From Nitrospirota bacterium (lineage in GTDB: Bacteria; Nitrospirota; Thermodesulfovibrionia; Thermodesulfovibrionales; Dissulfurispiraceae), in the NCBI GenBank assembly GCA_023476565.1, contig JAMCVZ010000073.1, positions 1-54,064 on the forward strand: a DNA stretch of 54,064 bases. The letters are read 5' to 3'. The translations under genes and the position numbers were made by a program. Positions 1 to 54,064 of the stretch are shown piece after piece (position 1 is the first letter of the stretch; each line of letters begins with the position of its first letter). Below the pieces are notes generated by a model, which was given only the letters and a program-made list of their open reading frames with translations, was not told where the DNA came from and made no database searches.

Positions 1-46
1 TATAGACGTGTGGAAGAAAAAGATAGATGAAAAAATTATGAGATAG

Positions 47-133
47 ATGGGGACCTTTGATTTCACCTACGATACCTTAGGCAGAAGGACAAAGCTTTCA
101 ATGCCCAACGGCGCCTCTACTACCTACGGATAA
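47..133 (+). pseudogene. RHS/YD-repeat fragment (upstream piece)
   Basis: The frame reads FTYDTLGRRTKLSMPNGAST, a canonical YD repeat of RHS/wall-associated proteins, and then meets a TAA just before the terminal repeat of the RAYT element. It is a broken internal piece of an RHS gene. The C-terminal end of an RHS core reappears on the other side of the element, so the two pieces probably belonged to one gene, with repeats lost between them. The gene may continue upstream of the window in another frame. Confidence 0.7.
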
Positions 134-134
134 A

Positions 135-872
135 TAGGGACAGCGACCATTTTATTGACATAAGTAGAATAGATGCTTTACTATTAGCACATGCCGAGAA
201 TAGCCAGAGCCGTTGCAGTCGGATTTCCACATCATATCACTCAGCGGGGTAACTATCGTCAGAGAGTCTTTGAAAAAGATGACGATTACCTCCAGTATTT
301 GGAATGGCTGCAGATGTACAGCAAAAAATATGCTTTGAAGATATGGGGCTACTGCCTCATGAGCAATCATGTGCATTTCATAGCTGTGCCTATGGAAGGC
401 GATTCCCTTGCAAAGACCTTTAACACCCTTCATATGAGATATTCGCAGCACATCAACTCGAGACAAGAAAACAGAGGACACCTATGGCAAGGACGCTTCT
501 TTTCATGTGCGCTTGATGAAAGACATCTCTATGCTGCTATGCGATATGTAGAAAATAATTCCGTAAAGGCTCGTCTTGTTAAGAAGGCTGAAAATTACCG
601 TTGGTCAAGCGCCCGCGCTCACGCAACGGGAACGATTGATGCGGTCTTAGCAAATGACTGTTATATGGTTGAAAGAATAGAAGATTGGTCGGCATATCTC
701 AGGGAGAAAGAGGATACAATATTAGTCGAGGATATTCGGCAAAGCACAAAAACAGGTCGCCCATGCGGAGACAACAGGTTTGTAATGAAGATGGAGAAGT
801 TGCTCGAAAGGAAACTGATTGCCTTGCCGAAAGGAAGACCTCGCAAAACAAATTAAACGGGCGCTGTCCCTA
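135..872 (+). mobile_element. RAYT element 1 with inverted ends
   Basis: The element is bounded by TAGGGACAGCG at 135-145 and its exact reverse complement CGCTGTCCCTA at 862-872, and encloses one transposase gene. It lies between two pieces of RHS coding sequence. The ends share the GGGACAG core with the palindromes at 37.65, 51.79 and 53.93 kb. No target-site duplication is evident. Confidence 0.7.
191..856 (+). CDS. REP-associated tyrosine transposase (Y1_Tnp/RAYT)
   Basis: This 221-residue protein belongs to the IS200-like single-strand HUH transposases domesticated as RAYTs. The start MPRIARAVAVGFPHHITQRG is typical. The metal-binding HUH motif is HVHF (about residues 60-63), and the segment around LYAAMRYVENNSVKA holds the expected catalytic tyrosine. 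The C-terminus has the GRP(C/R)-type motifs seen in RAYTs. The gene appears intact, with no frameshift. Family knowledge says these enzymes move REP/BIME palindromes by single-strand cleavage at a hairpin. The inverted ends around the gene and matching solitary palindromes elsewhere in the window fit that role. Confidence 0.9.
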   Translation: MPRIARAVAVGFPHHITQRGNYRQRVFEKDDDYLQYLEWLQMYSKKYALKIWGYCLMSNHVHFIAVPMEGDSLAKTFNTLHMRYSQHINSRQENRGHLWQGRFFSCALDERHLYAAMRYVENNSVKARLVKKAENYRWSSARAHATGTIDAVLANDCYMVERIEDWSAYLREKEDTILVEDIRQSTKTGRPCGDNRFVMKMEKLLERKLIALPKGRPRKTN

Positions 873-875
873 ATT

Positions 876-1223
876 AGAATAAGCGAAGATCCGATTGGGT
901 TTGAGGGAGGGACGGTTAATCTTTATGAGTACGTAGGGAATAATCCGGTGAACCGTAGAGACCCACTGGGGTTGTTCGATGTTAATCCATCAATGTCAAA
1001 CACATGGGCAAATTATGGTACATATGGTGCTAACTGGTCTGAGTTCCAAAGAGAAAAAGATCCTCAACCAGTTATAGATAATATTTTAAATAATCCGGTG
1101 ACAGAAGTATTAGATGCTATACCTCCTGGAGAAAGCACAGGAAATCCAACAGCAGACCGATTGCTTAATGGTTTTCAGCTTATAAAAGAGGGATGGAACC
1201 AAATTAAAAAAAGATGTCAGTAA
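876..1223 (+). pseudogene. RHS core C-terminus with variable tip
   Basis: The frame resumes directly after the RAYT element with ISEDPIGF, then LYEYVGNNPVNRRDPLGL. This is the hallmark end of an RHS core, after which polymorphic toxin tips begin. About 80 residues follow the DPLGL motif, a variable tip I cannot assign. It ends with a TAA that lies 10 bases inside the next gene. The RHS body is broken by the element, so this piece is probably only a remnant or a displaced orphan tip. An apparent start upstream at 819 lies inside the transposase gene and is unlikely to be used. Confidence 0.6.
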
Positions 1224-1918
1224 GCAAAGTATCTATAGATTCACGGATACCACTTGTCCCTTGGACGGTTAGGGATTTAGCCATAGTTGCAGGTGGCACT
1301 TTTTTAAGCGGGTTATTATTCTATGCTTTATTACTTGTTCTGTTCGGTAACACCAGAGCGACATTCAGACTGGCGCGATATGTTGCTCCTTTGATAATGA
1401 TTTTTTTCCCGCCTTTCTGGATTAAGAGAAAATACGGGCTTTCTAAAGAGACATTGGGACTGAGGAAAGGCAATCCAATATACGTATTGATCGGGGTAAC
1501 GATAGCGGTAATTTATTCCGTAGTAATACAATTAACACCTCTCAAATACGGGACTGCCTCAGTTGATTTGAAGTCATATTCTCTTGTTTACTTAATTTGG
1601 GCACCTTTTTCCATCAGTGGATTTCCATCTATAGTTTTAGCTCCTATTAGCGAAGAGATACTTGATAGAGGCTTCATATACAGTTATCTCCGCAAAAAGT
1701 TGGGTGTGGGCATTGCATTGATGCTACAGGCTTTGTTGTTTAGCTTATTGCATTTCAACTATGCTTATAGCAACGCATTGAGCCTATTGCTTCATCGATT
1801 TGTGGTTGGCGTAATACTAGGACTGCTATACGAAAAATCGGGAAATCTTTATCCATCAATCATATGCCATAGCACGATCAACTATCTTGCCGTTATTATC
1901 TTTGCGTTGAATAAATGA
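1214..1918 (+). CDS. CPBP family intramembrane metalloprotease
   Basis: This 234-residue, multi-pass membrane protein has the CPBP (Abi/CAAX-protease-like) signature. The glutamate-rich motif SEEILDRGFIYSYL gives EExxxR, followed by LLFSLLHF (His in the next helix) and a C-terminal helix with ICHSTINYL. These Glu and His residues are the predicted zinc ligands of this family. Members process prenylated proteins in eukaryotes; in bacteria many act as bacteriocin immunity or peptide-maturation factors. The start codon overlaps the end of the RHS tip by 10 bases, which suggests translational coupling and a possible immunity role for that tip. The overlap is seen; the role is inference. Confidence 0.85.
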   Translation: MSVSKVSIDSRIPLVPWTVRDLAIVAGGTFLSGLLFYALLLVLFGNTRATFRLARYVAPLIMIFFPPFWIKRKYGLSKETLGLRKGNPIYVLIGVTIAVIYSVVIQLTPLKYGTASVDLKSYSLVYLIWAPFSISGFPSIVLAPISEEILDRGFIYSYLRKKLGVGIALMLQALLFSLLHFNYAYSNALSLLLHRFVVGVILGLLYEKSGNLYPSIICHSTINYLAVIIFALNK

Positions 1919-1989
1919 ATGGTGCCTGGCATATATGCATATAAATCAAGGACAGGGCGCAATGAAGAAAATACTGAAAAAGCTAAATG

Positions 1990-2010
1990 CATGAATGCAA
2001 GCCTGACCCC
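1990..2010. repeat. Inverted repeat, left copy (GCCTGACCCC end)
   Basis: The sequence reads CATGAATGC, two extra A residues, then GCCTGACCCC. It is the near-exact reverse complement of 2526-2542. GGGGTCAGGC-type ends are frequent at RAYT/REP elements. This copy and its partner enclose the small membrane gene and an RHS fragment. Confidence 0.55.
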
Positions 2011-2087
2011 ATTCCTTTTGCATATACTTATTCAGTTTGGCAACCAAGTAAGCCAAATCAATGCAAATAACTCTCAGAGGTAAAAAA

Positions 2088-2357
2088 ATGCAATTCTTGA
2101 AAACCGAGAATTTAATCGCTGACCTGTTATTCGGAATCGTCTTTTCTTTAATTGGCGGCTTTTTTATTTTGCGGAGGAAAGCACTAATTTCTGCCTTGCT
2201 TTTCTCTAGCAAGGTATTTTGGGAGAAGATGAATTTTCACCCCGACGAAGGAAGAAGTGCGCTTTTGGCTAATATTATGATTCCGATTATTGGTGTGTGT
2301 TTCCTGCTAATCGGACTTTTACTGCTTTATAGAGTTGTAGTTTATTTTCTTAAGTGA
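2088..2357 (+). CDS. Small two-TM membrane protein
   Basis: This 89-residue protein of unknown function starts at an ATG placed 7 bases after AGAGG (2076-2080); an earlier in-frame ATG lacks such a site. It has two hydrophobic helices (about residues 8-29 and 60-85) separated by a charged segment around FHPDEGRS. I do not recognise the family. It sits between two halves of a 17-20-bp inverted repeat and next to RHS debris, so it is probably cargo of the accessory region. Confidence 0.5.
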   Translation: MQFLKTENLIADLLFGIVFSLIGGFFILRRKALISALLFSSKVFWEKMNFHPDEGRSALLANIMIPIIGVCFLLIGLLLLYRVVVYFLK

Positions 2358-2397
2358 CTATTTCCCAGAAGACTAACGGTTCTCTTTATTTGACACA

Positions 2398-2571
2398 AGC
2401 TACACATATGACGCAAAAGGCAATCTCACAGCAAAGACCGATGCAAATGGGAATACTATTTCCTATGCGTATGATGCATTGAACAGATTGACGCAGAAGA
2501 CCTATCCCGATGGGGGGCAGAAGGAGGGGTCAGGCATTCATGTATTTGCAAAGCGTATTCCAATGATTTGA
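2398..2571 (+). pseudogene. RHS/YD-repeat fragment (downstream piece)
   Basis: The open frame reads [20 protein letters not shown] and then [19 protein letters not shown], two successive YD repeats. It then runs through the GGGGTCAGGC repeat at 2526 and stops at TGA 2569-2571. It is an internal piece of an RHS gene with no start of its own. With the pieces at 47 and 876 this makes three RHS relics within 2.5 kb. Confidence 0.7.
2526..2542. repeat. Inverted repeat, right copy (GGGGTCAGGC end)
   Basis: GGGGTCAGGCATTCATG is the reverse complement of the 1990-2010 copy apart from two inserted bases in the latter. It interrupts a YD-repeat reading frame, so it probably marks an insertion or deletion boundary. 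Confidence 0.55.
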
Positions 2572-2622
2572 AGATCGCAAGTTCAGCATGAATGATTCAT
2601 TTTCCGGCGCCTTCGATTATAC

Positions 2623-3435
2623 TCAATCGGCATACGTGCGGATGAACCAGGTTTTGACCAGTTGAGTCAGGATGATATAGCACAGCAGCATTCCTGTCAA
2701 TAACAGCCAATACAGGGGAGGCAGGGGTACAAAGCCCAGCGCACCGGCTAAGGACGATGTTGGCAGCCATGCCCCGATTGCAGCGATGATCAGCGATGTC
2801 AGAATCAGGGGCAGACTGGCTGAGCTCTGGATGAACGGAATTTTGTTGGTGCGGATTACGTGGATGATCAGCGTCTGGGTGAGCAATGACTCCACAAACC
2901 ATCCGGTGTGGAACAGGGCAGGGTTGCTCCAGGTGTTGAACACATACAGCATGATAAAGAAAGTCAGGTAATCGAAGATCGAGCTGATCGGCCCGATAAA
3001 AAAGATGAAGCGTCGGATTTCTCCGAAGTTCACGCCGGCCTGCAATGCCGGCGGCCAATGAGCCAAAGTAGGTTGAACTGCCGGTCAGGATTGCAACAGC
3101 TATGGCTGAGCCGACTTCCACGTTAGATCCCAGGAAACAGATGGTGGGCATCTCCAGCGGGTTTTGGGCAGGGTCGATGACTTTATCGGCAGCATCAGGG
3201 CTGAGGTGCGTTTTTCTCTGGCGACCTCGTTCGGTCCATACAGTTTCAGCCGGACTGCGGCCTCTGCATCGCTCAAGCCGTTCATCCCTGTACGCAGGTT
3301 TTTCAGAACGGTTGCAATATCGGCCTGAGCACTTTCTGCAATTTTGTTCGGGATATGTATCGTGGCGCTCTGTGCACTATCTGCCGGTGTGTGTGAGGGT
3401 CTATGAAATATAGATAAAAGATTTATCAACCGCAT
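2623..3435 (-). pseudogene. Remnant of Mg2+-type P-type ATPase (MgtA/MgtB-like)
   Basis: Three separate frames line up in the order of a magnesium-transporting P-type ATPase. The N-terminal cation-ATPase domain comes first (MRLINLLSIF... to LYGPNEVAREKRT), then a short actuator-domain piece (PTICFLGSNVEVGSA... TYFGSLA), then the C-terminal transmembrane part (FGEIRRFIFFIGPISSIFDY to the stop). The phosphorylation domain with DKTGT, the nucleotide-binding domain and most membrane helices are missing. The normal protein is about 850-900 residues; roughly 270 codons survive, in different frames. It is therefore a deletion-and-frameshift relic. It begins 2 bases downstream of the stop of the radical SAM gene, so it was once probably in the same transcript. 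Confidence 0.8.
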
Positions 3436-3437
3436 CT

Positions 3438-5972
3438 TTATGTAACGCTTTTTCTCTCGATAATCCGGAAGTGCTTTTCGAATATCTTCCGGAAATGGAA
3501 GCCGTAAATCGAAAAAGTTATGGCCAGCGGGAAAAGCCGGGGCCGCCTGAAGAGGGACCAGAAGAAGAGCCTCCAGTAGTAGAAGCGCTCTTTCCCGATT
3601 ATCCCCAGTATGAACACAGACATGAAGCCCGCCTTCAGATAGCTGCACCGCACATGAAATATTTTTTTCTGCATCGGCCTGTAATCTCTCAGGAACTGCT
3701 TGACCCGTGCGTAGTAATGCTTTGGAGAATAGATGGTGTCGATGATCTCCTTATAACCGCTGATGAGCATTTCGTAGTTCATCCTCGGAATGAAGTTCAT
3801 GGAAAGGTCAGTGTTGTCCCCGGTCACGGCCTTCACCAGCCTGTTCTCCCTGACCAGCCGCTCGTAGAGCTTCGTCCCGCGCGGCGCGTTCAGGAGCCCC
3901 ACCATTGCCGTCACAATCCCGCTCTCCTGGATGAATTTTATCATCTTCTCAAAGATCGATGCGGGGTCTTTATCAAAGCCGACTATGAAACCGGCCTGCA
4001 CCTCCAGCCCGAAACTCTGCATCCTCCTGACACTGGCTATCAGGTCCCGGTTTTTGTTCGGTATTTTCGTGCATTCGACCAGGCTTTCCTCGTGCGGCGA
4101 CTCGATGCCGACAAAGATAGTGCTGAACTCGGCCCGCACCATCATTTTCATGAGGTCCTCGTCGTCCGCAAGGTTGATGGACGCCTCGGTATAGAGGGAG
4201 AACGGGTACCTCTTCCTTTCCATCCACCGGATAATCGACGGCAGTATCTCCTCCTTCAGCTTCTTCTTGTTCCCGATGAAGTTGTCATCCACGAAGAAAA
4301 CCCCGCCCTTCCAGCCGAGGCTGTAGAGCTTCTCCAGTTCCGCGATCACCTGCCCGCTTTTCTTTGTCCTGGGGACCCGGCCATAGAGCGTAGTGATATT
4401 GCAGAATTCGCAGTCAAAGGGACACCCCCTCGAATACTGGATGTTCATGGAGGCATAGTGCTTAGGGGCTATAAGCTCCCAGAGGGGTATGGGTGAGTGC
4501 TTTTCGAATATCTTCCGGAAATGGAAGCCGTAAATCGAAAAAGTTATGGCCAGCGGGAAAAGCCGGGGCCGCCTGAAGAGGGACCAGAAGAAGAGCCTCC
4601 AGTAGTAGAAGCGCTCTTTCCCGATTATCCCCAGTATGAACACAGACATGAAGCCCGCCTTCAGATAGCTGCACCGCACATGAAATATTTTTTTCTGCAT
4701 CGGCCTGTAATCTCTCAGGAACTGCTTGACCCGTGCGTAGTAATGCTTTGGAGAATAGATGGTGTCGATGATCTCCTTATAACCGCTGATGAGCATTTCG
4801 TAGTTCATCCTCGGAATGAAGTTCATGGAAAGGTCAGTGTTGTCCCCGGTCACGGCCTTCACCAGCCTGTTCTCCCTGACCAGCCGCTCGTAGAGCTTCG
4901 TCCCGCGCGGCGCGTTCAGGAGCCCCACCATTGCCGTCACAATCCCGCTCTCCTGGATGAATTTTATCATCTTCTCAAAGATCGATGCGGGGTCTTTATC
5001 AAAGCCGACTATGAAACCGGCCTGCACCTCCAGCCCGAAACTCTGCATCCTCCTGACACTGGCTATCAGGTCCCGGTTTTTGTTCGGTATTTTCGTGCAT
5101 TCGACCAGGCTTTCCTCGTGCGGCGACTCGATGCCGACAAAGATAGTGCTGAACTCGGCCCGCACCATCATTTTCATGAGGTCCTCGTCGTCCGCAAGGT
5201 TGATGGACGCCTCGGTATAGAGGGAGAACGGGTACCTCTTCCTTTCCATCCACCGGATAATCGACGGCAGTATCTCCTCCTTCAGCTTCTTCTTGTTCCC
5301 GATGAAGTTGTCATCCACGAAGAAAACCCCGCCCTTCCAGCCGAGGCTGTAGAGCTTCTCCAGTTCCGCGATCACCTGCCCGCTTTTCTTTGTCCTGGGG
5401 ACCCGGCCATAGAGCGTAGTGATATTGCAGAATTCGCAGTCAAAGGGACACCCCCTCGAATACTGGATGTTCATGGAGGCATAGTGCTTAGGGGCTATAA
5501 GCTCCCAGAGGGGTATGGGTGTGGTCGTCACGTCGGCCCATTCATCAGATGTATAGAGCCGCCGGGGCCGCCCCTCCTTCAAATCGTCGAGGAAGGGCAG
5601 GAGCGTTATCTCCGCCTCGTTGAGTACCAGGTGGTCTACATCGCCGAACTCTTCATAATCATTGGTAAAAAGCGGACCTCCCGCCACGACTTTAACCCCG
5701 ACAGCCCGGCATCTTTCGAGCACGGTCTTCACCGATTCCTTCTGAACCGACATGGCGCTCAGGAAGACGTAGTCCGCCCAGAGGAGGTCTTTGTCCTTCA
5801 GCTTTCGGACATTCATGTCCACAAGCCTTTTCTCCCATTCGGGAGGAAGCATCGCGGCGACCGTCAGCAGCCCCAGGGGTGGATTGACCGCTTTTTTCGA
5901 AATGAACTTCAGGGCGTACGAAAAACTCCAGAACGTATTGGGATATTCCGGATATACCAGAAGGACCTTCAT
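3438..5972 (-). CDS. B12-binding radical SAM protein (DUF4070 type) with internal tandem duplication
   Basis: The start MKVLLVYPEYPNTFWSFSYA leads an N-terminal cobalamin-binding-like domain (about residues 1-140), followed by a radical SAM domain with RGCPFDCEFC (CxxxCxxC, binding the 4Fe-4S cluster) and a DUF4070-type C-terminus. The open frame gives 844 residues because a 1,026-bp segment is present twice, head to tail and in frame. The fusion therefore has two radical SAM domains and two cluster motifs but only one B12 domain. Without the extra copy it would be a normal 502-residue protein. Relatives include HpnP-like hopanoid methylases and many uncharacterised methyltransferases, and I cannot name the substrate. 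The duplication may be real or an assembly artefact. Confidence 0.85.
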   Translation of the reverse strand: MKVLLVYPEYPNTFWSFSYALKFISKKAVNPPLGLLTVAAMLPPEWEKRLVDMNVRKLKDKDLLWADYVFLSAMSVQKESVKTVLERCRAVGVKVVAGGPLFTNDYEEFGDVDHLVLNEAEITLLPFLDDLKEGRPRRLYTSDEWADVTTTPIPLWELIAPKHYASMNIQYSRGCPFDCEFCNITTLYGRVPRTKKSGQVIAELEKLYSLGWKGGVFFVDDNFIGNKKKLKEEILPSIIRWMERKRYPFSLYTEASINLADDEDLMKMMVRAEFSTIFVGIESPHEESLVECTKIPNKNRDLIASVRRMQSFGLEVQAGFIVGFDKDPASIFEKMIKFIQESGIVTAMVGLLNAPRGTKLYERLVRENRLVKAVTGDNTDLSMNFIPRMNYEMLISGYKEIIDTIYSPKHYYARVKQFLRDYRPMQKKIFHVRCSYLKAGFMSVFILGIIGKERFYYWRLFFWSLFRRPRLFPLAITFSIYGFHFRKIFEKHSPIPLWELIAPKHYASMNIQYSRGCPFDCEFCNITTLYGRVPRTKKSGQVIAELEKLYSLGWKGGVFFVDDNFIGNKKKLKEEILPSIIRWMERKRYPFSLYTEASINLADDEDLMKMMVRAEFSTIFVGIESPHEESLVECTKIPNKNRDLIASVRRMQSFGLEVQAGFIVGFDKDPASIFEKMIKFIQESGIVTAMVGLLNAPRGTKLYERLVRENRLVKAVTGDNTDLSMNFIPRMNYEMLISGYKEIIDTIYSPKHYYARVKQFLRDYRPMQKKIFHVRCSYLKAGFMSVFILGIIGKERFYYWRLFFWSLFRRPRLFPLAITFSIYGFHFRKIFEKHFRIIERKSVT
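3470..4495. repeat. 1,026-bp direct repeat, copy A
   Basis: This copy is identical, as far as I can read, to 4496-5521, which follows it immediately. The translated copies are identical residue for residue. The length is a multiple of three, so the radical SAM frame stays open across the junction. Confidence 0.95.
4496..5521. repeat. 1,026-bp direct repeat, copy B
   Basis: This is the second copy of the tandem duplication. Its right edge is where the sequence returns to the unique N-terminal part of the radical SAM gene (GGGTG followed by T instead of A). Confidence 0.95.
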
Positions 5973-6412
5973 AAAAAACTCCTTTTTGCCCTGTTCATTG
6001 TGCTTTATTAATTATTAATTATTCCTTGCGATCTGCATCATTATATCAGATTACAAAGATGCAGGTTACCAGGAAAAACAATAGACAACATTTTATCACA
6101 AAATAAAAGCCTCACACCTCTCCCTTGCCCCCGGTGCAGACCGCATCGTTTCCGTGCTCCTTTTTGATACATAGTCCTCTGCGTTTGGTAGCCATGTCCG
6201 AAGCAAGGACACGCGAGATGTTCTTATACATCTTGAACACGCCGGCAATAGCGTTCATCGTCCCCAGTGCACGGTTTTGTTTGATTCATTCCACTAATGC
6301 AAAACTTTGTTGCAACCTACTTGAAAATCACCCGCTAAAAATAGGGCTTGATTATTGGGTCAATTGTCCGTTAAACTGGAGACAGATGACCATCTAAAAG
6401 GGGGGTGATACC
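5973..6412. other. Intergenic region with possible TA operator
   Basis: No convincing gene lies here. The part near 6000-6110 is AT-rich and must hold the radical SAM promoter on the minus strand. GTTGCAAC at 6309-6316 is a perfect 8-bp palindrome about 100 bases before the antitoxin start. TTGATT at about 6350 with TAAACT 18 bases later is a weak promoter candidate for the toxin-antitoxin operon. Confidence 0.3.
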
Positions 6413-6844
6413 ATGAGTGCTGCAACAGTAAACGCGGAGATTATAAACATGCTTGGAGTAAAAGGTGAGCCTTCGGTGAACTTTGACTCCATCATAAGAA
6501 AGGGGCTTTCAATGACGGCATTAGAACGCTTCAAAAGGACGTTTCAGATGGATGAGGAAACGTTGGCGCGCTCCATAGGGGTGAGCAGGAAGACACTCCA
6601 GAGGAAAAGGAGTGGTCACCAGAAGCTCAACGTGGAAGAGAGCAACAGGCTATTCAGGATATTGAGAATCTTAGCTATGGCAACAGAGACCTTTGGAGGC
6701 GATAAAAAAGTTGCCACGGAGTGGATGCAGGAGCCGCAATACGGGCTTGGCGGTATGACTCCTCTTGAAATGCTTGAGACGGATGCGGGTACGGAAAAAG
6801 TAGAAAGCCTGCTCATGCACTTGCAATATGGAGGTGTCGCGTAA
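6413..6844 (+). CDS. Xre/MbcA/ParS-type antitoxin (DUF2384)
   Basis: This 143-residue protein has a helix-turn-helix-like N-terminal half (LARSIGVSRKTLQRKR, about residues 52-67) and the C-terminal DUF2384 toxin-binding module. The module shows the family pattern W(M)QEPQYGLGGMTPLEML and ends in TEKVESLLMHLQYGGVA. A strong ribosome site (AAGGGGGGTGAT) precedes the ATG. The downstream RES-domain gene begins directly after its stop codon, the standard order of the RES-Xre type II toxin-antitoxin systems. In this family the antitoxin blocks the RES active site and represses its own promoter. Confidence 0.92.
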   Translation: MSAATVNAEIINMLGVKGEPSVNFDSIIRKGLSMTALERFKRTFQMDEETLARSIGVSRKTLQRKRSGHQKLNVEESNRLFRILRILAMATETFGGDKKVATEWMQEPQYGLGGMTPLEMLETDAGTEKVESLLMHLQYGGVA

Positions 6845-7303
6845 ATGGTTACCGCCTATCGGATGTGCCAAAAGATGCGGGCACCCGAGGCGTTTTCAGG
6901 GGAAGGATCGAAGAAAAAGGGCATGAGATGGAACCATAAGGATATACCGGTTGTGTATGTGGCAGAGCATCTGTCGTTGTCCGCCCTGGAGATCATCGTG
7001 AATTTTCCCAGAAAGGCACTCGGCGTGCCCTTTGTTTTTTTCAAGGTGGAGATACCCGACAGCGTAAAAATAGCAACCGTCGGGCATCTTCCGGTGGATT
7101 GGAAAGTTTTCCCTTATCAGACCTCTACGCAGGATATCGGCTCTCAGTGGGCTCTCGAAGGAAAGACCGCTGTACTTGAAGTGCCCTCAGCAGTAATCCC
7201 TCAGGAGAGGAATTATATCATCAATCCTCTGCATCCGGACTTCAAGAAGATCGTCATAAACCAAGCAATAGACTTCCAATTCGACGACAGGCTTTACCAG
7301 TAG
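6845..7303 (+). CDS. RES-domain toxin
   Basis: This 152-residue RES domain protein is the toxin of the pair. Seen motifs are TAYRMC near the start (arginine of the RES core), GMRWNHKDIPVVYVAEHLSL (the R..N....YtAE segment) and ALEIIVNF, followed by the conserved basic and Ser/Asn positions. RES toxins are ADP-ribosyltransferase-like enzymes that deplete NAD+ or modify PRPP synthetase; which one applies here cannot be read from sequence. The ATG follows the antitoxin stop with no gap, so translation is coupled. The length is normal and no residues are obviously lost. Confidence 0.92.
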   Translation: MVTAYRMCQKMRAPEAFSGEGSKKKGMRWNHKDIPVVYVAEHLSLSALEIIVNFPRKALGVPFVFFKVEIPDSVKIATVGHLPVDWKVFPYQTSTQDIGSQWALEGKTAVLEVPSAVIPQERNYIINPLHPDFKKIVINQAIDFQFDDRLYQ

Positions 7304-7341
7304 CGCATACCGAAATATCTTTTCCCGTTTATACCAGCAGC

Positions 7342-7396
7342 TTTTGTCGTTATCCATTTGGCATCATGCTTTTTGGATAACGCCTATCTGACAAAA
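7342..7396. terminator. Nested inverted repeat after the TA pair
   Basis: GTTATCCA (7349-7356) pairs with TGGATAAC (7374-7381). An outer arm TTTTGTC (7342-7348) pairs with GACAAAA (7390-7396), with an 8-base bulge on one side. It lies 38 bases after the toxin gene and could act as a terminator. It lacks a clean T-tract directly after the stem, so a mobile palindrome is an alternative. Confidence 0.4.
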
Positions 7397-7491
7397 ACGG
7401 GGGAAGATGTCAACCACCTAAAAGCCGTGGCAAACAAAATTTTCTCCGAAAATGAATGTTTTGTAAGTCTTTGGATCTTGTGAGGGAGTTT

Positions 7492-7568
7492 TGGTGCCCC
7501 CTGCTGGAGTCGAACCAGCGGCACCAGGTTTAGGAAACCTGTGCTCTATCCTACTGAGCTAAGGGGGC
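7492..7568 (-). tRNA. tRNA-Arg (anticodon CCT)
   Basis: Read on the minus strand, the acceptor GCCCCCT pairs with AGGGGGC, the D-arm begins TAGCTCAGT, and the anticodon stem CAGGT/ACCTG encloses a loop with CCT. The T-arm GCTGG-TTCGACT-CCAGC is followed by discriminator A and an encoded CCA. All four stems are intact. Confidence 0.96.
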
Positions 7569-7742
7569 TCCGGGATTGAAGAAATATTCTAACATAAAAT
7601 GAGAGAAAAGCGAAGGGGCTATTGCGATCTTGAGAGGAGCTCAAATGCCTTGCTTACAGCATCTTCGGCGTCTGCCTATATTTTAGATAATACCCTCTCG
7701 CTTATTCAAAACAGGCAGAGAATCCTTTGCAGGAATAAAAAA

Positions 7743-7816
7743 TCGGGGCGAGAGGATTTGAACCTCCGACTCCACGGTCCCGAACCGTGTGCGCTACCAG
7801 GCTGCGCTACGCCCCG
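7743..7816 (-). tRNA. tRNA-Pro (anticodon CGG)
   Basis: Read on the minus strand, the acceptor CGGGGCG pairs with CGCCCCG, and the anticodon stem CACGG/CCGTG encloses a loop with CGG. The T-arm GGAGG-TTCAAAT-CCTCT is present. CCA is not encoded (the sequence after discriminator A is TT), unlike the neighbouring tRNA-Arg, so CCA must be added by enzyme. Confidence 0.95.
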
Positions 7817-7904
7817 AAAAACAGTGATCAGTGACGAGTTAAAGGACAACTACTATCTTAAAATTATTCCTTAGTTATTGTCCACTGATTACGTGTTGCA
7901 ATCG

Positions 7905-10325
7905 CTAAACATTTTCAACCATTTCCCATACGCCGCAGGGACAGATGCCCGCGCAGAAGCCGCAGCCGATGCATTTCTCCTCATCGACCACGTATTCGAA
8001 CGAGCCGCCTTCGTGCTCGATCCTGCTGATCGCGCCCCAGTAGCAGGTGGCCTCGCACATATGGCAGTCGCGGCAGGTCGCGCACGACATGCACTTGTTC
8101 CCCTCGCTCTCCGGCGTGAAATCGCCGCGGCAGACGTCGTAATACTCTTTCTTGATCCTCTCGTACGGGATGACCTGTTTCACTTCAGGCTGACGCGGCG
8201 CATGCATGAGCTGATAGTGAATGGTATCAGCAACGAGCCGCCCCTGTCCGATGGCGTGGGTAACCAGGCCGAGGCTCGTAGCATCGCCGATGGCGAAGAC
8301 CTTGACATCCGACGTCTGGTTGATCTCGTTGACCGCGATCCAGCCCCGTTCGGTATGGACGCCCGGCGGCAGGAAATCCAGAACCGGCATGTCGCCTACG
8401 GACATGATCACAAGGTCGGCATCGAGAGACGAGCCGTCCTTGAAATAGAGCTTCTTTTCATCATTGCTGTACCGCTCGGTGAATTTGGGATAGATGATCT
8501 GCGTTCCTTTCGCAGTAGCGGTTTCCATCTCTTTGCCGAAAGCCGCGGGCTTCTGGATATCGACGGCAATGACCGATTCGGCGCCGTAATTGTACGCCTC
8601 TGAAGCGACATCCATGCCTACGTTGCCCGCGCCGATGACCACTACTTTTTTCCCTCTGAGGTCAGGCAGGTTCTCGCTGTTGATTCCCCTGAGGAAGTCA
8701 TACGCGGATACAATATGCCCGGAGCCGGGGAATGCTATGATCCTCGGCTTGTGGGCGCCGCAGGCGACTACGACGAGTTCATGATTTTTATAGATATCAT
8801 CGAACTTATCCCGGTCTACCGGGGTTTTTAAGTGAACGTTTACCCCCAATTCGCTGAACCGGGAAAGCTCTCTCTCCAGTATCGTGTGCGGGAGTCGCTC
8901 CCGTGGAATGCAGAGCTCTATCTTGCCGCCCAGTTTGTCGGAGGCCTCATAGAGGTCAACGGTATGCCCTTTCAAGGCAAGCTGCCATGCGGCGCTGAGA
9001 CCCGCGGGACCGCCGCCGACGACTGCGACGGCGTGGCCTGTCGGCTTTTCCTTTTTAGGCGCAGGCAGGTCGAGTGCAAGGCTGCCGAGTTTATCGATCT
9101 GGAGCGGTTTGTCCAGTTGTCCCCTTGTGCAGCTCTGCATGCAGAGGTTGGGGCATATCTGCCCGCATACGGTTGCAGGCAAGGGGCTGTACCGCAATAC
9201 CAGTTCCAGCGCTTCCTGAAGCAGGCCCTGCCGTATGAGCGCGGCCCTCTTATGCGAGGGGATGCGGGTAGGGCAGGCATATGCACAGGGGGGCAGATAT
9301 TTTTCGTTTGCCCATATCGGCTTGTTGCGCCTTTCGGCGCCGGTGGTTATGTAAGGCAGTATGGTCAGCTCATGGTCCAGATATTCGGCGAAGATGCCGC
9401 CCTGGCCGACTTCCTTTTCCCACATGTTCTTCCTGAAATCCGACGTTGAAAGCTTGAATTTCTTCCTCGCCGCTTTTTCCTGGGGAGTATATGCCATGAG
9501 CTTTTTCCAGTCGGCGGATGAGCGGGTAAGCTCTTCGTAGTAAGACGTTCTGTCGATGGCCTCAAGGAAGGGCTTCATATTGGTTTTGAGCCATTCCCAA
9601 TCCTGCGGTGTCAGGTCGAGGAGCTTCACATCCCTCTCGCTGTATCCCTGGATCGGGCCGCGGAAATAAATGGTCCCGCCGACCATACCCACGCAGGGGC
9701 GGTAGCCGAGGACGTTTTCGGGGTTCCTCGGGTTTACGCCGCAGACAACTGCTATGCCGCCGGCCTTGAATTCGGCAAAGGAATCTCCGACGTTCCTGAA
9801 ATACCATGACTGGGGCGGTTCAAAGCGCGGGTTGTGTTTTGTCATGGTATCGCACCGCGCGCCGCCGCTGCCCTGCACATAGAGCATTCCCTGGGCCGCC
9901 GCGTTGAAAGCCCCGTTGGTCACATCGCCCAATACCGTTATCCTGGCGCCGCAGTTGAGCCAGCCCACATCGTCGGAGCCGCTCTCATGGACGGTTATCT
10001 CTGTGCCGGGCATGCCCATGCTTCCGAGCCTCTGACCCGGGGCGCCGTCGACGGTTATTTTTACCGTTTCTATGGCAGTTAGGCCCCTCGGCCAGATGCG
10101 GCCCCCGATACCGTGCTGCCCGTTGGCTATTACGCGCAATTCGCGTGCGCCCTCCTGTACCGCATGCTGAATCTGTTCTTCAAGGATACGGGACGGCACT
10201 CTTTCCCCGCTGACATTTCCCTTTATAGTGACGGCCTTATCGCGTGATGCGTTTTTGGTTTCTTTTTTCTTCTTTGCCACATTACTCATTACTGATAACT
10301 TATTACGGTTTTTCTTAGCACGCAT
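7905..10325 (-). CDS. Glutamate synthase GXGXG/small-subunit fusion with ferredoxin tail
   Basis: This 806-residue protein fuses three modules. Residues about 30-265 form the GXGXG beta-helix of the glutamate synthase large subunit C-terminus. Residues about 340-720 form a GltD-like NAD(P)H oxidoreductase, with Cys at 347, 351, 387, 391, 395 and 399 for 4Fe-4S clusters, FAD motif VGGGPAG (about 435) and NAD(P) motif VIGAGNVG (about 562). Residues about 730-800 form a ferredoxin domain (CATCRDCHMCEATC and CIGCGFCAGICPCG). It passes electrons from NAD(P)H or ferredoxin to the FMN synthase subunit. It is the last gene of the operon, and its start overlaps the previous gene by 11 bases. A second in-frame ATG (10289) is a possible alternative start. 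Confidence 0.92.
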   Translation of the reverse strand: MRAKKNRNKLSVMSNVAKKKKETKNASRDKAVTIKGNVSGERVPSRILEEQIQHAVQEGARELRVIANGQHGIGGRIWPRGLTAIETVKITVDGAPGQRLGSMGMPGTEITVHESGSDDVGWLNCGARITVLGDVTNGAFNAAAQGMLYVQGSGGARCDTMTKHNPRFEPPQSWYFRNVGDSFAEFKAGGIAVVCGVNPRNPENVLGYRPCVGMVGGTIYFRGPIQGYSERDVKLLDLTPQDWEWLKTNMKPFLEAIDRTSYYEELTRSSADWKKLMAYTPQEKAARKKFKLSTSDFRKNMWEKEVGQGGIFAEYLDHELTILPYITTGAERRNKPIWANEKYLPPCAYACPTRIPSHKRAALIRQGLLQEALELVLRYSPLPATVCGQICPNLCMQSCTRGQLDKPLQIDKLGSLALDLPAPKKEKPTGHAVAVVGGGPAGLSAAWQLALKGHTVDLYEASDKLGGKIELCIPRERLPHTILERELSRFSELGVNVHLKTPVDRDKFDDIYKNHELVVVACGAHKPRIIAFPGSGHIVSAYDFLRGINSENLPDLRGKKVVVIGAGNVGMDVASEAYNYGAESVIAVDIQKPAAFGKEMETATAKGTQIIYPKFTERYSNDEKKLYFKDGSSLDADLVIMSVGDMPVLDFLPPGVHTERGWIAVNEINQTSDVKVFAIGDATSLGLVTHAIGQGRLVADTIHYQLMHAPRQPEVKQVIPYERIKKEYYDVCRGDFTPESEGNKCMSCATCRDCHMCEATCYWGAISRIEHEGGSFEYVVDEEKCIGCGFCAGICPCGVWEMVENV

Positions 10326-11988
10326 AACTTATCCCCAGCCTCTCTGCCATTGCTTTATCATCGATGCTCAGCCCGTCGGACATGCCTATGGGGAGTTCGG
10401 TGCTCCTGCCCATGGGAGCGAAAATCTTGCGCAGTTCAACATCAGCGGCTTTGAAGACCTCGACCACACGCTCCGCAACCCTGTCGGAATCGAGCCTCCT
10501 GTAAAGTTTCGGGTCCTGGGTGGTTATGCCCCTCGGGCATTTTCCGGTATTGCAGAGACTGCAGCGGTTGTACTCGTCGCCGAAGCAGTCCGCCGCCGAC
10601 TGCATGATGTATTTGCCGATAGAGACTGCAGATGCGCCGAGCATGATGAGCGCCGCGGCATTGGCTGCCAGATTGCCTCTCTTTCCGACGCCTCCGGCCG
10701 CTATCAGGGGGAGCTCGTTCTGCTTGCCCTGTTTGACGAGGTCAAGATAGCACTCCCTTATGTTCGACGCAATGGGATGTCCCATTTTGTCCATCGAGAC
10801 ATTGTAAGCAGCGCCGGTGCCGCCGTCCTCTCCGTCTATGGAAAGTGCCGCGGCATAGGGGTTTCTGGCGAGGTTGTTGAGAACGGCCTTGGCTGTCTTT
10901 GTCCCCGATATTTTCGGATACACAGGCACCCTGAAGCCCCACGCCATGGACATGGACTGTATCATTTTTGCGACCGCCTCTTCGATCGAGTACTTGGTCT
11001 GGTGTGTCGGCGGCGATGAAAGGTCGATGAACTGCGGCACGCCGCGGATCTTTGCTATCAGCTTCAGTACCTTCTGCGCCATCAGGAGTCCGCCGTCACC
11101 CGGCTTCGCACCCTGGCCGTATTTGATCTCTATGGCCGCGGGGTCCTCCACCATGTGCGGCAGGGCGTGGATGATCTCGTCCCAGCCGAAATAACCCGAG
11201 GCGATCTGTATGATGAAATACTTGAGGTACTTTGACCTGAGCAGTCTCGGCGGCATTCCGCCTTCTCCGGAAGCCATAACAACGGGAAGTCCTTCAACCT
11301 CATTCAGGTACGCGACCCCCATGGCAAGACCTTCCCACATCGGGGGCGAGAGCGCTCCGACCGACATGCTGCCTATCATGATAGGGTAGATCTCCCTCAC
11401 GGGGGGGACAAATATATTTTTTTTCTTATCGAGCACAAGGTTTCCGCCTTCGGCAGCGAGCGGCAGGTCCTCGGGGCGCATTATCCTGCCGAGCAAAGAC
11501 CTGATGCGGAACTCGTGCCTCCCCGCGTCAAGCGCTGGGTCGGTGAGCATCGAGATCCTGGTGAACTTAAGCCTGTCGAGGGTCGATATGGATGGATCGT
11601 TCCTCCGTCCGCCCCTCTTGTAGCCGTCTCCGCCCTTGTTCTTATAATGAAGGAATTTGTTCTGCTGGTTGTATTCGGGCTCAATGGCTTCGTTCGGACA
11701 CACCAGTGTGCAGGCGCCGCAGCCGGTGCAGTAGCGCTCCATATCGGTTACCTGCTCTACTACGTGGGTGATCGACCTGACCGCCTTCGGTGTGGGCACA
11801 GGCCCTTCCGACGTTACGGTCCTTGCACCCTTGACCGCCGGCACTATCGCCTTGACAGGGCATACGGCGGTGCACTTGCCGCACCTCTTGCACCTGTCGT
11901 CTCTCCAACGGATTATATAGGGAAACTCCCTGAGCGAGAGCTGATGATTGTGGTCTAATCCTATGCCTGGCCGTGTAGCTGGTTCCAT
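10315..11988 (-). CDS. Glutamate synthase FMN-binding subunit with two ferredoxin clusters
   Basis: This 557-residue protein is the central synthase domain of archaeal-type split glutamate synthase. The N-terminus carries two 4Fe-4S ferredoxin motifs, CKRCGKCTAVCP (about residue 34) and CTGCGACTLVCP (about 86). The TIM-barrel part follows, with IEIKYGQGAKPGDGG and the substrate/FMN segment SIDGEDGGTGAA. The cluster motif CSLCNTGKCPRGI (about residue 480) corresponds to the 3Fe-4S site of the family. The reaction is 2-oxoglutarate plus ammonia (channelled from glutamine) giving glutamate at FMN. It sits between the amidotransferase subunit (28-base overlap) and the GXGXG/GltD fusion (11-base overlap), so the three make one complex. 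Confidence 0.93.
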   Translation of the reverse strand: MEPATRPGIGLDHNHQLSLREFPYIIRWRDDRCKRCGKCTAVCPVKAIVPAVKGARTVTSEGPVPTPKAVRSITHVVEQVTDMERYCTGCGACTLVCPNEAIEPEYNQQNKFLHYKNKGGDGYKRGGRRNDPSISTLDRLKFTRISMLTDPALDAGRHEFRIRSLLGRIMRPEDLPLAAEGGNLVLDKKKNIFVPPVREIYPIMIGSMSVGALSPPMWEGLAMGVAYLNEVEGLPVVMASGEGGMPPRLLRSKYLKYFIIQIASGYFGWDEIIHALPHMVEDPAAIEIKYGQGAKPGDGGLLMAQKVLKLIAKIRGVPQFIDLSSPPTHQTKYSIEEAVAKMIQSMSMAWGFRVPVYPKISGTKTAKAVLNNLARNPYAAALSIDGEDGGTGAAYNVSMDKMGHPIASNIRECYLDLVKQGKQNELPLIAAGGVGKRGNLAANAAALIMLGASAVSIGKYIMQSAADCFGDEYNRCSLCNTGKCPRGITTQDPKLYRRLDSDRVAERVVEVFKAADVELRKIFAPMGRSTELPIGMSDGLSIDDKAMAERLGISYAC

Positions 11989-13076
11989 ACCTTTACCTCC
12001 TCTGCCTGCGGCGAAACGATAACCATGTCGTATTTCATGGGGAATATATCCTTGCTCCTGTCCCTTTTCGGGACCGCACTGTCAACGCCGCATTCCTCGG
12101 ACATTAATGCATATTTGCCCTTAACACCGCCCACAACGCCGGGCCTCAGCTTCTTGGAATCATGCACCATAAAGCAGGCGCCGTCGGGGGTGAAGCCGAT
12201 GATCATGTTCGGTCCGTCGATGCAGAGGGGGCGAAGCGATTGCTTTATGAGCCTCAGCGCCCCGGCCCCGGGCCGCTTTTCGATTTCCGTGGCCTTGAGA
12301 GGGGTGATGACATCCTTGTAATACTGCAGCGGGAATCCCAACTGCCGTGTCGTATAGTGGAGAATATGTGTGAACACCTCGCTGTCGCTGTTATAGCCCA
12401 TATATCCGGGGAAGCCCCTGCTTGAGAGGAATTCCCTGATGGGAACAAACGCGGTATTCTCGCCGTTCGTCATCGAGCAGTAGCCCTGGATGAAGAACGG
12501 GTGACAGGCGTAAAGGTAGATGGCGTAGTTGGTGTTCTGCCTGCCTTGGGCCAGTACGATCTTCGCTTTAAGACCGTCTTTATCGAGGCCGAAAAATTCA
12601 GCGACCTGAAGGGGATCTCCCACCTCTTTCAGGGTAATCACATCAGGGTAGAAGGAAAACGCGAATATGGACTCATCCGGCTCACCGCTCTTCCTGACGG
12701 CAAGGCGCGTGTTCATGAGGAGGTCTTCTTTCTCCTCCATCGGCTTATTTTTGTATGCGGCCGGGTAATCGTACACCCGGGCGAAGTAGTGGTCATGGGC
12801 AGCTATATCTTTGACCGGTTTTATCTTCGGGTTCCATTCGTGTTTGAGCTTGAAGCCCTGCTTTTTCATGAAGTCATCCAGCACCTTTTTGCCGGAATTG
12901 GAGCAGATGCCTGAAAGAACAGGATATTTTTTCAGTTTCTCGAAGGCGCCGCCCAGATCTTTCAGGGTAAGGCCGAGACCCGATCCGTCATGTCCTTCTT
13001 TCATGGTCTCAAGCGCCAGGATGGGTTCCATTGGGGAAATGTATTCCCGGGAAGTGACTGCAGCCAATCTACACAT
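11961..13076 (-). CDS. Glutamate synthase glutamine amidotransferase subunit (class II)
   Basis: I chose the ATG at 13076 because the product then begins MCRLAAVTSREY. Class II amidotransferases need Cys2 exposed as the N-terminal nucleophile after Met removal, and AGAGGA lies just upstream. A longer frame to 13430 would bury this Cys and overlap the divergent gene. The 371-residue protein has further amidotransferase features around YMGYNSDSEVFTH and the region after GYCSMTNGENTAF (Asn/Gly oxyanion residues). It hydrolyses glutamine to supply ammonia to the FMN subunit encoded next. It is the first gene of the three-gene operon and is transcribed divergently from the tRNA nucleotidyltransferase. 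Confidence 0.9.
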   Translation of the reverse strand: MCRLAAVTSREYISPMEPILALETMKEGHDGSGLGLTLKDLGGAFEKLKKYPVLSGICSNSGKKVLDDFMKKQGFKLKHEWNPKIKPVKDIAAHDHYFARVYDYPAAYKNKPMEEKEDLLMNTRLAVRKSGEPDESIFAFSFYPDVITLKEVGDPLQVAEFFGLDKDGLKAKIVLAQGRQNTNYAIYLYACHPFFIQGYCSMTNGENTAFVPIREFLSSRGFPGYMGYNSDSEVFTHILHYTTRQLGFPLQYYKDVITPLKATEIEKRPGAGALRLIKQSLRPLCIDGPNMIIGFTPDGACFMVHDSKKLRPGVVGGVKGKYALMSEECGVDSAVPKRDRSKDIFPMKYDMVIVSPQAEEVKVWNQLHGQA

Positions 13077-13188
13077 AAATTTTTCCTCTTTGTCTGAACG
13101 AGTTGCCTTAAACTGCTGAATTTGAAGGCGTACCATACATTTTAAAATTTTGGCCGGTTCATTGTCAAACTGTGGTATCCTATGCTTT

Positions 13189-15837
13189 ATGGACGTTATT
13201 ACATCACATTTGAACGCGGATTTTGACTCCCTTGCCTCGGCCATTGCCGCAACAAAGTTGTACCCCGATGCGGTGATCGTGTTCCCGGGCTCCATGGAGC
13301 GGCGGGTGAGGGACTTTATCGACGCGTTCCAGCCGATTGATATAAAGAAGATCAAGGAAATCCACCTTGATAAAGTCAAAAGGCTGATAATCGTGGATAC
13401 AAAACATCCCGACAGGATCGGCCCGTTCAAGGAGCTGCTTTCGAGGCCGGATGTCAGGGTGCATGTCTACGACCACCATCCTGCGGCCGGGGACGATATA
13501 AAGGGAGAGGTTGAGGTCATCGACACAGCCGGGGCCGAGTCGACCATATTTACGGAAATAATACAGGAAAAGAAGATCCCCTTGACCCCGATGGAGGCCA
13601 CTGTTCTCTGCCTCGGGATATACGAGGAGACGGGCTCGCTGCTTTTTAGTTCGACAACCCCGAGGGACCTTATTGCAGCGGCATATCTGGTCAGGAAGGG
13701 CGCCAACCTGAATATTGTCTCGGACTTTCTCAAGGAGGAAATGAGCAGGGAGGAATTCTCGCTCCTGAACGAGTTGGTCAAGTCCCTCAGGGAAATAGTC
13801 ATTCACGGGGTGCGGATCAAAATAGGCAAGGGCGCGATGGAGGGGTTCGGGGATGTGTCGCACCTCGCCCCCCAGGTCATGGATATGGAAGAGGCTGATG
13901 CGGTTGTCCTGCTGATCGGCATGGCCGACAAGATACTGATCGTGGCCCGGAGCAAGGTCGCGGAACTCGACGTATCCCAGGTCCTCTCCGATTTCGGGGG
14001 AGGGGGGCACCCTGCGGCGGCATCGGTGACTATAAAGGATATGCCTTTTGAAATAATAGAGGAGAGGCTGATCGTATCGCTGTACAAATATACGCGGCCT
14101 GTAAAGCTGGTCAGGGATGTAATGACAAAACCCGTTATCTCCATCACGTGGAACAGCACCATAAAAGAGGCCGAGCGCGTGATGACACGGTACGGGGTGA
14201 ACGCGCTGCCCGTTGTCAGGAACGACCGGTACAGGGGAATCATCACGAGGGGCGTTGTTGAAAAGGCCCTCTTCCACGTTTTGGGACGGAGCAGGTGCGA
14301 GGACTTCGCGACCACCGACGCTATCACCGCCTCTCCCGACACGCCCATAGCCGAGATGGAGCGGTCCATGATAGAGCAGAACCAGCGGTTTGTTACCGTG
14401 CTGGAAGCCGACGGCAGGGTAGCGGGAGCCGTGACGAGGACCGATATATTGCGGTCGCTCTATGAGGATTTCATGAGGAAGAGCAGGGTATCTTCGAAGG
14501 AGTCTTTGAAAGGGGCGCCGGCTTCGGGAATAGGAAGGAATATACCGGGCGTCATGAGAGGGAAGCTGCCCGCGCACCTGTTCGATCTTCTCGTCATGGC
14601 CGGCAAAACCGCCGACGAGCTCGGATACGGCGTTTATCTGGTGGGCGGATGTGTAAGGGACCTGCTGAGGGGTGAGGCAAACCTGGACATTGATATCGTT
14701 GTTGAGGGCGACGGGATAGCTTTTGCAAAAAAGCTGGGAAAAAAGATCGGGGCAAAAATCATTGTCCACAAAAAATTCGGCACCGCTAAAGTCATAATAG
14801 AGGATGGTAACGGGTTGCCGCCTTTACGGCTCGACGTCGCGACGGCGAGGACCGAGTATTACGAATCGCCCGCCGCGCTGCCGAAGGTAGAAATGTCGTC
14901 CATAAAGAAAGACCTTTACCGGCGTGATTTTACGATTAACACCCTCGCGGTAAAATTGAACAAAAAGGATTTCGGCATGCTCATCGATTTCTTCGGGGGC
15001 CAGAGGGACCTGAAGGACAAGGCCGTCAGGGTGCTCCACAATCTTAGTTTCGTTGAGGACCCCACACGGGCGTTCCGGGCCATACGGTTTGCGGAGCGGT
15101 TCGGTTTTAAATTGACGAAGCATACCGAAAACCTCATGAAGCTCGCCATAAGAATGAATATCTTCGAGAAGCTTTCAGGTACCAGGATTTACGATGAGCT
15201 GATGCTCACGTTCAACGAGACAAGCCCGATCAAGGCCCTGAAGCGGCTCGGGGATTACAGCCTGCTCAAGGTGATCCATCCCAAGCTCGTCTTTACCCCC
15301 TGGCTTGAAGCGCTCCTGCAATCGGTACATGATACCATCTCGTGGTTTGAGCTGCTCTTTTTGAAAGAGGAGTACAACAAAGGGGTGCTGTATATCATGG
15401 CCCTTCTGTACAAATTGACCGGGGAGGAGCGGGAAGTGGCCCTTGCCAGGCTCGCTGTTCCTGCAAAACTGAAGGAGCGCATAGCAAAGGAACTGCAGGC
15501 CGTCCAGGACATATTAAGGATGCTCGGCCCGGACAATCCGGTTGAAATATATCAGCTCCTGTCGGGGCGCGGTATAGAATCCATCCTCTTCAGTATGGCC
15601 CTGACGCAGGACAGCGGGAAGAAGAAGGCCATATCCCGGTACCTGCTGCAACTACGCAGCTTGAAGCCGCTCCTCAAAGGAACTGATCTGCAGGCCCTCT
15701 GCATCCCGCAGGGCCCTGTGTATTCGGAGATATTCAGAAGGGTACATGCCGAAAAGCTCATGGGCGGGCTGAATACAAAAGAAGAGGAGCTCGCGTTCGT
15801 GAAAAAGATTTATAAGGGTGTCAAGCAGGTCGGGTAG
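13189..15837 (+). CDS. tRNA nucleotidyltransferase with DHH and CBS domains
   Basis: This large protein (882 residues from the ATG at 13189) combines an N-terminal DHH/RecJ-like phosphoesterase domain (HLNADFDSLAS, VDTKHPDRIG, DHHP), a DHHA1 domain (GGGGHPAAASV), a CBS pair (about residues 310-445) and a C-terminal class II poly(A) polymerase/CCA-type head domain. The head domain has YLVGGCVRDLLRG and LDIDIVVEGDG, whose DxD binds the metals, plus the RRDFTINTLAV motif. In bacteria with split CCA activities this architecture is usually the A-adding enzyme; that is family knowledge, not visible here. The tRNA-Pro gene lacking encoded CCA shows that such activity is needed. A TTG start at 13150 is possible but less likely. 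Confidence 0.9.
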   Translation: MDVITSHLNADFDSLASAIAATKLYPDAVIVFPGSMERRVRDFIDAFQPIDIKKIKEIHLDKVKRLIIVDTKHPDRIGPFKELLSRPDVRVHVYDHHPAAGDDIKGEVEVIDTAGAESTIFTEIIQEKKIPLTPMEATVLCLGIYEETGSLLFSSTTPRDLIAAAYLVRKGANLNIVSDFLKEEMSREEFSLLNELVKSLREIVIHGVRIKIGKGAMEGFGDVSHLAPQVMDMEEADAVVLLIGMADKILIVARSKVAELDVSQVLSDFGGGGHPAAASVTIKDMPFEIIEERLIVSLYKYTRPVKLVRDVMTKPVISITWNSTIKEAERVMTRYGVNALPVVRNDRYRGIITRGVVEKALFHVLGRSRCEDFATTDAITASPDTPIAEMERSMIEQNQRFVTVLEADGRVAGAVTRTDILRSLYEDFMRKSRVSSKESLKGAPASGIGRNIPGVMRGKLPAHLFDLLVMAGKTADELGYGVYLVGGCVRDLLRGEANLDIDIVVEGDGIAFAKKLGKKIGAKIIVHKKFGTAKVIIEDGNGLPPLRLDVATARTEYYESPAALPKVEMSSIKKDLYRRDFTINTLAVKLNKKDFGMLIDFFGGQRDLKDKAVRVLHNLSFVEDPTRAFRAIRFAERFGFKLTKHTENLMKLAIRMNIFEKLSGTRIYDELMLTFNETSPIKALKRLGDYSLLKVIHPKLVFTPWLEALLQSVHDTISWFELLFLKEEYNKGVLYIMALLYKLTGEEREVALARLAVPAKLKERIAKELQAVQDILRMLGPDNPVEIYQLLSGRGIESILFSMALTQDSGKKKAISRYLLQLRSLKPLLKGTDLQALCIPQGPVYSEIFRRVHAEKLMGGLNTKEEELAFVKKIYKGVKQVG

Positions 15838-15989
15838 GGCCGGGAAACAACGTCCCTATCTCTACTACATCGAAGGCTCCTCAATATAATATTATGAAGT
15901 CATAATGAAAAAAATATTTAGACCACTTGCTTTTTTCGGTTTGGTAATGTTTTATTATCTATAATTGTCAAACAGCTTAAGGAGACGCG
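15838..15989. other. Short intergenic with a solo RAYT-2-like half end
   Basis: AACAACGTCCC at about 15846-15856 matches 11 bases of the right terminal repeat of the RAYT-2 element (23332-23345). The rest is AT-rich and presumably carries the promoter of the MerR gene. AAGGAGA precedes its ATG. Confidence 0.3.
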
Positions 15990-16406
15990 ATGAAGAAGAC
16001 CGAGGATGTAGACAAGAGGAGTATGCCGCTTTATCCGATTGGTATCGTAGCAGAATTGATAGGCATAACCGAGCAGACCCTGAGGCTGTACGAGAAGCAC
16101 GGGCTCATCTTACCCGCACGGCGCAATAAGAACAGGTACTATTCGGACAACGACATAAAATGGCTTGCCTGCATAAGGGATTTGATACACACGAAGAAGA
16201 TCAGCATCGAGGGTATCAAAAAACTCCTTGAGTACGCGCCCTGCTGGGAAATAACGAATTGCCCCGATGACAAGAAATCCAAATGCACTGCTTTTGTCGA
16301 CAAGACAAAGCCGTGCTGGGTGCTCAATCAGACCATATGCAAGAAGGAACCGGGCAAGCTGTGCGAGGAGTGCGTCGTATACCTGGCCAGAGCAAAAAAG
16401 AAGTAG
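15990..16406 (+). CDS. MerR family regulator with Cys-rich (two-CW) tail
   Basis: The 138-residue protein has a MerR winged-helix DNA-binding head (IGIVAELIGITEQTLRLYEK, then RNKNRYYSDNDI). The usual dimerisation helix is short. The tail holds seven Cys, at 84, 91, 99, 109, 117, 125 and 128, in the pattern CWE...NC...C...CW...C...C..C. This CW-type Cys module is found in signalling proteins of Deltaproteobacteria and Nitrospirota. It may bind a metal or an Fe-S cluster and sense redox state; that is inference. It ends 4 bases before the convergent phosphomannomutase stop. AAGGAGA gives a good ribosome site. Confidence 0.85.
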   Translation: MKKTEDVDKRSMPLYPIGIVAELIGITEQTLRLYEKHGLILPARRNKNRYYSDNDIKWLACIRDLIHTKKISIEGIKKLLEYAPCWEITNCPDDKKSKCTAFVDKTKPCWVLNQTICKKEPGKLCEECVVYLARAKKK

Positions 16407-16410
16407 GCAG

Positions 16411-17799
16411 TCAGAACTCTCTCATAACGTCGAGCAGCCCGGCCTCAACACTATTTTTGATCTCCTCCAGAAGTACGCCGTCTGATGCCTCGAACCTCAG
16501 CACAAGAGCAGGCTGCGTATTCGAGGCCCTGATGAGGCCCCAACCGTCCGGAAAATTGATCCGTACCCCGTCAATATCGATAACCGGGTAATCCTTAAAG
16601 AAGTCTTTTACCCTCTCCACGACTTTAAATTTGATTTCATCAGGACAGTCGAACCTTATTTCGGGAGTCGATGCCGTCACCGGAACGTCTTTCAATAACT
16701 CTTTCAGGGAGTAGGGACTTCCGGCGTTTGCCATGATTTCTATAAGCCTTACGCTTGCATAGAGCGCGTCATCGTATCCGAAATAACGGTCGGCAAAGAA
16801 AATGTGTCCGCTCATCTCGCCCGCGAGGAGGCCGTGTGTCTCCTTCATCTTGCTTTTGATAAGGGAATGTCCTGTCTTCCACATGAGGGGCTTGCCGCCG
16901 TGCGCCGCTATATCGGCGTAGAGGGTTTGGGAGCATTTTACCTCCCCTATGATGGTTGCGCCGGGATTTGTTTTCAAGAGCGCCCGCGCAAAGATAATCA
17001 TGAGCCTGTCTCCCCATATTACGTCCCCCTCCTCATCGACGACGCCTATCCTGTCCGAATCGCCGTCATAGCCGATGCCGAGGTGCGCCCGCTCTTTCCT
17101 GACCGCGGCCCTGAGGTCTTTAATGTTCTCAAGCACGACGGGGTCCGGGTGGTGATTCGGGAAATTGCCGTCAGGCTCGCAATATAACTCAACAACATCG
17201 CAGCCCAGCCCTCTCAGCAATTCCGGAACAACGAGCCCCCCTGTCCCGTTGCCCGCATCTATGACTACTTTTATCCCCTCAAACGGAAGCCCGGGGTGCA
17301 TGCCGCTGATTTGATCCGTTACGTGTTCGAGGTAAGCGGGTATTATGTCATAGAGCCCGGTGCAGCCTGTGCCGGAGAGTGTTTCACCGCGCTCAACGAT
17401 TTCCCTGATCGCCTGGATCTTTTTCCCGAAGAGGGTCTCTGTGCCGACGCTGAGCTTCATGCCGTTAAATTCGGAGGGGTTGTGGCTGCCCGTTATCATA
17501 ATGCCGCCGTCGACAGGCAGCGTGAATAATGAGAAATATTGCAACGGCGTGGGGCATGTGCCGATATCGATAACATCCACGCCGCTCGCTGTGAGCGCAG
17601 CGGTCAGATTTTCAAAAACCTCCGGAGAGCTGAGTCTTACATCCCTGCCGACAGATATTTTAAGCCTGTCCCTTTTGGCATGTTTCCCGAGATATACGGC
17701 ATAGGCTTTGCCGATCGCCTGTACAGCTTCAGGAGTGAGGTCACGGCCCCATACCCCTCTGATATCATACTCCCTGAAAATGGATGGGTTAATGTTCAT
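16411..17799 (-). CDS. algC: Phosphomannomutase/phosphoglucomutase
   Basis: This 462-residue alpha-D-phosphohexomutase interconverts hexose 1- and 6-phosphates for nucleotide-sugar, LPS or exopolysaccharide synthesis. It has the phosphoserine loop MITGSHNPSEFNG (Ser105), the metal loop GYDGDSDRIG (Asp245, 247 and 249), the sugar-binding GEMSGHIFF and the C-terminal phosphate loop RASNTQPALVLRFEA. All four domains and all catalytic residues are in place, and the length is normal for AlgC-type enzymes. The gene lies downstream of PBP1A on the same strand with a 68-base gap. The symbol names the family; the substrate preference cannot be told. Confidence 0.93.
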   Translation of the reverse strand: MNINPSIFREYDIRGVWGRDLTPEAVQAIGKAYAVYLGKHAKRDRLKISVGRDVRLSSPEVFENLTAALTASGVDVIDIGTCPTPLQYFSLFTLPVDGGIMITGSHNPSEFNGMKLSVGTETLFGKKIQAIREIVERGETLSGTGCTGLYDIIPAYLEHVTDQISGMHPGLPFEGIKVVIDAGNGTGGLVVPELLRGLGCDVVELYCEPDGNFPNHHPDPVVLENIKDLRAAVRKERAHLGIGYDGDSDRIGVVDEEGDVIWGDRLMIIFARALLKTNPGATIIGEVKCSQTLYADIAAHGGKPLMWKTGHSLIKSKMKETHGLLAGEMSGHIFFADRYFGYDDALYASVRLIEIMANAGSPYSLKELLKDVPVTASTPEIRFDCPDEIKFKVVERVKDFFKDYPVIDIDGVRINFPDGWGLIRASNTQPALVLRFEASDGVLLEEIKNSVEAGLLDVMREF

Positions 17800-17867
17800 A
17801 GTCTGGCAATCCTTTCGCAGCAGGAATATTTAACTCTCCCGGCGCTCTCTGTGTTTTTTTAATTCCG

Positions 17868-20156
17868 TTAGTCGAGATCGGCAGGAGGCATTGCCTTCTC
17901 GATCCTGCCCGCTGAGGTTCCATACTCCCGGGGCTGTGTGCCCTCTTTGAAATACTCGAAGACAGCCGATGATTCGTTCGATGAAAGAAGACCCGTCACA
18001 GGGTCTATAGGCAAACTGACTATCCCTTCCGGGACGGGAAAATCAGCAGCGGGTTCACCGGAAAGCGTGCTCCTCATGAAACTGGCCCATATGGGAGCCG
18101 CCGCCCTTCCTCCCACCTCTCCCCGGCCGAGCGACCTCCTCATATCATCGAACCCGACCCACACGCATCCCACGAGCTGGGGCGTATAGCCTACAAACCA
18201 GGCATCCTTGTAATCGTTGCTCGTGCCTGTTTTGCCCGCAGCCGGCCTCCCTATATTCGCCCTCATGCCCGTTCCGTAACGAATGACGTCTTCCATCATG
18301 GATGTTATGAGGAACGATGTCTGGGGAGAGATCGCCTCAACCCCTTCGGGCTCGTTGCTTTCCAGGACGCCGCCGTTGAAATCGGTAACATATTTTATCG
18401 CTATCGGCTTCATCCTTACGCCGCCGTTGGCAAAGGTCGAGTAGGTTGCAGCCATTTCAAGAGGGGTGATGCTGATGGATCCGAGCGCTATGGTGAATTC
18501 CCTCGGCATGTCCGATTCTATACCGATATCGCGGGCGAACGCTATTACCTTGTCGATCCCGACCGCGTCTATGAGCTTTACTGTCACGACATTTCTCGAG
18601 TATGCGAGCGCCTCTCGCAACCGGGTCGGCCCGTAATACTTGTGATCATAATTCTCGGGCTTCCAGTCACCGTTGGGTCCGCCGGGATATGATACGGGGG
18701 CGTCGTTTATTATGCTGGCCGGAGTGAAATTGTTCTCCAGGGCGGCTGCATAGATTATCGGTTTGAATGAGGAGCCCGGCTGCCTCTTCGCAAGCACAGC
18801 CCTGTTGAATTCAGCCTTTGTAAAGCTGTACCCCCCGACGAGCGCCCTGATGAAACCGGTTTCAGGCTCTATGGCCGCAAGCGCGCCCTCTACCTCGGGT
18901 TCCTGTTCAAGGCTGAAGGTTACGGCTCTGCCGGTAAGCGCCTTGAATTTGACCCATATGATATCACCTCGGTGCAGGATGTCCGTAAGCCTGAAGCTCT
19001 TTATGGTGTTCATCCGTCCTGTAGACCTGTTGATGACCGTGGATGCCCAGAGCGCGTCGCCGAGCATCAGTTTCCCGGTAATTCCCCGCGCCTTGACGGT
19101 TGCCTCTTTCGGGCCTATGGAAAGGACTACGCCGGTCGAAATATCCCCTGCAGATGCCGAGAAGGATACCCTGTTTTCGCCTGTACTGTCTTTTGCGTCG
19201 TCCTTATGCCCTATCGGGCCCCTCCATCCTCTTCTCTTATCGACATCACGCAATCCGTCCTGCAATGCCCTCTGGGCATGTGCCTGGGCGTTTTTATTCA
19301 AAGTGGTATATACCCTCAGGCCGCCTTTGTAAACCGTTTCCACACCGTATTTCTGCTCAAGCTGCTGCCTGACATATTCAAGAAAATAATTATAGGTCTC
19401 GGTGCTTGCCCTCAATGAGGAGAGGGAGATCAGGGCGGTTTTTGCCGCCTTTCTCTCGGACGGCTTGACGTACCCTTCCTCTTCCATTCTCGCGAGCACG
19501 ACCTCCTGGCGCTCCTTTGCCTTCACCAGGTCGTTATACGGGGAATAAGTGGCAGGCGCCTTGACGAGCCCGGCGAGCATGGCCGCCTCAGGCAAAGTGA
19601 TCTGGCCCACCGACTTGCCGAAGTACGTCCGGGACGCCATCTCGACGCCGTAAGCGCCGTGCCCGAAATATACCTTGTTGAGATACAGTTCGAGAATTTC
19701 CTTTTTGGTAAGCTCTTTTTCGAGCTTTACGGCAAGCTGGGCCTCTCTTACTTTCCGCTTGATGGTCTTCTCCGGGGAAAGGAACATGATCTTTGCCAAT
19801 TGCTGGGTGATGGTGCTGCCGCCCTCTTTCAGGCTGGCATGCAGGATATCCTTGACCAGCGCGCGGGCGATACCGATGTAATCTATACCTTTATGTCGCC
19901 AGAACCGCGAATCCTCGACGGCGATAACAGCGTTTTTCAGGTTTGCGGGGATCTTGTCAATGGGAACGAATATCCCTTTCTCCACCTTGAACTCCCCTAT
20001 CAGGGAATCGTCATCGGCATATATCTTTGCGCCGCTTGTTACCTGGTATTTCTTCAGTTCCGCGATGGAGGGTATGCTGTTTGCGACTGCAAGATATCCG
20101 CCGGCTACAAGACCGAAACTAAGGACTACGATGGTAAGAATTATTTTGAAACGCAT
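17868..20156 (-). CDS. mrcA: Penicillin-binding protein 1A (bifunctional)
   Basis: This 762-residue class A PBP has one N-terminal membrane anchor (about residues 5-27). The GT51 glycosyltransferase domain carries catalytic Glu81 in VEDSRFWRHKGIDY, plus GGSTITQQLAK. An OB-like insert follows. The transpeptidase domain shows QPGSSFKP (SxxK serine), YSRNVV (SxN) and AGKTGTSND (KTG). It polymerises and cross-links peptidoglycan at the outer face of the inner membrane. The length is slightly below E. coli PBP1A. It is divergent from the ogt gene, and the roughly 170-base gap between them must hold both promoters. Confidence 0.95.
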   Translation of the reverse strand: MRFKIILTIVVLSFGLVAGGYLAVANSIPSIAELKKYQVTSGAKIYADDDSLIGEFKVEKGIFVPIDKIPANLKNAVIAVEDSRFWRHKGIDYIGIARALVKDILHASLKEGGSTITQQLAKIMFLSPEKTIKRKVREAQLAVKLEKELTKKEILELYLNKVYFGHGAYGVEMASRTYFGKSVGQITLPEAAMLAGLVKAPATYSPYNDLVKAKERQEVVLARMEEEGYVKPSERKAAKTALISLSSLRASTETYNYFLEYVRQQLEQKYGVETVYKGGLRVYTTLNKNAQAHAQRALQDGLRDVDKRRGWRGPIGHKDDAKDSTGENRVSFSASAGDISTGVVLSIGPKEATVKARGITGKLMLGDALWASTVINRSTGRMNTIKSFRLTDILHRGDIIWVKFKALTGRAVTFSLEQEPEVEGALAAIEPETGFIRALVGGYSFTKAEFNRAVLAKRQPGSSFKPIIYAAALENNFTPASIINDAPVSYPGGPNGDWKPENYDHKYYGPTRLREALAYSRNVVTVKLIDAVGIDKVIAFARDIGIESDMPREFTIALGSISITPLEMAATYSTFANGGVRMKPIAIKYVTDFNGGVLESNEPEGVEAISPQTSFLITSMMEDVIRYGTGMRANIGRPAAGKTGTSNDYKDAWFVGYTPQLVGCVWVGFDDMRRSLGRGEVGGRAAAPIWASFMRSTLSGEPAADFPVPEGIVSLPIDPVTGLLSSNESSAVFEYFKEGTQPREYGTSAGRIEKAMPPADLD

Positions 20157-20329
20157 TTATAAATTATAAAGAGTAAGTACCGAAATTTACAACCCGGGTG
20201 GGAAGAGCATTACCCCTCTGCTTTCCATTTTATCATTATCGTTTATTGTTGGTAAAATAGGGTATGTGTGGGAGCCGGACTTTCCGGCAGCAGGAGATAA
20301 GCTGCTTATGAGTTAAGGAGGATCAGCAG

Positions 20330-20869
20330 GTGAAACACGAAACCTTTAAGTACAACAGCCCTGTAGGCGATATCTACTGTGTTTTTGACGGGCCTTTTCT
20401 GGTAGAGCTGTCCATAGGAGAGGAAGAGGCAATGAAACAGGCGGGCGGCTATAGGCAAGGGGCGATAGGAAAAGGCAAAAGCGGAAACAGCAGGTATTCG
20501 ATACCCGTGGCCTCTCGCCTCTCGCCTATAGCCTGTGCTTTTTTTGAAGAGCTCGCTTCCTATTTCGACGGCACGTTGCGGGAATTCAAGCAAAAGGTCA
20601 GATTTACTCAGGGAACAGCTTTCGAGCGGAGTGTCTGGCTTGCTCTCAGGGATATCCCCTATGGCGAGACCCGCACCTATAAATGGATGGCCGGGAAGAT
20701 CGGCAGACCGAAGGCGCTCAGGGCAACGGGCCGGGCGCTCGGGAAGAACCCCCTGCCGATAGTCCTGCCCTGCCACAGGATTATCGCATCAAACGGCTCC
20801 ATGTGCGGCTTCTCAGGCGGGGTGGAGGTTAAGATATGGCTGCTGAGGCATGAAAAGAAGGATATATAA
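20330..20869 (+). CDS. ogt: Methylated-DNA-protein cysteine methyltransferase with palindromic insertion
   Basis: This is a repair protein that transfers alkyl groups from O6-alkylguanine to its own Cys148 in LPCHRII. Other family features are TAFERSVWLALRDIPYGET (helix-turn-helix), RATGRALGKN (Asn/Arg finger) and GFSGG near the end. The GTG start is preceded by AAGGAGG at ideal spacing. Residues 40-67 (roughly GYRQGAIGKGKSGNSRYS and on) are not part of the family. They are encoded by an imperfect inverted repeat, and the reading frame stays open through it. The insert falls between the N-terminal domain and the DNA-binding part, where a loop may tolerate it. Confidence 0.92.
   Translation: MKHETFKYNSPVGDIYCVFDGPFLVELSIGEEEAMKQAGGYRQGAIGKGKSGNSRYSIPVASRLSPIACAFFEELASYFDGTLREFKQKVRFTQGTAFERSVWLALRDIPYGETRTYKWMAGKIGRPKALRATGRALGKNPLPIVLPCHRIIASNGSMCGFSGGVEVKIWLLRHEKKDI
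20449..20531. repeat. Palindromic element inserted in ogt
   Basis: CTATAGGCAAGGGGCGAT at 20449-20466 is an imperfect inverted match to CTCGCCTCTCGCCTATAG ending at 20531. The outermost 8 bases (CTATAGGC) match exactly. The 83-bp unit is kept in frame within the coding sequence, like the Rickettsia palindromic elements. No second copy was noticed in this window. Confidence 0.6.
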
Positions 20870-20894
20870 AGATAACATATGAATCCTCTTGCTA

Positions 20895-20920
20895 CCGGGA
20901 GAGCACATGTACTCTCCCGG
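20895..20920. terminator. Bidirectional terminator between ogt and the small transporter
   Basis: CCGGGAGAG (20895-20903) and CTCTCCCGG (20912-20920) form a perfect 9-bp stem with an 8-base loop between convergent genes. The T-run after it is short (TGTTTCTT), so it is a moderate-strength candidate. Confidence 0.6.
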
Positions 20921-20927
20921 ATGTTTC

Positions 20928-21293
20928 TTAATGTTTGCCTTTCCTTCTGCTTTCGCTCCAGCCCAGAAGAAAGACCCCTGCAGAGATGAGTATGGTGCCG
21001 ACAGTTATATGGATGGTTATCGCCTCTCCGAGAAGAAAGTGCGAAGCAAAGGCGACCGAGATATAGAGCACCGATGCCGCTGAAAGGGCAATGGAAAGCC
21101 GGGTGCTTTTTAAAATCTGCATCCATGCGATGAATGAGATGATGTAAAAGCTGTACCCGACCGGGATAAGATAATTGACCTTCCATCCCGATGTCCTGAC
21201 AGCGCCCAGTTTTACCAGGATTTGCGCGGCCGTATCGGATGTCACCAGGAGGAACCAGAAGAAGGCCGCCTTTAATTTTTTGGGTTCAGGCAT
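20928..21293 (-). CDS. Small multidrug/EamA-type four-TM transporter
   Basis: This 121-residue protein has four hydrophobic helices: SDTAAQILVKLGA in TM1, then about residues 40-60, 66-88 and 93-112. The pattern WMQILKSTRLSIALSAASVLY followed by HFLLGEAITIH matches the EmrE/ArnE-like half-size members of the drug/metabolite transporter superfamily. The Glu in LLGE is typical of the third helix. The substrate is unknown; drug export and undecaprenyl-linked sugar flipping are both possible. It is a single gene with its own direction, ending near the terminator shared with ogt. Confidence 0.75.
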   Translation of the reverse strand: MPEPKKLKAAFFWFLLVTSDTAAQILVKLGAVRTSGWKVNYLIPVGYSFYIISFIAWMQILKSTRLSIALSAASVLYISVAFASHFLLGEAITIHITVGTILISAGVFLLGWSESRRKGKH

Positions 21294-21410
21294 CTTGATT
21301 TTTATGGGAGTCCTGTGTGGAGGCTTGTTGTGAATAGATAAAAGATTGTGCTTTTTGTCTCATAAAACCCTTTTCCTATTATACTATTAATCCGGTATTA
21401 TAGATTAACC

Positions 21411-22310
21411 ATGGCGCCCTTCGATATACATGATAAACCCGCATGCCTTGCAAATATTCTGGTGCTGGACCTTGATGGTTCCGTCTCCCTGCCCGGCATG
21501 ATAACGAGATTGGACCTGAGGAGCTATGAGGAGAAAGTCCGCTACTATGCCGGATTCGGCGATATGGCAGCACTGGAAAGGGCCATTGAGGAGGAGGCCG
21601 GCGCACCCCGCATCGTTTTCCTCGGCAGCGGGGACTTCCACCATATAAGCTACCTGCTCATAAAGCACATGCCGCAGACTGTTCAGGTGATTGTGTTCGA
21701 TAATCACCCTGACAACATGTTTTTCCCTGCCGGCATACACTGCGGCTCCTGGGTATACCATGCAAGCAAACTGCCCAATGTATCGAATATCGCGGTATTC
21801 GGAATCGCCTCGCGGGACATAGCAGGGCCGGACCTCTTCCAGAACCGCTTCTCGGTCATCAAAGCAGGAAAGGTGAAATACTACTGCCTGGCGCCTGTAT
21901 CAAAACTCGCAAAACTCCTGGGCGGCCCCGGAATAGAGGACATCAGCGCTTCTCAAAAAAGCATGGCCGAAATAGTGGAGAGGCATGTACGCAATAACGG
22001 CAGCCCGGTTTACCTGTCCATCGATAAGGATGTGCTGGCACACAGCGTTGTGGGGGCGACCTGGGACCAGGGAAAGATGCGGGAAGACGAGCTGCTCACA
22101 TGCATCGGAACCATAGCCCCGAAGGTTATTGCCGCCGATGTCGCCGGCGATATATCCTCATACAACTACAGAAGCTTCATGAAGCGTCTGATGAGAAGAT
22201 TGGACGGATATGAGCCTGTACCCGGCCCTCTCGAAGAGGCAAGGCTCAGGCATGGGGATATTAACATGAAAATAGTATCTTTGCTCGGGAAAAGAAGGGG
22301 ACGTTGTTGA
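21411..22310 (+). CDS. Arginase/ureohydrolase-like protein
   Basis: The 299-residue protein has the metal-site pattern of the arginase fold: GSGDFHHISYLL (first His), IVFDNHPDN (DxHxD-like) and YLSIDKDVL (DxD-like), followed by TWDQGKM. Substrate-binding loops differ from true arginase or agmatinase, so the reaction is unknown. The stop codon (22308-22310) lies inside the left terminal repeat of the RAYT-2 element. The last residues (RGRC) are therefore supplied by the mobile element, and the original C-terminus may have been longer. The start ATG at 21411 has no obvious Shine-Dalgarno, so translation may be weak or begin elsewhere. Confidence 0.75.
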   Translation: MAPFDIHDKPACLANILVLDLDGSVSLPGMITRLDLRSYEEKVRYYAGFGDMAALERAIEEEAGAPRIVFLGSGDFHHISYLLIKHMPQTVQVIVFDNHPDNMFFPAGIHCGSWVYHASKLPNVSNIAVFGIASRDIAGPDLFQNRFSVIKAGKVKYYCLAPVSKLAKLLGGPGIEDISASQKSMAEIVERHVRNNGSPVYLSIDKDVLAHSVVGATWDQGKMREDELLTCIGTIAPKVIAADVAGDISSYNYRSFMKRLMRRLDGYEPVPGPLEEARLRHGDINMKIVSLLGKRRGRC

Positions 22311-23345
22311 CTTACTTGACTTAATTGCAATGAAGGGATACTATAGGCAGCATGCCACGCCAGGCGAGACTTGATTTTCCCGGCACCTTGCACCATGCGA
22401 TATGCAGGGGAATTGAAAAACGCAAGATCGTCACTGACGATCAGGACCGGGATACTTTTGTAAAACGGTTGGGACAAACAGCCACCGAAACTGGAACTAT
22501 CATTTACGCTTGGGCCTTAATGACGAACCATGCCCATATTTTTCTTAGAAGCGGTACCAAGGGCATATCACAGTTCATGAGGAAACTGTTGACAGGGTAT
22601 GCCGTTACCTACAATCGGAGGTACGACAGGCACGGCTATTTGTTTCAGAATCGGTATAAATCCATAATATGCGAAGAAGAGCCTTATTTTCTCGAACTTG
22701 TAAGGTACATCCATCTCAATCCGATGCGGGTGGGCCTGGTGTTTACACTGGATGAACTGGACAGGTATCCTTATTGCGGGCACAGTATTCTCATGGGGAT
22801 GCACTCGCAGAAGTGGCAGGATCGGGATTATGTGCTGGGCCGGTTCGGAGCAACGGAAAGGAAGGCGAAAAGAGAATACAGAAAATTTATCGAAGCAGGT
22901 ATTGGACAGGGGAGACGACTGGAATTGGTAGGCGGAGGGCTGATCCGATCGGCGGGCGGATGGGCGCAGGTGATATCAATGAGGAGGAAAAAGGAAACCG
23001 GCTTTTCTGATGAAAGAATACTGGGCAGCGGTAAATTTGTCGAAAAGATGGTTTCTGAAGCTGAAGAAAGACAGAAAAAAATGTTTTCAGGATCACGGGC
23101 GGAAATAGTTGAAGAAGTGCTGAAATCTGTGTGCGATAAAGAAGGGGTTCAAATTTCAGAGTTGAAGGGTGGCAGTCGGCGGCGAATAATTTCACAGATC
23201 CGCATGAAAATATCCCATCAATTAATTGAGGGGCATGGTATCCCGATGGCAACAGTAGCGCGAGAAGTCGGAGTGACTACCTCGGCGCTTTCCAAAATGA
23301 TGAAAAAAACACGGACTAAAAGTTGACTAATTCAACAACGTCCCC
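22297..23345 (+). mobile_element. RAYT element 2 with 14-bp inverted ends
   Basis: GGGGACGTTGTTGA at 22297-22310 and its exact reverse complement TCAACAACGTCCCC at 23332-23345 bound one transposase gene. The element inserted at the 3' end of the arginase-like gene, providing its stop codon. The ends share the GGGGAC lead with the RAYT-1 family but differ after that, so they define a second specificity. Confidence 0.8.
22352..23326 (+). CDS. REP-associated tyrosine transposase, long form
   Basis: This 324-residue Y1 transposase starts MPRQARLDFPGTLHHAICRG, with the HUH motif in TNHAHIFLRSG and the catalytic-tyrosine helix in YFLELVRYIHLNPMRVGLV. The C-terminal third (from about residue 230) is an added helical domain ending in a helix-turn-helix-like segment (HGIPMATVAREVGVTTSAL). 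It resembles the DnaA-C/Xre-like tail found in the longer RAYT group. No frameshift is visible. It is a different subfamily from the 221-residue transposase at the window start, and both sit inside inverted repeats. Confidence 0.9.
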   Translation: MPRQARLDFPGTLHHAICRGIEKRKIVTDDQDRDTFVKRLGQTATETGTIIYAWALMTNHAHIFLRSGTKGISQFMRKLLTGYAVTYNRRYDRHGYLFQNRYKSIICEEEPYFLELVRYIHLNPMRVGLVFTLDELDRYPYCGHSILMGMHSQKWQDRDYVLGRFGATERKAKREYRKFIEAGIGQGRRLELVGGGLIRSAGGWAQVISMRRKKETGFSDERILGSGKFVEKMVSEAEERQKKMFSGSRAEIVEEVLKSVCDKEGVQISELKGGSRRRIISQIRMKISHQLIEGHGIPMATVAREVGVTTSALSKMMKKTRTKS

Positions 23346-23459
23346 TAAATGCTAAATGCACTAAATGCATATGTCCTCAGATTTATTAAAACTTGAAACA
23401 TCTTATTTTTTATGATATATGGTAAATATGACCCCAGGTTTCCCGGTACATGCAATTGT

Positions 23460-23822
23460 ATGGTGAAGGTAAAAAGGATATATGAGCAGGCATCCCCTGA
23501 CGACGGCAGGCGTATCCTTGTCGACAGGCTGTGGCCGAGAGGGATAAAAAAGGATAAGGCCGACATTGACGAATGGGTAAAGGAGATAGCCCCCAGCAAC
23601 GAGCTCAGGAAATGGTTCTCTCACGAGCCCTCCCGGTGGCAGGAATTTAAAAGTAAATACAAAGATGAATTAAAGGGCAAAACGGAGTTGGTGGAGAAGC
23701 TGAGGGCCGGGAAGGGTACGACCACTCTTTTGTTCTCCGCCAGAGATGCCGAACACAACAATGCCGTTGCTTTGAAAGAAATATTAGAGGGGAAACATAA
23801 TCCAAGAAGAGGTGAAAGATGA
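23460..23822 (+). CDS. DUF488 family protein
   Basis: The product MVKVKRIYEQ... (120 residues) has the DUF488 signature GRRILVDRLWPRGIKKDK, then KEIAPSNELRKWFSHEP, WQEFKSKYKDEL and TTLLFSARDAEHNNAV. The biochemical function is unknown; the family is common, single-domain and cytosolic. I chose the ATG at 23460 because it starts the conserved domain; an earlier frame to 23412 adds 16 unconserved residues. The stop overlaps the ATG of the HtrA gene (ATGA), which points to co-translation with a periplasmic protease. Confidence 0.85.
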   Translation: MVKVKRIYEQASPDDGRRILVDRLWPRGIKKDKADIDEWVKEIAPSNELRKWFSHEPSRWQEFKSKYKDELKGKTELVEKLRAGKGTTTLLFSARDAEHNNAVALKEILEGKHNPRRGER

Positions 23823-25291
23823 AAGATGCGAATTTCGCCAAGATTGTCCGGTTGATGCTCATAAGCCTGATTATCGGTTTTGCTGTTTCTGTGTCGTTTG
23901 ACCTCCAGCGGGTTGCCATGGCCGTAGATCCGGTCGTTTCACCGGAGGCAAAGCAATTCCTTAACACAATGAGCAAGTCTCTGGCTGAGGTGGCTGAGGC
24001 CGCAAAACCCTCCGTTGTCAATATATCCACCACAACGACCGTTGAAATGGGAGAACAGCCCTACGGTGAGTTCTTCAACGATCCTCTTTTCAAGAAATTT
24101 TTCGGTGACGATTCCGACTCGATGCCAAAGAGGAAATTCAGGTCCGCGGCACTCGGATCGGGGGTGATCGTATCCAGGGACGGCTATATACTCACTGCCT
24201 CCCATGTGGTGCAGAATGCGGAAGAGATTAAAATAATCCTGAACGATAAAAGGGAATTCAAGGGCAGGGTTATCGGCATTGATCCCCGGACGGATGTCGC
24301 GGTGATCAAGATTGACGCAAAAGACCTTCCGGCAATAAAGATGGGGAATTCAGGTAGTGCAAAGGCAGGGGATGTAGTTATTGCCATAGGGAATCCCTTC
24401 GGCCTGACCCAGACAATAACCATGGGAATCGTGAGCGCCGTCGGGAGGGCCAATGTAGGCATCTCTGAGTATGAAGATTTCATACAGACCGATGCTGCAA
24501 TCAATCCGGGGAACTCGGGAGGGGCGCTTGTCAATACAAACGGTGAGCTCATCGGCATAAATACGGCAATTTTTTCGACAAGCGGCGGCTTTATGGGAAT
24601 CGGGTTCGCCATTCCCTCAAACCTGGTGAATACTGTTGCACAGAGCATTATCAAGTACGGGAAGGTCATTCGCGGCTGGTTCGGCATAACGATACAGGAC
24701 CTTACTCCCGAACTCGCAAAATCCTTCGGGATAAAGCAGGAAAAGGGCGCGCTGGTGACGGACGTGATGAAGAACAGCCCTGCTGAAAGGGCCGGGTTCA
24801 AACGGGGTGATCTCATTGTAGAGTTCGACGGAAAGCCCGTAGAGAGCCCGGCAAAACTCAGGAATACGGTTGCAAATACAGCGCCTGGTAAGGTCGCGAA
24901 GGTAAAAATCATCAGAGAGGGCAGGGCGGAAACGCTTACCGCGACCATAGGAGAATTCCCCGTGATGAAACCGGCGAAAAAGGGCGAGCCGAAAAAAGGA
25001 GAATATGAAAATGCCCTGAAGGGTGTGTCTGTCCAGGACCTCACTCCTGATTTAAGGAAAGGCCTGAACATACCTGACGATGTAAAAGGCGTAATCGTTG
25101 TCAATGTTAGCGATGAAAGCCCGGCGCGTGACGTACTTACGAAAGGTGATGTTATTCAGGAAATAAACCGCAGGACAATAAGGGGGCTAAAAGACTATGA
25201 GGATATTGTCTCCAGGATAGGGGCTGCCGAAAGTGTTCTCCTGCTTGTTTACAGGAATGGAGGATATATTTATGTGACGATCAAACGATGA
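23819..25291 (+). CDS. degP: HtrA/DegP-type periplasmic serine protease
   Basis: This 490-residue Do-type protease has an N-terminal signal segment (about residues 8-36). The trypsin-like domain carries the triad His129 (ILTASHVV), Asp159 (DPRTDVAV) and Ser233 (NPGNSGGAL). Two PDZ domains follow (about residues 280-375 and 395-490). It degrades or refolds damaged envelope proteins. All catalytic residues are intact. It is translationally coupled to DUF488 by ATGA and is followed by a clear rho-independent terminator, so the two genes form one short operon. Confidence 0.95.
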   Translation: MKDANFAKIVRLMLISLIIGFAVSVSFDLQRVAMAVDPVVSPEAKQFLNTMSKSLAEVAEAAKPSVVNISTTTTVEMGEQPYGEFFNDPLFKKFFGDDSDSMPKRKFRSAALGSGVIVSRDGYILTASHVVQNAEEIKIILNDKREFKGRVIGIDPRTDVAVIKIDAKDLPAIKMGNSGSAKAGDVVIAIGNPFGLTQTITMGIVSAVGRANVGISEYEDFIQTDAAINPGNSGGALVNTNGELIGINTAIFSTSGGFMGIGFAIPSNLVNTVAQSIIKYGKVIRGWFGITIQDLTPELAKSFGIKQEKGALVTDVMKNSPAERAGFKRGDLIVEFDGKPVESPAKLRNTVANTAPGKVAKVKIIREGRAETLTATIGEFPVMKPAKKGEPKKGEYENALKGVSVQDLTPDLRKGLNIPDDVKGVIVVNVSDESPARDVLTKGDVIQEINRRTIRGLKDYEDIVSRIGAAESVLLLVYRNGGYIYVTIKR

Positions 25292-25320
25292 TTTCCTTAA
25301 GAAGTTGAGGGGGACAGGAG

Positions 25321-25366
25321 AAAACAGCCGAACTTAACCGAAGGTGAAGTTCGGCTGTTTTGTTTT
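25321..25366 (+). terminator. Rho-independent terminator after degP
   Basis: AAAACAGCCGAACTT (25321-25335) pairs perfectly with AAGTTCGGCTGTTTT (25347-25361) and is followed by GTTTTT. It is the strongest terminator in the window. Confidence 0.9.
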
Positions 25367-25405
25367 TCGGGAGGGGCGAGAGGGACACGAGCAAAGTCGG
25401 CTTCT

Positions 25406-25433
25406 TTGAGATAAGTACTTCTGGTGATATAAT
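25406..25433 (+). promoter_or_regulatory. Candidate sigma-70-type promoter of the nor region
   Basis: TTGAGA (25406-25411) and a perfect TATAAT (25428-25433) are separated by 16 bases. It lies after the degP terminator and upstream of the small peptide and norC. I saw no clear FNR/NnrR-type palindrome next to it. Confidence 0.5.
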
Positions 25434-25486
25434 TACTATGGTGATGTGTGTCTTGAATGTCGGCCGGATGTAATAAGAAACTCCAT

Positions 25487-25579
25487 ATGATGTCCAACCA
25501 TAAGGATACGATGAGCTTTGAGGCGATTATTATCTGCATTGCAGGGGTTGCCGGTTTATGTGGTGTTGTATTGGTATAG
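25487..25579 (+). CDS. Possible 30-residue single-TM peptide upstream of norC
   Basis: Two adjacent in-frame ATGs (25487 and 25490) open a frame MMSNHKDTMSF followed by a hydrophobic stretch with IAGVAGLCGVVLV and a TAG. It resembles the tiny single-helix peptides sometimes found with haem-copper oxidases, but I cannot place it in a family. There is no strong Shine-Dalgarno. It lies between the candidate promoter and norC. Confidence 0.3.
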   Translation: MMSNHKDTMSFEAIIICIAGVAGLCGVVLV

Positions 25580-25646
25580 GCAATGAAAAAGGGAGAGCAC
25601 CAAGGGAAGTAATGAATTACCGGGCATAGTCTGGAAAGGAGGCGAC

Positions 25647-26321
25647 ATGACACTATCACAGGCAAAGGCAGTATTTATATGGGGCACGGTGAGCTCGGCG
25701 GTTATCCTGCTTGCACTCACCTATAATTCTCTCTCGCAGATCCCGCAGAGAACCCATGAAGACAGACTGGACGCACAGGTGGCTTCGGGCAAATGGGTAT
25801 GGCAAAAGCATAACTGCAACGACTGCCATACAATCCTCGGGATAGGGGGATATTATGCGCCTGACCTTACGAAAGTGATGAGTTACCGGGACGCCGGCTG
25901 GATGAAGAGGTTTCTCAAAGACCCTGAGAAAGTCTGGCCGGCAGACAGGAAAATGCCGAATCTTCACCTGACAGATCAGGAGATAACTGAGCTCACCGCA
26001 TTCCTCGGCTGGGTGAACGGGATAGACACAAACAACTGGCCTCCGAAGCCGGTGGCGGCTGCGGCGGCGACGGCTTCTGAAAAGCCCGGAGAGGCTGTAT
26101 TCAAGGCCCAGGGGTGTTCGGCCTGCCATACAATTAACGGTGTCGGCGGTAAGGTAGGACCTGACCTCACAAAGGTCGGCGGCAGGCGGACTAAAGAGTG
26201 GATAGAAGAGCAGCTTAAAAATCCCAAATCGCATAATCCTGATTCCATTATGCCGAGTTATGCGAAGCTCCCGGAGAAAGATAGGGAAGCCCTTGTTGAC
26301 TATCTTTCCGGGCTGAAATAA
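25647..26321 (+). CDS. norC: NorC-like cytochrome c subunit with two haem c sites
   Basis: This 224-residue protein has one N-terminal membrane helix (about residues 8-28) and the NorC-type segment VWQKHNCNDCHTILGIGGYY with CNDCH (57-61). That part is the standard electron-entry subunit of cNOR. A second cytochrome c domain with CSACH (157-161) follows after an Ala-rich linker and ends in the MPSYAKLP methionine region. Usual NorC is about 150 residues with one haem, so this is a fusion with a soluble-type cytochrome. GGAGG precedes the ATG. norB follows after 12 bases. Confidence 0.92.
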   Translation: MTLSQAKAVFIWGTVSSAVILLALTYNSLSQIPQRTHEDRLDAQVASGKWVWQKHNCNDCHTILGIGGYYAPDLTKVMSYRDAGWMKRFLKDPEKVWPADRKMPNLHLTDQEITELTAFLGWVNGIDTNNWPPKPVAAAAATASEKPGEAVFKAQGCSACHTINGVGGKVGPDLTKVGGRRTKEWIEEQLKNPKSHNPDSIMPSYAKLPEKDREALVDYLSGLK

Positions 26322-26333
26322 GGAGGCTTGGAA

Positions 26334-27665
26334 ATGAAATACGAATCCCAGAAGATTGCATATAATTATTTTGTCGTTGCAACGCTCCTCTTCGGCCTGC
26401 AGGTGATCTTCGGCCTTATCACCGGCGCAAAGTATGTGTGGGATTTTGACCCGCTGCTGAATATTCTTCCCTTCAATACAGCGAGGGCGATACACATAAA
26501 TCTCCTCGTTGTCTGGCTCCTTTTCGGCTTTATGGGGGGGACCTACTATATAGTCCCGGAAGAGGCGAAAACAGAGATATACAGTCCAAAGCTCGCGCAG
26601 CTTCAGCTCTGGCTTTTTGCGGCCATAGGCGTCACCGCGATTATCGGCTATATCGCGGGCTGGTCATGGGGCATGCCGTTTCTCGAGCAGCCGACGGTTC
26701 TCAAGATAGGTATTGTTGTTGTCGCCCTGATATTCCTCTTCAATGTCTTTATGACCATGATAAAAACAAAGGAGTGGACAGTCATACAGGGCGTGCTGCT
26801 TGGTGGACTCGTGATGCTCGCCCTGCTGTTCCTCTTCGGAATATTCTTCATGAAAAACCTGACAACGCAATACTATTACTGGTGGTGGGTCATCCACCTG
26901 TGGGTGGAAGGGGCGTGGGAGCTCATCACCGGCTCTATCATGGCCTTTATCCTCTTGAAGCTCACAGGGGTTGACCGGGAGCTGGTCGAAAAATGGCTTT
27001 ATATAGAGGTCGGCCTTGTCCTCTTTACCGGCATGGCCGGCACAGGACATCACTACTACTGGATCGGAACGCCGAAATACTGGTTGTGGGTTGGAGCGGT
27101 TTTCAGTGCCCTTGAGCCGCTTCCGATACTCTTCATGGTCATTGACACCCTCCGTGATGTAAAGGAAAGAAAGGTGGAAATAGAAAATAAACTGGTGCTT
27201 TACTGGGCAGTGGGCGGTGTTGTCATGCACTTCTTCGGAGCAGGGGTGTGGGGCTTTGCGCATACGCTTCCCCAGATAAACCAGTGGACGCACGGGACGC
27301 AGATCACCGCCTCGCACGGCCATTTCGCTTTTTTCGGCGCCTATGTCATGCTGAATCTCACCATGATATACTTTGCGCTTCCGCAGATAAAGGGGGTCAA
27401 GGTCTTCAATCAGGGGCTTGGTTTCAAGGCCTTCTGGACAATGAACTTCTTTATGATCATCATGGTGCTCGGGCTTGCCGTCGCAGGCGTTATACAGACA
27501 TATTTCCAGAGGGTTCTGGGAATGGACTATCTGACGACCCAGGGTTTCATGAGATTGTGGTTTGCCGTATTCTGGGTATCTGCATGGGGATTTGCAGCAG
27601 GGGCCTTAATGTATATTATCGATTTCTTTACTATGGGAAGGATACAAAAATCTCCAGCAGGATAA
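26334..27665 (+). CDS. norB: Nitric oxide reductase catalytic subunit (cNOR type)
   Basis: This 443-residue, roughly 12-helix haem-copper superfamily protein reduces 2 NO to N2O. I see the low-spin haem ligands His54 (RAIHINLL) and His330 (ASHGHF), with high-spin His328. The FeB ligands are His188 (VIHLWVEG), His239 and His240 (GTGHHYYW) and Glu192. The second conserved glutamate is Glu261 in SALEPLP. All match cNOR rather than qNOR; no N-terminal quinol extension is present. The ATG at 26334 is set by AGGAGG at 26321-26326; a TTG at 26328 is too close. The partner is the preceding NorC. Confidence 0.95.
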   Translation: MKYESQKIAYNYFVVATLLFGLQVIFGLITGAKYVWDFDPLLNILPFNTARAIHINLLVVWLLFGFMGGTYYIVPEEAKTEIYSPKLAQLQLWLFAAIGVTAIIGYIAGWSWGMPFLEQPTVLKIGIVVVALIFLFNVFMTMIKTKEWTVIQGVLLGGLVMLALLFLFGIFFMKNLTTQYYYWWWVIHLWVEGAWELITGSIMAFILLKLTGVDRELVEKWLYIEVGLVLFTGMAGTGHHYYWIGTPKYWLWVGAVFSALEPLPILFMVIDTLRDVKERKVEIENKLVLYWAVGGVVMHFFGAGVWGFAHTLPQINQWTHGTQITASHGHFAFFGAYVMLNLTMIYFALPQIKGVKVFNQGLGFKAFWTMNFFMIIMVLGLAVAGVIQTYFQRVLGMDYLTTQGFMRLWFAVFWVSAWGFAAGALMYIIDFFTMGRIQKSPAG

Positions 27666-27705
27666 TAGAGTATCTGTAAAAAAAACAAATACATATAGCA
27701 CGGAA

Positions 27706-27744
27706 AGTGAAACTCCCCGCGGCAAGCCGACGGGGAGTTTCACT
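27706..27744. terminator. Hairpin after norB
   Basis: AGTGAAACTCCCCG (27706-27719) and CGGGGAGTTTCACT (27731-27744) form a perfect 14-bp stem with an 11-base loop. There is no U-tract, so it may be an mRNA-stabilising structure or a partial terminator between norB and the bd-like genes. Confidence 0.6.
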
Positions 27745-27812
27745 CATGGCAGCTTTTCCCGTTTATTTTTTTATAAGCCGGTTGAAGCTATGACCATGAA
27801 CAGGGAGGTCTC

Positions 27813-28148
27813 ATGAAAAGCGATAGGTTCATATTTGCCCTGGTCGCCATCGTTGTGTTCGCCGCAGCCGGAGCAGGCATCTTTTATTTTTTCAGCAAAT
27901 TTATTGATTTCAGCAATGCCTGGGGAATCGAGACGGTTGCGCAAAAGAGCATTGCAGCAAAACAAGCAGGGGGCGCTGTTGTTTTTAATCCCCCTCTGCC
28001 CCTGGATGCGCCGGCGGATATAGAAGATGCGGCTTTTTCCTATAAAAATATGCCGAAGGGCAATCCCGACCTTACCACTGAAGACGCCCTGGATGCAGCG
28101 GCGTTTGTTACAGCTCGGCCGCGACCTCGCTTTATACCCAAAAAGTGA
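27813..28148 (+). CDS. Membrane-anchored haem-less cytochrome relic (TsdA-like edges)
   Basis: The 111-residue product has an N-terminal helix (about residues 7-30) followed by a short periplasmic part. It shows FNPPLPLDAPADIEDAAF and then KNMPKGNPDLTTEDALDAAAF and RPRPRF. These resemble the first and last segments of TsdA-type dihaem cytochromes, where the end reads like MP.G...LT..EA.DVAAF...RPRP. The middle, with both CXXCH sites, is absent and the protein has no cysteine pair. The frame is open and has a ribosome site (GGAGG), so it may be expressed as a small membrane protein. It precedes the CydA-like gene by 12 bases. Confidence 0.6.
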   Translation: MKSDRFIFALVAIVVFAAAGAGIFYFFSKFIDFSNAWGIETVAQKSIAAKQAGGAVVFNPPLPLDAPADIEDAAFSYKNMPKGNPDLTTEDALDAAAFVTARPRPRFIPKK

Positions 28149-28160
28149 TAGGAGATATCC

Positions 28161-29522
28161 ATGCAATTCCCCATTTTCCAGACGCCGTATTTAGGCAACG
28201 GCATGACAATAGCATTGGATGCCGTGCCGCATGTGATTATCAGCCACGGGCTGGCTATCGGCGCAATAACGCTCATCGTAATAAGCGAATACTTCGGCTT
28301 CAGGAAGTCTTCCAGGGAATGGGAAGCTTTTGCAAAGGAATTTCTGAGATTCACCATTATCATCACCACAGGGCTCGGAGCAATAACCGGGGTCGGCATA
28401 TGGCTCATTACCAGCGCCCTGTCGCCGAGGGGCATAGGGTCTCTGCTCCGGATATTTTTCTGGCCGTGGTTTGCTGAATGGATAGCCTTCACGTTAGAGG
28501 TGATCGTCATTCTTATCTACTACTTTACCTGGGATACATGGACAGGTGAGAAGAAAAAACAGCATATTTATCTCGGCGCAAGCTATATCGTTTTTTCCCT
28601 TTCTTCCGCCTTTTTGATTACCGGCATACTGGGCTTCATGCTTACCCCCGACGGCTGGCCCTGGGATAAAAGTTTCTGGTCTGCTTTTTTCAATCCGAGC
28701 TTTCTCCCCCAATTGTTATTAAGAGTAAGCATGGCCTTTGCGCTGGGCGCTATATTTTCTGTGGCATTCCTTTTTGCTACGCGAAGGGAATCTGCTTTTC
28801 GCAAAGAGGCCCTTCGCTTTTTCGGAAAAGTTTCTTCCATCTCATTTTCTGCGACAGGTATATTTTCCTGGTGGTATTTCACCGTTGTTCCGTCGGCATT
28901 TAAAACACACGCGATTTTCTCTGTCCTGACCTCCCGGTTCTCTCAGCATCCTGAAATCTTCTATGGAATTAATGCTGCAGGCATATTTATGTTATTCCTG
29001 TTTGCCCTGTTTGGTCTAAGGGGCGCCGTTTTTTTGTCGAGGATCCTCATTATCCCCGTGCTTTTGGTATCTATGAGCTTCGTCATGGAATTTGAACGGG
29101 TGCGGGAGTTTATCAGGGGGCCCTATCTGCTGCCCGGGTACATGTATGCCAACCAGGTCCTGCTCAAGGAAGTCCCTTTATTGGATAAGGCGGGTATGCT
29201 GAAAAACAGCTACTGGTATAACATGACTACTCATGGTCCTGACCCCATAAACCAGGGCGCATACCTGTTTGCAGAGAACTGCTCCATGTGCCATACCATA
29301 GGCGGCGTCAATGATATTAAAGAAAGGGTCAAGGGGAGAACAGAGGACGGGATTTTTGTTATCCTCGGCCATACGCAAGACATGGTTCCCTTTATGCCGC
29401 CTTTTTCAGGAACAGACCAGGAACGGCGGATCATGGCCGGCTTTCTCCATCAATTGGCAAACGGGAAGATCATTTTAGGGGCGTCTTCCCGCTTTGCGCC
29501 ATTAAGGGGGGGGGAGAAATGA
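28161..29522 (+). CDS. Cytochrome bd-superfamily (CydA-like) subunit with C-terminal cytochrome c
   Basis: This 453-residue protein has about nine membrane helices related to CydA. Helix 1 has His24 and His29 (VPHVIISHG). The helix with FFWPWFAEWIAFTLEVI places Glu105 and Glu113 like the conserved CydA proton/haem glutamates. At the usual haem b558 histidine an Arg (R188, LLLRVSMAF) appears, by my eye alignment, and there is no Q-loop. A cytochrome c domain follows, with CSMCH (374-378) and an axial Met in MVPFMPPF. It is therefore likely fed by or feeding c-type cytochromes rather than quinol. It overlaps the next gene by 4 bases (ATGA). Confidence 0.8.
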   Translation: MQFPIFQTPYLGNGMTIALDAVPHVIISHGLAIGAITLIVISEYFGFRKSSREWEAFAKEFLRFTIIITTGLGAITGVGIWLITSALSPRGIGSLLRIFFWPWFAEWIAFTLEVIVILIYYFTWDTWTGEKKKQHIYLGASYIVFSLSSAFLITGILGFMLTPDGWPWDKSFWSAFFNPSFLPQLLLRVSMAFALGAIFSVAFLFATRRESAFRKEALRFFGKVSSISFSATGIFSWWYFTVVPSAFKTHAIFSVLTSRFSQHPEIFYGINAAGIFMLFLFALFGLRGAVFLSRILIIPVLLVSMSFVMEFERVREFIRGPYLLPGYMYANQVLLKEVPLLDKAGMLKNSYWYNMTTHGPDPINQGAYLFAENCSMCHTIGGVNDIKERVKGRTEDGIFVILGHTQDMVPFMPPFSGTDQERRIMAGFLHQLANGKIILGASSRFAPLRGGEK

Positions 29523-31081
29523 ATAGCCTTTTTGATATCCTGCTTGAAAGACCCCTTCCCGATGAGTGGCTGCAGGGTCTTCTTTTCACCTCTTTTACTC
29601 TGCATATGGTATTCGTCCTTTTGACGCTAGGGACGGCCATCCTTTCCGTCTACTATTTCATCGATGCCCAGTGGGGCGGAAAGCCGAACGAATTGCGGCT
29701 GGATAAGAGGATTTTAAAAACTTTCATGGCGCACAAAAGCCTGGCAGTAGTGTTAGGAGTCGCTCCATTACTTTTAATCCAGGTCGGTTTTTCCGTTCCG
29801 TTTTTCACCGGGGTTAATCTGCTCGCGCCTTTCTGGATGCTGCTTATTGTATTTCTATCGGTTGCGTTTCTCTCTTTCGATGTCCTGGCACACAAATTAT
29901 ATGTCCATCGTTATTTACATCTGGCATCCGGAACTATTGCGCTCGTTTCTCTTCTTGCAGTTCCTGCTCTATTTGTTGCAATACTGGTGACGGCGGAAAA
30001 TTCCGATCAGTGGATGACTATCATCGCTCACGGTTATCGATTAAGCGGTCCGCCGGCGCGCCATTGGTTGTTCAGGTATTTGCATGTCCTCGGGGCCGCC
30101 CTTGTATTCGGGGCGGCATTCCATTATTTCTTCTCAACAAAAGATGAAACCGAAAAGAGATCATTGCTTAAATGGATTGTTGCCGGGATATTACTTCAGA
30201 TTATCCTCGGTATAACGCTCTACAGTTCTTTATTGGAAAAACCTGATTACATCACCAATGCTTCTCTACTTGCCGGCGTCCTCGGCGCCGCTTTATTATT
30301 ATGGATAATTTATCTCAGCATGGATAAAAAGAACACTTTAAATATTAAAACAGTACCCCCTCTTTTAATGCTCATACTTGTGCCAATGCTTTTAACAAGG
30401 CAATTTATTCAGAATAAGAAATTTATGCCCTTTGAAAAGCAGTTGCAGGCCAACGCTCAGGCTTATCAAAAAAAGGCGCAGCCCTATAACCGGGAAGCCC
30501 TTGACAAATATCAATCCGATATGAATATCGTCTATGATAATGGAGAGACGATCTATGTAAGAAGCTGTGCTTTTTGCCACGGCGAAAAGGCGGATGGTAA
30601 CGGAGCAGAAGCAAAAAATCTTGCAATCCCTCCTGAAGACATATCTGCCGTCAGAACGACCCGTCGCTATCTTCACACAATTCTTGCCGGAGGTGTTCCC
30701 GGCTCCGCCATGCCTTACTTTACTGTTTTTGATAAATATAAATTAGACGGCTTAATCGACTATCTGGATAAAAAATATCATGTTTTAAGTTTACCCGAAC
30801 CCATTCCTGCGTCAGTCTCTGACGCAGCATTGCGGCAGGCCCAAAAAATTTATAATGAAACCTGCTCTCAATGTCATGGAATGGACGGCAGGGGTTCAGC
30901 GCCTTCAAAAGGTTTCCAGCCGCCGCCTCCGGATTTTACTATGTACAGCTTATCGCCTAAACGGGCCTTTGATGTCATTACAAACGGTTATATAGGAACT
31001 GTGATGTCTCCATTTAGTACCCTGCCGGAAGAGGTCCGCTGGGGCCTGGTAAAAATTATTAATGATAAAAGAAGGCAATGA
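29519..31081 (+). CDS. CydA'-like membrane subunit with two cytochrome c domains
   Basis: This 520-residue protein has about eight helices in residues 15-295, rich in His (His29 in TLHMVFVLLTLG; His189 in FRYLHVLGAALVFGAAFHYFF, which resembles the CydA b558-ligand helix). It does not look like CydB, so I read it as a second CydA-type subunit. Two cytochrome c domains follow, with CAFCH (350-354) and CSQCH (449-453). The ATG overlaps the previous stop, so the two proteins are probably one complex carrying three haem c. Oxygen, NO or another acceptor cannot be decided from sequence. Confidence 0.75.
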   Translation: MNSLFDILLERPLPDEWLQGLLFTSFTLHMVFVLLTLGTAILSVYYFIDAQWGGKPNELRLDKRILKTFMAHKSLAVVLGVAPLLLIQVGFSVPFFTGVNLLAPFWMLLIVFLSVAFLSFDVLAHKLYVHRYLHLASGTIALVSLLAVPALFVAILVTAENSDQWMTIIAHGYRLSGPPARHWLFRYLHVLGAALVFGAAFHYFFSTKDETEKRSLLKWIVAGILLQIILGITLYSSLLEKPDYITNASLLAGVLGAALLLWIIYLSMDKKNTLNIKTVPPLLMLILVPMLLTRQFIQNKKFMPFEKQLQANAQAYQKKAQPYNREALDKYQSDMNIVYDNGETIYVRSCAFCHGEKADGNGAEAKNLAIPPEDISAVRTTRRYLHTILAGGVPGSAMPYFTVFDKYKLDGLIDYLDKKYHVLSLPEPIPASVSDAALRQAQKIYNETCSQCHGMDGRGSAPSKGFQPPPPDFTMYSLSPKRAFDVITNGYIGTVMSPFSTLPEEVRWGLVKIINDKRRQ

Positions 31082-31189
31082 TCTTACTGGAAGAAAAGGA
31101 GGAGAGTGAGTGTTATAGATTTCTTTAGACTCGGGAGGACGCAAAAGTCCATTTCAGGTTAACAAACTTCTAAAAAATGAGGAGGAATC

Positions 31190-31774
31190 ATGCAAAAGAC
31201 GATTGAGAATCTCACAAAGGCGTTCATCGGCGAAAGCCAGGCGAGAAACCGGTACACATTCTATGCAAAAATAGCGCAGCAAGAGGGCTTCGACCAGATT
31301 TCGGAGATTTTCCTTGTCACGGCGGACAACGAAAGAGAACATGCCAAGTGGCTGTTCAGGTTGATCAATGAGCTGAAGAAGAAGAGCAAAGAGGACTTAA
31401 GCGAAATAATTGTTGAAGCAGCGGCGCCCACGGCTCTTGGAAGCACCGCCGGGAACCTCAAGGCGGCAATTGCGGGAGAACACTATGAATATGCCCGGAT
31501 GTATCCCGGATTCGCCGATATCGCCGAGGAAGAGGGTTTCCCTGAAATTGCCGGACGCTTGAGGGCAATCGCCAGGGCAGAGGAACATCATGAAGAAAGA
31601 TATAAAAAGTTATTGAAAGAGGTCGAAGGCAACTCGGTGTTCAAGAAAGACAAAAAGGCCTACTGGGTCTGCAGGAAATGCGGCTATATCCATGAAGGCG
31701 AAGCCCCGCCTGAGAAATGTCCTTCCTGCGATCACGAGTTGAATTATTTTCAAATTAAATGCGAAGAATATTAA
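31190..31774 (+). CDS. rbr: Rubrerythrin
   Basis: This 194-residue peroxide-reducing protein has a ferritin-like di-iron four-helix part ([16 protein letters not shown] with E15; [28 protein letters not shown]) and a C-terminal rubredoxin domain with CRKCG and CPSCD ligating one Fe. The length and both metal sites are normal. GGAGGAA precedes the ATG. It reduces H2O2 in the cytoplasm of anaerobes or microaerophiles using NADH-derived electrons. It fits an oxygen- and NO-exposed lifestyle next to the oxidoreductases upstream. Confidence 0.95.
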
Positions 31775-31789
31775 TATCAAGGAGAACGT

Positions 31790-31825
31790 ATGATTTCAAA
31801 TGTCCAAGTATTGCTTTATTATTGA
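31790..31825 (+). CDS. Possible 11-residue leader peptide
   Basis: AAGGAGAACGT is placed ideally before ATG 31790, opening MISNVQVLLYY and a TGA. It is too short to prove, but it has a better ribosome site than chance would often give. It lies between rubrerythrin and the SHOCT gene. Confidence 0.2.
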   Translation: MISNVQVLLYY

Positions 31826-31846
31826 TAGTTTAAGGAGGCAAAGGTT

Positions 31847-32077
31847 ATGCACTGGCGAATTTATGAACGGGGAATGGAGTTCGGTTGGCTGTTTATAATC
31901 ATCTTCTCGGTATTGATCATCCTGGGGATTGCCCATCTTGTAAATCTCGTTGTCGCCAGCAGAAGAAAGGGAACTTATGGCGAATCCCCGCTTCATGTTC
32001 TCAAGAGACGATATGCGAAAGGAGAGATAACCAAAGAGGATTTTGAAAAAATGAAGAGAGACCTTACAAAAAAATAG
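31847..32077 (+). CDS. Small SHOCT-domain membrane protein
   Basis: The 76-residue protein has one membrane helix (about residues 12-36, WLFIIIFSVLIILGIAHLVN) and a C-terminal SHOCT motif (LKRRYAKGEITKEDFEKMKRDL). SHOCT is a short oligomerisation module of unknown task. TAAGGAGG lies 9 bases before the ATG. It stands between rubrerythrin and the proton ATPase on the same strand. Confidence 0.85.
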   Translation: MHWRIYERGMEFGWLFIIIFSVLIILGIAHLVNLVVASRRKGTYGESPLHVLKRRYAKGEITKEDFEKMKRDLTKK

Positions 32078-32150
32078 ATTAAGGTAAAACAATAAAATGG
32101 GGAACCGGTTTTGAGATGACTAGTGCAAAGAAGATAGAGGGAGGTCTGTT

Positions 32151-34571
32151 GTGGATTTGAAAGTCAGAAGTACATCCGGGTATAAAAAAATCTCCCTGGA
32201 GGAGTCCCTTGAATTCCTGGAGACATCTATGGATGGTCTTAAGGAATCTGAAGCTATGAGGCGCCTTGAGGTATTCGGATATAACGAAATAACAGAGAGA
32301 AAGAAGAATCCCTTTCTCGATTTTCTGCTGCGCTACTGGGGGCCCATGCCGTGGCTGCTGGAGCTGGCGATGGGGCTCTCGTTCATATTGAGGCATTACC
32401 TTGAAGGGATAATTATCTTTGCGCTGCTCACGGTAAACGCCGTCATAGGCCACATGCATTCCCGCGGTTCGCAAAAAGCGGTCGAGCTCCTCAAGAAAAA
32501 GCTGGCGATAAAAGCGAAGGTATTACGGGACGGGAAGTGGGGAATGAAGGAGGCGAAGGAGATCGTGCCCGGAGACATCATCGCCGTCAGACTCGGCGAT
32601 ATCGTGCCGGCCGATGCCGTGATGGTGAGCGGCGAGCTTTCAGTTGATCAGTCTGCCCTGACCGGGGAGTCCCTGCCTGCAGAGACACGCCAGGCGGACA
32701 TAATCTACTCGAGTTCCGTAGTGAGTCGTGGAGAGGCCAGGTGCGCGGTAGTCAATACCGGCGTGAATACTTACTTCGGCAAAACAGCGGAATTAGTCAA
32801 AACAGCAAAGCCGAAGTCCCATCAAGAGGAAGTAATGATGACTGTAGTCAGGTATATGATGTATCTTGGTATAGCCGCATCGGTTTTAGTTTCACTCTAT
32901 GCGCTGGTGATGAATTCAGGTATACTGCTGGTACTGACCTTCGCGGTAATCTTCCTGATGGGCGCGGTTCCCGTAGCCCTTCCGGCCGTTCTCACCATAG
33001 TCCAATCCGTCGGGGCAATGGAGCTTGCAAAAAAAGGGGCGCTGGTGACCAGGCTCGATTCGATCGAGGATGCCGCCTCGATAGACGTCCTCTGCTTCGA
33101 TAAGACAGGTACGATAACGCAGAACAGATTATCGGTTGCCGAGAGCATCCCGTTCTCCGGATATACGAAAGAGGACGTTGTCACCACAGCCGCCCTGGCA
33201 TCACGAGATGAGGGCATGGACATCATAGACCTCGCGGTTATCGGATACGCTAAAAATACGGGAGTTGAGCTTAGTGCATACAAACAGATCTCATATACAC
33301 CCTTTAATCCGTCGATCAAGAGAACAGAGGCGGTTGTCGAAGCCGGCGGAGGGCGCTTTAAAACAATTAAAGGCGCAGCCCAGGTAGTCATGGCTCTGTG
33401 CCGGGGAAGCGATAAAGAGACTATAGAGAAGGCAGGCCGGATAATAGAGGAGTTTTCCCGGAAAGGGTACAGGACGATAGCAGTCGCCAGGTCGGAAGGC
33501 GACGACCTGGATAACCTTAAACTTGCGGGATTGCTGCCGCTGGCCGACCCGCCCAGGCCGGACTCGAAAAGCATGATAGAACAGGCGCGAAAGCTGGGAA
33601 TAAAACCGATAATGCTTACCGGCGATAATATGGCCATAGCTCAAGAGATAGCCCGTCAGGCGGGGATCGGCGGCAATATTATCCGGATGGCGGATATCGA
33701 GGGCTTGAGCGAAGAGGAGCGGGTGAAGGTTGTCGTTGAGTGCGACGGGTTTGCCGAGATATATCCCGAGGACAAGTACAAAGTCGTGACACTCCTGCAA
33801 TCCAGGGGGCACATGGTAGGGATGACCGGAGACGGCGTGAACGATGCCCCGGCGCTGAAGCAGGCGGAGATGGGGATAGCGATGAGCAATTCTACCGATG
33901 TGGCAAAGGCCTCCGCGAGCGTGGTACTGACCGAACCGGGCATGGGTGTGATCATTGATGCGGTAAAGATAAGCAGGCAGACCTATCAGCGGATGCTGAC
34001 GTGGGTCATAAATAAGGTTACGAAGGTTATAGAATTCGTCGGCCTGCTGACCCTGAGCTTTTTCTGGCTCCATGAAATCGTGCTCTCTCTCCTCGGGATG
34101 TCGCTGCTTGTGTTTGCAAACGATTTCGTAACCATGTCCCTGGCAACCGACAATGTAAAGCATACGCCTAACCCGAACACATGGAATGTGAAGAACATCA
34201 CCCTGGCATCGCTCATTCCCGGTATGCTCCTGGTTGTGGAAGGCCTGCTCGTGATCCTGACGGGCATGAAATATTTTCACCTGGAATGGGAGAAGCTGCG
34301 CACCATGGTAATGCTGAACCTGATATTCAACAGTCAGTTCAGGGTATTGATCGTAAGGGAGAGGAGGCACTTCTGGTCCTCATTTCCGGGCAGGGAATTG
34401 CTTATCCTGAGCGCAGCGACCATAATAGGTTTTGCACTGTTGGGCGTCTACGGTATCTTTGTCCCATCCCTCACCCTGTATCAGGTGCTCGTTGTCCTGG
34501 GATTCTCGGTTCTCTTCACCCTCGGCATCGATTTCCCTAAATATTATTTATTCAGAAGGTTCGGGTTATGA
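32151..34571 (+). CDS. Plasma-membrane-type proton P-type ATPase (P3A)
   Basis: This 806-residue P-type ATPase has an N-terminal cation-ATPase domain, the actuator motif LTGES (171-174), the membrane motif VPVALPAVLT, the phosphorylation site CFDKTGTIT (Asp317), the nucleotide domain and hinge GDGVNDAPALK. The PVALP motif and compact C-terminus fit the proton-exporting P3A group of archaea and bacteria rather than Ca or Mg pumps. GTG start after GAGGGAGG. It overlaps the histidine kinase start by 4 bases (ATGA), suggesting co-expression. In contrast to the broken Mg-type ATPase at 3 kb this copy is intact. Confidence 0.92.
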   Translation: MDLKVRSTSGYKKISLEESLEFLETSMDGLKESEAMRRLEVFGYNEITERKKNPFLDFLLRYWGPMPWLLELAMGLSFILRHYLEGIIIFALLTVNAVIGHMHSRGSQKAVELLKKKLAIKAKVLRDGKWGMKEAKEIVPGDIIAVRLGDIVPADAVMVSGELSVDQSALTGESLPAETRQADIIYSSSVVSRGEARCAVVNTGVNTYFGKTAELVKTAKPKSHQEEVMMTVVRYMMYLGIAASVLVSLYALVMNSGILLVLTFAVIFLMGAVPVALPAVLTIVQSVGAMELAKKGALVTRLDSIEDAASIDVLCFDKTGTITQNRLSVAESIPFSGYTKEDVVTTAALASRDEGMDIIDLAVIGYAKNTGVELSAYKQISYTPFNPSIKRTEAVVEAGGGRFKTIKGAAQVVMALCRGSDKETIEKAGRIIEEFSRKGYRTIAVARSEGDDLDNLKLAGLLPLADPPRPDSKSMIEQARKLGIKPIMLTGDNMAIAQEIARQAGIGGNIIRMADIEGLSEEERVKVVVECDGFAEIYPEDKYKVVTLLQSRGHMVGMTGDGVNDAPALKQAEMGIAMSNSTDVAKASASVVLTEPGMGVIIDAVKISRQTYQRMLTWVINKVTKVIEFVGLLTLSFFWLHEIVLSLLGMSLLVFANDFVTMSLATDNVKHTPNPNTWNVKNITLASLIPGMLLVVEGLLVILTGMKYFHLEWEKLRTMVMLNLIFNSQFRVLIVRERRHFWSSFPGRELLILSAATIIGFALLGVYGIFVPSLTLYQVLVVLGFSVLFTLGIDFPKYYLFRRFGL

Positions 34572-35608
34572 GCATTACGGAAATCTTCGCTAAACAATCA
34601 AAACCGCTCTTAACGGCCCTGGGATTTGTACTTGTTATACTGATAGGGGGCATTAATTACCTGACAGGGCCTCTCTTTTCTTCCCTGGTATTCTATCTCG
34701 TCCCCGTTATTTTTGTTACCTGGTTTGTTGGGAGGTCGGCAGGCATCCTGATATCCGTTGCAAGCGCCCTTATGTGGGTTTTCGTCGATATGACAGCGAA
34801 ACCCTCTTATCCTCATATAATTATTCCTGTCTGGAACCTTGCAGAGAAGCTGGGTATCTTCCTGATAGTTGTTTATATTCTGTTAAGACTCGCAGAGGAA
34901 CGGGAGCTCTCCAGGAAACTGGAGAGGGAACGGATGTACATGCTCTCCATGTTCGCCCATGATATGAAAAACCCTGTCGTAACAGCAGGGGGATTTTTGT
35001 TGAGATTGCTTTCAGGCAAGGCAGGACCCCTCACGGGAAAGCAGCTCGACTATTTGGCATTAATAAGCAATGAGCTTGCCGTATTGGAGAGGTTCATAAC
35101 GGATTTCCTTGAATTCTCAAGGTTTGAGTCAAAGGAGTATAAGCCCGTCCCCCTTCCGTTCGATACGGCAACGGCGATAAAGAGGCACGTTGAGGCTGCA
35201 AAAATGGAGGCGGACAGGAAAGATATAAAGCTCTTCTTTGAAAGCCCTGGAGATACGGCAGCAGTGGTGAATGCGGACGCCGTGCAAATAGACAGGGTCA
35301 TTACCAATTTACTGGACAATGCGATAAAATACACGGGTCAGGGGGGAGCGGTAACCGTAAGGCTCTTGAACAGGGAGAGAGATGTCCTTGTTCAGATAAC
35401 GGATACGGGTATCGGCATTCCGGAGGATCACATCCCCAATATATTCGATGCATTTTATCGGGTGACCAGGGACTCAAAGGGTTCGGGTCTCGGGTTGGCG
35501 ATCGTCAAAATCATAGTGGAGGCAAACGGCGGGAGAATATGGGTTGAGAGCATTCATGGAAAGGGAAGCACGTTCAGCTTTACCCTTCCAAAGCGCCGGA
35601 AAGATTGA
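34568..35608 (+). CDS. Membrane sensor histidine kinase
   Basis: The 346-residue kinase has four hydrophobic helices in residues 12-108 with almost no periplasmic loop. A HisKA domain with phospho-acceptor His131 (MFAHDMKNP) follows, then a HATPase domain (NLLDNAIKY, DTGIGIPEDH, GSGLGLAIVK). The sensor part is a membrane bundle, so the signal may be membrane state or pH. No response regulator lies next to it. It is translationally coupled to the proton ATPase, so control of, or response to, proton pumping is a plausible inference. Confidence 0.92.
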   Translation: MSITEIFAKQSKPLLTALGFVLVILIGGINYLTGPLFSSLVFYLVPVIFVTWFVGRSAGILISVASALMWVFVDMTAKPSYPHIIIPVWNLAEKLGIFLIVVYILLRLAEERELSRKLERERMYMLSMFAHDMKNPVVTAGGFLLRLLSGKAGPLTGKQLDYLALISNELAVLERFITDFLEFSRFESKEYKPVPLPFDTATAIKRHVEAAKMEADRKDIKLFFESPGDTAAVVNADAVQIDRVITNLLDNAIKYTGQGGAVTVRLLNRERDVLVQITDTGIGIPEDHIPNIFDAFYRVTRDSKGSGLGLAIVKIIVEANGGRIWVESIHGKGSTFSFTLPKRRKD

Positions 35609-35639
35609 AAAAAGTTTTATTACTGAGGAGGGTCCTGCA

Positions 35640-35954
35640 ATGCCCGAAAGTTCCAATGACCGGAAGAACGTATCGAAACATATCCTGCCGGCGTCTTCAA
35701 ACCTGCTCGGGTTATGCTTCATATTGATCAACTTCATAAAACTGTGGAAAATGAATAAGAAAGTCGATATGGTTATTGATAAGTTCGTTGGGATGTCGAT
35801 AGTCCTGTTTCTTATCGCGAGCGTATTGTCTTATATGGCCATGCGAACCGGGAGAAAAGCGGTATTGTATGAGAGAGTCGCAGACATTGTTTTCCTGTTC
35901 GGTTTGTTTTTTGTAACGGTCATTTCATTGATGATAGCCTTTGAGGTATTATAG
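35640..35954 (+). CDS. Three-TM protein of unknown function
   Basis: From ATG 35640 (GAGGAGGGT just upstream) the product is 104 residues (MPESSNDRKNVSKHILPASS...). It has three hydrophobic helices at about residues 20-35, 49-66 and 79-103. I do not recognise the family; an earlier frame to 35544 runs into the kinase gene and is unlikely. It lies between the kinase and the glycosyltransferase on the same strand. Confidence 0.65.
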   Translation: MPESSNDRKNVSKHILPASSNLLGLCFILINFIKLWKMNKKVDMVIDKFVGMSIVLFLIASVLSYMAMRTGRKAVLYERVADIVFLFGLFFVTVISLMIAFEVL

Positions 35955-35977
35955 AAAGTAACGGTTTGAACGGGATC

Positions 35978-37600
35978 ATGACAAGAACTTCCCTTCTTAT
36001 AATCGGCGTTGCCCTCTTTATGTCGTTTCTCAGGCTCGGTTCGGTAACGCTTTTCGATGTTGACGAGGCTGTCTTCGCAGAGGCGTCAAAGGAGATGGTC
36101 CGGAGCGGTGACTGGATAACGCCGACCTACAACGGTGAAGTCCGTTATGATAAACCGATTCTGTTCTACTGGTTGATGTCGGCTTCCTATACGCTGTTCG
36201 GTGAAAACGAATTCGCCGCACGCTTCCCCTCAGCGCTCGCTGCCTTTTCCCTCGTTCTTGCAGTCTTTTTCTTTGTGCGGTATTTCAGGGGCGAACGCTA
36301 TGCCCTGTATGCGGCAATTACCTTGACCATATCAGGATACTTCTTCGCCTATTCCCATGCTGCGGTGACGGACATGGCGCTGACCCTCCTTATAACGCTT
36401 TCGCTGCTTTCATTTTACCTGTCGGTAAGCTTGGGAAAAAAAGGGTGGTATGTCTACGGGTTTTATCTCTTTTCATCTCTCGCTTTTCTCACCAAGGGCT
36501 TGATAGGCATAATCTTTCCTTTCGGCATAGCGACTGTTTACCTGTTCATAACCGGAGGCCCGGCAGGAGTGAAAAGGGCCTTCAGTTTAAAAGGGATTAT
36601 TATTTTCCTTCTTGTATCTTTCCCCTGGTATGTTTCCCAGACGGTTATTCATGGGCAGGAATTCATCCGGCAGTTTTTTATAAAACATCATTTCATGAGA
36701 TATACAGGGGTTATTTCAGGGCACCGGGGGCCGGTTTACTATTTCATCCCGGCGCTGGGCGCAGGGCTGTTCCCCTGGGTTGTATTTCTGCCCGCCGGGA
36801 TCAGGAATGCATTTAAAGACAGTGACGGGTTGTCAGTAACGGGTAACGAGGTGAGGAATAAAAAAGAATCCGGGAACCCGTCACTTGCCGCTGAGAAGGT
36901 CGCCCGTCACCCGTCGCTCAATTTGTTTGCTCTTGTATGGTTTGCGTTTATTTTCATCTTCTTCTCGCTGTCCACAACCAAGCTTCCCAATTATATCCTC
37001 CCTGCAATCCCTGCTGCATCCCTGCTCATTGCCTCCGGCATGACCGTGGAAGATAAGAGAGGGAAACAATATTCGAATGGGTTCCTGGCGGTGCTATCGG
37101 CGCTGATGGGCCTTGGCTTTATGATTTCCCGGAGATATCTCCTAAAAATCGATATCCATAGCCTCAACTGGACAGCGGCCGTGGCTTTAACAATGTTCGC
37201 GATGGCGGGTCTGGGTTTTTATGCTGTTTTCAAGAGGAAACAGGTTTATGGCATCATGTCGGCCCTTATGATCATTTTTTTGGTTATACTTTCGACAAAT
37301 GCCTTGCCTGTTGCAAACCAATATCTCCAGGGCACATTATACAGCTACAGCCTCTATGCAAAGGAAAGACTGCATTCAGGCGAAAGAATAATTACTTACG
37401 GTATAAATAACCCGAGCATTGTTTTTTATTCAGGACGTAATATAATAAAGGCAAATAGTAAGGACGAGCTCTTGACCCTTGTAGGAAACAACGGGCACAC
37501 AATAGTCATTATGAAGACAAAGGACAGCGGCATATTGGAAGGCTCAGGGGCTCATCTGCATGCAGAGGACGGGAAATATGCAATTTTTGAGAAACCATAG
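35978..37600 (+). CDS. GT39-type (ArnT-like) membrane glycosyltransferase
   Basis: The product of about 540 residues has about 11-12 membrane helices. The family N-terminal motif DVDEAVFAEASKEMVRSGDW is followed by TPTYNGEVRYDKPILFYW; its Asp and Glu are the catalytic acidic residues of PMT/ArnT enzymes. It uses a polyprenyl-phosphate sugar to modify lipid A, proteins or another acceptor on the periplasmic side. The acceptor is unknown. The ATG at 35978 is preferred over a TTG 12 bases earlier. The middle soluble loop (about residues 270-305) is unusually basic and polar. Confidence 0.88.
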   Translation: MTRTSLLIIGVALFMSFLRLGSVTLFDVDEAVFAEASKEMVRSGDWITPTYNGEVRYDKPILFYWLMSASYTLFGENEFAARFPSALAAFSLVLAVFFFVRYFRGERYALYAAITLTISGYFFAYSHAAVTDMALTLLITLSLLSFYLSVSLGKKGWYVYGFYLFSSLAFLTKGLIGIIFPFGIATVYLFITGGPAGVKRAFSLKGIIIFLLVSFPWYVSQTVIHGQEFIRQFFIKHHFMRYTGVISGHRGPVYYFIPALGAGLFPWVVFLPAGIRNAFKDSDGLSVTGNEVRNKKESGNPSLAAEKVARHPSLNLFALVWFAFIFIFFSLSTTKLPNYILPAIPAASLLIASGMTVEDKRGKQYSNGFLAVLSALMGLGFMISRRYLLKIDIHSLNWTAAVALTMFAMAGLGFYAVFKRKQVYGIMSALMIIFLVILSTNALPVANQYLQGTLYSYSLYAKERLHSGERIITYGINNPSIVFYSGRNIIKANSKDELLTLVGNNGHTIVIMKTKDSGILEGSGAHLHAEDGKYAIFEKP

Positions 37601-37649
37601 AAAAACCTTTTCCCTGGTATTTCTATTACCCCCTTTCTTCTTTGAGTGA

Positions 37650-37724
37650 GGGGACATTCCCTATTCTACGACTTCGCTTCGTCCGTGGTAAACCACCTAC
37701 TGTTGGTAAATAGGGACAGTCCCC
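37650..37724. repeat. REP-like palindrome, copy 1
   Basis: This 75-bp unit begins GGGGACATTCCCTATTCTAC and ends AATAGGGACAGTCCCC, so its two ends are inverted copies (one-base difference in the core). Inner arms include ACGACTTCGCTTCGT and GGTAAACCACC. It is about 90% the same as 51794-51873 and shares TAGGGACAG with the RAYT-1 ends. Confidence 0.85.
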
Positions 37725-37743
37725 AGCGCACGATAGATAGCGA

Positions 37744-37950
37744 ATGTCTGATATTTCAGGGCTCGTAGAACACTTCCCGTATCCCGGATTGCTGGTCCTT
37801 CTTGTCCTCGGGGGCTTGGGGCTCCCCTTCCCTGAAGATACCACGCTTATTTTATGCGGATTCCTGATTTCCACAAAGGTGGTGAAGCTTTTTCCCGCCT
37901 TCACCTTTGTTCCCTTACTGCCCCGGCTCAATTCGCCCCGTCCTTATTGA
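37744..37950 (+). pseudogene. Truncated DedA family stub
   Basis: The frame MSDISGLVEHFPYPGLLVLL continues with LGGLGLPFPEDTTLILCGFL, the unmistakable N-terminal helix of DedA/SNARE-associated membrane proteins. Conserved sequence stops at about residue 52 (VVKLFPAF), after which the frame runs into unrelated residues and a stop. A normal DedA has about 200 residues. The stub starts 19 bases after the REP palindrome, so mobile DNA or a deletion has probably removed the rest. Confidence 0.75.
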
Positions 37951-38029
37951 GTTTATTTTTCTATCTATGGTATTCTTTCTTAAGTTCCATGACGGCAGTA
38001 TTTTTTCTATGATTATTCGGGGGGTATTT

Positions 38030-39877
38030 ATGGCTAAACCAATTTTAAGGATAAATAAACCTCTGGCATTCTTCTTGCGTAGACAGACAGACAGACTTAA
38101 GAGTTCTTCCTTTTTTAAAATATATACGGGCGTGTACATGCATTGCCGGTTTTATTTTGCAGCAGTTGCAATATTCCTGTGTGCAGGTGTGCTTTTTCTC
38201 TTCGCCTTGTATCCGGATAGTGCAGGGAGCGGCACTTACACTTCCACCGCACACGGCAACAGCACTGGCGGGGTTGACCGCTCTGCGGTTACAGGCTCCC
38301 CATATCCTGATGCAACAGGCGCATATCCGAAAGGCCATTGCGGCCACTGCCATGAGCAGCATGCGAGTGTCGGGGGCGCAGAGCCAACGCCTCCTCTGTC
38401 GGAAGGGGCGATGTCTTATGCCCTTTTCAGATCAGACTTCGGGGCAAATAAAAATGAGCTCTGCTTTGCGTGCCATGAGACGTTCTCTTTGGGCGGCATG
38501 CCGACAGGATACGGGCGCTACGGGTTTTACCAGGGAAAGGCAAAATACAATGTATCCGCTCATTATTCAAGCAGCAGTATGGTCTGGGCTCATACGCCTC
38601 TCCCCCCGTATAATGACGCGGGCAATTGCATCAATTGCCATAATCCGCATGGGTATAACGACGGGAAGGGCGTTATACCGCGAATGCTTATTTCCCGGGA
38701 TTCAAAGACTGGAGACAGCCCTGCCTATGGCATGGGCGGCTGCGAGGGATGTCACGACGGATCGATAAGCGGGGTGCCGAACGTGAACGCGCAATTAAAC
38801 AAGACCTATGCCCATCCGGTTCATGTGTATAACGACCGGCATACGCTTCCGGAAACGGGCCAGTCCGAAGGAGGCAGCAGTTTCGGACCTGCAAACCGCC
38901 ATGCCGAATGCGTCGATTGCCACAACCCGCATACGGGCGCAAAGGGAAATATCCACGTCTCTCCGGTAACAACCGGCTTGCCCGGACCCGTATCCGATAT
39001 GCAGCATTATGTCGTGGGCGTAGATCCTGCGTCGTGGCCGTCCATCTGGACGCAACTGACATCTTTTACCGTCAGAAGACCTCCCACCTATCCGAACGGC
39101 GCGCAGTATGAGTACCAGATATGTTTTAAATGTCACTCCTACTATGGACTCGGTGCGCAGGCAAGCCCGGTATCGTCAATCACGGGTCCGTCGGGTTCGC
39201 CTATCACAGACCAGGCGTGGGAGTTCAACCCGAACAATAAATCCGCACATCCGGTCATTGTTACGCTCAACAACCTGACAGGGTCATACGCACCAAAAGC
39301 TTTAACTGCAGCACAGATGTCGGCGCCGTGGAATGTAGCCGGAAACATGGGCAATCAGACCATGTATTGCTCTGATTGCCACGGCGCGGATAATGAGTTA
39401 TCGGGAGGCGCAAAAGGACCGCACGGATCAGTACGACAATATATGCTCGCAGGAACAGGGCAATACTGGCCTGCGAATGCATCAGGCACATTATATACTT
39501 TAAGCAATATCGATTCCAATCTGTTTTGTACAAACTGCCACCCTATAAAAAGCGGGGCCGGTGGCGGGGGAGGCAGGTGGGGCGGCGGAGGCGGCTGGGG
39601 CGGCGGCAGCAGCTTTATAAATAATGTGCATGGGAAATACAATCACCAGAATAAACCGTGCGTCACCTGCCATGTGGCGGTCCCCCACGGCTCAAAGAGG
39701 TCGAGGCTCATTGCATATTATTCGGATGTTGCACCGTACAATTACAACGGCAATACCGCCCAATTGCTCGGGTTTAAAAAGGCAGCAGGGCCTACCAGTT
39801 ATTATTCGTCAAATTGCCAGACGCAGAGTTGCGGCAGTTGGACTCATAACAGTCCTGTCTCGGGGGCTGACCCGTAA
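38030..39877 (+). CDS. Nine-haem c-type cytochrome
   Basis: From ATG 38030 the product has about 615 residues with an N-terminal signal anchor (HCRFYFAAVAIFLCAGVLFL). Nine CXXCH sites follow: CGHCH, CFACH, CINCH, CEGCH, CVDCH, CFKCH, CSDCH, CTNCH and CVTCH. Several are of the doubled-CXXCH type (CINCHNPHGYNDG, CVDCHNPHTG). A Gly/Trp linker (GGGGGRWGGGGGWGGG) lies between haems 8 and 9. An incomplete CQTQSCG near the end is not a haem site. The protein is periplasmic or outer-surface and probably moves electrons to or from extracellular or periplasmic partners. The ResB/CcsA maturation genes directly follow. An earlier in-frame ATG (37907) overlaps the DedA stub. Confidence 0.9.
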   Translation: MAKPILRINKPLAFFLRRQTDRLKSSSFFKIYTGVYMHCRFYFAAVAIFLCAGVLFLFALYPDSAGSGTYTSTAHGNSTGGVDRSAVTGSPYPDATGAYPKGHCGHCHEQHASVGGAEPTPPLSEGAMSYALFRSDFGANKNELCFACHETFSLGGMPTGYGRYGFYQGKAKYNVSAHYSSSSMVWAHTPLPPYNDAGNCINCHNPHGYNDGKGVIPRMLISRDSKTGDSPAYGMGGCEGCHDGSISGVPNVNAQLNKTYAHPVHVYNDRHTLPETGQSEGGSSFGPANRHAECVDCHNPHTGAKGNIHVSPVTTGLPGPVSDMQHYVVGVDPASWPSIWTQLTSFTVRRPPTYPNGAQYEYQICFKCHSYYGLGAQASPVSSITGPSGSPITDQAWEFNPNNKSAHPVIVTLNNLTGSYAPKALTAAQMSAPWNVAGNMGNQTMYCSDCHGADNELSGGAKGPHGSVRQYMLAGTGQYWPANASGTLYTLSNIDSNLFCTNCHPIKSGAGGGGGRWGGGGGWGGGSSFINNVHGKYNHQNKPCVTCHVAVPHGSKRSRLIAYYSDVAPYNYNGNTAQLLGFKKAAGPTSYYSSNCQTQSCGSWTHNSPVSGADP

Positions 39878-39938
39878 CTTGAAAAAGAGAGGGTTTTACA
39901 AGGATTGGAGATGTTAAAAAGATTGTTGCGGTGTCATT

Positions 39939-40178
39939 ATGATAAGTGATGGACGACACAATAAAAACCGGGTAGAGACTTTTGGAGCGGCGCTGGTGCT
40001 CCTGGGGCTGGGGATGTGGGGTGTTTATGCGATAGAGCGTTACGTTCTGCACCTGCCTGTAACAGACCGCCAATTTATGCCTTACCATCTTGCAACCGTA
40101 TTGCCGGGCATGCTGCTCTGGCAGCGCCGTATCCTTACCGGTGTGGTGAAAAAGTGGTTACGACGCGGGATTAAGTGA
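39939..40178 (+). CDS. Small two-TM protein before ResB
   Basis: The 79-residue protein has two hydrophobic helices (about residues 15-35 and 47-60) and a basic C-terminus (KKWLRRGIK). Its stop overlaps the GTG start of the ResB gene (GTGA). I do not recognise it. The coupling suggests a role in cytochrome c maturation or in handling the multihaem protein upstream. Confidence 0.6.
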   Translation: MISDGRHNKNRVETFGAALVLLGLGMWGVYAIERYVLHLPVTDRQFMPYHLATVLPGMLLWQRRILTGVVKKWLRRGIK

Positions 40179-41590
40179 TTCGTTTCCGGTTAGAGCTGTT
40201 CAAGAGGGTTCTGCTTTCCCCCAAGACTGTAATTGCATTAATCTGCGCTGTAGGTGTCTTTTGCGTAATCGGCTCAACCGTTCCCCAGCTTACAGAGAGA
40301 CCTCCCCGGTTCTTCGAAGCGTGGAAGGCAGGCAGCCCGAAAGTCTACTATGTGATTGAGCTCTTGCAACTCAATCAGGTTTTTACCTCTGTCTGGTTTT
40401 TAATTCTTACGGCCCTTGTCGCTTTAAGCCTGGCCCTCTCCGTTTTTTATCAGACAAAGGCGCTGATGAAATCCGGGAAGTTTATCCGGAAGGAGATCAC
40501 GGGCAGCTCTTTCAAAGACTACCTTAGTTTTGAAGCAGTGCGGAATCCGCAGTTGGAGGCGGGGAGAGCAGGCGATGAAATAAAGAGGATTTTCAAAGAT
40601 CGGGGATACCGGCCCTATCCGGCAAGTGAGGGAAGCGGGTATTTTGCTTTCGGAAAGAACAGAACAGGCCGGTGGGGCGGGGTAATGTTTCATACGGGAC
40701 TGCTCATTGTCATCATTGCGGCCCTTTACGGCCTTGCCTTTCAAAAAAGGGGGTTCGTTCAACTGATCCAAACGGACACCTTTCAGGGCAGGGATGAAGA
40801 ATGGCGGACAAAAAGATTGGGGGTTTTTGCTGAGGATTTCCGTCCGGGCTTCCAGGTGCATCTCGACACGTTTGCTCCCGCATACTGGGAAAACGGCAAG
40901 GTCAGGGAACTGGAGAGCAGTCTGATTATTACCGACGACAAAGGTGAAAGCAGGGAGTTCCCCCTCTCGCTTCGCAGCCCCATCGAGTTTCGGGGTGTCA
41001 AGATTTATCAATCCGAATATTACGGGTACAGCCTGGGGCTTATCCTGGAAAGGGAGGGCAAAGGGCCGGTTATCACACATTTTTTATTGGATGCCCCGGA
41101 CAAAAAAGGCAAGCCCTTTGCGGGCAGGACGGACTTCCCTGCAACCGCTTATATTTTTGATATGAAGTTTTATCCCGACTTGACAGCGCCCTCTCTTTAT
41201 GCAACTCTTCCGGGCGTAGACCTGACTGTTACGGAGAAGGGAGAGCCGAGATTCAAAGGGATGGTTTTGTTAAACCAAAGGATGCTGTTTGATAATGATA
41301 CCCTGACCTTTGCCCAGCTCCATTACTGGACAGGACTGTACTTTACCGCAAATTATGGAATGCCCCTCGTGTATTCCGGTTTTGCCTTGAGCACCCTGGG
41401 GGCGATCATGATATTCGCGGCGCCTTACAAAGAGGTACACGTGAAAATTGCCGAAGATGAAGGCGGTATCCGCGTGTCTATGGGCGGCAGGGCCAAAACA
41501 TATCAGGCCATTTTTTCTGAAGAATTCAAGGAAATGGCTGAAACGATCGGAAAGGTATTGGAAAAACATGGAAACCATGCAACTGCTTAA
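40175..41590 (+). CDS. resB: ResB/Ccs1-type cytochrome c maturation protein
   Basis: This 471-residue protein has the ResB signature: early helix VFCVIGSTVPQL, then FEAWKAGSPKVYYVIELLQL, a helix pair to residue 95, a third helix MFHTGLLIVIIAALYG with a conserved His, a large periplasmic domain and a final helix near residue 405. It works with CcsA to deliver haem to apocytochromes in system II. GTG start overlapping the previous stop. Its end overlaps the CcsA start by about 20 bases. It serves the c-type cytochromes of this window. Confidence 0.9.
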   Translation: MIRFRLELFKRVLLSPKTVIALICAVGVFCVIGSTVPQLTERPPRFFEAWKAGSPKVYYVIELLQLNQVFTSVWFLILTALVALSLALSVFYQTKALMKSGKFIRKEITGSSFKDYLSFEAVRNPQLEAGRAGDEIKRIFKDRGYRPYPASEGSGYFAFGKNRTGRWGGVMFHTGLLIVIIAALYGLAFQKRGFVQLIQTDTFQGRDEEWRTKRLGVFAEDFRPGFQVHLDTFAPAYWENGKVRELESSLIITDDKGESREFPLSLRSPIEFRGVKIYQSEYYGYSLGLILEREGKGPVITHFLLDAPDKKGKPFAGRTDFPATAYIFDMKFYPDLTAPSLYATLPGVDLTVTEKGEPRFKGMVLLNQRMLFDNDTLTFAQLHYWTGLYFTANYGMPLVYSGFALSTLGAIMIFAAPYKEVHVKIAEDEGGIRVSMGGRAKTYQAIFSEEFKEMAETIGKVLEKHGNHATA

Positions 41591-42479
41591 ATACGAGGTA
41601 ATTTTTCACTGGATAGCCCTTTCTTTCTATCTCTTCTCTTTGATATTCTTCGTGGATTATGTGGCATCCAGAAGAGAGAAGGCCGTAAAGATCGCATTAT
41701 GGCTCGCATTGATCGGATTGATCACCCATACCATTGCCTTGGGTGTAAGATGGTATGCAGTAGGCCACGGGCCTTATTTGCAGAAGGCTGAGTCGTTCTC
41801 GTCCATCGTATGGGTGGCGATGGCGATGTTCCTGTTCTTCAGCTACAAAGTGCCCAGGCTGAGGGGCATCGGGTTTGTGGTGCTGCCCACCTGCCTTCTC
41901 ATGATGGTCCTCGGCCTCGTATACAACCAGTGGCTGGGGAACTTCATCGGCTATGCATTGGAACACGGACGCGCGGGCATAGAGACGGGGCTTTACTCAA
42001 AAGAGGGGATCATGAAACCGCCGCCGACCTTTCACGGCATATGGTTCGTTATCCACATCACCTCCACCATCGTTGCCATGGGAGCTATTTTAATCTCATT
42101 AAGCACCGCGATACTGTATTTATTGAAGAGGAAAAAGACGGAAACTGAATTTTACAGGAGATTGCCGTCTCTCGAAGTGATCGACAACTACAGCTATAAG
42201 TTTATCGGCTTCGGGTTCATCTCATGGACTATCATGATCGTGACAGGCGCCATCTGGGCCGACCAGGCCTGGGGCAGGTACTGGGGGTGGGACACGATCG
42301 AGATCTGGTCGCTGATTACATGGCTGTTCATGGGGATATACCTTCACCTGAGGAGATTCTTCAGATGGCACGGGGAGAAGTCTTCCTGGTTCCTGGTGGC
42401 TTGCGTTATCGTATCTGTTTTCACGCTTTTTGTTATTCCTTCTTTGACGGCCACGATCCACTCGGAGTATCTGAAGTAA
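41568..42479 (+). CDS. ccsA: CcsA/ResC haem handling and attachment protein
   Basis: The product has about 303 residues and eight helices. The haem-handling WWD motif is visible as WADQAWGRYWGWDTIEIWSLITW, read in two parts: WGRYWGWD then TIEIWSLITW. Conserved His residues flank it (HGIWFVIHI; LHLRRFF...WHGEK). I chose METMQLLKYE at 41568; a second Met at 41577 is equally good, and a longer frame to 41448 runs through the ResB gene. It exports or presents haem to ResB-bound apocytochromes. The pair is a complete system II. Confidence 0.92.
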   Translation: METMQLLKYEVIFHWIALSFYLFSLIFFVDYVASRREKAVKIALWLALIGLITHTIALGVRWYAVGHGPYLQKAESFSSIVWVAMAMFLFFSYKVPRLRGIGFVVLPTCLLMMVLGLVYNQWLGNFIGYALEHGRAGIETGLYSKEGIMKPPPTFHGIWFVIHITSTIVAMGAILISLSTAILYLLKRKKTETEFYRRLPSLEVIDNYSYKFIGFGFISWTIMIVTGAIWADQAWGRYWGWDTIEIWSLITWLFMGIYLHLRRFFRWHGEKSSWFLVACVIVSVFTLFVIPSLTATIHSEYLK

Positions 42480-42483
42480 CGGG

Positions 42484-42819
42484 ATGAAGACCTGGCTGAT
42501 CATCATAAACAACTTCGTGCACGATCTCTTTACGGGGCTGTGGTGCAGCGCCCTGCTGACAATCTACCTGCTGGAGCGGAAGGCGCCCCAGGCTTCCGCG
42601 GAAACGATGAAAGACCTGATGAAATTTTTTTTCGTCCTCGGCATCGTATCCCTGCTGGTCGTTGTCATCACCGGGGTATTCCGGTCCATCTATTACAGGG
42701 ATGGAGAAAATGAAACCGCGGCGACGATTAAGAAGAGGGCTCTCATTGTAAAGCATGTTTTTTTAGGCGCCCTTTCCCTTGCAGGCACATACCTGGCATA
42801 CAGTTACACGTTCAATTGA
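42484..42819 (+). CDS. Three-TM protein downstream of ccsA
   Basis: The 111-residue protein has three helices (about residues 7-28, 47-67 and 90-108) and conserved-looking His residues (NFVHDLFTGLW and IVKHVFLGALSLAG). These sit in opposite helices as in small di-helix cytochrome b-like proteins. The family is unknown to me. It begins 5 bases after the ccsA stop and is very likely in that operon. Confidence 0.65.
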   Translation: MKTWLIIINNFVHDLFTGLWCSALLTIYLLERKAPQASAETMKDLMKFFFVLGIVSLLVVVITGVFRSIYYRDGENETAATIKKRALIVKHVFLGALSLAGTYLAYSYTFN

Positions 42820-42839
42820 GGTCATGCGGAGAGCGGGAA

Positions 42840-44015
42840 ATGGATAATCATTCTTTTGATCCAAAGTTCGTGAAACGGCTTGACAGTGATGTCATGGAGT
42901 TCGTCCACAGAGGCCTTGGGAGCCGGAGCGAGGAACGGTTTCATGAACTGGCTCTCAGGGAATTCGAGCTCCTCTATCGCGCCAGCACGCCGTACAGGGA
43001 TTATTGCAAAAGGAAAAACCTTTCTCCCGGAACCATAAACCGCTGGGAGGAGATTCCCGCTGTTGCTTCATTCCCGATGCACGCTGCCGGAGGGCTTTCC
43101 TCTGCGAGCGGCGTGGTCGAGCTTGAAAGGAAAAGAGGGCCGATTTTCCCGGATAAAGATACTGTTGTGTTGTCCTCCACAGTTAATAACCTGCTCGCAA
43201 AGACATTTCTGTTTCCGGACATCGAGAGGATAAAAATGCTTCTTGCTGTCCCTATTCCCCTCATGGCGCCCGGGATGGTGATGGCGAGCGGTTTGAAACG
43301 GTTGAGCCGGCGCTTTGGAACGCCGGAGAGCCGGTTCCTCATTTCTTTCAGGGGGCTTGAACTCAAGGCGTTAGTGAGGGGATTAAGGCATGCCGAGAAA
43401 AGCCGGCAGCCTGTAGCTTTAATCGGCGCCACGTTTGTGATCGATTATTTCCTCGATGCCTGCGAAAGAGAAGGGATAAGGTTCGTTCTTCCTGAAGGGA
43501 GCAGAATAGGAGACAGCGGCGGCTACATGGGAAGATATACGAAACGCACGAAGGAGGAGTATTTCGGAAAGTGCGGAAAGATATTCGGGGTAGAGGAGCA
43601 CTTCTGCGTCAACGCCCTGTGGCTCTGCGAGAGCAGCACCGTCTATTTCGACAATGTCCTGAGGAATTCGCTTTCGGGCCTGGTGAAGGAGAGATGCAAG
43701 GAAACGCCGCCCTGGACGAGAGTTATCGCGGTAGACCCCTGTGATTTCAAACGACTGCCGAAAGGCAAACCCGGGCTGCTCCGGCTCTATGACCTCACCA
43801 ACCGCGCCATGGCGTTTCCCGTGCAAACCGACAAGATGGGCTTTGAAACAGAAGGCGGTTTTGAGGTCGTAGGCAAGTGGGATAAACATATCGGGGCAGC
43901 GGGCATTGACCGTTCGCCGCAGCACCCCGGTGGAAGAGCGGCCACGAAGGTAATGGACTTCTTCATGCGCCGCAAATTGTCCAGACTCGGGGAAATTTAT
44001 TCCCTTTTGAAATAA
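42840..44015 (+). CDS. LuxE-like acyl-protein synthetase, degenerate paralogue
   Basis: The 391-residue product aligns throughout with the next gene (for example FALPEGSR/FVLPEGSR, SGGYMGR, CVNAL, PPWTR, KPGLLRLYDLTNRAMAFPVQTD). It belongs to the LuxE/acyl-protein synthetase branch of the ANL adenylating enzymes. The phosphate-binding loop FTSGTT of the paralogue is missing: ASFPMHAAGGLSSASG replaces it with a short deletion. Adenylation is therefore doubtful; a structural partner role is possible. The ATG at 42840 follows GGAGAGCGGG. It is 25 bases after the CcsA-operon protein and 17 bases before its paralogue. Confidence 0.8.
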   Translation: MDNHSFDPKFVKRLDSDVMEFVHRGLGSRSEERFHELALREFELLYRASTPYRDYCKRKNLSPGTINRWEEIPAVASFPMHAAGGLSSASGVVELERKRGPIFPDKDTVVLSSTVNNLLAKTFLFPDIERIKMLLAVPIPLMAPGMVMASGLKRLSRRFGTPESRFLISFRGLELKALVRGLRHAEKSRQPVALIGATFVIDYFLDACEREGIRFVLPEGSRIGDSGGYMGRYTKRTKEEYFGKCGKIFGVEEHFCVNALWLCESSTVYFDNVLRNSLSGLVKERCKETPPWTRVIAVDPCDFKRLPKGKPGLLRLYDLTNRAMAFPVQTDKMGFETEGGFEVVGKWDKHIGAAGIDRSPQHPGGRAATKVMDFFMRRKLSRLGEIYSLLK

Positions 44016-44032
44016 GTGAAAGGTGTTTGAGC

Positions 44033-45241
44033 ATGACGGATTATTCTTTGGAATCGGATTTTGTAAAACAACTGGATCAGGATATCCTGGACTTTGTGAG
44101 TAAAGGTCTCGATAATCAGGATGAAGGGCGCTTCAACGCACTGGCCCTGCGGGAGTTTGAGCTGCAGTATCAGACCATTAAGCCGTATAGAGAGTATTGC
44201 AAAAGGAAAGGGGTCTCGCCCGGCTCTGTGAGCACATGGCAGGAGATACCCGCGGTCCCTTCGCTCGCTTTTAAAGAGTTCGCCCTGACCTCCTTTCCCG
44301 TGGAAAGGGCCGAACACGCGTATTTTACGAGCGGGACGACTGACCCCAGGAGAAAGGGCAGGATTTACCGTGACAAAGGGGCGGTTGACCTGATCAACGC
44401 CGCCAACGGGCTCCTGACTAAGGAGTATGTCTTCCCCGGTATCGAGAGGATAAAAATCCTCCTGATGACCCCTTCTCCCAGGATGGCTCCCGGCATGGGT
44501 ATGGCGATAGGACTCGAAAGGGTAAGGACTGAATTCGGCGCCCCGGAAAGCGCTTATCTCATTACACCCTTCGGCCTGAACGTGGAGTTGTTATTGAAAT
44601 CGCTGATCGAAGCGGAAAGGTCGGGCGAGCCCATTGCCCTGATCGGCTCATCATCGGGGTTCATCTTTTTCTTCAACGCCTGCGATGAGGAGGGAATCCG
44701 TTTCGCCCTGCCCGAAGGCAGCAGGGTATGCGACGGCGGGGGCTACATGGGGCAGTTCGGCGAATGCTCGAAAGAGGAATACTTCGCGCTCTGCAGCAGG
44801 ATACTCGGCGTTGAGGAGCATTTCTGCATCAATGTGCTCGGCATGGGTGAGATAAGCACCAATTTTTTTGATAATGCGCTGAAAGATTACCTCAATGGAA
44901 AGAAGAGCGAACGACACAAGGTAATACCTCCATGGACGAAGACTGAAGTTGTAGACATCAGTAATTTTCAGAAGCTCTCCAAGGGCGAGACAGGATTGTT
45001 AAAGCATTATGACTTGATCAACAGGGCCATGGTGATGGCGGTGCAGACGGACAACCTCGGCTTCGAGACGGAAGAGGGCTTCGAGATAATCGGCAGGTGG
45101 AGGAAGAGGGCAGGCAGGCTCGACGCCGGGGAGATAAAGAACGCCCACGGGGGAAAAGTTATGACGCAGATGATGGCTTTTTTGCTGAAGAGGAATCTCA
45201 GGAAGATACGCGACATCTACAGGAAATTATCGAAAGCATAA
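44033..45241 (+). CDS. LuxE-like acyl-protein synthetase
   Basis: This 402-residue protein of the LuxE family activates a carboxylic acid as acyl-AMP and transfers it to a protein thiol. The adenylate loop YFTSGTTDPRRKG is intact (about residues 100-112), and GYMGQF, EHFCINVLGM and PPWTKTEVVD correspond to later ANL motifs. LuxE needs LuxC reductase for aldehyde formation, and no LuxC or LuxD is present, so bioluminescence is not implied. It probably serves lipid or peptide activation. AAGGTG precedes the chosen ATG. It is the second of a tandem pair. Confidence 0.85.
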   Translation: MTDYSLESDFVKQLDQDILDFVSKGLDNQDEGRFNALALREFELQYQTIKPYREYCKRKGVSPGSVSTWQEIPAVPSLAFKEFALTSFPVERAEHAYFTSGTTDPRRKGRIYRDKGAVDLINAANGLLTKEYVFPGIERIKILLMTPSPRMAPGMGMAIGLERVRTEFGAPESAYLITPFGLNVELLLKSLIEAERSGEPIALIGSSSGFIFFFNACDEEGIRFALPEGSRVCDGGGYMGQFGECSKEEYFALCSRILGVEEHFCINVLGMGEISTNFFDNALKDYLNGKKSERHKVIPPWTKTEVVDISNFQKLSKGETGLLKHYDLINRAMVMAVQTDNLGFETEEGFEIIGRWRKRAGRLDAGEIKNAHGGKVMTQMMAFLLKRNLRKIRDIYRKLSKA

Positions 45242-45257
45242 AAGAGAGGTGATCGCC

Positions 45258-45446
45258 TTGAAGTCACGCAAGTTCAAGAAAATAAGCGACGAGATGATCG
45301 GCATGGATGACAGGATATGCAGTTGCGCCTCCAGGGTAGCGGACATGATACTGTCTCAGGAAGAAAATGCAGAAGACAGAGTGGCCCTCAGGGAAACCGC
45401 GGATTCACTGAAAAAAACGCGGGGGCGAGGGAAACGGAAGCAGTGA
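45258..45446 (+). CDS. Small basic/Cys hypothetical protein
   Basis: About 62 residues, starting at a TTG 8 bases after AGAGAGG (a GTG at 45249 overlaps the Shine-Dalgarno). It has DRICSCASRVADMILSQEE in the middle and a very basic end (KKTRGRGKRKQ). I do not recognise it. It lies 16 bases after the LuxE gene. Confidence 0.45.
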   Translation: MKSRKFKKISDEMIGMDDRICSCASRVADMILSQEENAEDRVALRETADSLKKTRGRGKRKQ

Positions 45447-45547
45447 GCTCGGAGAGTTTCCGTCGAGATGGCCTTTCTTTTTGATCGATGCTGCATGGGA
45501 TGACGCCGGTTCCTTGAGAAGTTCGCAAAGACGTTTTCGCCGATACC

Positions 45548-46093
45548 TTAATTCAATGCCGGATTCCATTTCCGGAAAAAACGGTCCATTGCTGATGTCT
45601 TACCTATCGGGAGATGCCCGTACAGAATGGATAACTGCTTTGCTGCCTCTGCCTTCGTTTCCTTGTCGACAACCACCTTCCACATCGCCGCCGCCAGACC
45701 TGATCTGTCGGCTCCGGCCAGACAATGTATCAATACAGGACGGGGCGCTGATTTGAAAATTTTAATAAGCTTTTGAATATCTTCACGACTGGGCTCACTG
45801 GATGCTGACAGGGCGATATCATAATGCATTACATTATGCTCTGCGCTTACTTGCTTTTCTTCTGTATACCATTGTGCATCCGGGTTCTCACCGCGCAGAT
45901 TCAGGATACTCCTGATATTATGCTTTTTGATGTAATATTCAAGTTCATCTCGATCCAATTGAGCGGACCTATATGCTTCTCCAGGTGTAATCGCATGGAA
46001 GTTGCCCTGCTCCTCCATACACGCAAAGTGACTCGCAGTCAAGATAAGCAGCGATAAAAGGACTGCAACGAAAAACTTAACTCTGCGTGACAT
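45548..46093 (-). CDS. Exported dual-specificity/tyrosine phosphatase-like protein
   Basis: The 181-residue protein has an N-terminal signal segment (VKFFVAVLLSLLILTASHFAC). The PTP-type active site HCLAGADRSG (Cys-x5-Arg) is preceded by an Asp-rich general-acid loop region and followed by AAAMWK. The substrate may be a phosphoprotein, phosphoinositide or polyphosphate. The start overlaps the end of the RND pump gene by 17 bases, so it is the last gene of the efflux operon. The Cys at the end of the signal could be a lipidation site but the lipobox is poor. Confidence 0.85.
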   Translation of the reverse strand: MSRRVKFFVAVLLSLLILTASHFACMEEQGNFHAITPGEAYRSAQLDRDELEYYIKKHNIRSILNLRGENPDAQWYTEEKQVSAEHNVMHYDIALSASSEPSREDIQKLIKIFKSAPRPVLIHCLAGADRSGLAAAMWKVVVDKETKAEAAKQLSILYGHLPIGKTSAMDRFFRKWNPALN

Positions 46094-49000
46094 TCAAGCC
46101 TCCGATTGGCTTCTCACCTTCCTTCTCGAACTTTCCGTACCTGAGCGCCAGAGCCGGCAGTATGAGAAGATTAAGGGCGGTAGAGGTTACAAGACCTCCG
46201 AGGATCACTATTGCCATGGGTCCTTCAATCTCCCGGCCCGGGGCCCCGCTGCCGATGGCTAATGGAAGCAGGCCCAGAGCAGTAACCGAGGCGGTCATGA
46301 GGATGGGCGCGAGCCGTTCCGAAGCGCCCCTGACAGCAGCCTCGGGCCCCCAACTCAGCCCTTCGATAGAAACCAGATGTTCGTAATGCGAGATCATCAT
46401 GATGGAATTGCGCAGTGTAATGCCAAAAAGGGTCACAAAGCCGACCAGGGCGCCGATGGACAGCAGGCCGCCGGAAGCGAACACGGCAAGGACCCCGCCG
46501 ACCAGCGCAAACGGAAGGTTTACCAATACCAGCAGCAGATTGCGGGCGTTTTTCATCAGGATTGATAATAACATGATAATCCCCAACCCCGCTATTAACG
46601 AATGAACCAGCAGATCACGCCTGGACCGTGCCTGGGCAGCGGCAGCGCCTCCAAATTCCAGGTACATCCCGGCAGGCAGGGAAACCCTTGCTCCGATCTC
46701 TCTTCCGGCCTGTTTGACAAAGGAATTGATATTCCGTCCTGCTACATTGCAGGTTACGGCCTGTACCCGTCCGGCTCCCTGATGCAGCACCACATAACGG
46801 CCTGATGTTTCATAGATGTCGGCAAGCTGTTTCAGGTTGACGTAGGTTCCGGCCGGGTTGCGAAGAGGCAATGCCCCGATATCGGCAATTGTTTTACGAT
46901 TCTCCGGGGCGAGTATCACCGAGACATCAAAGACCCTGTTGCCGTCGTATATTTGACCGACCACATCACCCTGATAGGCGGTCTGTATGGCATCGAGGAC
47001 ATCTACAGGATCAAAACCCCGGCGTTTGACGTCATCTTCCCTCAGCCGGACTATAAGCTGCGGTGTTCCGGGCGGGGATTGGATATTAACATCAGCAGCG
47101 CCCGGGATCTTACTCAGAATCCCGGCAATCTCCCGTGCCTTCCTGTCCAGCAGATCAAGGTCATTTCCGAAGATGTTGATGACCACGGAAGCGGTATACC
47201 CGGAAAGGGTTTCCTCGATCCGCTCTGTAAGGAAGGTCTTAATGGCGAAGTTTACGCCGGGGAACTGTGCAAGTACTCTGCGTATATCCGACTGTGCGGA
47301 CTCAGCCTGCTGGTCGGACATAGGCTTCAGGTCCACCTCGAATTCGCTGTCCTGGGTTCCCATGATGTCATCAGCTTTTTCCGCCCTTCCTGCCCGCTGG
47401 GCAACAGAGCGAATATAGGGAGTTTTCAGGAGCTCAAAGGTCACCTGGCGTCCCAATCGCATGGATTCCTGTAACGATGTGCCGGGGACGGCTGACATGT
47501 GAACGATGAAGTGCCCCTCCTGGAGCTCCGGCAGGAACCCGCCGCCGATAAAAGGCAATGCAGCCAGTCCTGCTATGGTGAAAAGCACGACACCGCCGAT
47601 CACCGCTCCCGGATGTTGTTCGACCCCCAGCAGCAGGGGACGGTATCTAGCTTTTAACCATTGCGCAACCGGCGGTTCCTTCTCCTGCAAAGCCCGGCGC
47701 CCGAGTATCAGGAGACAGAGGGCCGGTGTTACGGTGAGGGCCACGAGCAAAGAAGCTAAAACAGCGGTTATGTAAGCGATGCCGAGCGGTGAAAACAACC
47801 GTCCTGCCACACCGGTCATGGTCAACACGGGAATGAATACCATTGCCACTGCAAACGTTGCATACACCACCGCGCTCCGCACCTCGAGGGAGGCGTCCAG
47901 CACGACCCGGAAGGCCGGTCGCGGATTCTCTATGCGACGATTTTCCCTCAGTCGCCGCAGGATGTTTTCGACATCTATGATGGCGTCGTCCACCACCTCG
48001 CCGATTGCAATGGCAAGTCCTCCCAGGGTCAGCGTGTTAAGGCTGAATCCCAAGCGCTCCAATACCATTACTGCCGTCAGTAACGACAAGGGTATCGCTG
48101 TTACGGAAATAGCAGCGGTCCGCAGGTTAAACAGGAATAAAAGCAATACGATAACCACCAGCCCTGCACCCATCAGCAGGGATGACTCCATGTTGCGGAT
48201 AGCTGTCAGGATAAAGTTTGCGGGCCGGAAGATATCAGGATAAAGCGCAACTCCCTGCGCGCTCAGCGTGGGACGAAGCCCTTTTAATGCCTGTTCAACC
48301 TTTTGGGTCACCTCAAGGGTGTTTGCTCCATATTGTGCCGAGACCATCAAGAGCACGCCGGGATGTCCCATTATTGCTGCCGCGCCAATGGGGGGCTCCG
48401 GGGCCTCGAGGACCCTTGCAACGTCTCCTAAGGTCACGCCGGCTCCGTTTTGATGTACAATGACGGTTTGAGCAAGTTGTTGAGGGGTGAGGGATTGCCC
48501 TTCGGTTTGGAGCATGATGCGCTGATTTTGATCGTCGATAAAACCGGCGCCTCTTATACCTGTGGCACGGCGGGCTACAGCCAGCACATCCCCGATCCCC
48601 AGATTATATTTGATCAGCCTGTCAGGACGCACCTGGATCTGAAACTGTTTTACCTCTCCACCGAAAACCGCCACCTTGGCGACACCTGGAACAGAGAGAA
48701 GGCGCTGTTTGACCGTCCAATCGGCAATGGTCCTGAGTTCCATGGGTGATAACTTATCAGAGGTCAATCCCAGCGCCAGCACAACGCTTGTGGAGGATGT
48801 CAAAGGGGTCATGACAGGCGCCTTCACACCCTGCGGCAATTTCCCGGCAATGGTGGATAAGCGTTCAGACACTACCTGCCGGTCGCGGTAGATATCACTG
48901 CCGGGATGAAATGTCACGGTGATAAACGACAGCCCCTGAATTGAACCGGAACGGAGCGATTCTATTCCCGGCACCCCGTTAATACTGTTTTCTATGGGCT

Positions 49001-49199
49001 GAGTGACCAGCGCTTCCACCTGTTCCGGTGAAAGTCCCGGCGCTTCGGTCTGGATGACAACCTGCGGAGGGGCAAACTCAGGGAAGACATCGTATTTAGC
49101 CTGAGAGAGCGTGTAAAGGCCATAGCCTGCGAGTATGCATGACAGTGCAATAATGACACCGCGAAAGCGGAGCGAAAAGCTTACAATCGCTGTGAGCAT
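46077..49199 (-). CDS. RND efflux pump inner-membrane subunit (CusA/CzcA-like)
   Basis: This 1,040-residue RND transporter has twelve membrane helices and two large periplasmic loops. Early motifs are VFPEFAPPQVVIQTEAPGLSP (read in parts) and EALVTQPIENSINGVPGI. The TM4 motif GEVVDDAIIDVENI carries the Asp pair for proton relay. TM-end motifs ALVGFVTLFGI and ALGLLPLA are present. The DD...EN pattern and length place it in the heavy-metal efflux (HME) group or its relatives, but the substrate cannot be assigned. It is 3 bases after the adaptor. No frameshift is visible. Confidence 0.92.
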   Translation of the reverse strand: MLTAIVSFSLRFRGVIIALSCILAGYGLYTLSQAKYDVFPEFAPPQVVIQTEAPGLSPEQVEALVTQPIENSINGVPGIESLRSGSIQGLSFITVTFHPGSDIYRDRQVVSERLSTIAGKLPQGVKAPVMTPLTSSTSVVLALGLTSDKLSPMELRTIADWTVKQRLLSVPGVAKVAVFGGEVKQFQIQVRPDRLIKYNLGIGDVLAVARRATGIRGAGFIDDQNQRIMLQTEGQSLTPQQLAQTVIVHQNGAGVTLGDVARVLEAPEPPIGAAAIMGHPGVLLMVSAQYGANTLEVTQKVEQALKGLRPTLSAQGVALYPDIFRPANFILTAIRNMESSLLMGAGLVVIVLLLFLFNLRTAAISVTAIPLSLLTAVMVLERLGFSLNTLTLGGLAIAIGEVVDDAIIDVENILRRLRENRRIENPRPAFRVVLDASLEVRSAVVYATFAVAMVFIPVLTMTGVAGRLFSPLGIAYITAVLASLLVALTVTPALCLLILGRRALQEKEPPVAQWLKARYRPLLLGVEQHPGAVIGGVVLFTIAGLAALPFIGGGFLPELQEGHFIVHMSAVPGTSLQESMRLGRQVTFELLKTPYIRSVAQRAGRAEKADDIMGTQDSEFEVDLKPMSDQQAESAQSDIRRVLAQFPGVNFAIKTFLTERIEETLSGYTASVVINIFGNDLDLLDRKAREIAGILSKIPGAADVNIQSPPGTPQLIVRLREDDVKRRGFDPVDVLDAIQTAYQGDVVGQIYDGNRVFDVSVILAPENRKTIADIGALPLRNPAGTYVNLKQLADIYETSGRYVVLHQGAGRVQAVTCNVAGRNINSFVKQAGREIGARVSLPAGMYLEFGGAAAAQARSRRDLLVHSLIAGLGIIMLLSILMKNARNLLLVLVNLPFALVGGVLAVFASGGLLSIGALVGFVTLFGITLRNSIMMISHYEHLVSIEGLSWGPEAAVRGASERLAPILMTASVTALGLLPLAIGSGAPGREIEGPMAIVILGGLVTSTALNLLILPALALRYGKFEKEGEKPIGGLNVTQS

Positions 49200-49202
49200 T
49201 CC

Positions 49203-50249
49203 CTAATCACCCACCTGAATCTGCGAGCGGGATTCTTCGGACATGAGCAATTGCGAACCCTTTACCACGATCCGGTCGCCTGCTGTGATGCCTTTCAATA
49301 CAAACCATCCATCTTTAACAGGTGTTTCCGTAGAGATTTCGCGCCGGATAAATTGGCCGGTTCCCTTTTGCACATAGACCCATGCCTTGCCCTGCTGCCA
49401 GACAACCGCAGGGGCAGGGACCACAACCCCTTGATACCGGGAACCCGCCTGCAGATAAACAATTACATTCATCCCGGGAAGCAGGCCCGGCTGCGTGGAA
49501 GCAACATAGAAAAAACCCATCCCCTGGATGCGGGGGTCCGTATGCGGGGACCGGGAGACAAGCTTGGCTGATACGAGCTTGCTGTCAGCGGTCTGAACCA
49601 TTGCGGTTCGGGGCGCTGATGCAAGATGCGTGTCCGGAGGAAGTGTGGTCTGAAGCAGTACCTCCTGTTGTTGTATCAGCCGGGCAAAGGCCGGAGATTT
49701 CTCAATTAGCCATCCGGCAATAACAACGCCCCACCTCTGACGCAGAGTCGCCTCTATGGCATGGACAGCAGCCTGTGCAGCATGCGCGTCAGCTTCATTT
49801 GAGCGCCACGCCGCCTCAGCAGCCTGGAAGGTCTTGTCGGAAATATTCCGGTTGTTTTCATGGAGGGGCTTCAGGCGTTCGTATTCCCTGCGGGAGGCAT
49901 CGAGGCTTGCCTCTGTCTTTTTCACCTGTGCTTTTGCAGATACATAAGAATTGTAGAGGTCAACAAGGTTCTGAAGCTCCATAACCGTTCCATATGCCTT
50001 AATTTCTGCTTGGTGTGAAACAGGCTGGAGAGGAGCCACAGCGATCCCGCTTTTGAGCTCTTCAGTCCTGCTGAGTGTCACAACACTCTCCCCATCCACG
50101 ATTGACACACGCGAGGGGGCCTTGACAGGCTGCTCCCGCTCCTGCTCTTTTGCCATTTCCCTGCGTCCTCCCATGAATGCCCAGATCAGAAGGGCGCTGA
50201 CCCCTATTAGAACAATGACGACCATTAATGATTTTTTATTCAGCTTCAT
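49203..50249 (-). CDS. RND efflux periplasmic adaptor (CusB/HlyD-like)
   Basis: The product of about 348 residues, from ATG 50249 (AGGAGA precedes; a longer frame to 50291 lies inside the outer membrane factor gene). An N-terminal helix (MVVIVLIGVSALLIWAF) is followed by a barrel-sandwich hybrid with a short coiled coil (KTEASLDASRREYERLKPL) and a beta-barrel (GMNVIVYLQAG; VVVPAPAVVWQQGKAWVYV). It bridges pump and outer membrane channel. No His-rich metal-binding extension is seen. It overlaps the outer membrane factor stop by 14 bases. Confidence 0.9.
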   Translation of the reverse strand: MKLNKKSLMVVIVLIGVSALLIWAFMGGRREMAKEQEREQPVKAPSRVSIVDGESVVTLSRTEELKSGIAVAPLQPVSHQAEIKAYGTVMELQNLVDLYNSYVSAKAQVKKTEASLDASRREYERLKPLHENNRNISDKTFQAAEAAWRSNEADAHAAQAAVHAIEATLRQRWGVVIAGWLIEKSPAFARLIQQQEVLLQTTLPPDTHLASAPRTAMVQTADSKLVSAKLVSRSPHTDPRIQGMGFFYVASTQPGLLPGMNVIVYLQAGSRYQGVVVPAPAVVWQQGKAWVYVQKGTGQFIRREISTETPVKDGWFVLKGITAGDRIVVKGSQLLMSEESRSQIQVGD

Positions 50250-51684
50250 TTTTGCCCGTCTCCTTTGTCCGGGGATTCGTTTCAGGCACAATTGGAAAGG
50301 GTTTCAATGGTTGGAGAGGCCGCTGAAGAGCATCCTCCAGCAACCCCAGGGATTGTTGTGAATTTGCCAATGCATCCAACTGCAAAAGTGCGATGGAGTA
50401 AAGTTCCGATTGGCTGCTGAGAGAAGAGAGCCTGTCTGTTTCTCCTGCATCGAACAGCGCCTGTATGGATTGAAGTTGTTTTTTCTTGGTTGATTGCAGG
50501 GAGTCAGCAGTCTCTAACTTTTGGAGGGCAGAGCAATAGCCGGCAAAGGCGCGGTCAATCTCTCCGATAATTCGCGACTGAAGGGCGATAAACACGGCTT
50601 CAGCTTCTTTTCGTCTGGCTTCAGCCCCCGCAATAGGGCCCTGGTTGCGATTAAAAACAGGCAATGAAATGGAAAACCCTAAAGACCACTTGTTATCCCC
50701 CTGATCCCATTTATACCCTGGTCCAAGGTGAATATCAGGATATTGTTTTGCAATCTCCAGTTGCAGGGCTGACTCACCGGCGGCGTATTCGGAGAGTGCA
50801 CCGAGGATATCTGACCGGCCTATCAGTGCCTGTTGTCTGAGGTTCTTTAAAGGAATATTCTTTGTCAATGGAATCCGTTCTATAAAATCAAAGGAGATAT
50901 GGACATTATTGAGGGCGGCAACCGGCAGGCCCAGGGCATCGGCAACCTGCACCTGCGCCCCGGCGCGTTGTTTTTGCGCCTCACGCAGGGAGAGAAGTGT
51001 TTGGGCAAGGGAGATATGCGCCAGGGTCACATCAGGCTGTGAAGCCTCTCCAAAAGAGAGCCGTTGTTCCAGCAGTCCAACGATCTTTTCTTGAACCTTT
51101 TGCTGTTCCTGTAACAGGGCTTCTGCCTGTTCTGCCCTGTAAAGGCTGAGGAGGTTTCTTCTCAGGCGGCTCCTCACCTGCCATGCCACGCCCGCGATGT
51201 TCAGACGGGCGGCCTCGGAAATATGTTCGGCCCGGGCTATACGATAGCCGCGCTTGCCGGCAGTCTCTAAAGGGATGTCTAAGTTAAATCCGAGCGTCCA
51301 TGGAGAAAGCCCGCCGGCGGTGTCTGCATTGTATTGAGGCGTAAATCCGATACCTGGATTAGGACGTCCACCGGCAGTGATAACTCCTGCCCTGGCAACC
51401 CCCCATCCGGCTCTGGCTACATCCATGTCAGGGTGGTAGTAAAAGGCAGCGAGGGTGAGCATTTCAAAATCCCATGACTGTGGAGGCCACGGCGCTATTT
51501 CACGATGGAGGTTATTCTCCAGGAAGCCTTTGAGACCTTGATTGTCCAGCGTGCGGGACTCAAAGGCAGAAGCTGTCAGGTCAGGAGAGAGGGGCTTCGG
51601 ATGAAAGGTTGTACAACCCGTCATTGTGGCGGTTATTGTGGCAAAAATAATGATTACAACAGGTATCTTCATCAGGTGTCTCAT
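50236..51684 (-). CDS. TolC-family outer membrane efflux factor
   Basis: This 482-residue protein is the first gene of the efflux operon. A signal peptide ends in a plausible lipobox (TMTGC), and long helices (AEHISEAARLNIAGVAWQVR; AEAVFIALQSRIIGEIDRAF) form the alpha-barrel. It forms the trimeric outer membrane channel for the RND pump. A second Met at 51672 is an alternative start. The 5' flank to the sensor kinase contains the REP palindrome and AT-rich DNA. Confidence 0.88.
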   Translation of the reverse strand: MRHLMKIPVVIIIFATITATMTGCTTFHPKPLSPDLTASAFESRTLDNQGLKGFLENNLHREIAPWPPQSWDFEMLTLAAFYYHPDMDVARAGWGVARAGVITAGGRPNPGIGFTPQYNADTAGGLSPWTLGFNLDIPLETAGKRGYRIARAEHISEAARLNIAGVAWQVRSRLRRNLLSLYRAEQAEALLQEQQKVQEKIVGLLEQRLSFGEASQPDVTLAHISLAQTLLSLREAQKQRAGAQVQVADALGLPVAALNNVHISFDFIERIPLTKNIPLKNLRQQALIGRSDILGALSEYAAGESALQLEIAKQYPDIHLGPGYKWDQGDNKWSLGFSISLPVFNRNQGPIAGAEARRKEAEAVFIALQSRIIGEIDRAFAGYCSALQKLETADSLQSTKKKQLQSIQALFDAGETDRLSSLSSQSELYSIALLQLDALANSQQSLGLLEDALQRPLQPLKPFPIVPETNPRTKETGKNEAE

Positions 51685-51793
51685 TAATTATGAAGATACC
51701 AAATTGTTTCAGACAGGAAGATGACGGAAAGATTACAATTCTGTAATCCGAACCCGGAGTCGAGTGGCGCATGAGGTCACCATTGCACGCGGC

Positions 51794-51873
51794 GGGGACA
51801 GTCCCTGTTCTACGACTCCGCTTCGCTGCGTCTGTGGTAAACCACCTACTGTTGGTAAACAGGGACAGTCCCC
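51794..51873. repeat. REP-like palindrome, copy 2
   Basis: This 80-bp unit starts GGGGACAGTCCCTGTTCTAC and ends ACAGGGACAGTCCCC, so the ends are inverted repeats. The middle TGGTAAACCACCTACTGTTGG is shared exactly with copy 1 at 37.65 kb over at least 20 bases. It lies about 110 bases before the outer membrane factor start. Confidence 0.85.
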
Positions 51874-51930
51874 TCGGGTTGATTCCCCTATGTACTGGTA
51901 AGCCCCTTGTGATGGTGAAAACCGCTCAAG

Positions 51931-51964
51931 GTTAAGCCATATATAAGCCTCTATCAGGCTTAAC
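51931..51964. repeat. 8-bp inverted repeat with 18-base spacer
   Basis: GTTAAGCC (51931-51938) and GGCTTAAC (51957-51964) form a perfect inverted repeat upstream of the hybrid kinase, between copy 2 of the palindrome and the kinase start. It could be an operator or a hairpin. Confidence 0.35.
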
Positions 51965-52176
51965 GTATTAATTCTAAATAGTTATCTTAATCCGCCGATA
52001 AATAATATATATGGAACAGACATTACAATAAACCCCATATAATTCCGGAGGATAACATAATCCCCATCATTATATTTCTGCTGTCCATAGGGCTGCAGCT
52101 GATAACTGCTGTATTTGCTTTATTCCTGGTTCGCACTACCGGCCGGAAACTGGCATGGATTCTCTTTTCTCTGGCA

Positions 52177-53895
52177 ATGGTTTTGATGGCCGGACGTCGC
52201 CTCGTGTCATTCGTTTCCTTGTTGACTGCCGGCAAGGAAGCGTCTTTCGAGATTTCAGAATTGATCGCCCTGGTCATTTCCTGCCTGATGCTGGGGGGAG
52301 TCCTCCGTATAGAAAAGTATTTCCGTTCCATCCGGGCTAACGAAGAAGCCCTGAGCAAAAGCGAAGCAACAAAGAGTGAGAGCGAGAACCGTTACAAACG
52401 GCTTGTTGCATCACTAACAGACTATATCTATACGGTACGGGTTGAGGGCAGGTCAGTAGCGACATCACATGGCCCTGGCTGCATTGCGCTGACCGGCTAT
52501 TCATCGGAAGAATACGAGGCTGACCCTTACCTTTGGTATCGAATGGTCCATGAAGAAGACCGGAAAGCCGTAGTAGAACAGGCTGCCGGGATACTCTCAG
52601 GCAAAGCCATAGAGCCCCTTGAACATCGGATTATCCACAAAAATGGTCAAATCCGCTGGGTAAAGAACACCCCCGTCCCACACTACGATCAACATAGCCG
52701 TCTTGTTGCCTATGACGGCCTTGTCGCAGATATCACCGAGCGAAAGAAGCTTGAAGAACAACTCCGCCATTCTCAGAAAATGGAGGCAGTCGGTCAGCTT
52801 GCAGGAGGCATTGCCCACGACTTCAATAATATCCTCACAACAATAACAGGGTATGGAAGTTTTTTGAAGATGAAGCTGGAGAAAGGCGATCCGCTCATGC
52901 CTTATGTAGAACAGGTAATCAACTCAGCAGAGAGGGCGGCGAATCTGACCCGGCAAATCCTTGCGTTCAGCAGGAAACAGGTAATCGATCCGAAACCGGT
53001 AAATTTGAATGAGACCATAAAAAAAGTGGAGAAACTTTTACTAAGGCTCATAAGAGAGGATATAGAGCTTAAGACAATATTTGCAGATATGGACTTGACA
53101 ATAATGGCAGACAGCGCTCAGATAGAGCAGGTCCTGATGAACCTATGCACAAACGCAAGGGATGCCATGCCCGAAGGAGGACTGTTAACCATAGAGAGCG
53201 GACTTGTAGAATTAGATGAGGAATATTTGAAGACCCATGCCTGTGGAAGGCCCGGAAAGTATGCCCTTATTTCAGTTGCAGATACAGGTTCGGGGATGGA
53301 TGAAAAGACAAGGGAAAGGATATTCGAGCCATTCTTTACAACCAAAGAGCCGGGGAAAGGGACAGGTCTCGGGCTTTCAATAGTGTATGGGATAATCAAA
53401 CAGCACAATGGCCATATCAATGTCTATAGTGAACTATGCAAAGGCACGACATTTAAAATATACCTCCCCTTGATCCGGTCAAAGGTTGCGGAAACACAAC
53501 CAATCACCTTATCCTCACTGGAGGGCGGCACAGAGACAATACTTGTGGCAGAGGATGATAAAGAAGTAAGAAAACTCTCAAAAGACGTGCTTGAATGCTT
53601 TGGATATAAAGTCATTGAGACAGGGGATGGAGAGGACACCATAAACCGGTTCAAAGAGAATGAAGATAAAATCCAGCTTCTCGTCCTGGATGTAATAATG
53701 CCAAAGAAGAACGGCAGAGAGGTATATGAAGAGATAAGGAAAATAAGACCTGATATCAAGGTGCTTTTTATGAGCGGTTACACTGCTGATATAATCAACA
53801 GCAAGGGGATTCTTGAAAAAGGCGCTAACTTTATCTCAAAACCCGTTTCATCCCATGAGTTTTTAAGAAAAGTGAGAGAAGTGCTGGATAATTAA
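52177..53895 (+). CDS. PAS hybrid sensor histidine kinase
   Basis: From ATG 52177 the 572-residue protein has a membrane segment (about residues 26-46), a PAS sensor (about 75-195), HisKA with His214 (GGIAHDFNN), HATPase (DTGSGMDE and [11 protein letters not shown]) and a C-terminal receiver with Asp505 (LLVLDVIMP) and Lys in SKPVS. The frame stays open upstream to about 52006 with two or three more hydrophobic stretches, but no ATG, GTG or TTG near a ribosome site. GGAGG at 52047-52051 stands before ATA/ATC codons at 52057 and 52060, so the real protein may start there at a non-standard codon. It is divergent from the efflux operon. Confidence 0.88.
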
Positions 53896-53901
53896 ATTAA
53901 A

Positions 53902-53915
53902 ATGCCATTTGGCAT
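53902..53915. terminator. Small hairpin after the hybrid kinase
   Basis: ATGCCA (53902-53907) and TGGCAT (53910-53915) form a 6-bp stem with a 2-base loop, flanked by A/T runs. It is too short to be a confident terminator. Confidence 0.3.
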
Positions 53916-53929
53916 ATTCTGCGTGTCTC

Positions 53930-53947
53930 GGGGACAGTCCCTATTCT
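53930..53947. repeat. Solo half of the REP-like palindrome
   Basis: GGGGACAGTCCCTATTCT matches the left ends of the palindromes at 37650 and 51794 at 16-17 of 18 bases. No second arm follows here, so it is a half element or a decayed copy. Confidence 0.7.
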
Positions 53948-54012
53948 GATATGTATTTAACCTGTCAAGTCCCTCTCTCAACGCGTCCAACTCCGATATA
54001 TTAATACCATTT

Positions 54013-54061
54013 GTCTGCCGGACCGGAGAGACCTTCAAAATATCTCGGAGGTCCGGCAGAC
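54013..54061. repeat. 12-bp inverted repeat at the window end
   Basis: GTCTGCCGGACC (54013-54024) pairs exactly with GGTCCGGCAGAC (54050-54061) over a 25-base spacer. It could be a terminator or another palindromic repeat; the window ends before its context is clear. Confidence 0.5.
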
Positions 54062-54064
54062 TCC

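Follow-up and report, generated by a model that had tools for sequence, protein, structure and literature searches.

What does a pair of CydA-like membrane proteins do when both carry c-type haems and lie beside a nitric oxide reductase? The question is raised by two genes, here called A and B, in a stretch of 54,064 nucleotides (the window) from contig JAMCVZ010000073.1 of a Nitrospirota bacterium. A first interpretation of the same DNA, made without database searches (the sequence-only reading), had offered a terminal oxidase, an NO-handling complex or an electron-export complex. Table 1 lists the features on which our answer depends. Both reading frames (453 aa for A, 520 aa for B) are intact, they overlap by the ATGA noted earlier, and the c-type haem motifs, one in A (C374-C377-H378) and two in B, fall inside Pfam cytochrome c domains as had been supposed.

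Table 1. Features of the window around the A-B gene pair (helix counts are rough, from hydropathy).
Feature	Coordinates	Strand	Remarks
norC-like gene (two CXXCH) and norB, neighbouring cNOR	25647..27665	+	outside the conserved operon
Perfect 14-bp inverted repeat, 11-nt loop	27706..27744	.	between norB and the tsdA remnant
P0003, remnant of a TsdA-family thiosulfate dehydrogenase	27813..28148	+	aligned with intact TsdA of G315, G026, G195 and G089
A (P0001), CydA-type catalytic subunit	28161..29522	+	about 8 membrane helices; C-terminal monohaem cytochrome c
Cytochrome c domain of A, residues 363-429	29247..29447	+	CXXCH at 374-378; PF13442, 31.5 bits (cut-off 27)
B (P0002), CydA paralogue (A'-type partner)	29519..31081	+	about 8 membrane helices; C-terminal dihaem c extension
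CcoP-like dihaem cytochrome c extension of B, about residues 341-511	30539..31051	+	PF13442 twice

Protein A belongs to the CydA superfamily, as the sequence-only reading held. It scores 51.4 bits (E 5e-14) against PF01654 (Cyt_bd_oxida_I), for which the cut-off is 26.2; hmmscan does not list PF01654 for A, probably because of the HMMER filters. In a profile-profile comparison by hhalign, A matches CydA at E 2e-15, where the best block-shuffled null reached 1.5e-4; thirty block-shuffled versions served as the control for comparisons of this kind. In the Escherichia coli enzyme the axial ligands are Glu445 for haem b595, Glu99 for haem d, and His186 and Met393 for haem b558 (PMC6853902). A keeps the residues belonging to both active-site haems, with H24, E106, E113, E316 and R319 aligned to E. 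coli H19, E99, E107, E445 and R448, and all 22 relatives of A keep them too, apart from a single Asp at E113 in Thermus. The haem c motif of A is invariant among these relatives. Both ligands of b558 are missing: the position of M393 lacks a Met, and the equivalent of H186 is L187 when aligned by MAFFT and R188 when aligned by hhalign. Arg188, the replacement pointed out earlier, lies at or beside the His186 position and is invariant in the family. Equivalents of the quinol-site residues K252 and E257 (in the Q-loop) and R391 are absent from all A proteins aligned, in agreement with the earlier failure to see a Q-loop by eye. With the b595 and d residues present and those of b558 and the quinol site gone, A should be able to hold the O2-reducing haem pair, and neither b558 nor a quinol site.

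Protein B is a paralogue of the same family. Profile-profile comparison relates it to A at E 2e-14 (best shuffled null 4e-4), to OR-N-like proteins at E 3e-7 (0.011) and to CydA at E 2e-5 (0.0067). By the same method neither A nor B shows any likeness to CydB (E about 0.6), just as had been remarked. His29 is kept in 23 of 23 B proteins, and His189, at the site where A has lost the b558 ligand and where a His had been noticed in B, in 21 of 23. An invariant Arg (R294) occupies the position of the b595 ligand (the E445 equivalent), and B is not predicted to assemble a di-haem catalytic site of its own. It can therefore be regarded as a non-catalytic partner of the A' type, though one in which a haem b may yet be bound. 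Structure prediction added nothing here: AlphaFold models of A (from two sequences, pLDDT 38.8) and of B (from a single sequence, pLDDT 44.9) were unusable.

The dihaem tail of B marks a sub-clade, designated window-type. Two CXXCH motifs are found in all seven window-type B proteins, while none of the 16 others has a CXXCH at all. Against the CcoP model TIGR00782 the tail scores 39 bits in the window protein and 39-47 bits overall, which is under the model's cut-off. TsdB was considered and rejected as a source of the tail, to which it shows no detectable likeness; the TsdBA structure 5lo9 is missing among the matches. From the rough count of about eight helices each, the C-terminal c domains of both proteins are predicted to lie in the periplasm.

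Profile alignments of the bd superfamily and a tree of 54 membrane domains, the check proposed with the sequence-only reading, placed neither protein in an unrelated family. A, B, quinol-type CydA and OR-N-like proteins form four groups, each beyond a fully supported branch, although the branches are long and their deeper order is uncertain. A and the OR-N-like proteins are separate clades (100/99 and 100/100), the four reference rows having been labelled OR-N by inference from length and distribution. The A tree and the B tree resolve the same three main sub-clades, which fits a pair travelling together: the window type, with Agrobacterium beside it; an octahaem type; and a monohaem type that includes Thermus and Methylosinus. 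Genomes with A-B pairs are spread across Nitrospirota and also include Thermus and two alphaproteobacteria, and the two genes adjoin in nearly every intact locus. The octahaem type takes its name from CydA-like fusions of 882-886 aa with eight CXXCH (L006:1501-4158, L007:127-2772, L008:1501-4149), each with an A'-type partner of 345-353 aa, in relatives of the same order and family.

A search of 396 genomes of the phylum found window-type pairs in six besides the window: G026, G195, G089, G315, G329 and G331, with A cut by a contig end in the last. The G026 locus is L003, from Nitrospirae bacterium FK3.bin35, and some of the relatives are metagenome bins. B is 99% and A 94% identical between G026 and G195 (L003:7637-9232; L053:7347-8942), which are placed in different families, and relationships among window-type pairs do not track kinship. 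Together these observations suggest horizontal transfer of the operon; for G026 and G195, bin contamination is an alternative.

Comparison with described systems sets the pair in context. Murali et al. in 2021 reportedly recognized two families of bd-type proteins that do not use quinol, OR-C and OR-N. A-B shares with both the loss of the quinol site and cytochrome c as the likely donor, and we expect A to belong to OR-C. The canonical CydAB (qOR) encoded at contig C62 of the same genome has the active-site haem residues and CydA-like profile of A, but A-B differs from it in lacking the Q-loop, the b558 ligands and CydB, and in having c haems and a CydA paralogue as partner. A CydAA'-type pairing without a quinol site has been proposed for OR-N (PMC10839748, PMC12342949, PMC13189123), and the donor of the non-quinol families has been called "likely cytochrome c" (PMC10839748). 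The 14-helix bd-like oxidase encoded beside nitrite oxidoreductase in Nitrospira and Nitrospina resembles A in its CydA-like N-terminus, its want of quinol-binding residues and its unproven function, but is longer, carries no fused c haem and lies in another gene neighbourhood (PMC3578206). Nearer at hand, the octahaem fusion (about 886 aa, partner about 350 aa) is the same superfamily pair as A-B, with seven further CXXCH on A and none on B. The cbb3 subunit CcoP has a dihaem c module like the B tail, but in B the module sits on a CydA paralogue and not on part of a haem-copper oxidase. A-B appears to be of a known kind, a non-quinol bd-type complex with c haems, that probably draws its electrons from cytochromes and not from quinols.

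Which cytochromes these might be is suggested by the gene order in relatives. An intact TsdA gene lies directly upstream of A in four of the six other window-type genomes (G026, G195, G089 and G315), which span four families; the gap between tsdA and A is 8 bp in G026 and G195. Compared with the solved TsdA structure 4wqc, an intact TsdA from these relatives gives E 2e-43 and has the haem-1 Cys aligned, and both CXXCH motifs and the Met of an NMP motif, a haem-2 ligand, are present in TsdA of all four. Beside the monohaem-type and octahaem-type loci compared, no TsdA match was found. A SoxB-like gene follows B in G026, in G195 and, partly, in G315, where the contig ends; its product scores 357 bits against TIGR04486, under the cut-off of 550. 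In G331 a thiosulfate dehydrogenase of a different family (NF052225, 397 bits, cut-off 300) is encoded downstream of the pair. TauE sulfite exporters are encoded near the pair in G315 and G331, and a DsrC-like gene near it in G329; dsrA is present in all seven window-type genomes. In Erythrobacter flavus, TsdA and SoxB have been placed in one thiosulfate pathway by genetics (PMC7608252); the present operon shares with that system and with TsdA/TsdB systems the Cys-ligand TsdA motif and with the former a SoxB-like neighbour, but has no separate TsdB and includes a bd-type oxidase. A thiosulfate-coupled origin of the window-type sub-clade is therefore likely on this evidence. Two further features were seen at these loci. 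At L055:7020-8375, TsdA has an extra C-terminal haem c domain, for three CXXCH in total, possibly a built-in electron-accepting unit. A solute-binding-like protein (SBP_bac_11) recurs near the operon (L003:4507-5343, L062:3714-4229), with no obvious signal peptide in L003.

In the window itself the presumed donor is broken. The remnant P0003, the only trace of TsdA in the window genome, matches both ends of TsdA and has lost about 173 residues in frame, among them the two CXXCH haem sites together with the Cys ligand. The junction itself carries a short sequence similar to both ends (GATGCGGCTTT); an assembly error might account for the apparent deletion. A search of the window genome with NF052225 gave no match, the positive control being equally silent. 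A and B, in comparison with those of G026, each show a dN/dS of about 0.13 and are therefore both constrained, although part of this purifying selection may be older than the loss of TsdA. In G017 (C19, L064:5878-6376), TsdA and A survive only as short fragments between SBP-like and SoxB-like genes, so the whole operon has been lost there too, at a conserved site.

The broken window gene, together with the G329 pair, which has no TsdA, means that thiosulfate cannot be the sole donor, and both cases lend weight to a broader alternative. A-B might be a generic cytochrome c oxidase that scavenges oxygen at low concentrations and draws on the general periplasmic cytochrome pool, with TsdA only riding along in an operon that has moved horizontally and the loss of TsdA costing the window organism nothing. 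A-B pairs without TsdA are indeed common across the phylum and elsewhere, and the window pair is still under constraint with no functional TsdA. Against this, TsdA stands directly before A in four genomes of four families, and another thiosulfate dehydrogenase lies beside the pair in G331. We consider this explanation unlikely, if still a serious competitor.

We find it decidedly improbable that the complex runs backwards or with no part for O2, for instance by relaying electrons from one periplasmic cytochrome to another so that tetrathionate is reduced or electrons are exported. TsdA of Campylobacter can act as a tetrathionate reductase (PMC5146829), and the residue before the haem-2 Met in the present TsdA proteins is Asn, as in that reductive enzyme, where the oxidative Allochromatium vinosum enzyme has Lys. 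Since TsdA enzymes run both ways, this residue does not settle the direction by sequence. The dsrA gene of these organisms also speaks for such a role. Against it stand the conserved O2-reducing di-haem site residues of A and the absence of a quinol site from which TsdA could be fed with electrons.

The neighbouring cNOR is genuine (E 9e-130 for NorB against 3o0r chain B), and its adjacency is peculiar to the window genome: four of the six other window-type genomes carry norB on a different contig, and in the other two it was not found. Two transcription units may be divided by the perfect inverted repeat that lies between norB and the tsdA remnant; this repeat is present in a single copy in the genome, so we rejected it as a member of a repeat family, and consensus scans for promoters and terminators did no better than shuffles. 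That the pair is an NO reductase or an NO-detoxifying partner of cNOR is thus the weaker reading and a very remote one, since the adjacency is not conserved and the hairpin intervenes, even though norCB adjoins the pair here and bd oxidases can protect against NO (PMC10839748). Some details of the region deserve record. The C-terminal domain of the NorC-like protein (25647-26321) is above the SoxX cut-off (TIGR04485, 71 bits), and a second norB, 52% identical, lies at G000:C34. A protein with a Y1/IS200-like transposase domain, a kind linked to palindromic repeats, is encoded at 22352-23326; repeats matching it were not found in the window.

Of the roles first put forward, then, NO handling is not supported by the cNOR neighbourhood, and a terminal oxidase stays plausible for a diverged bd-type pair that carries c haems and has lost the quinol site. 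The explanation we favour, and hold to be moderately probable from the sequences, is that A-B is a quinol-independent O2 reductase whose window-type sub-clade arose as an electron sink for TsdA. A and B would form a heterodimer, B replacing CydB as a paralogous A' partner, and O2 would be reduced at the di-haem site held by A. Periplasmic donors would deliver electrons to the two haems of the B tail, the monohaem domain of A would take them over, and the membrane haems would receive them from the periplasmic side. Where B has this tail, the complex would have evolved to accept electrons from the TsdA of the same operon as it converts thiosulfate to tetrathionate, and in some genomes the SoxB-like hydrolase encoded downstream would join this route. 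In the window organism, where a deletion gutted TsdA, A-B would have been kept by selection in service of another cytochrome donor. A narrower version treats TsdA-A-B as a thiosulfate:O2 oxidoreductase dedicated to that reaction and free of quinone, encoded by a horizontally moving operon, the electrons flowing through a CcoP-like dihaem arm added to a CydA paralogue; we advance it tentatively, its chances being somewhat short of even.

In the literature searched, coverage of which was incomplete, we found no account of the operon, of a TsdA-linked bd pair, of a dihaem tail on B or of the broken donor. If the thiosulfate:O2 reading is true, a bd-type oxidase, and not a haem-copper oxidase, takes the electrons of thiosulfate, and bacteria that have dissimilatory sulfite reductase would gain a further route from thiosulfate to oxygen, one of bd type. 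With a thiosulfate dehydrogenase in the conserved operon, a non-quinol bd family has a specific candidate donor that can be assayed, and the window organism, its donor gene lost and its oxidase kept, is a natural experiment on that partnership.
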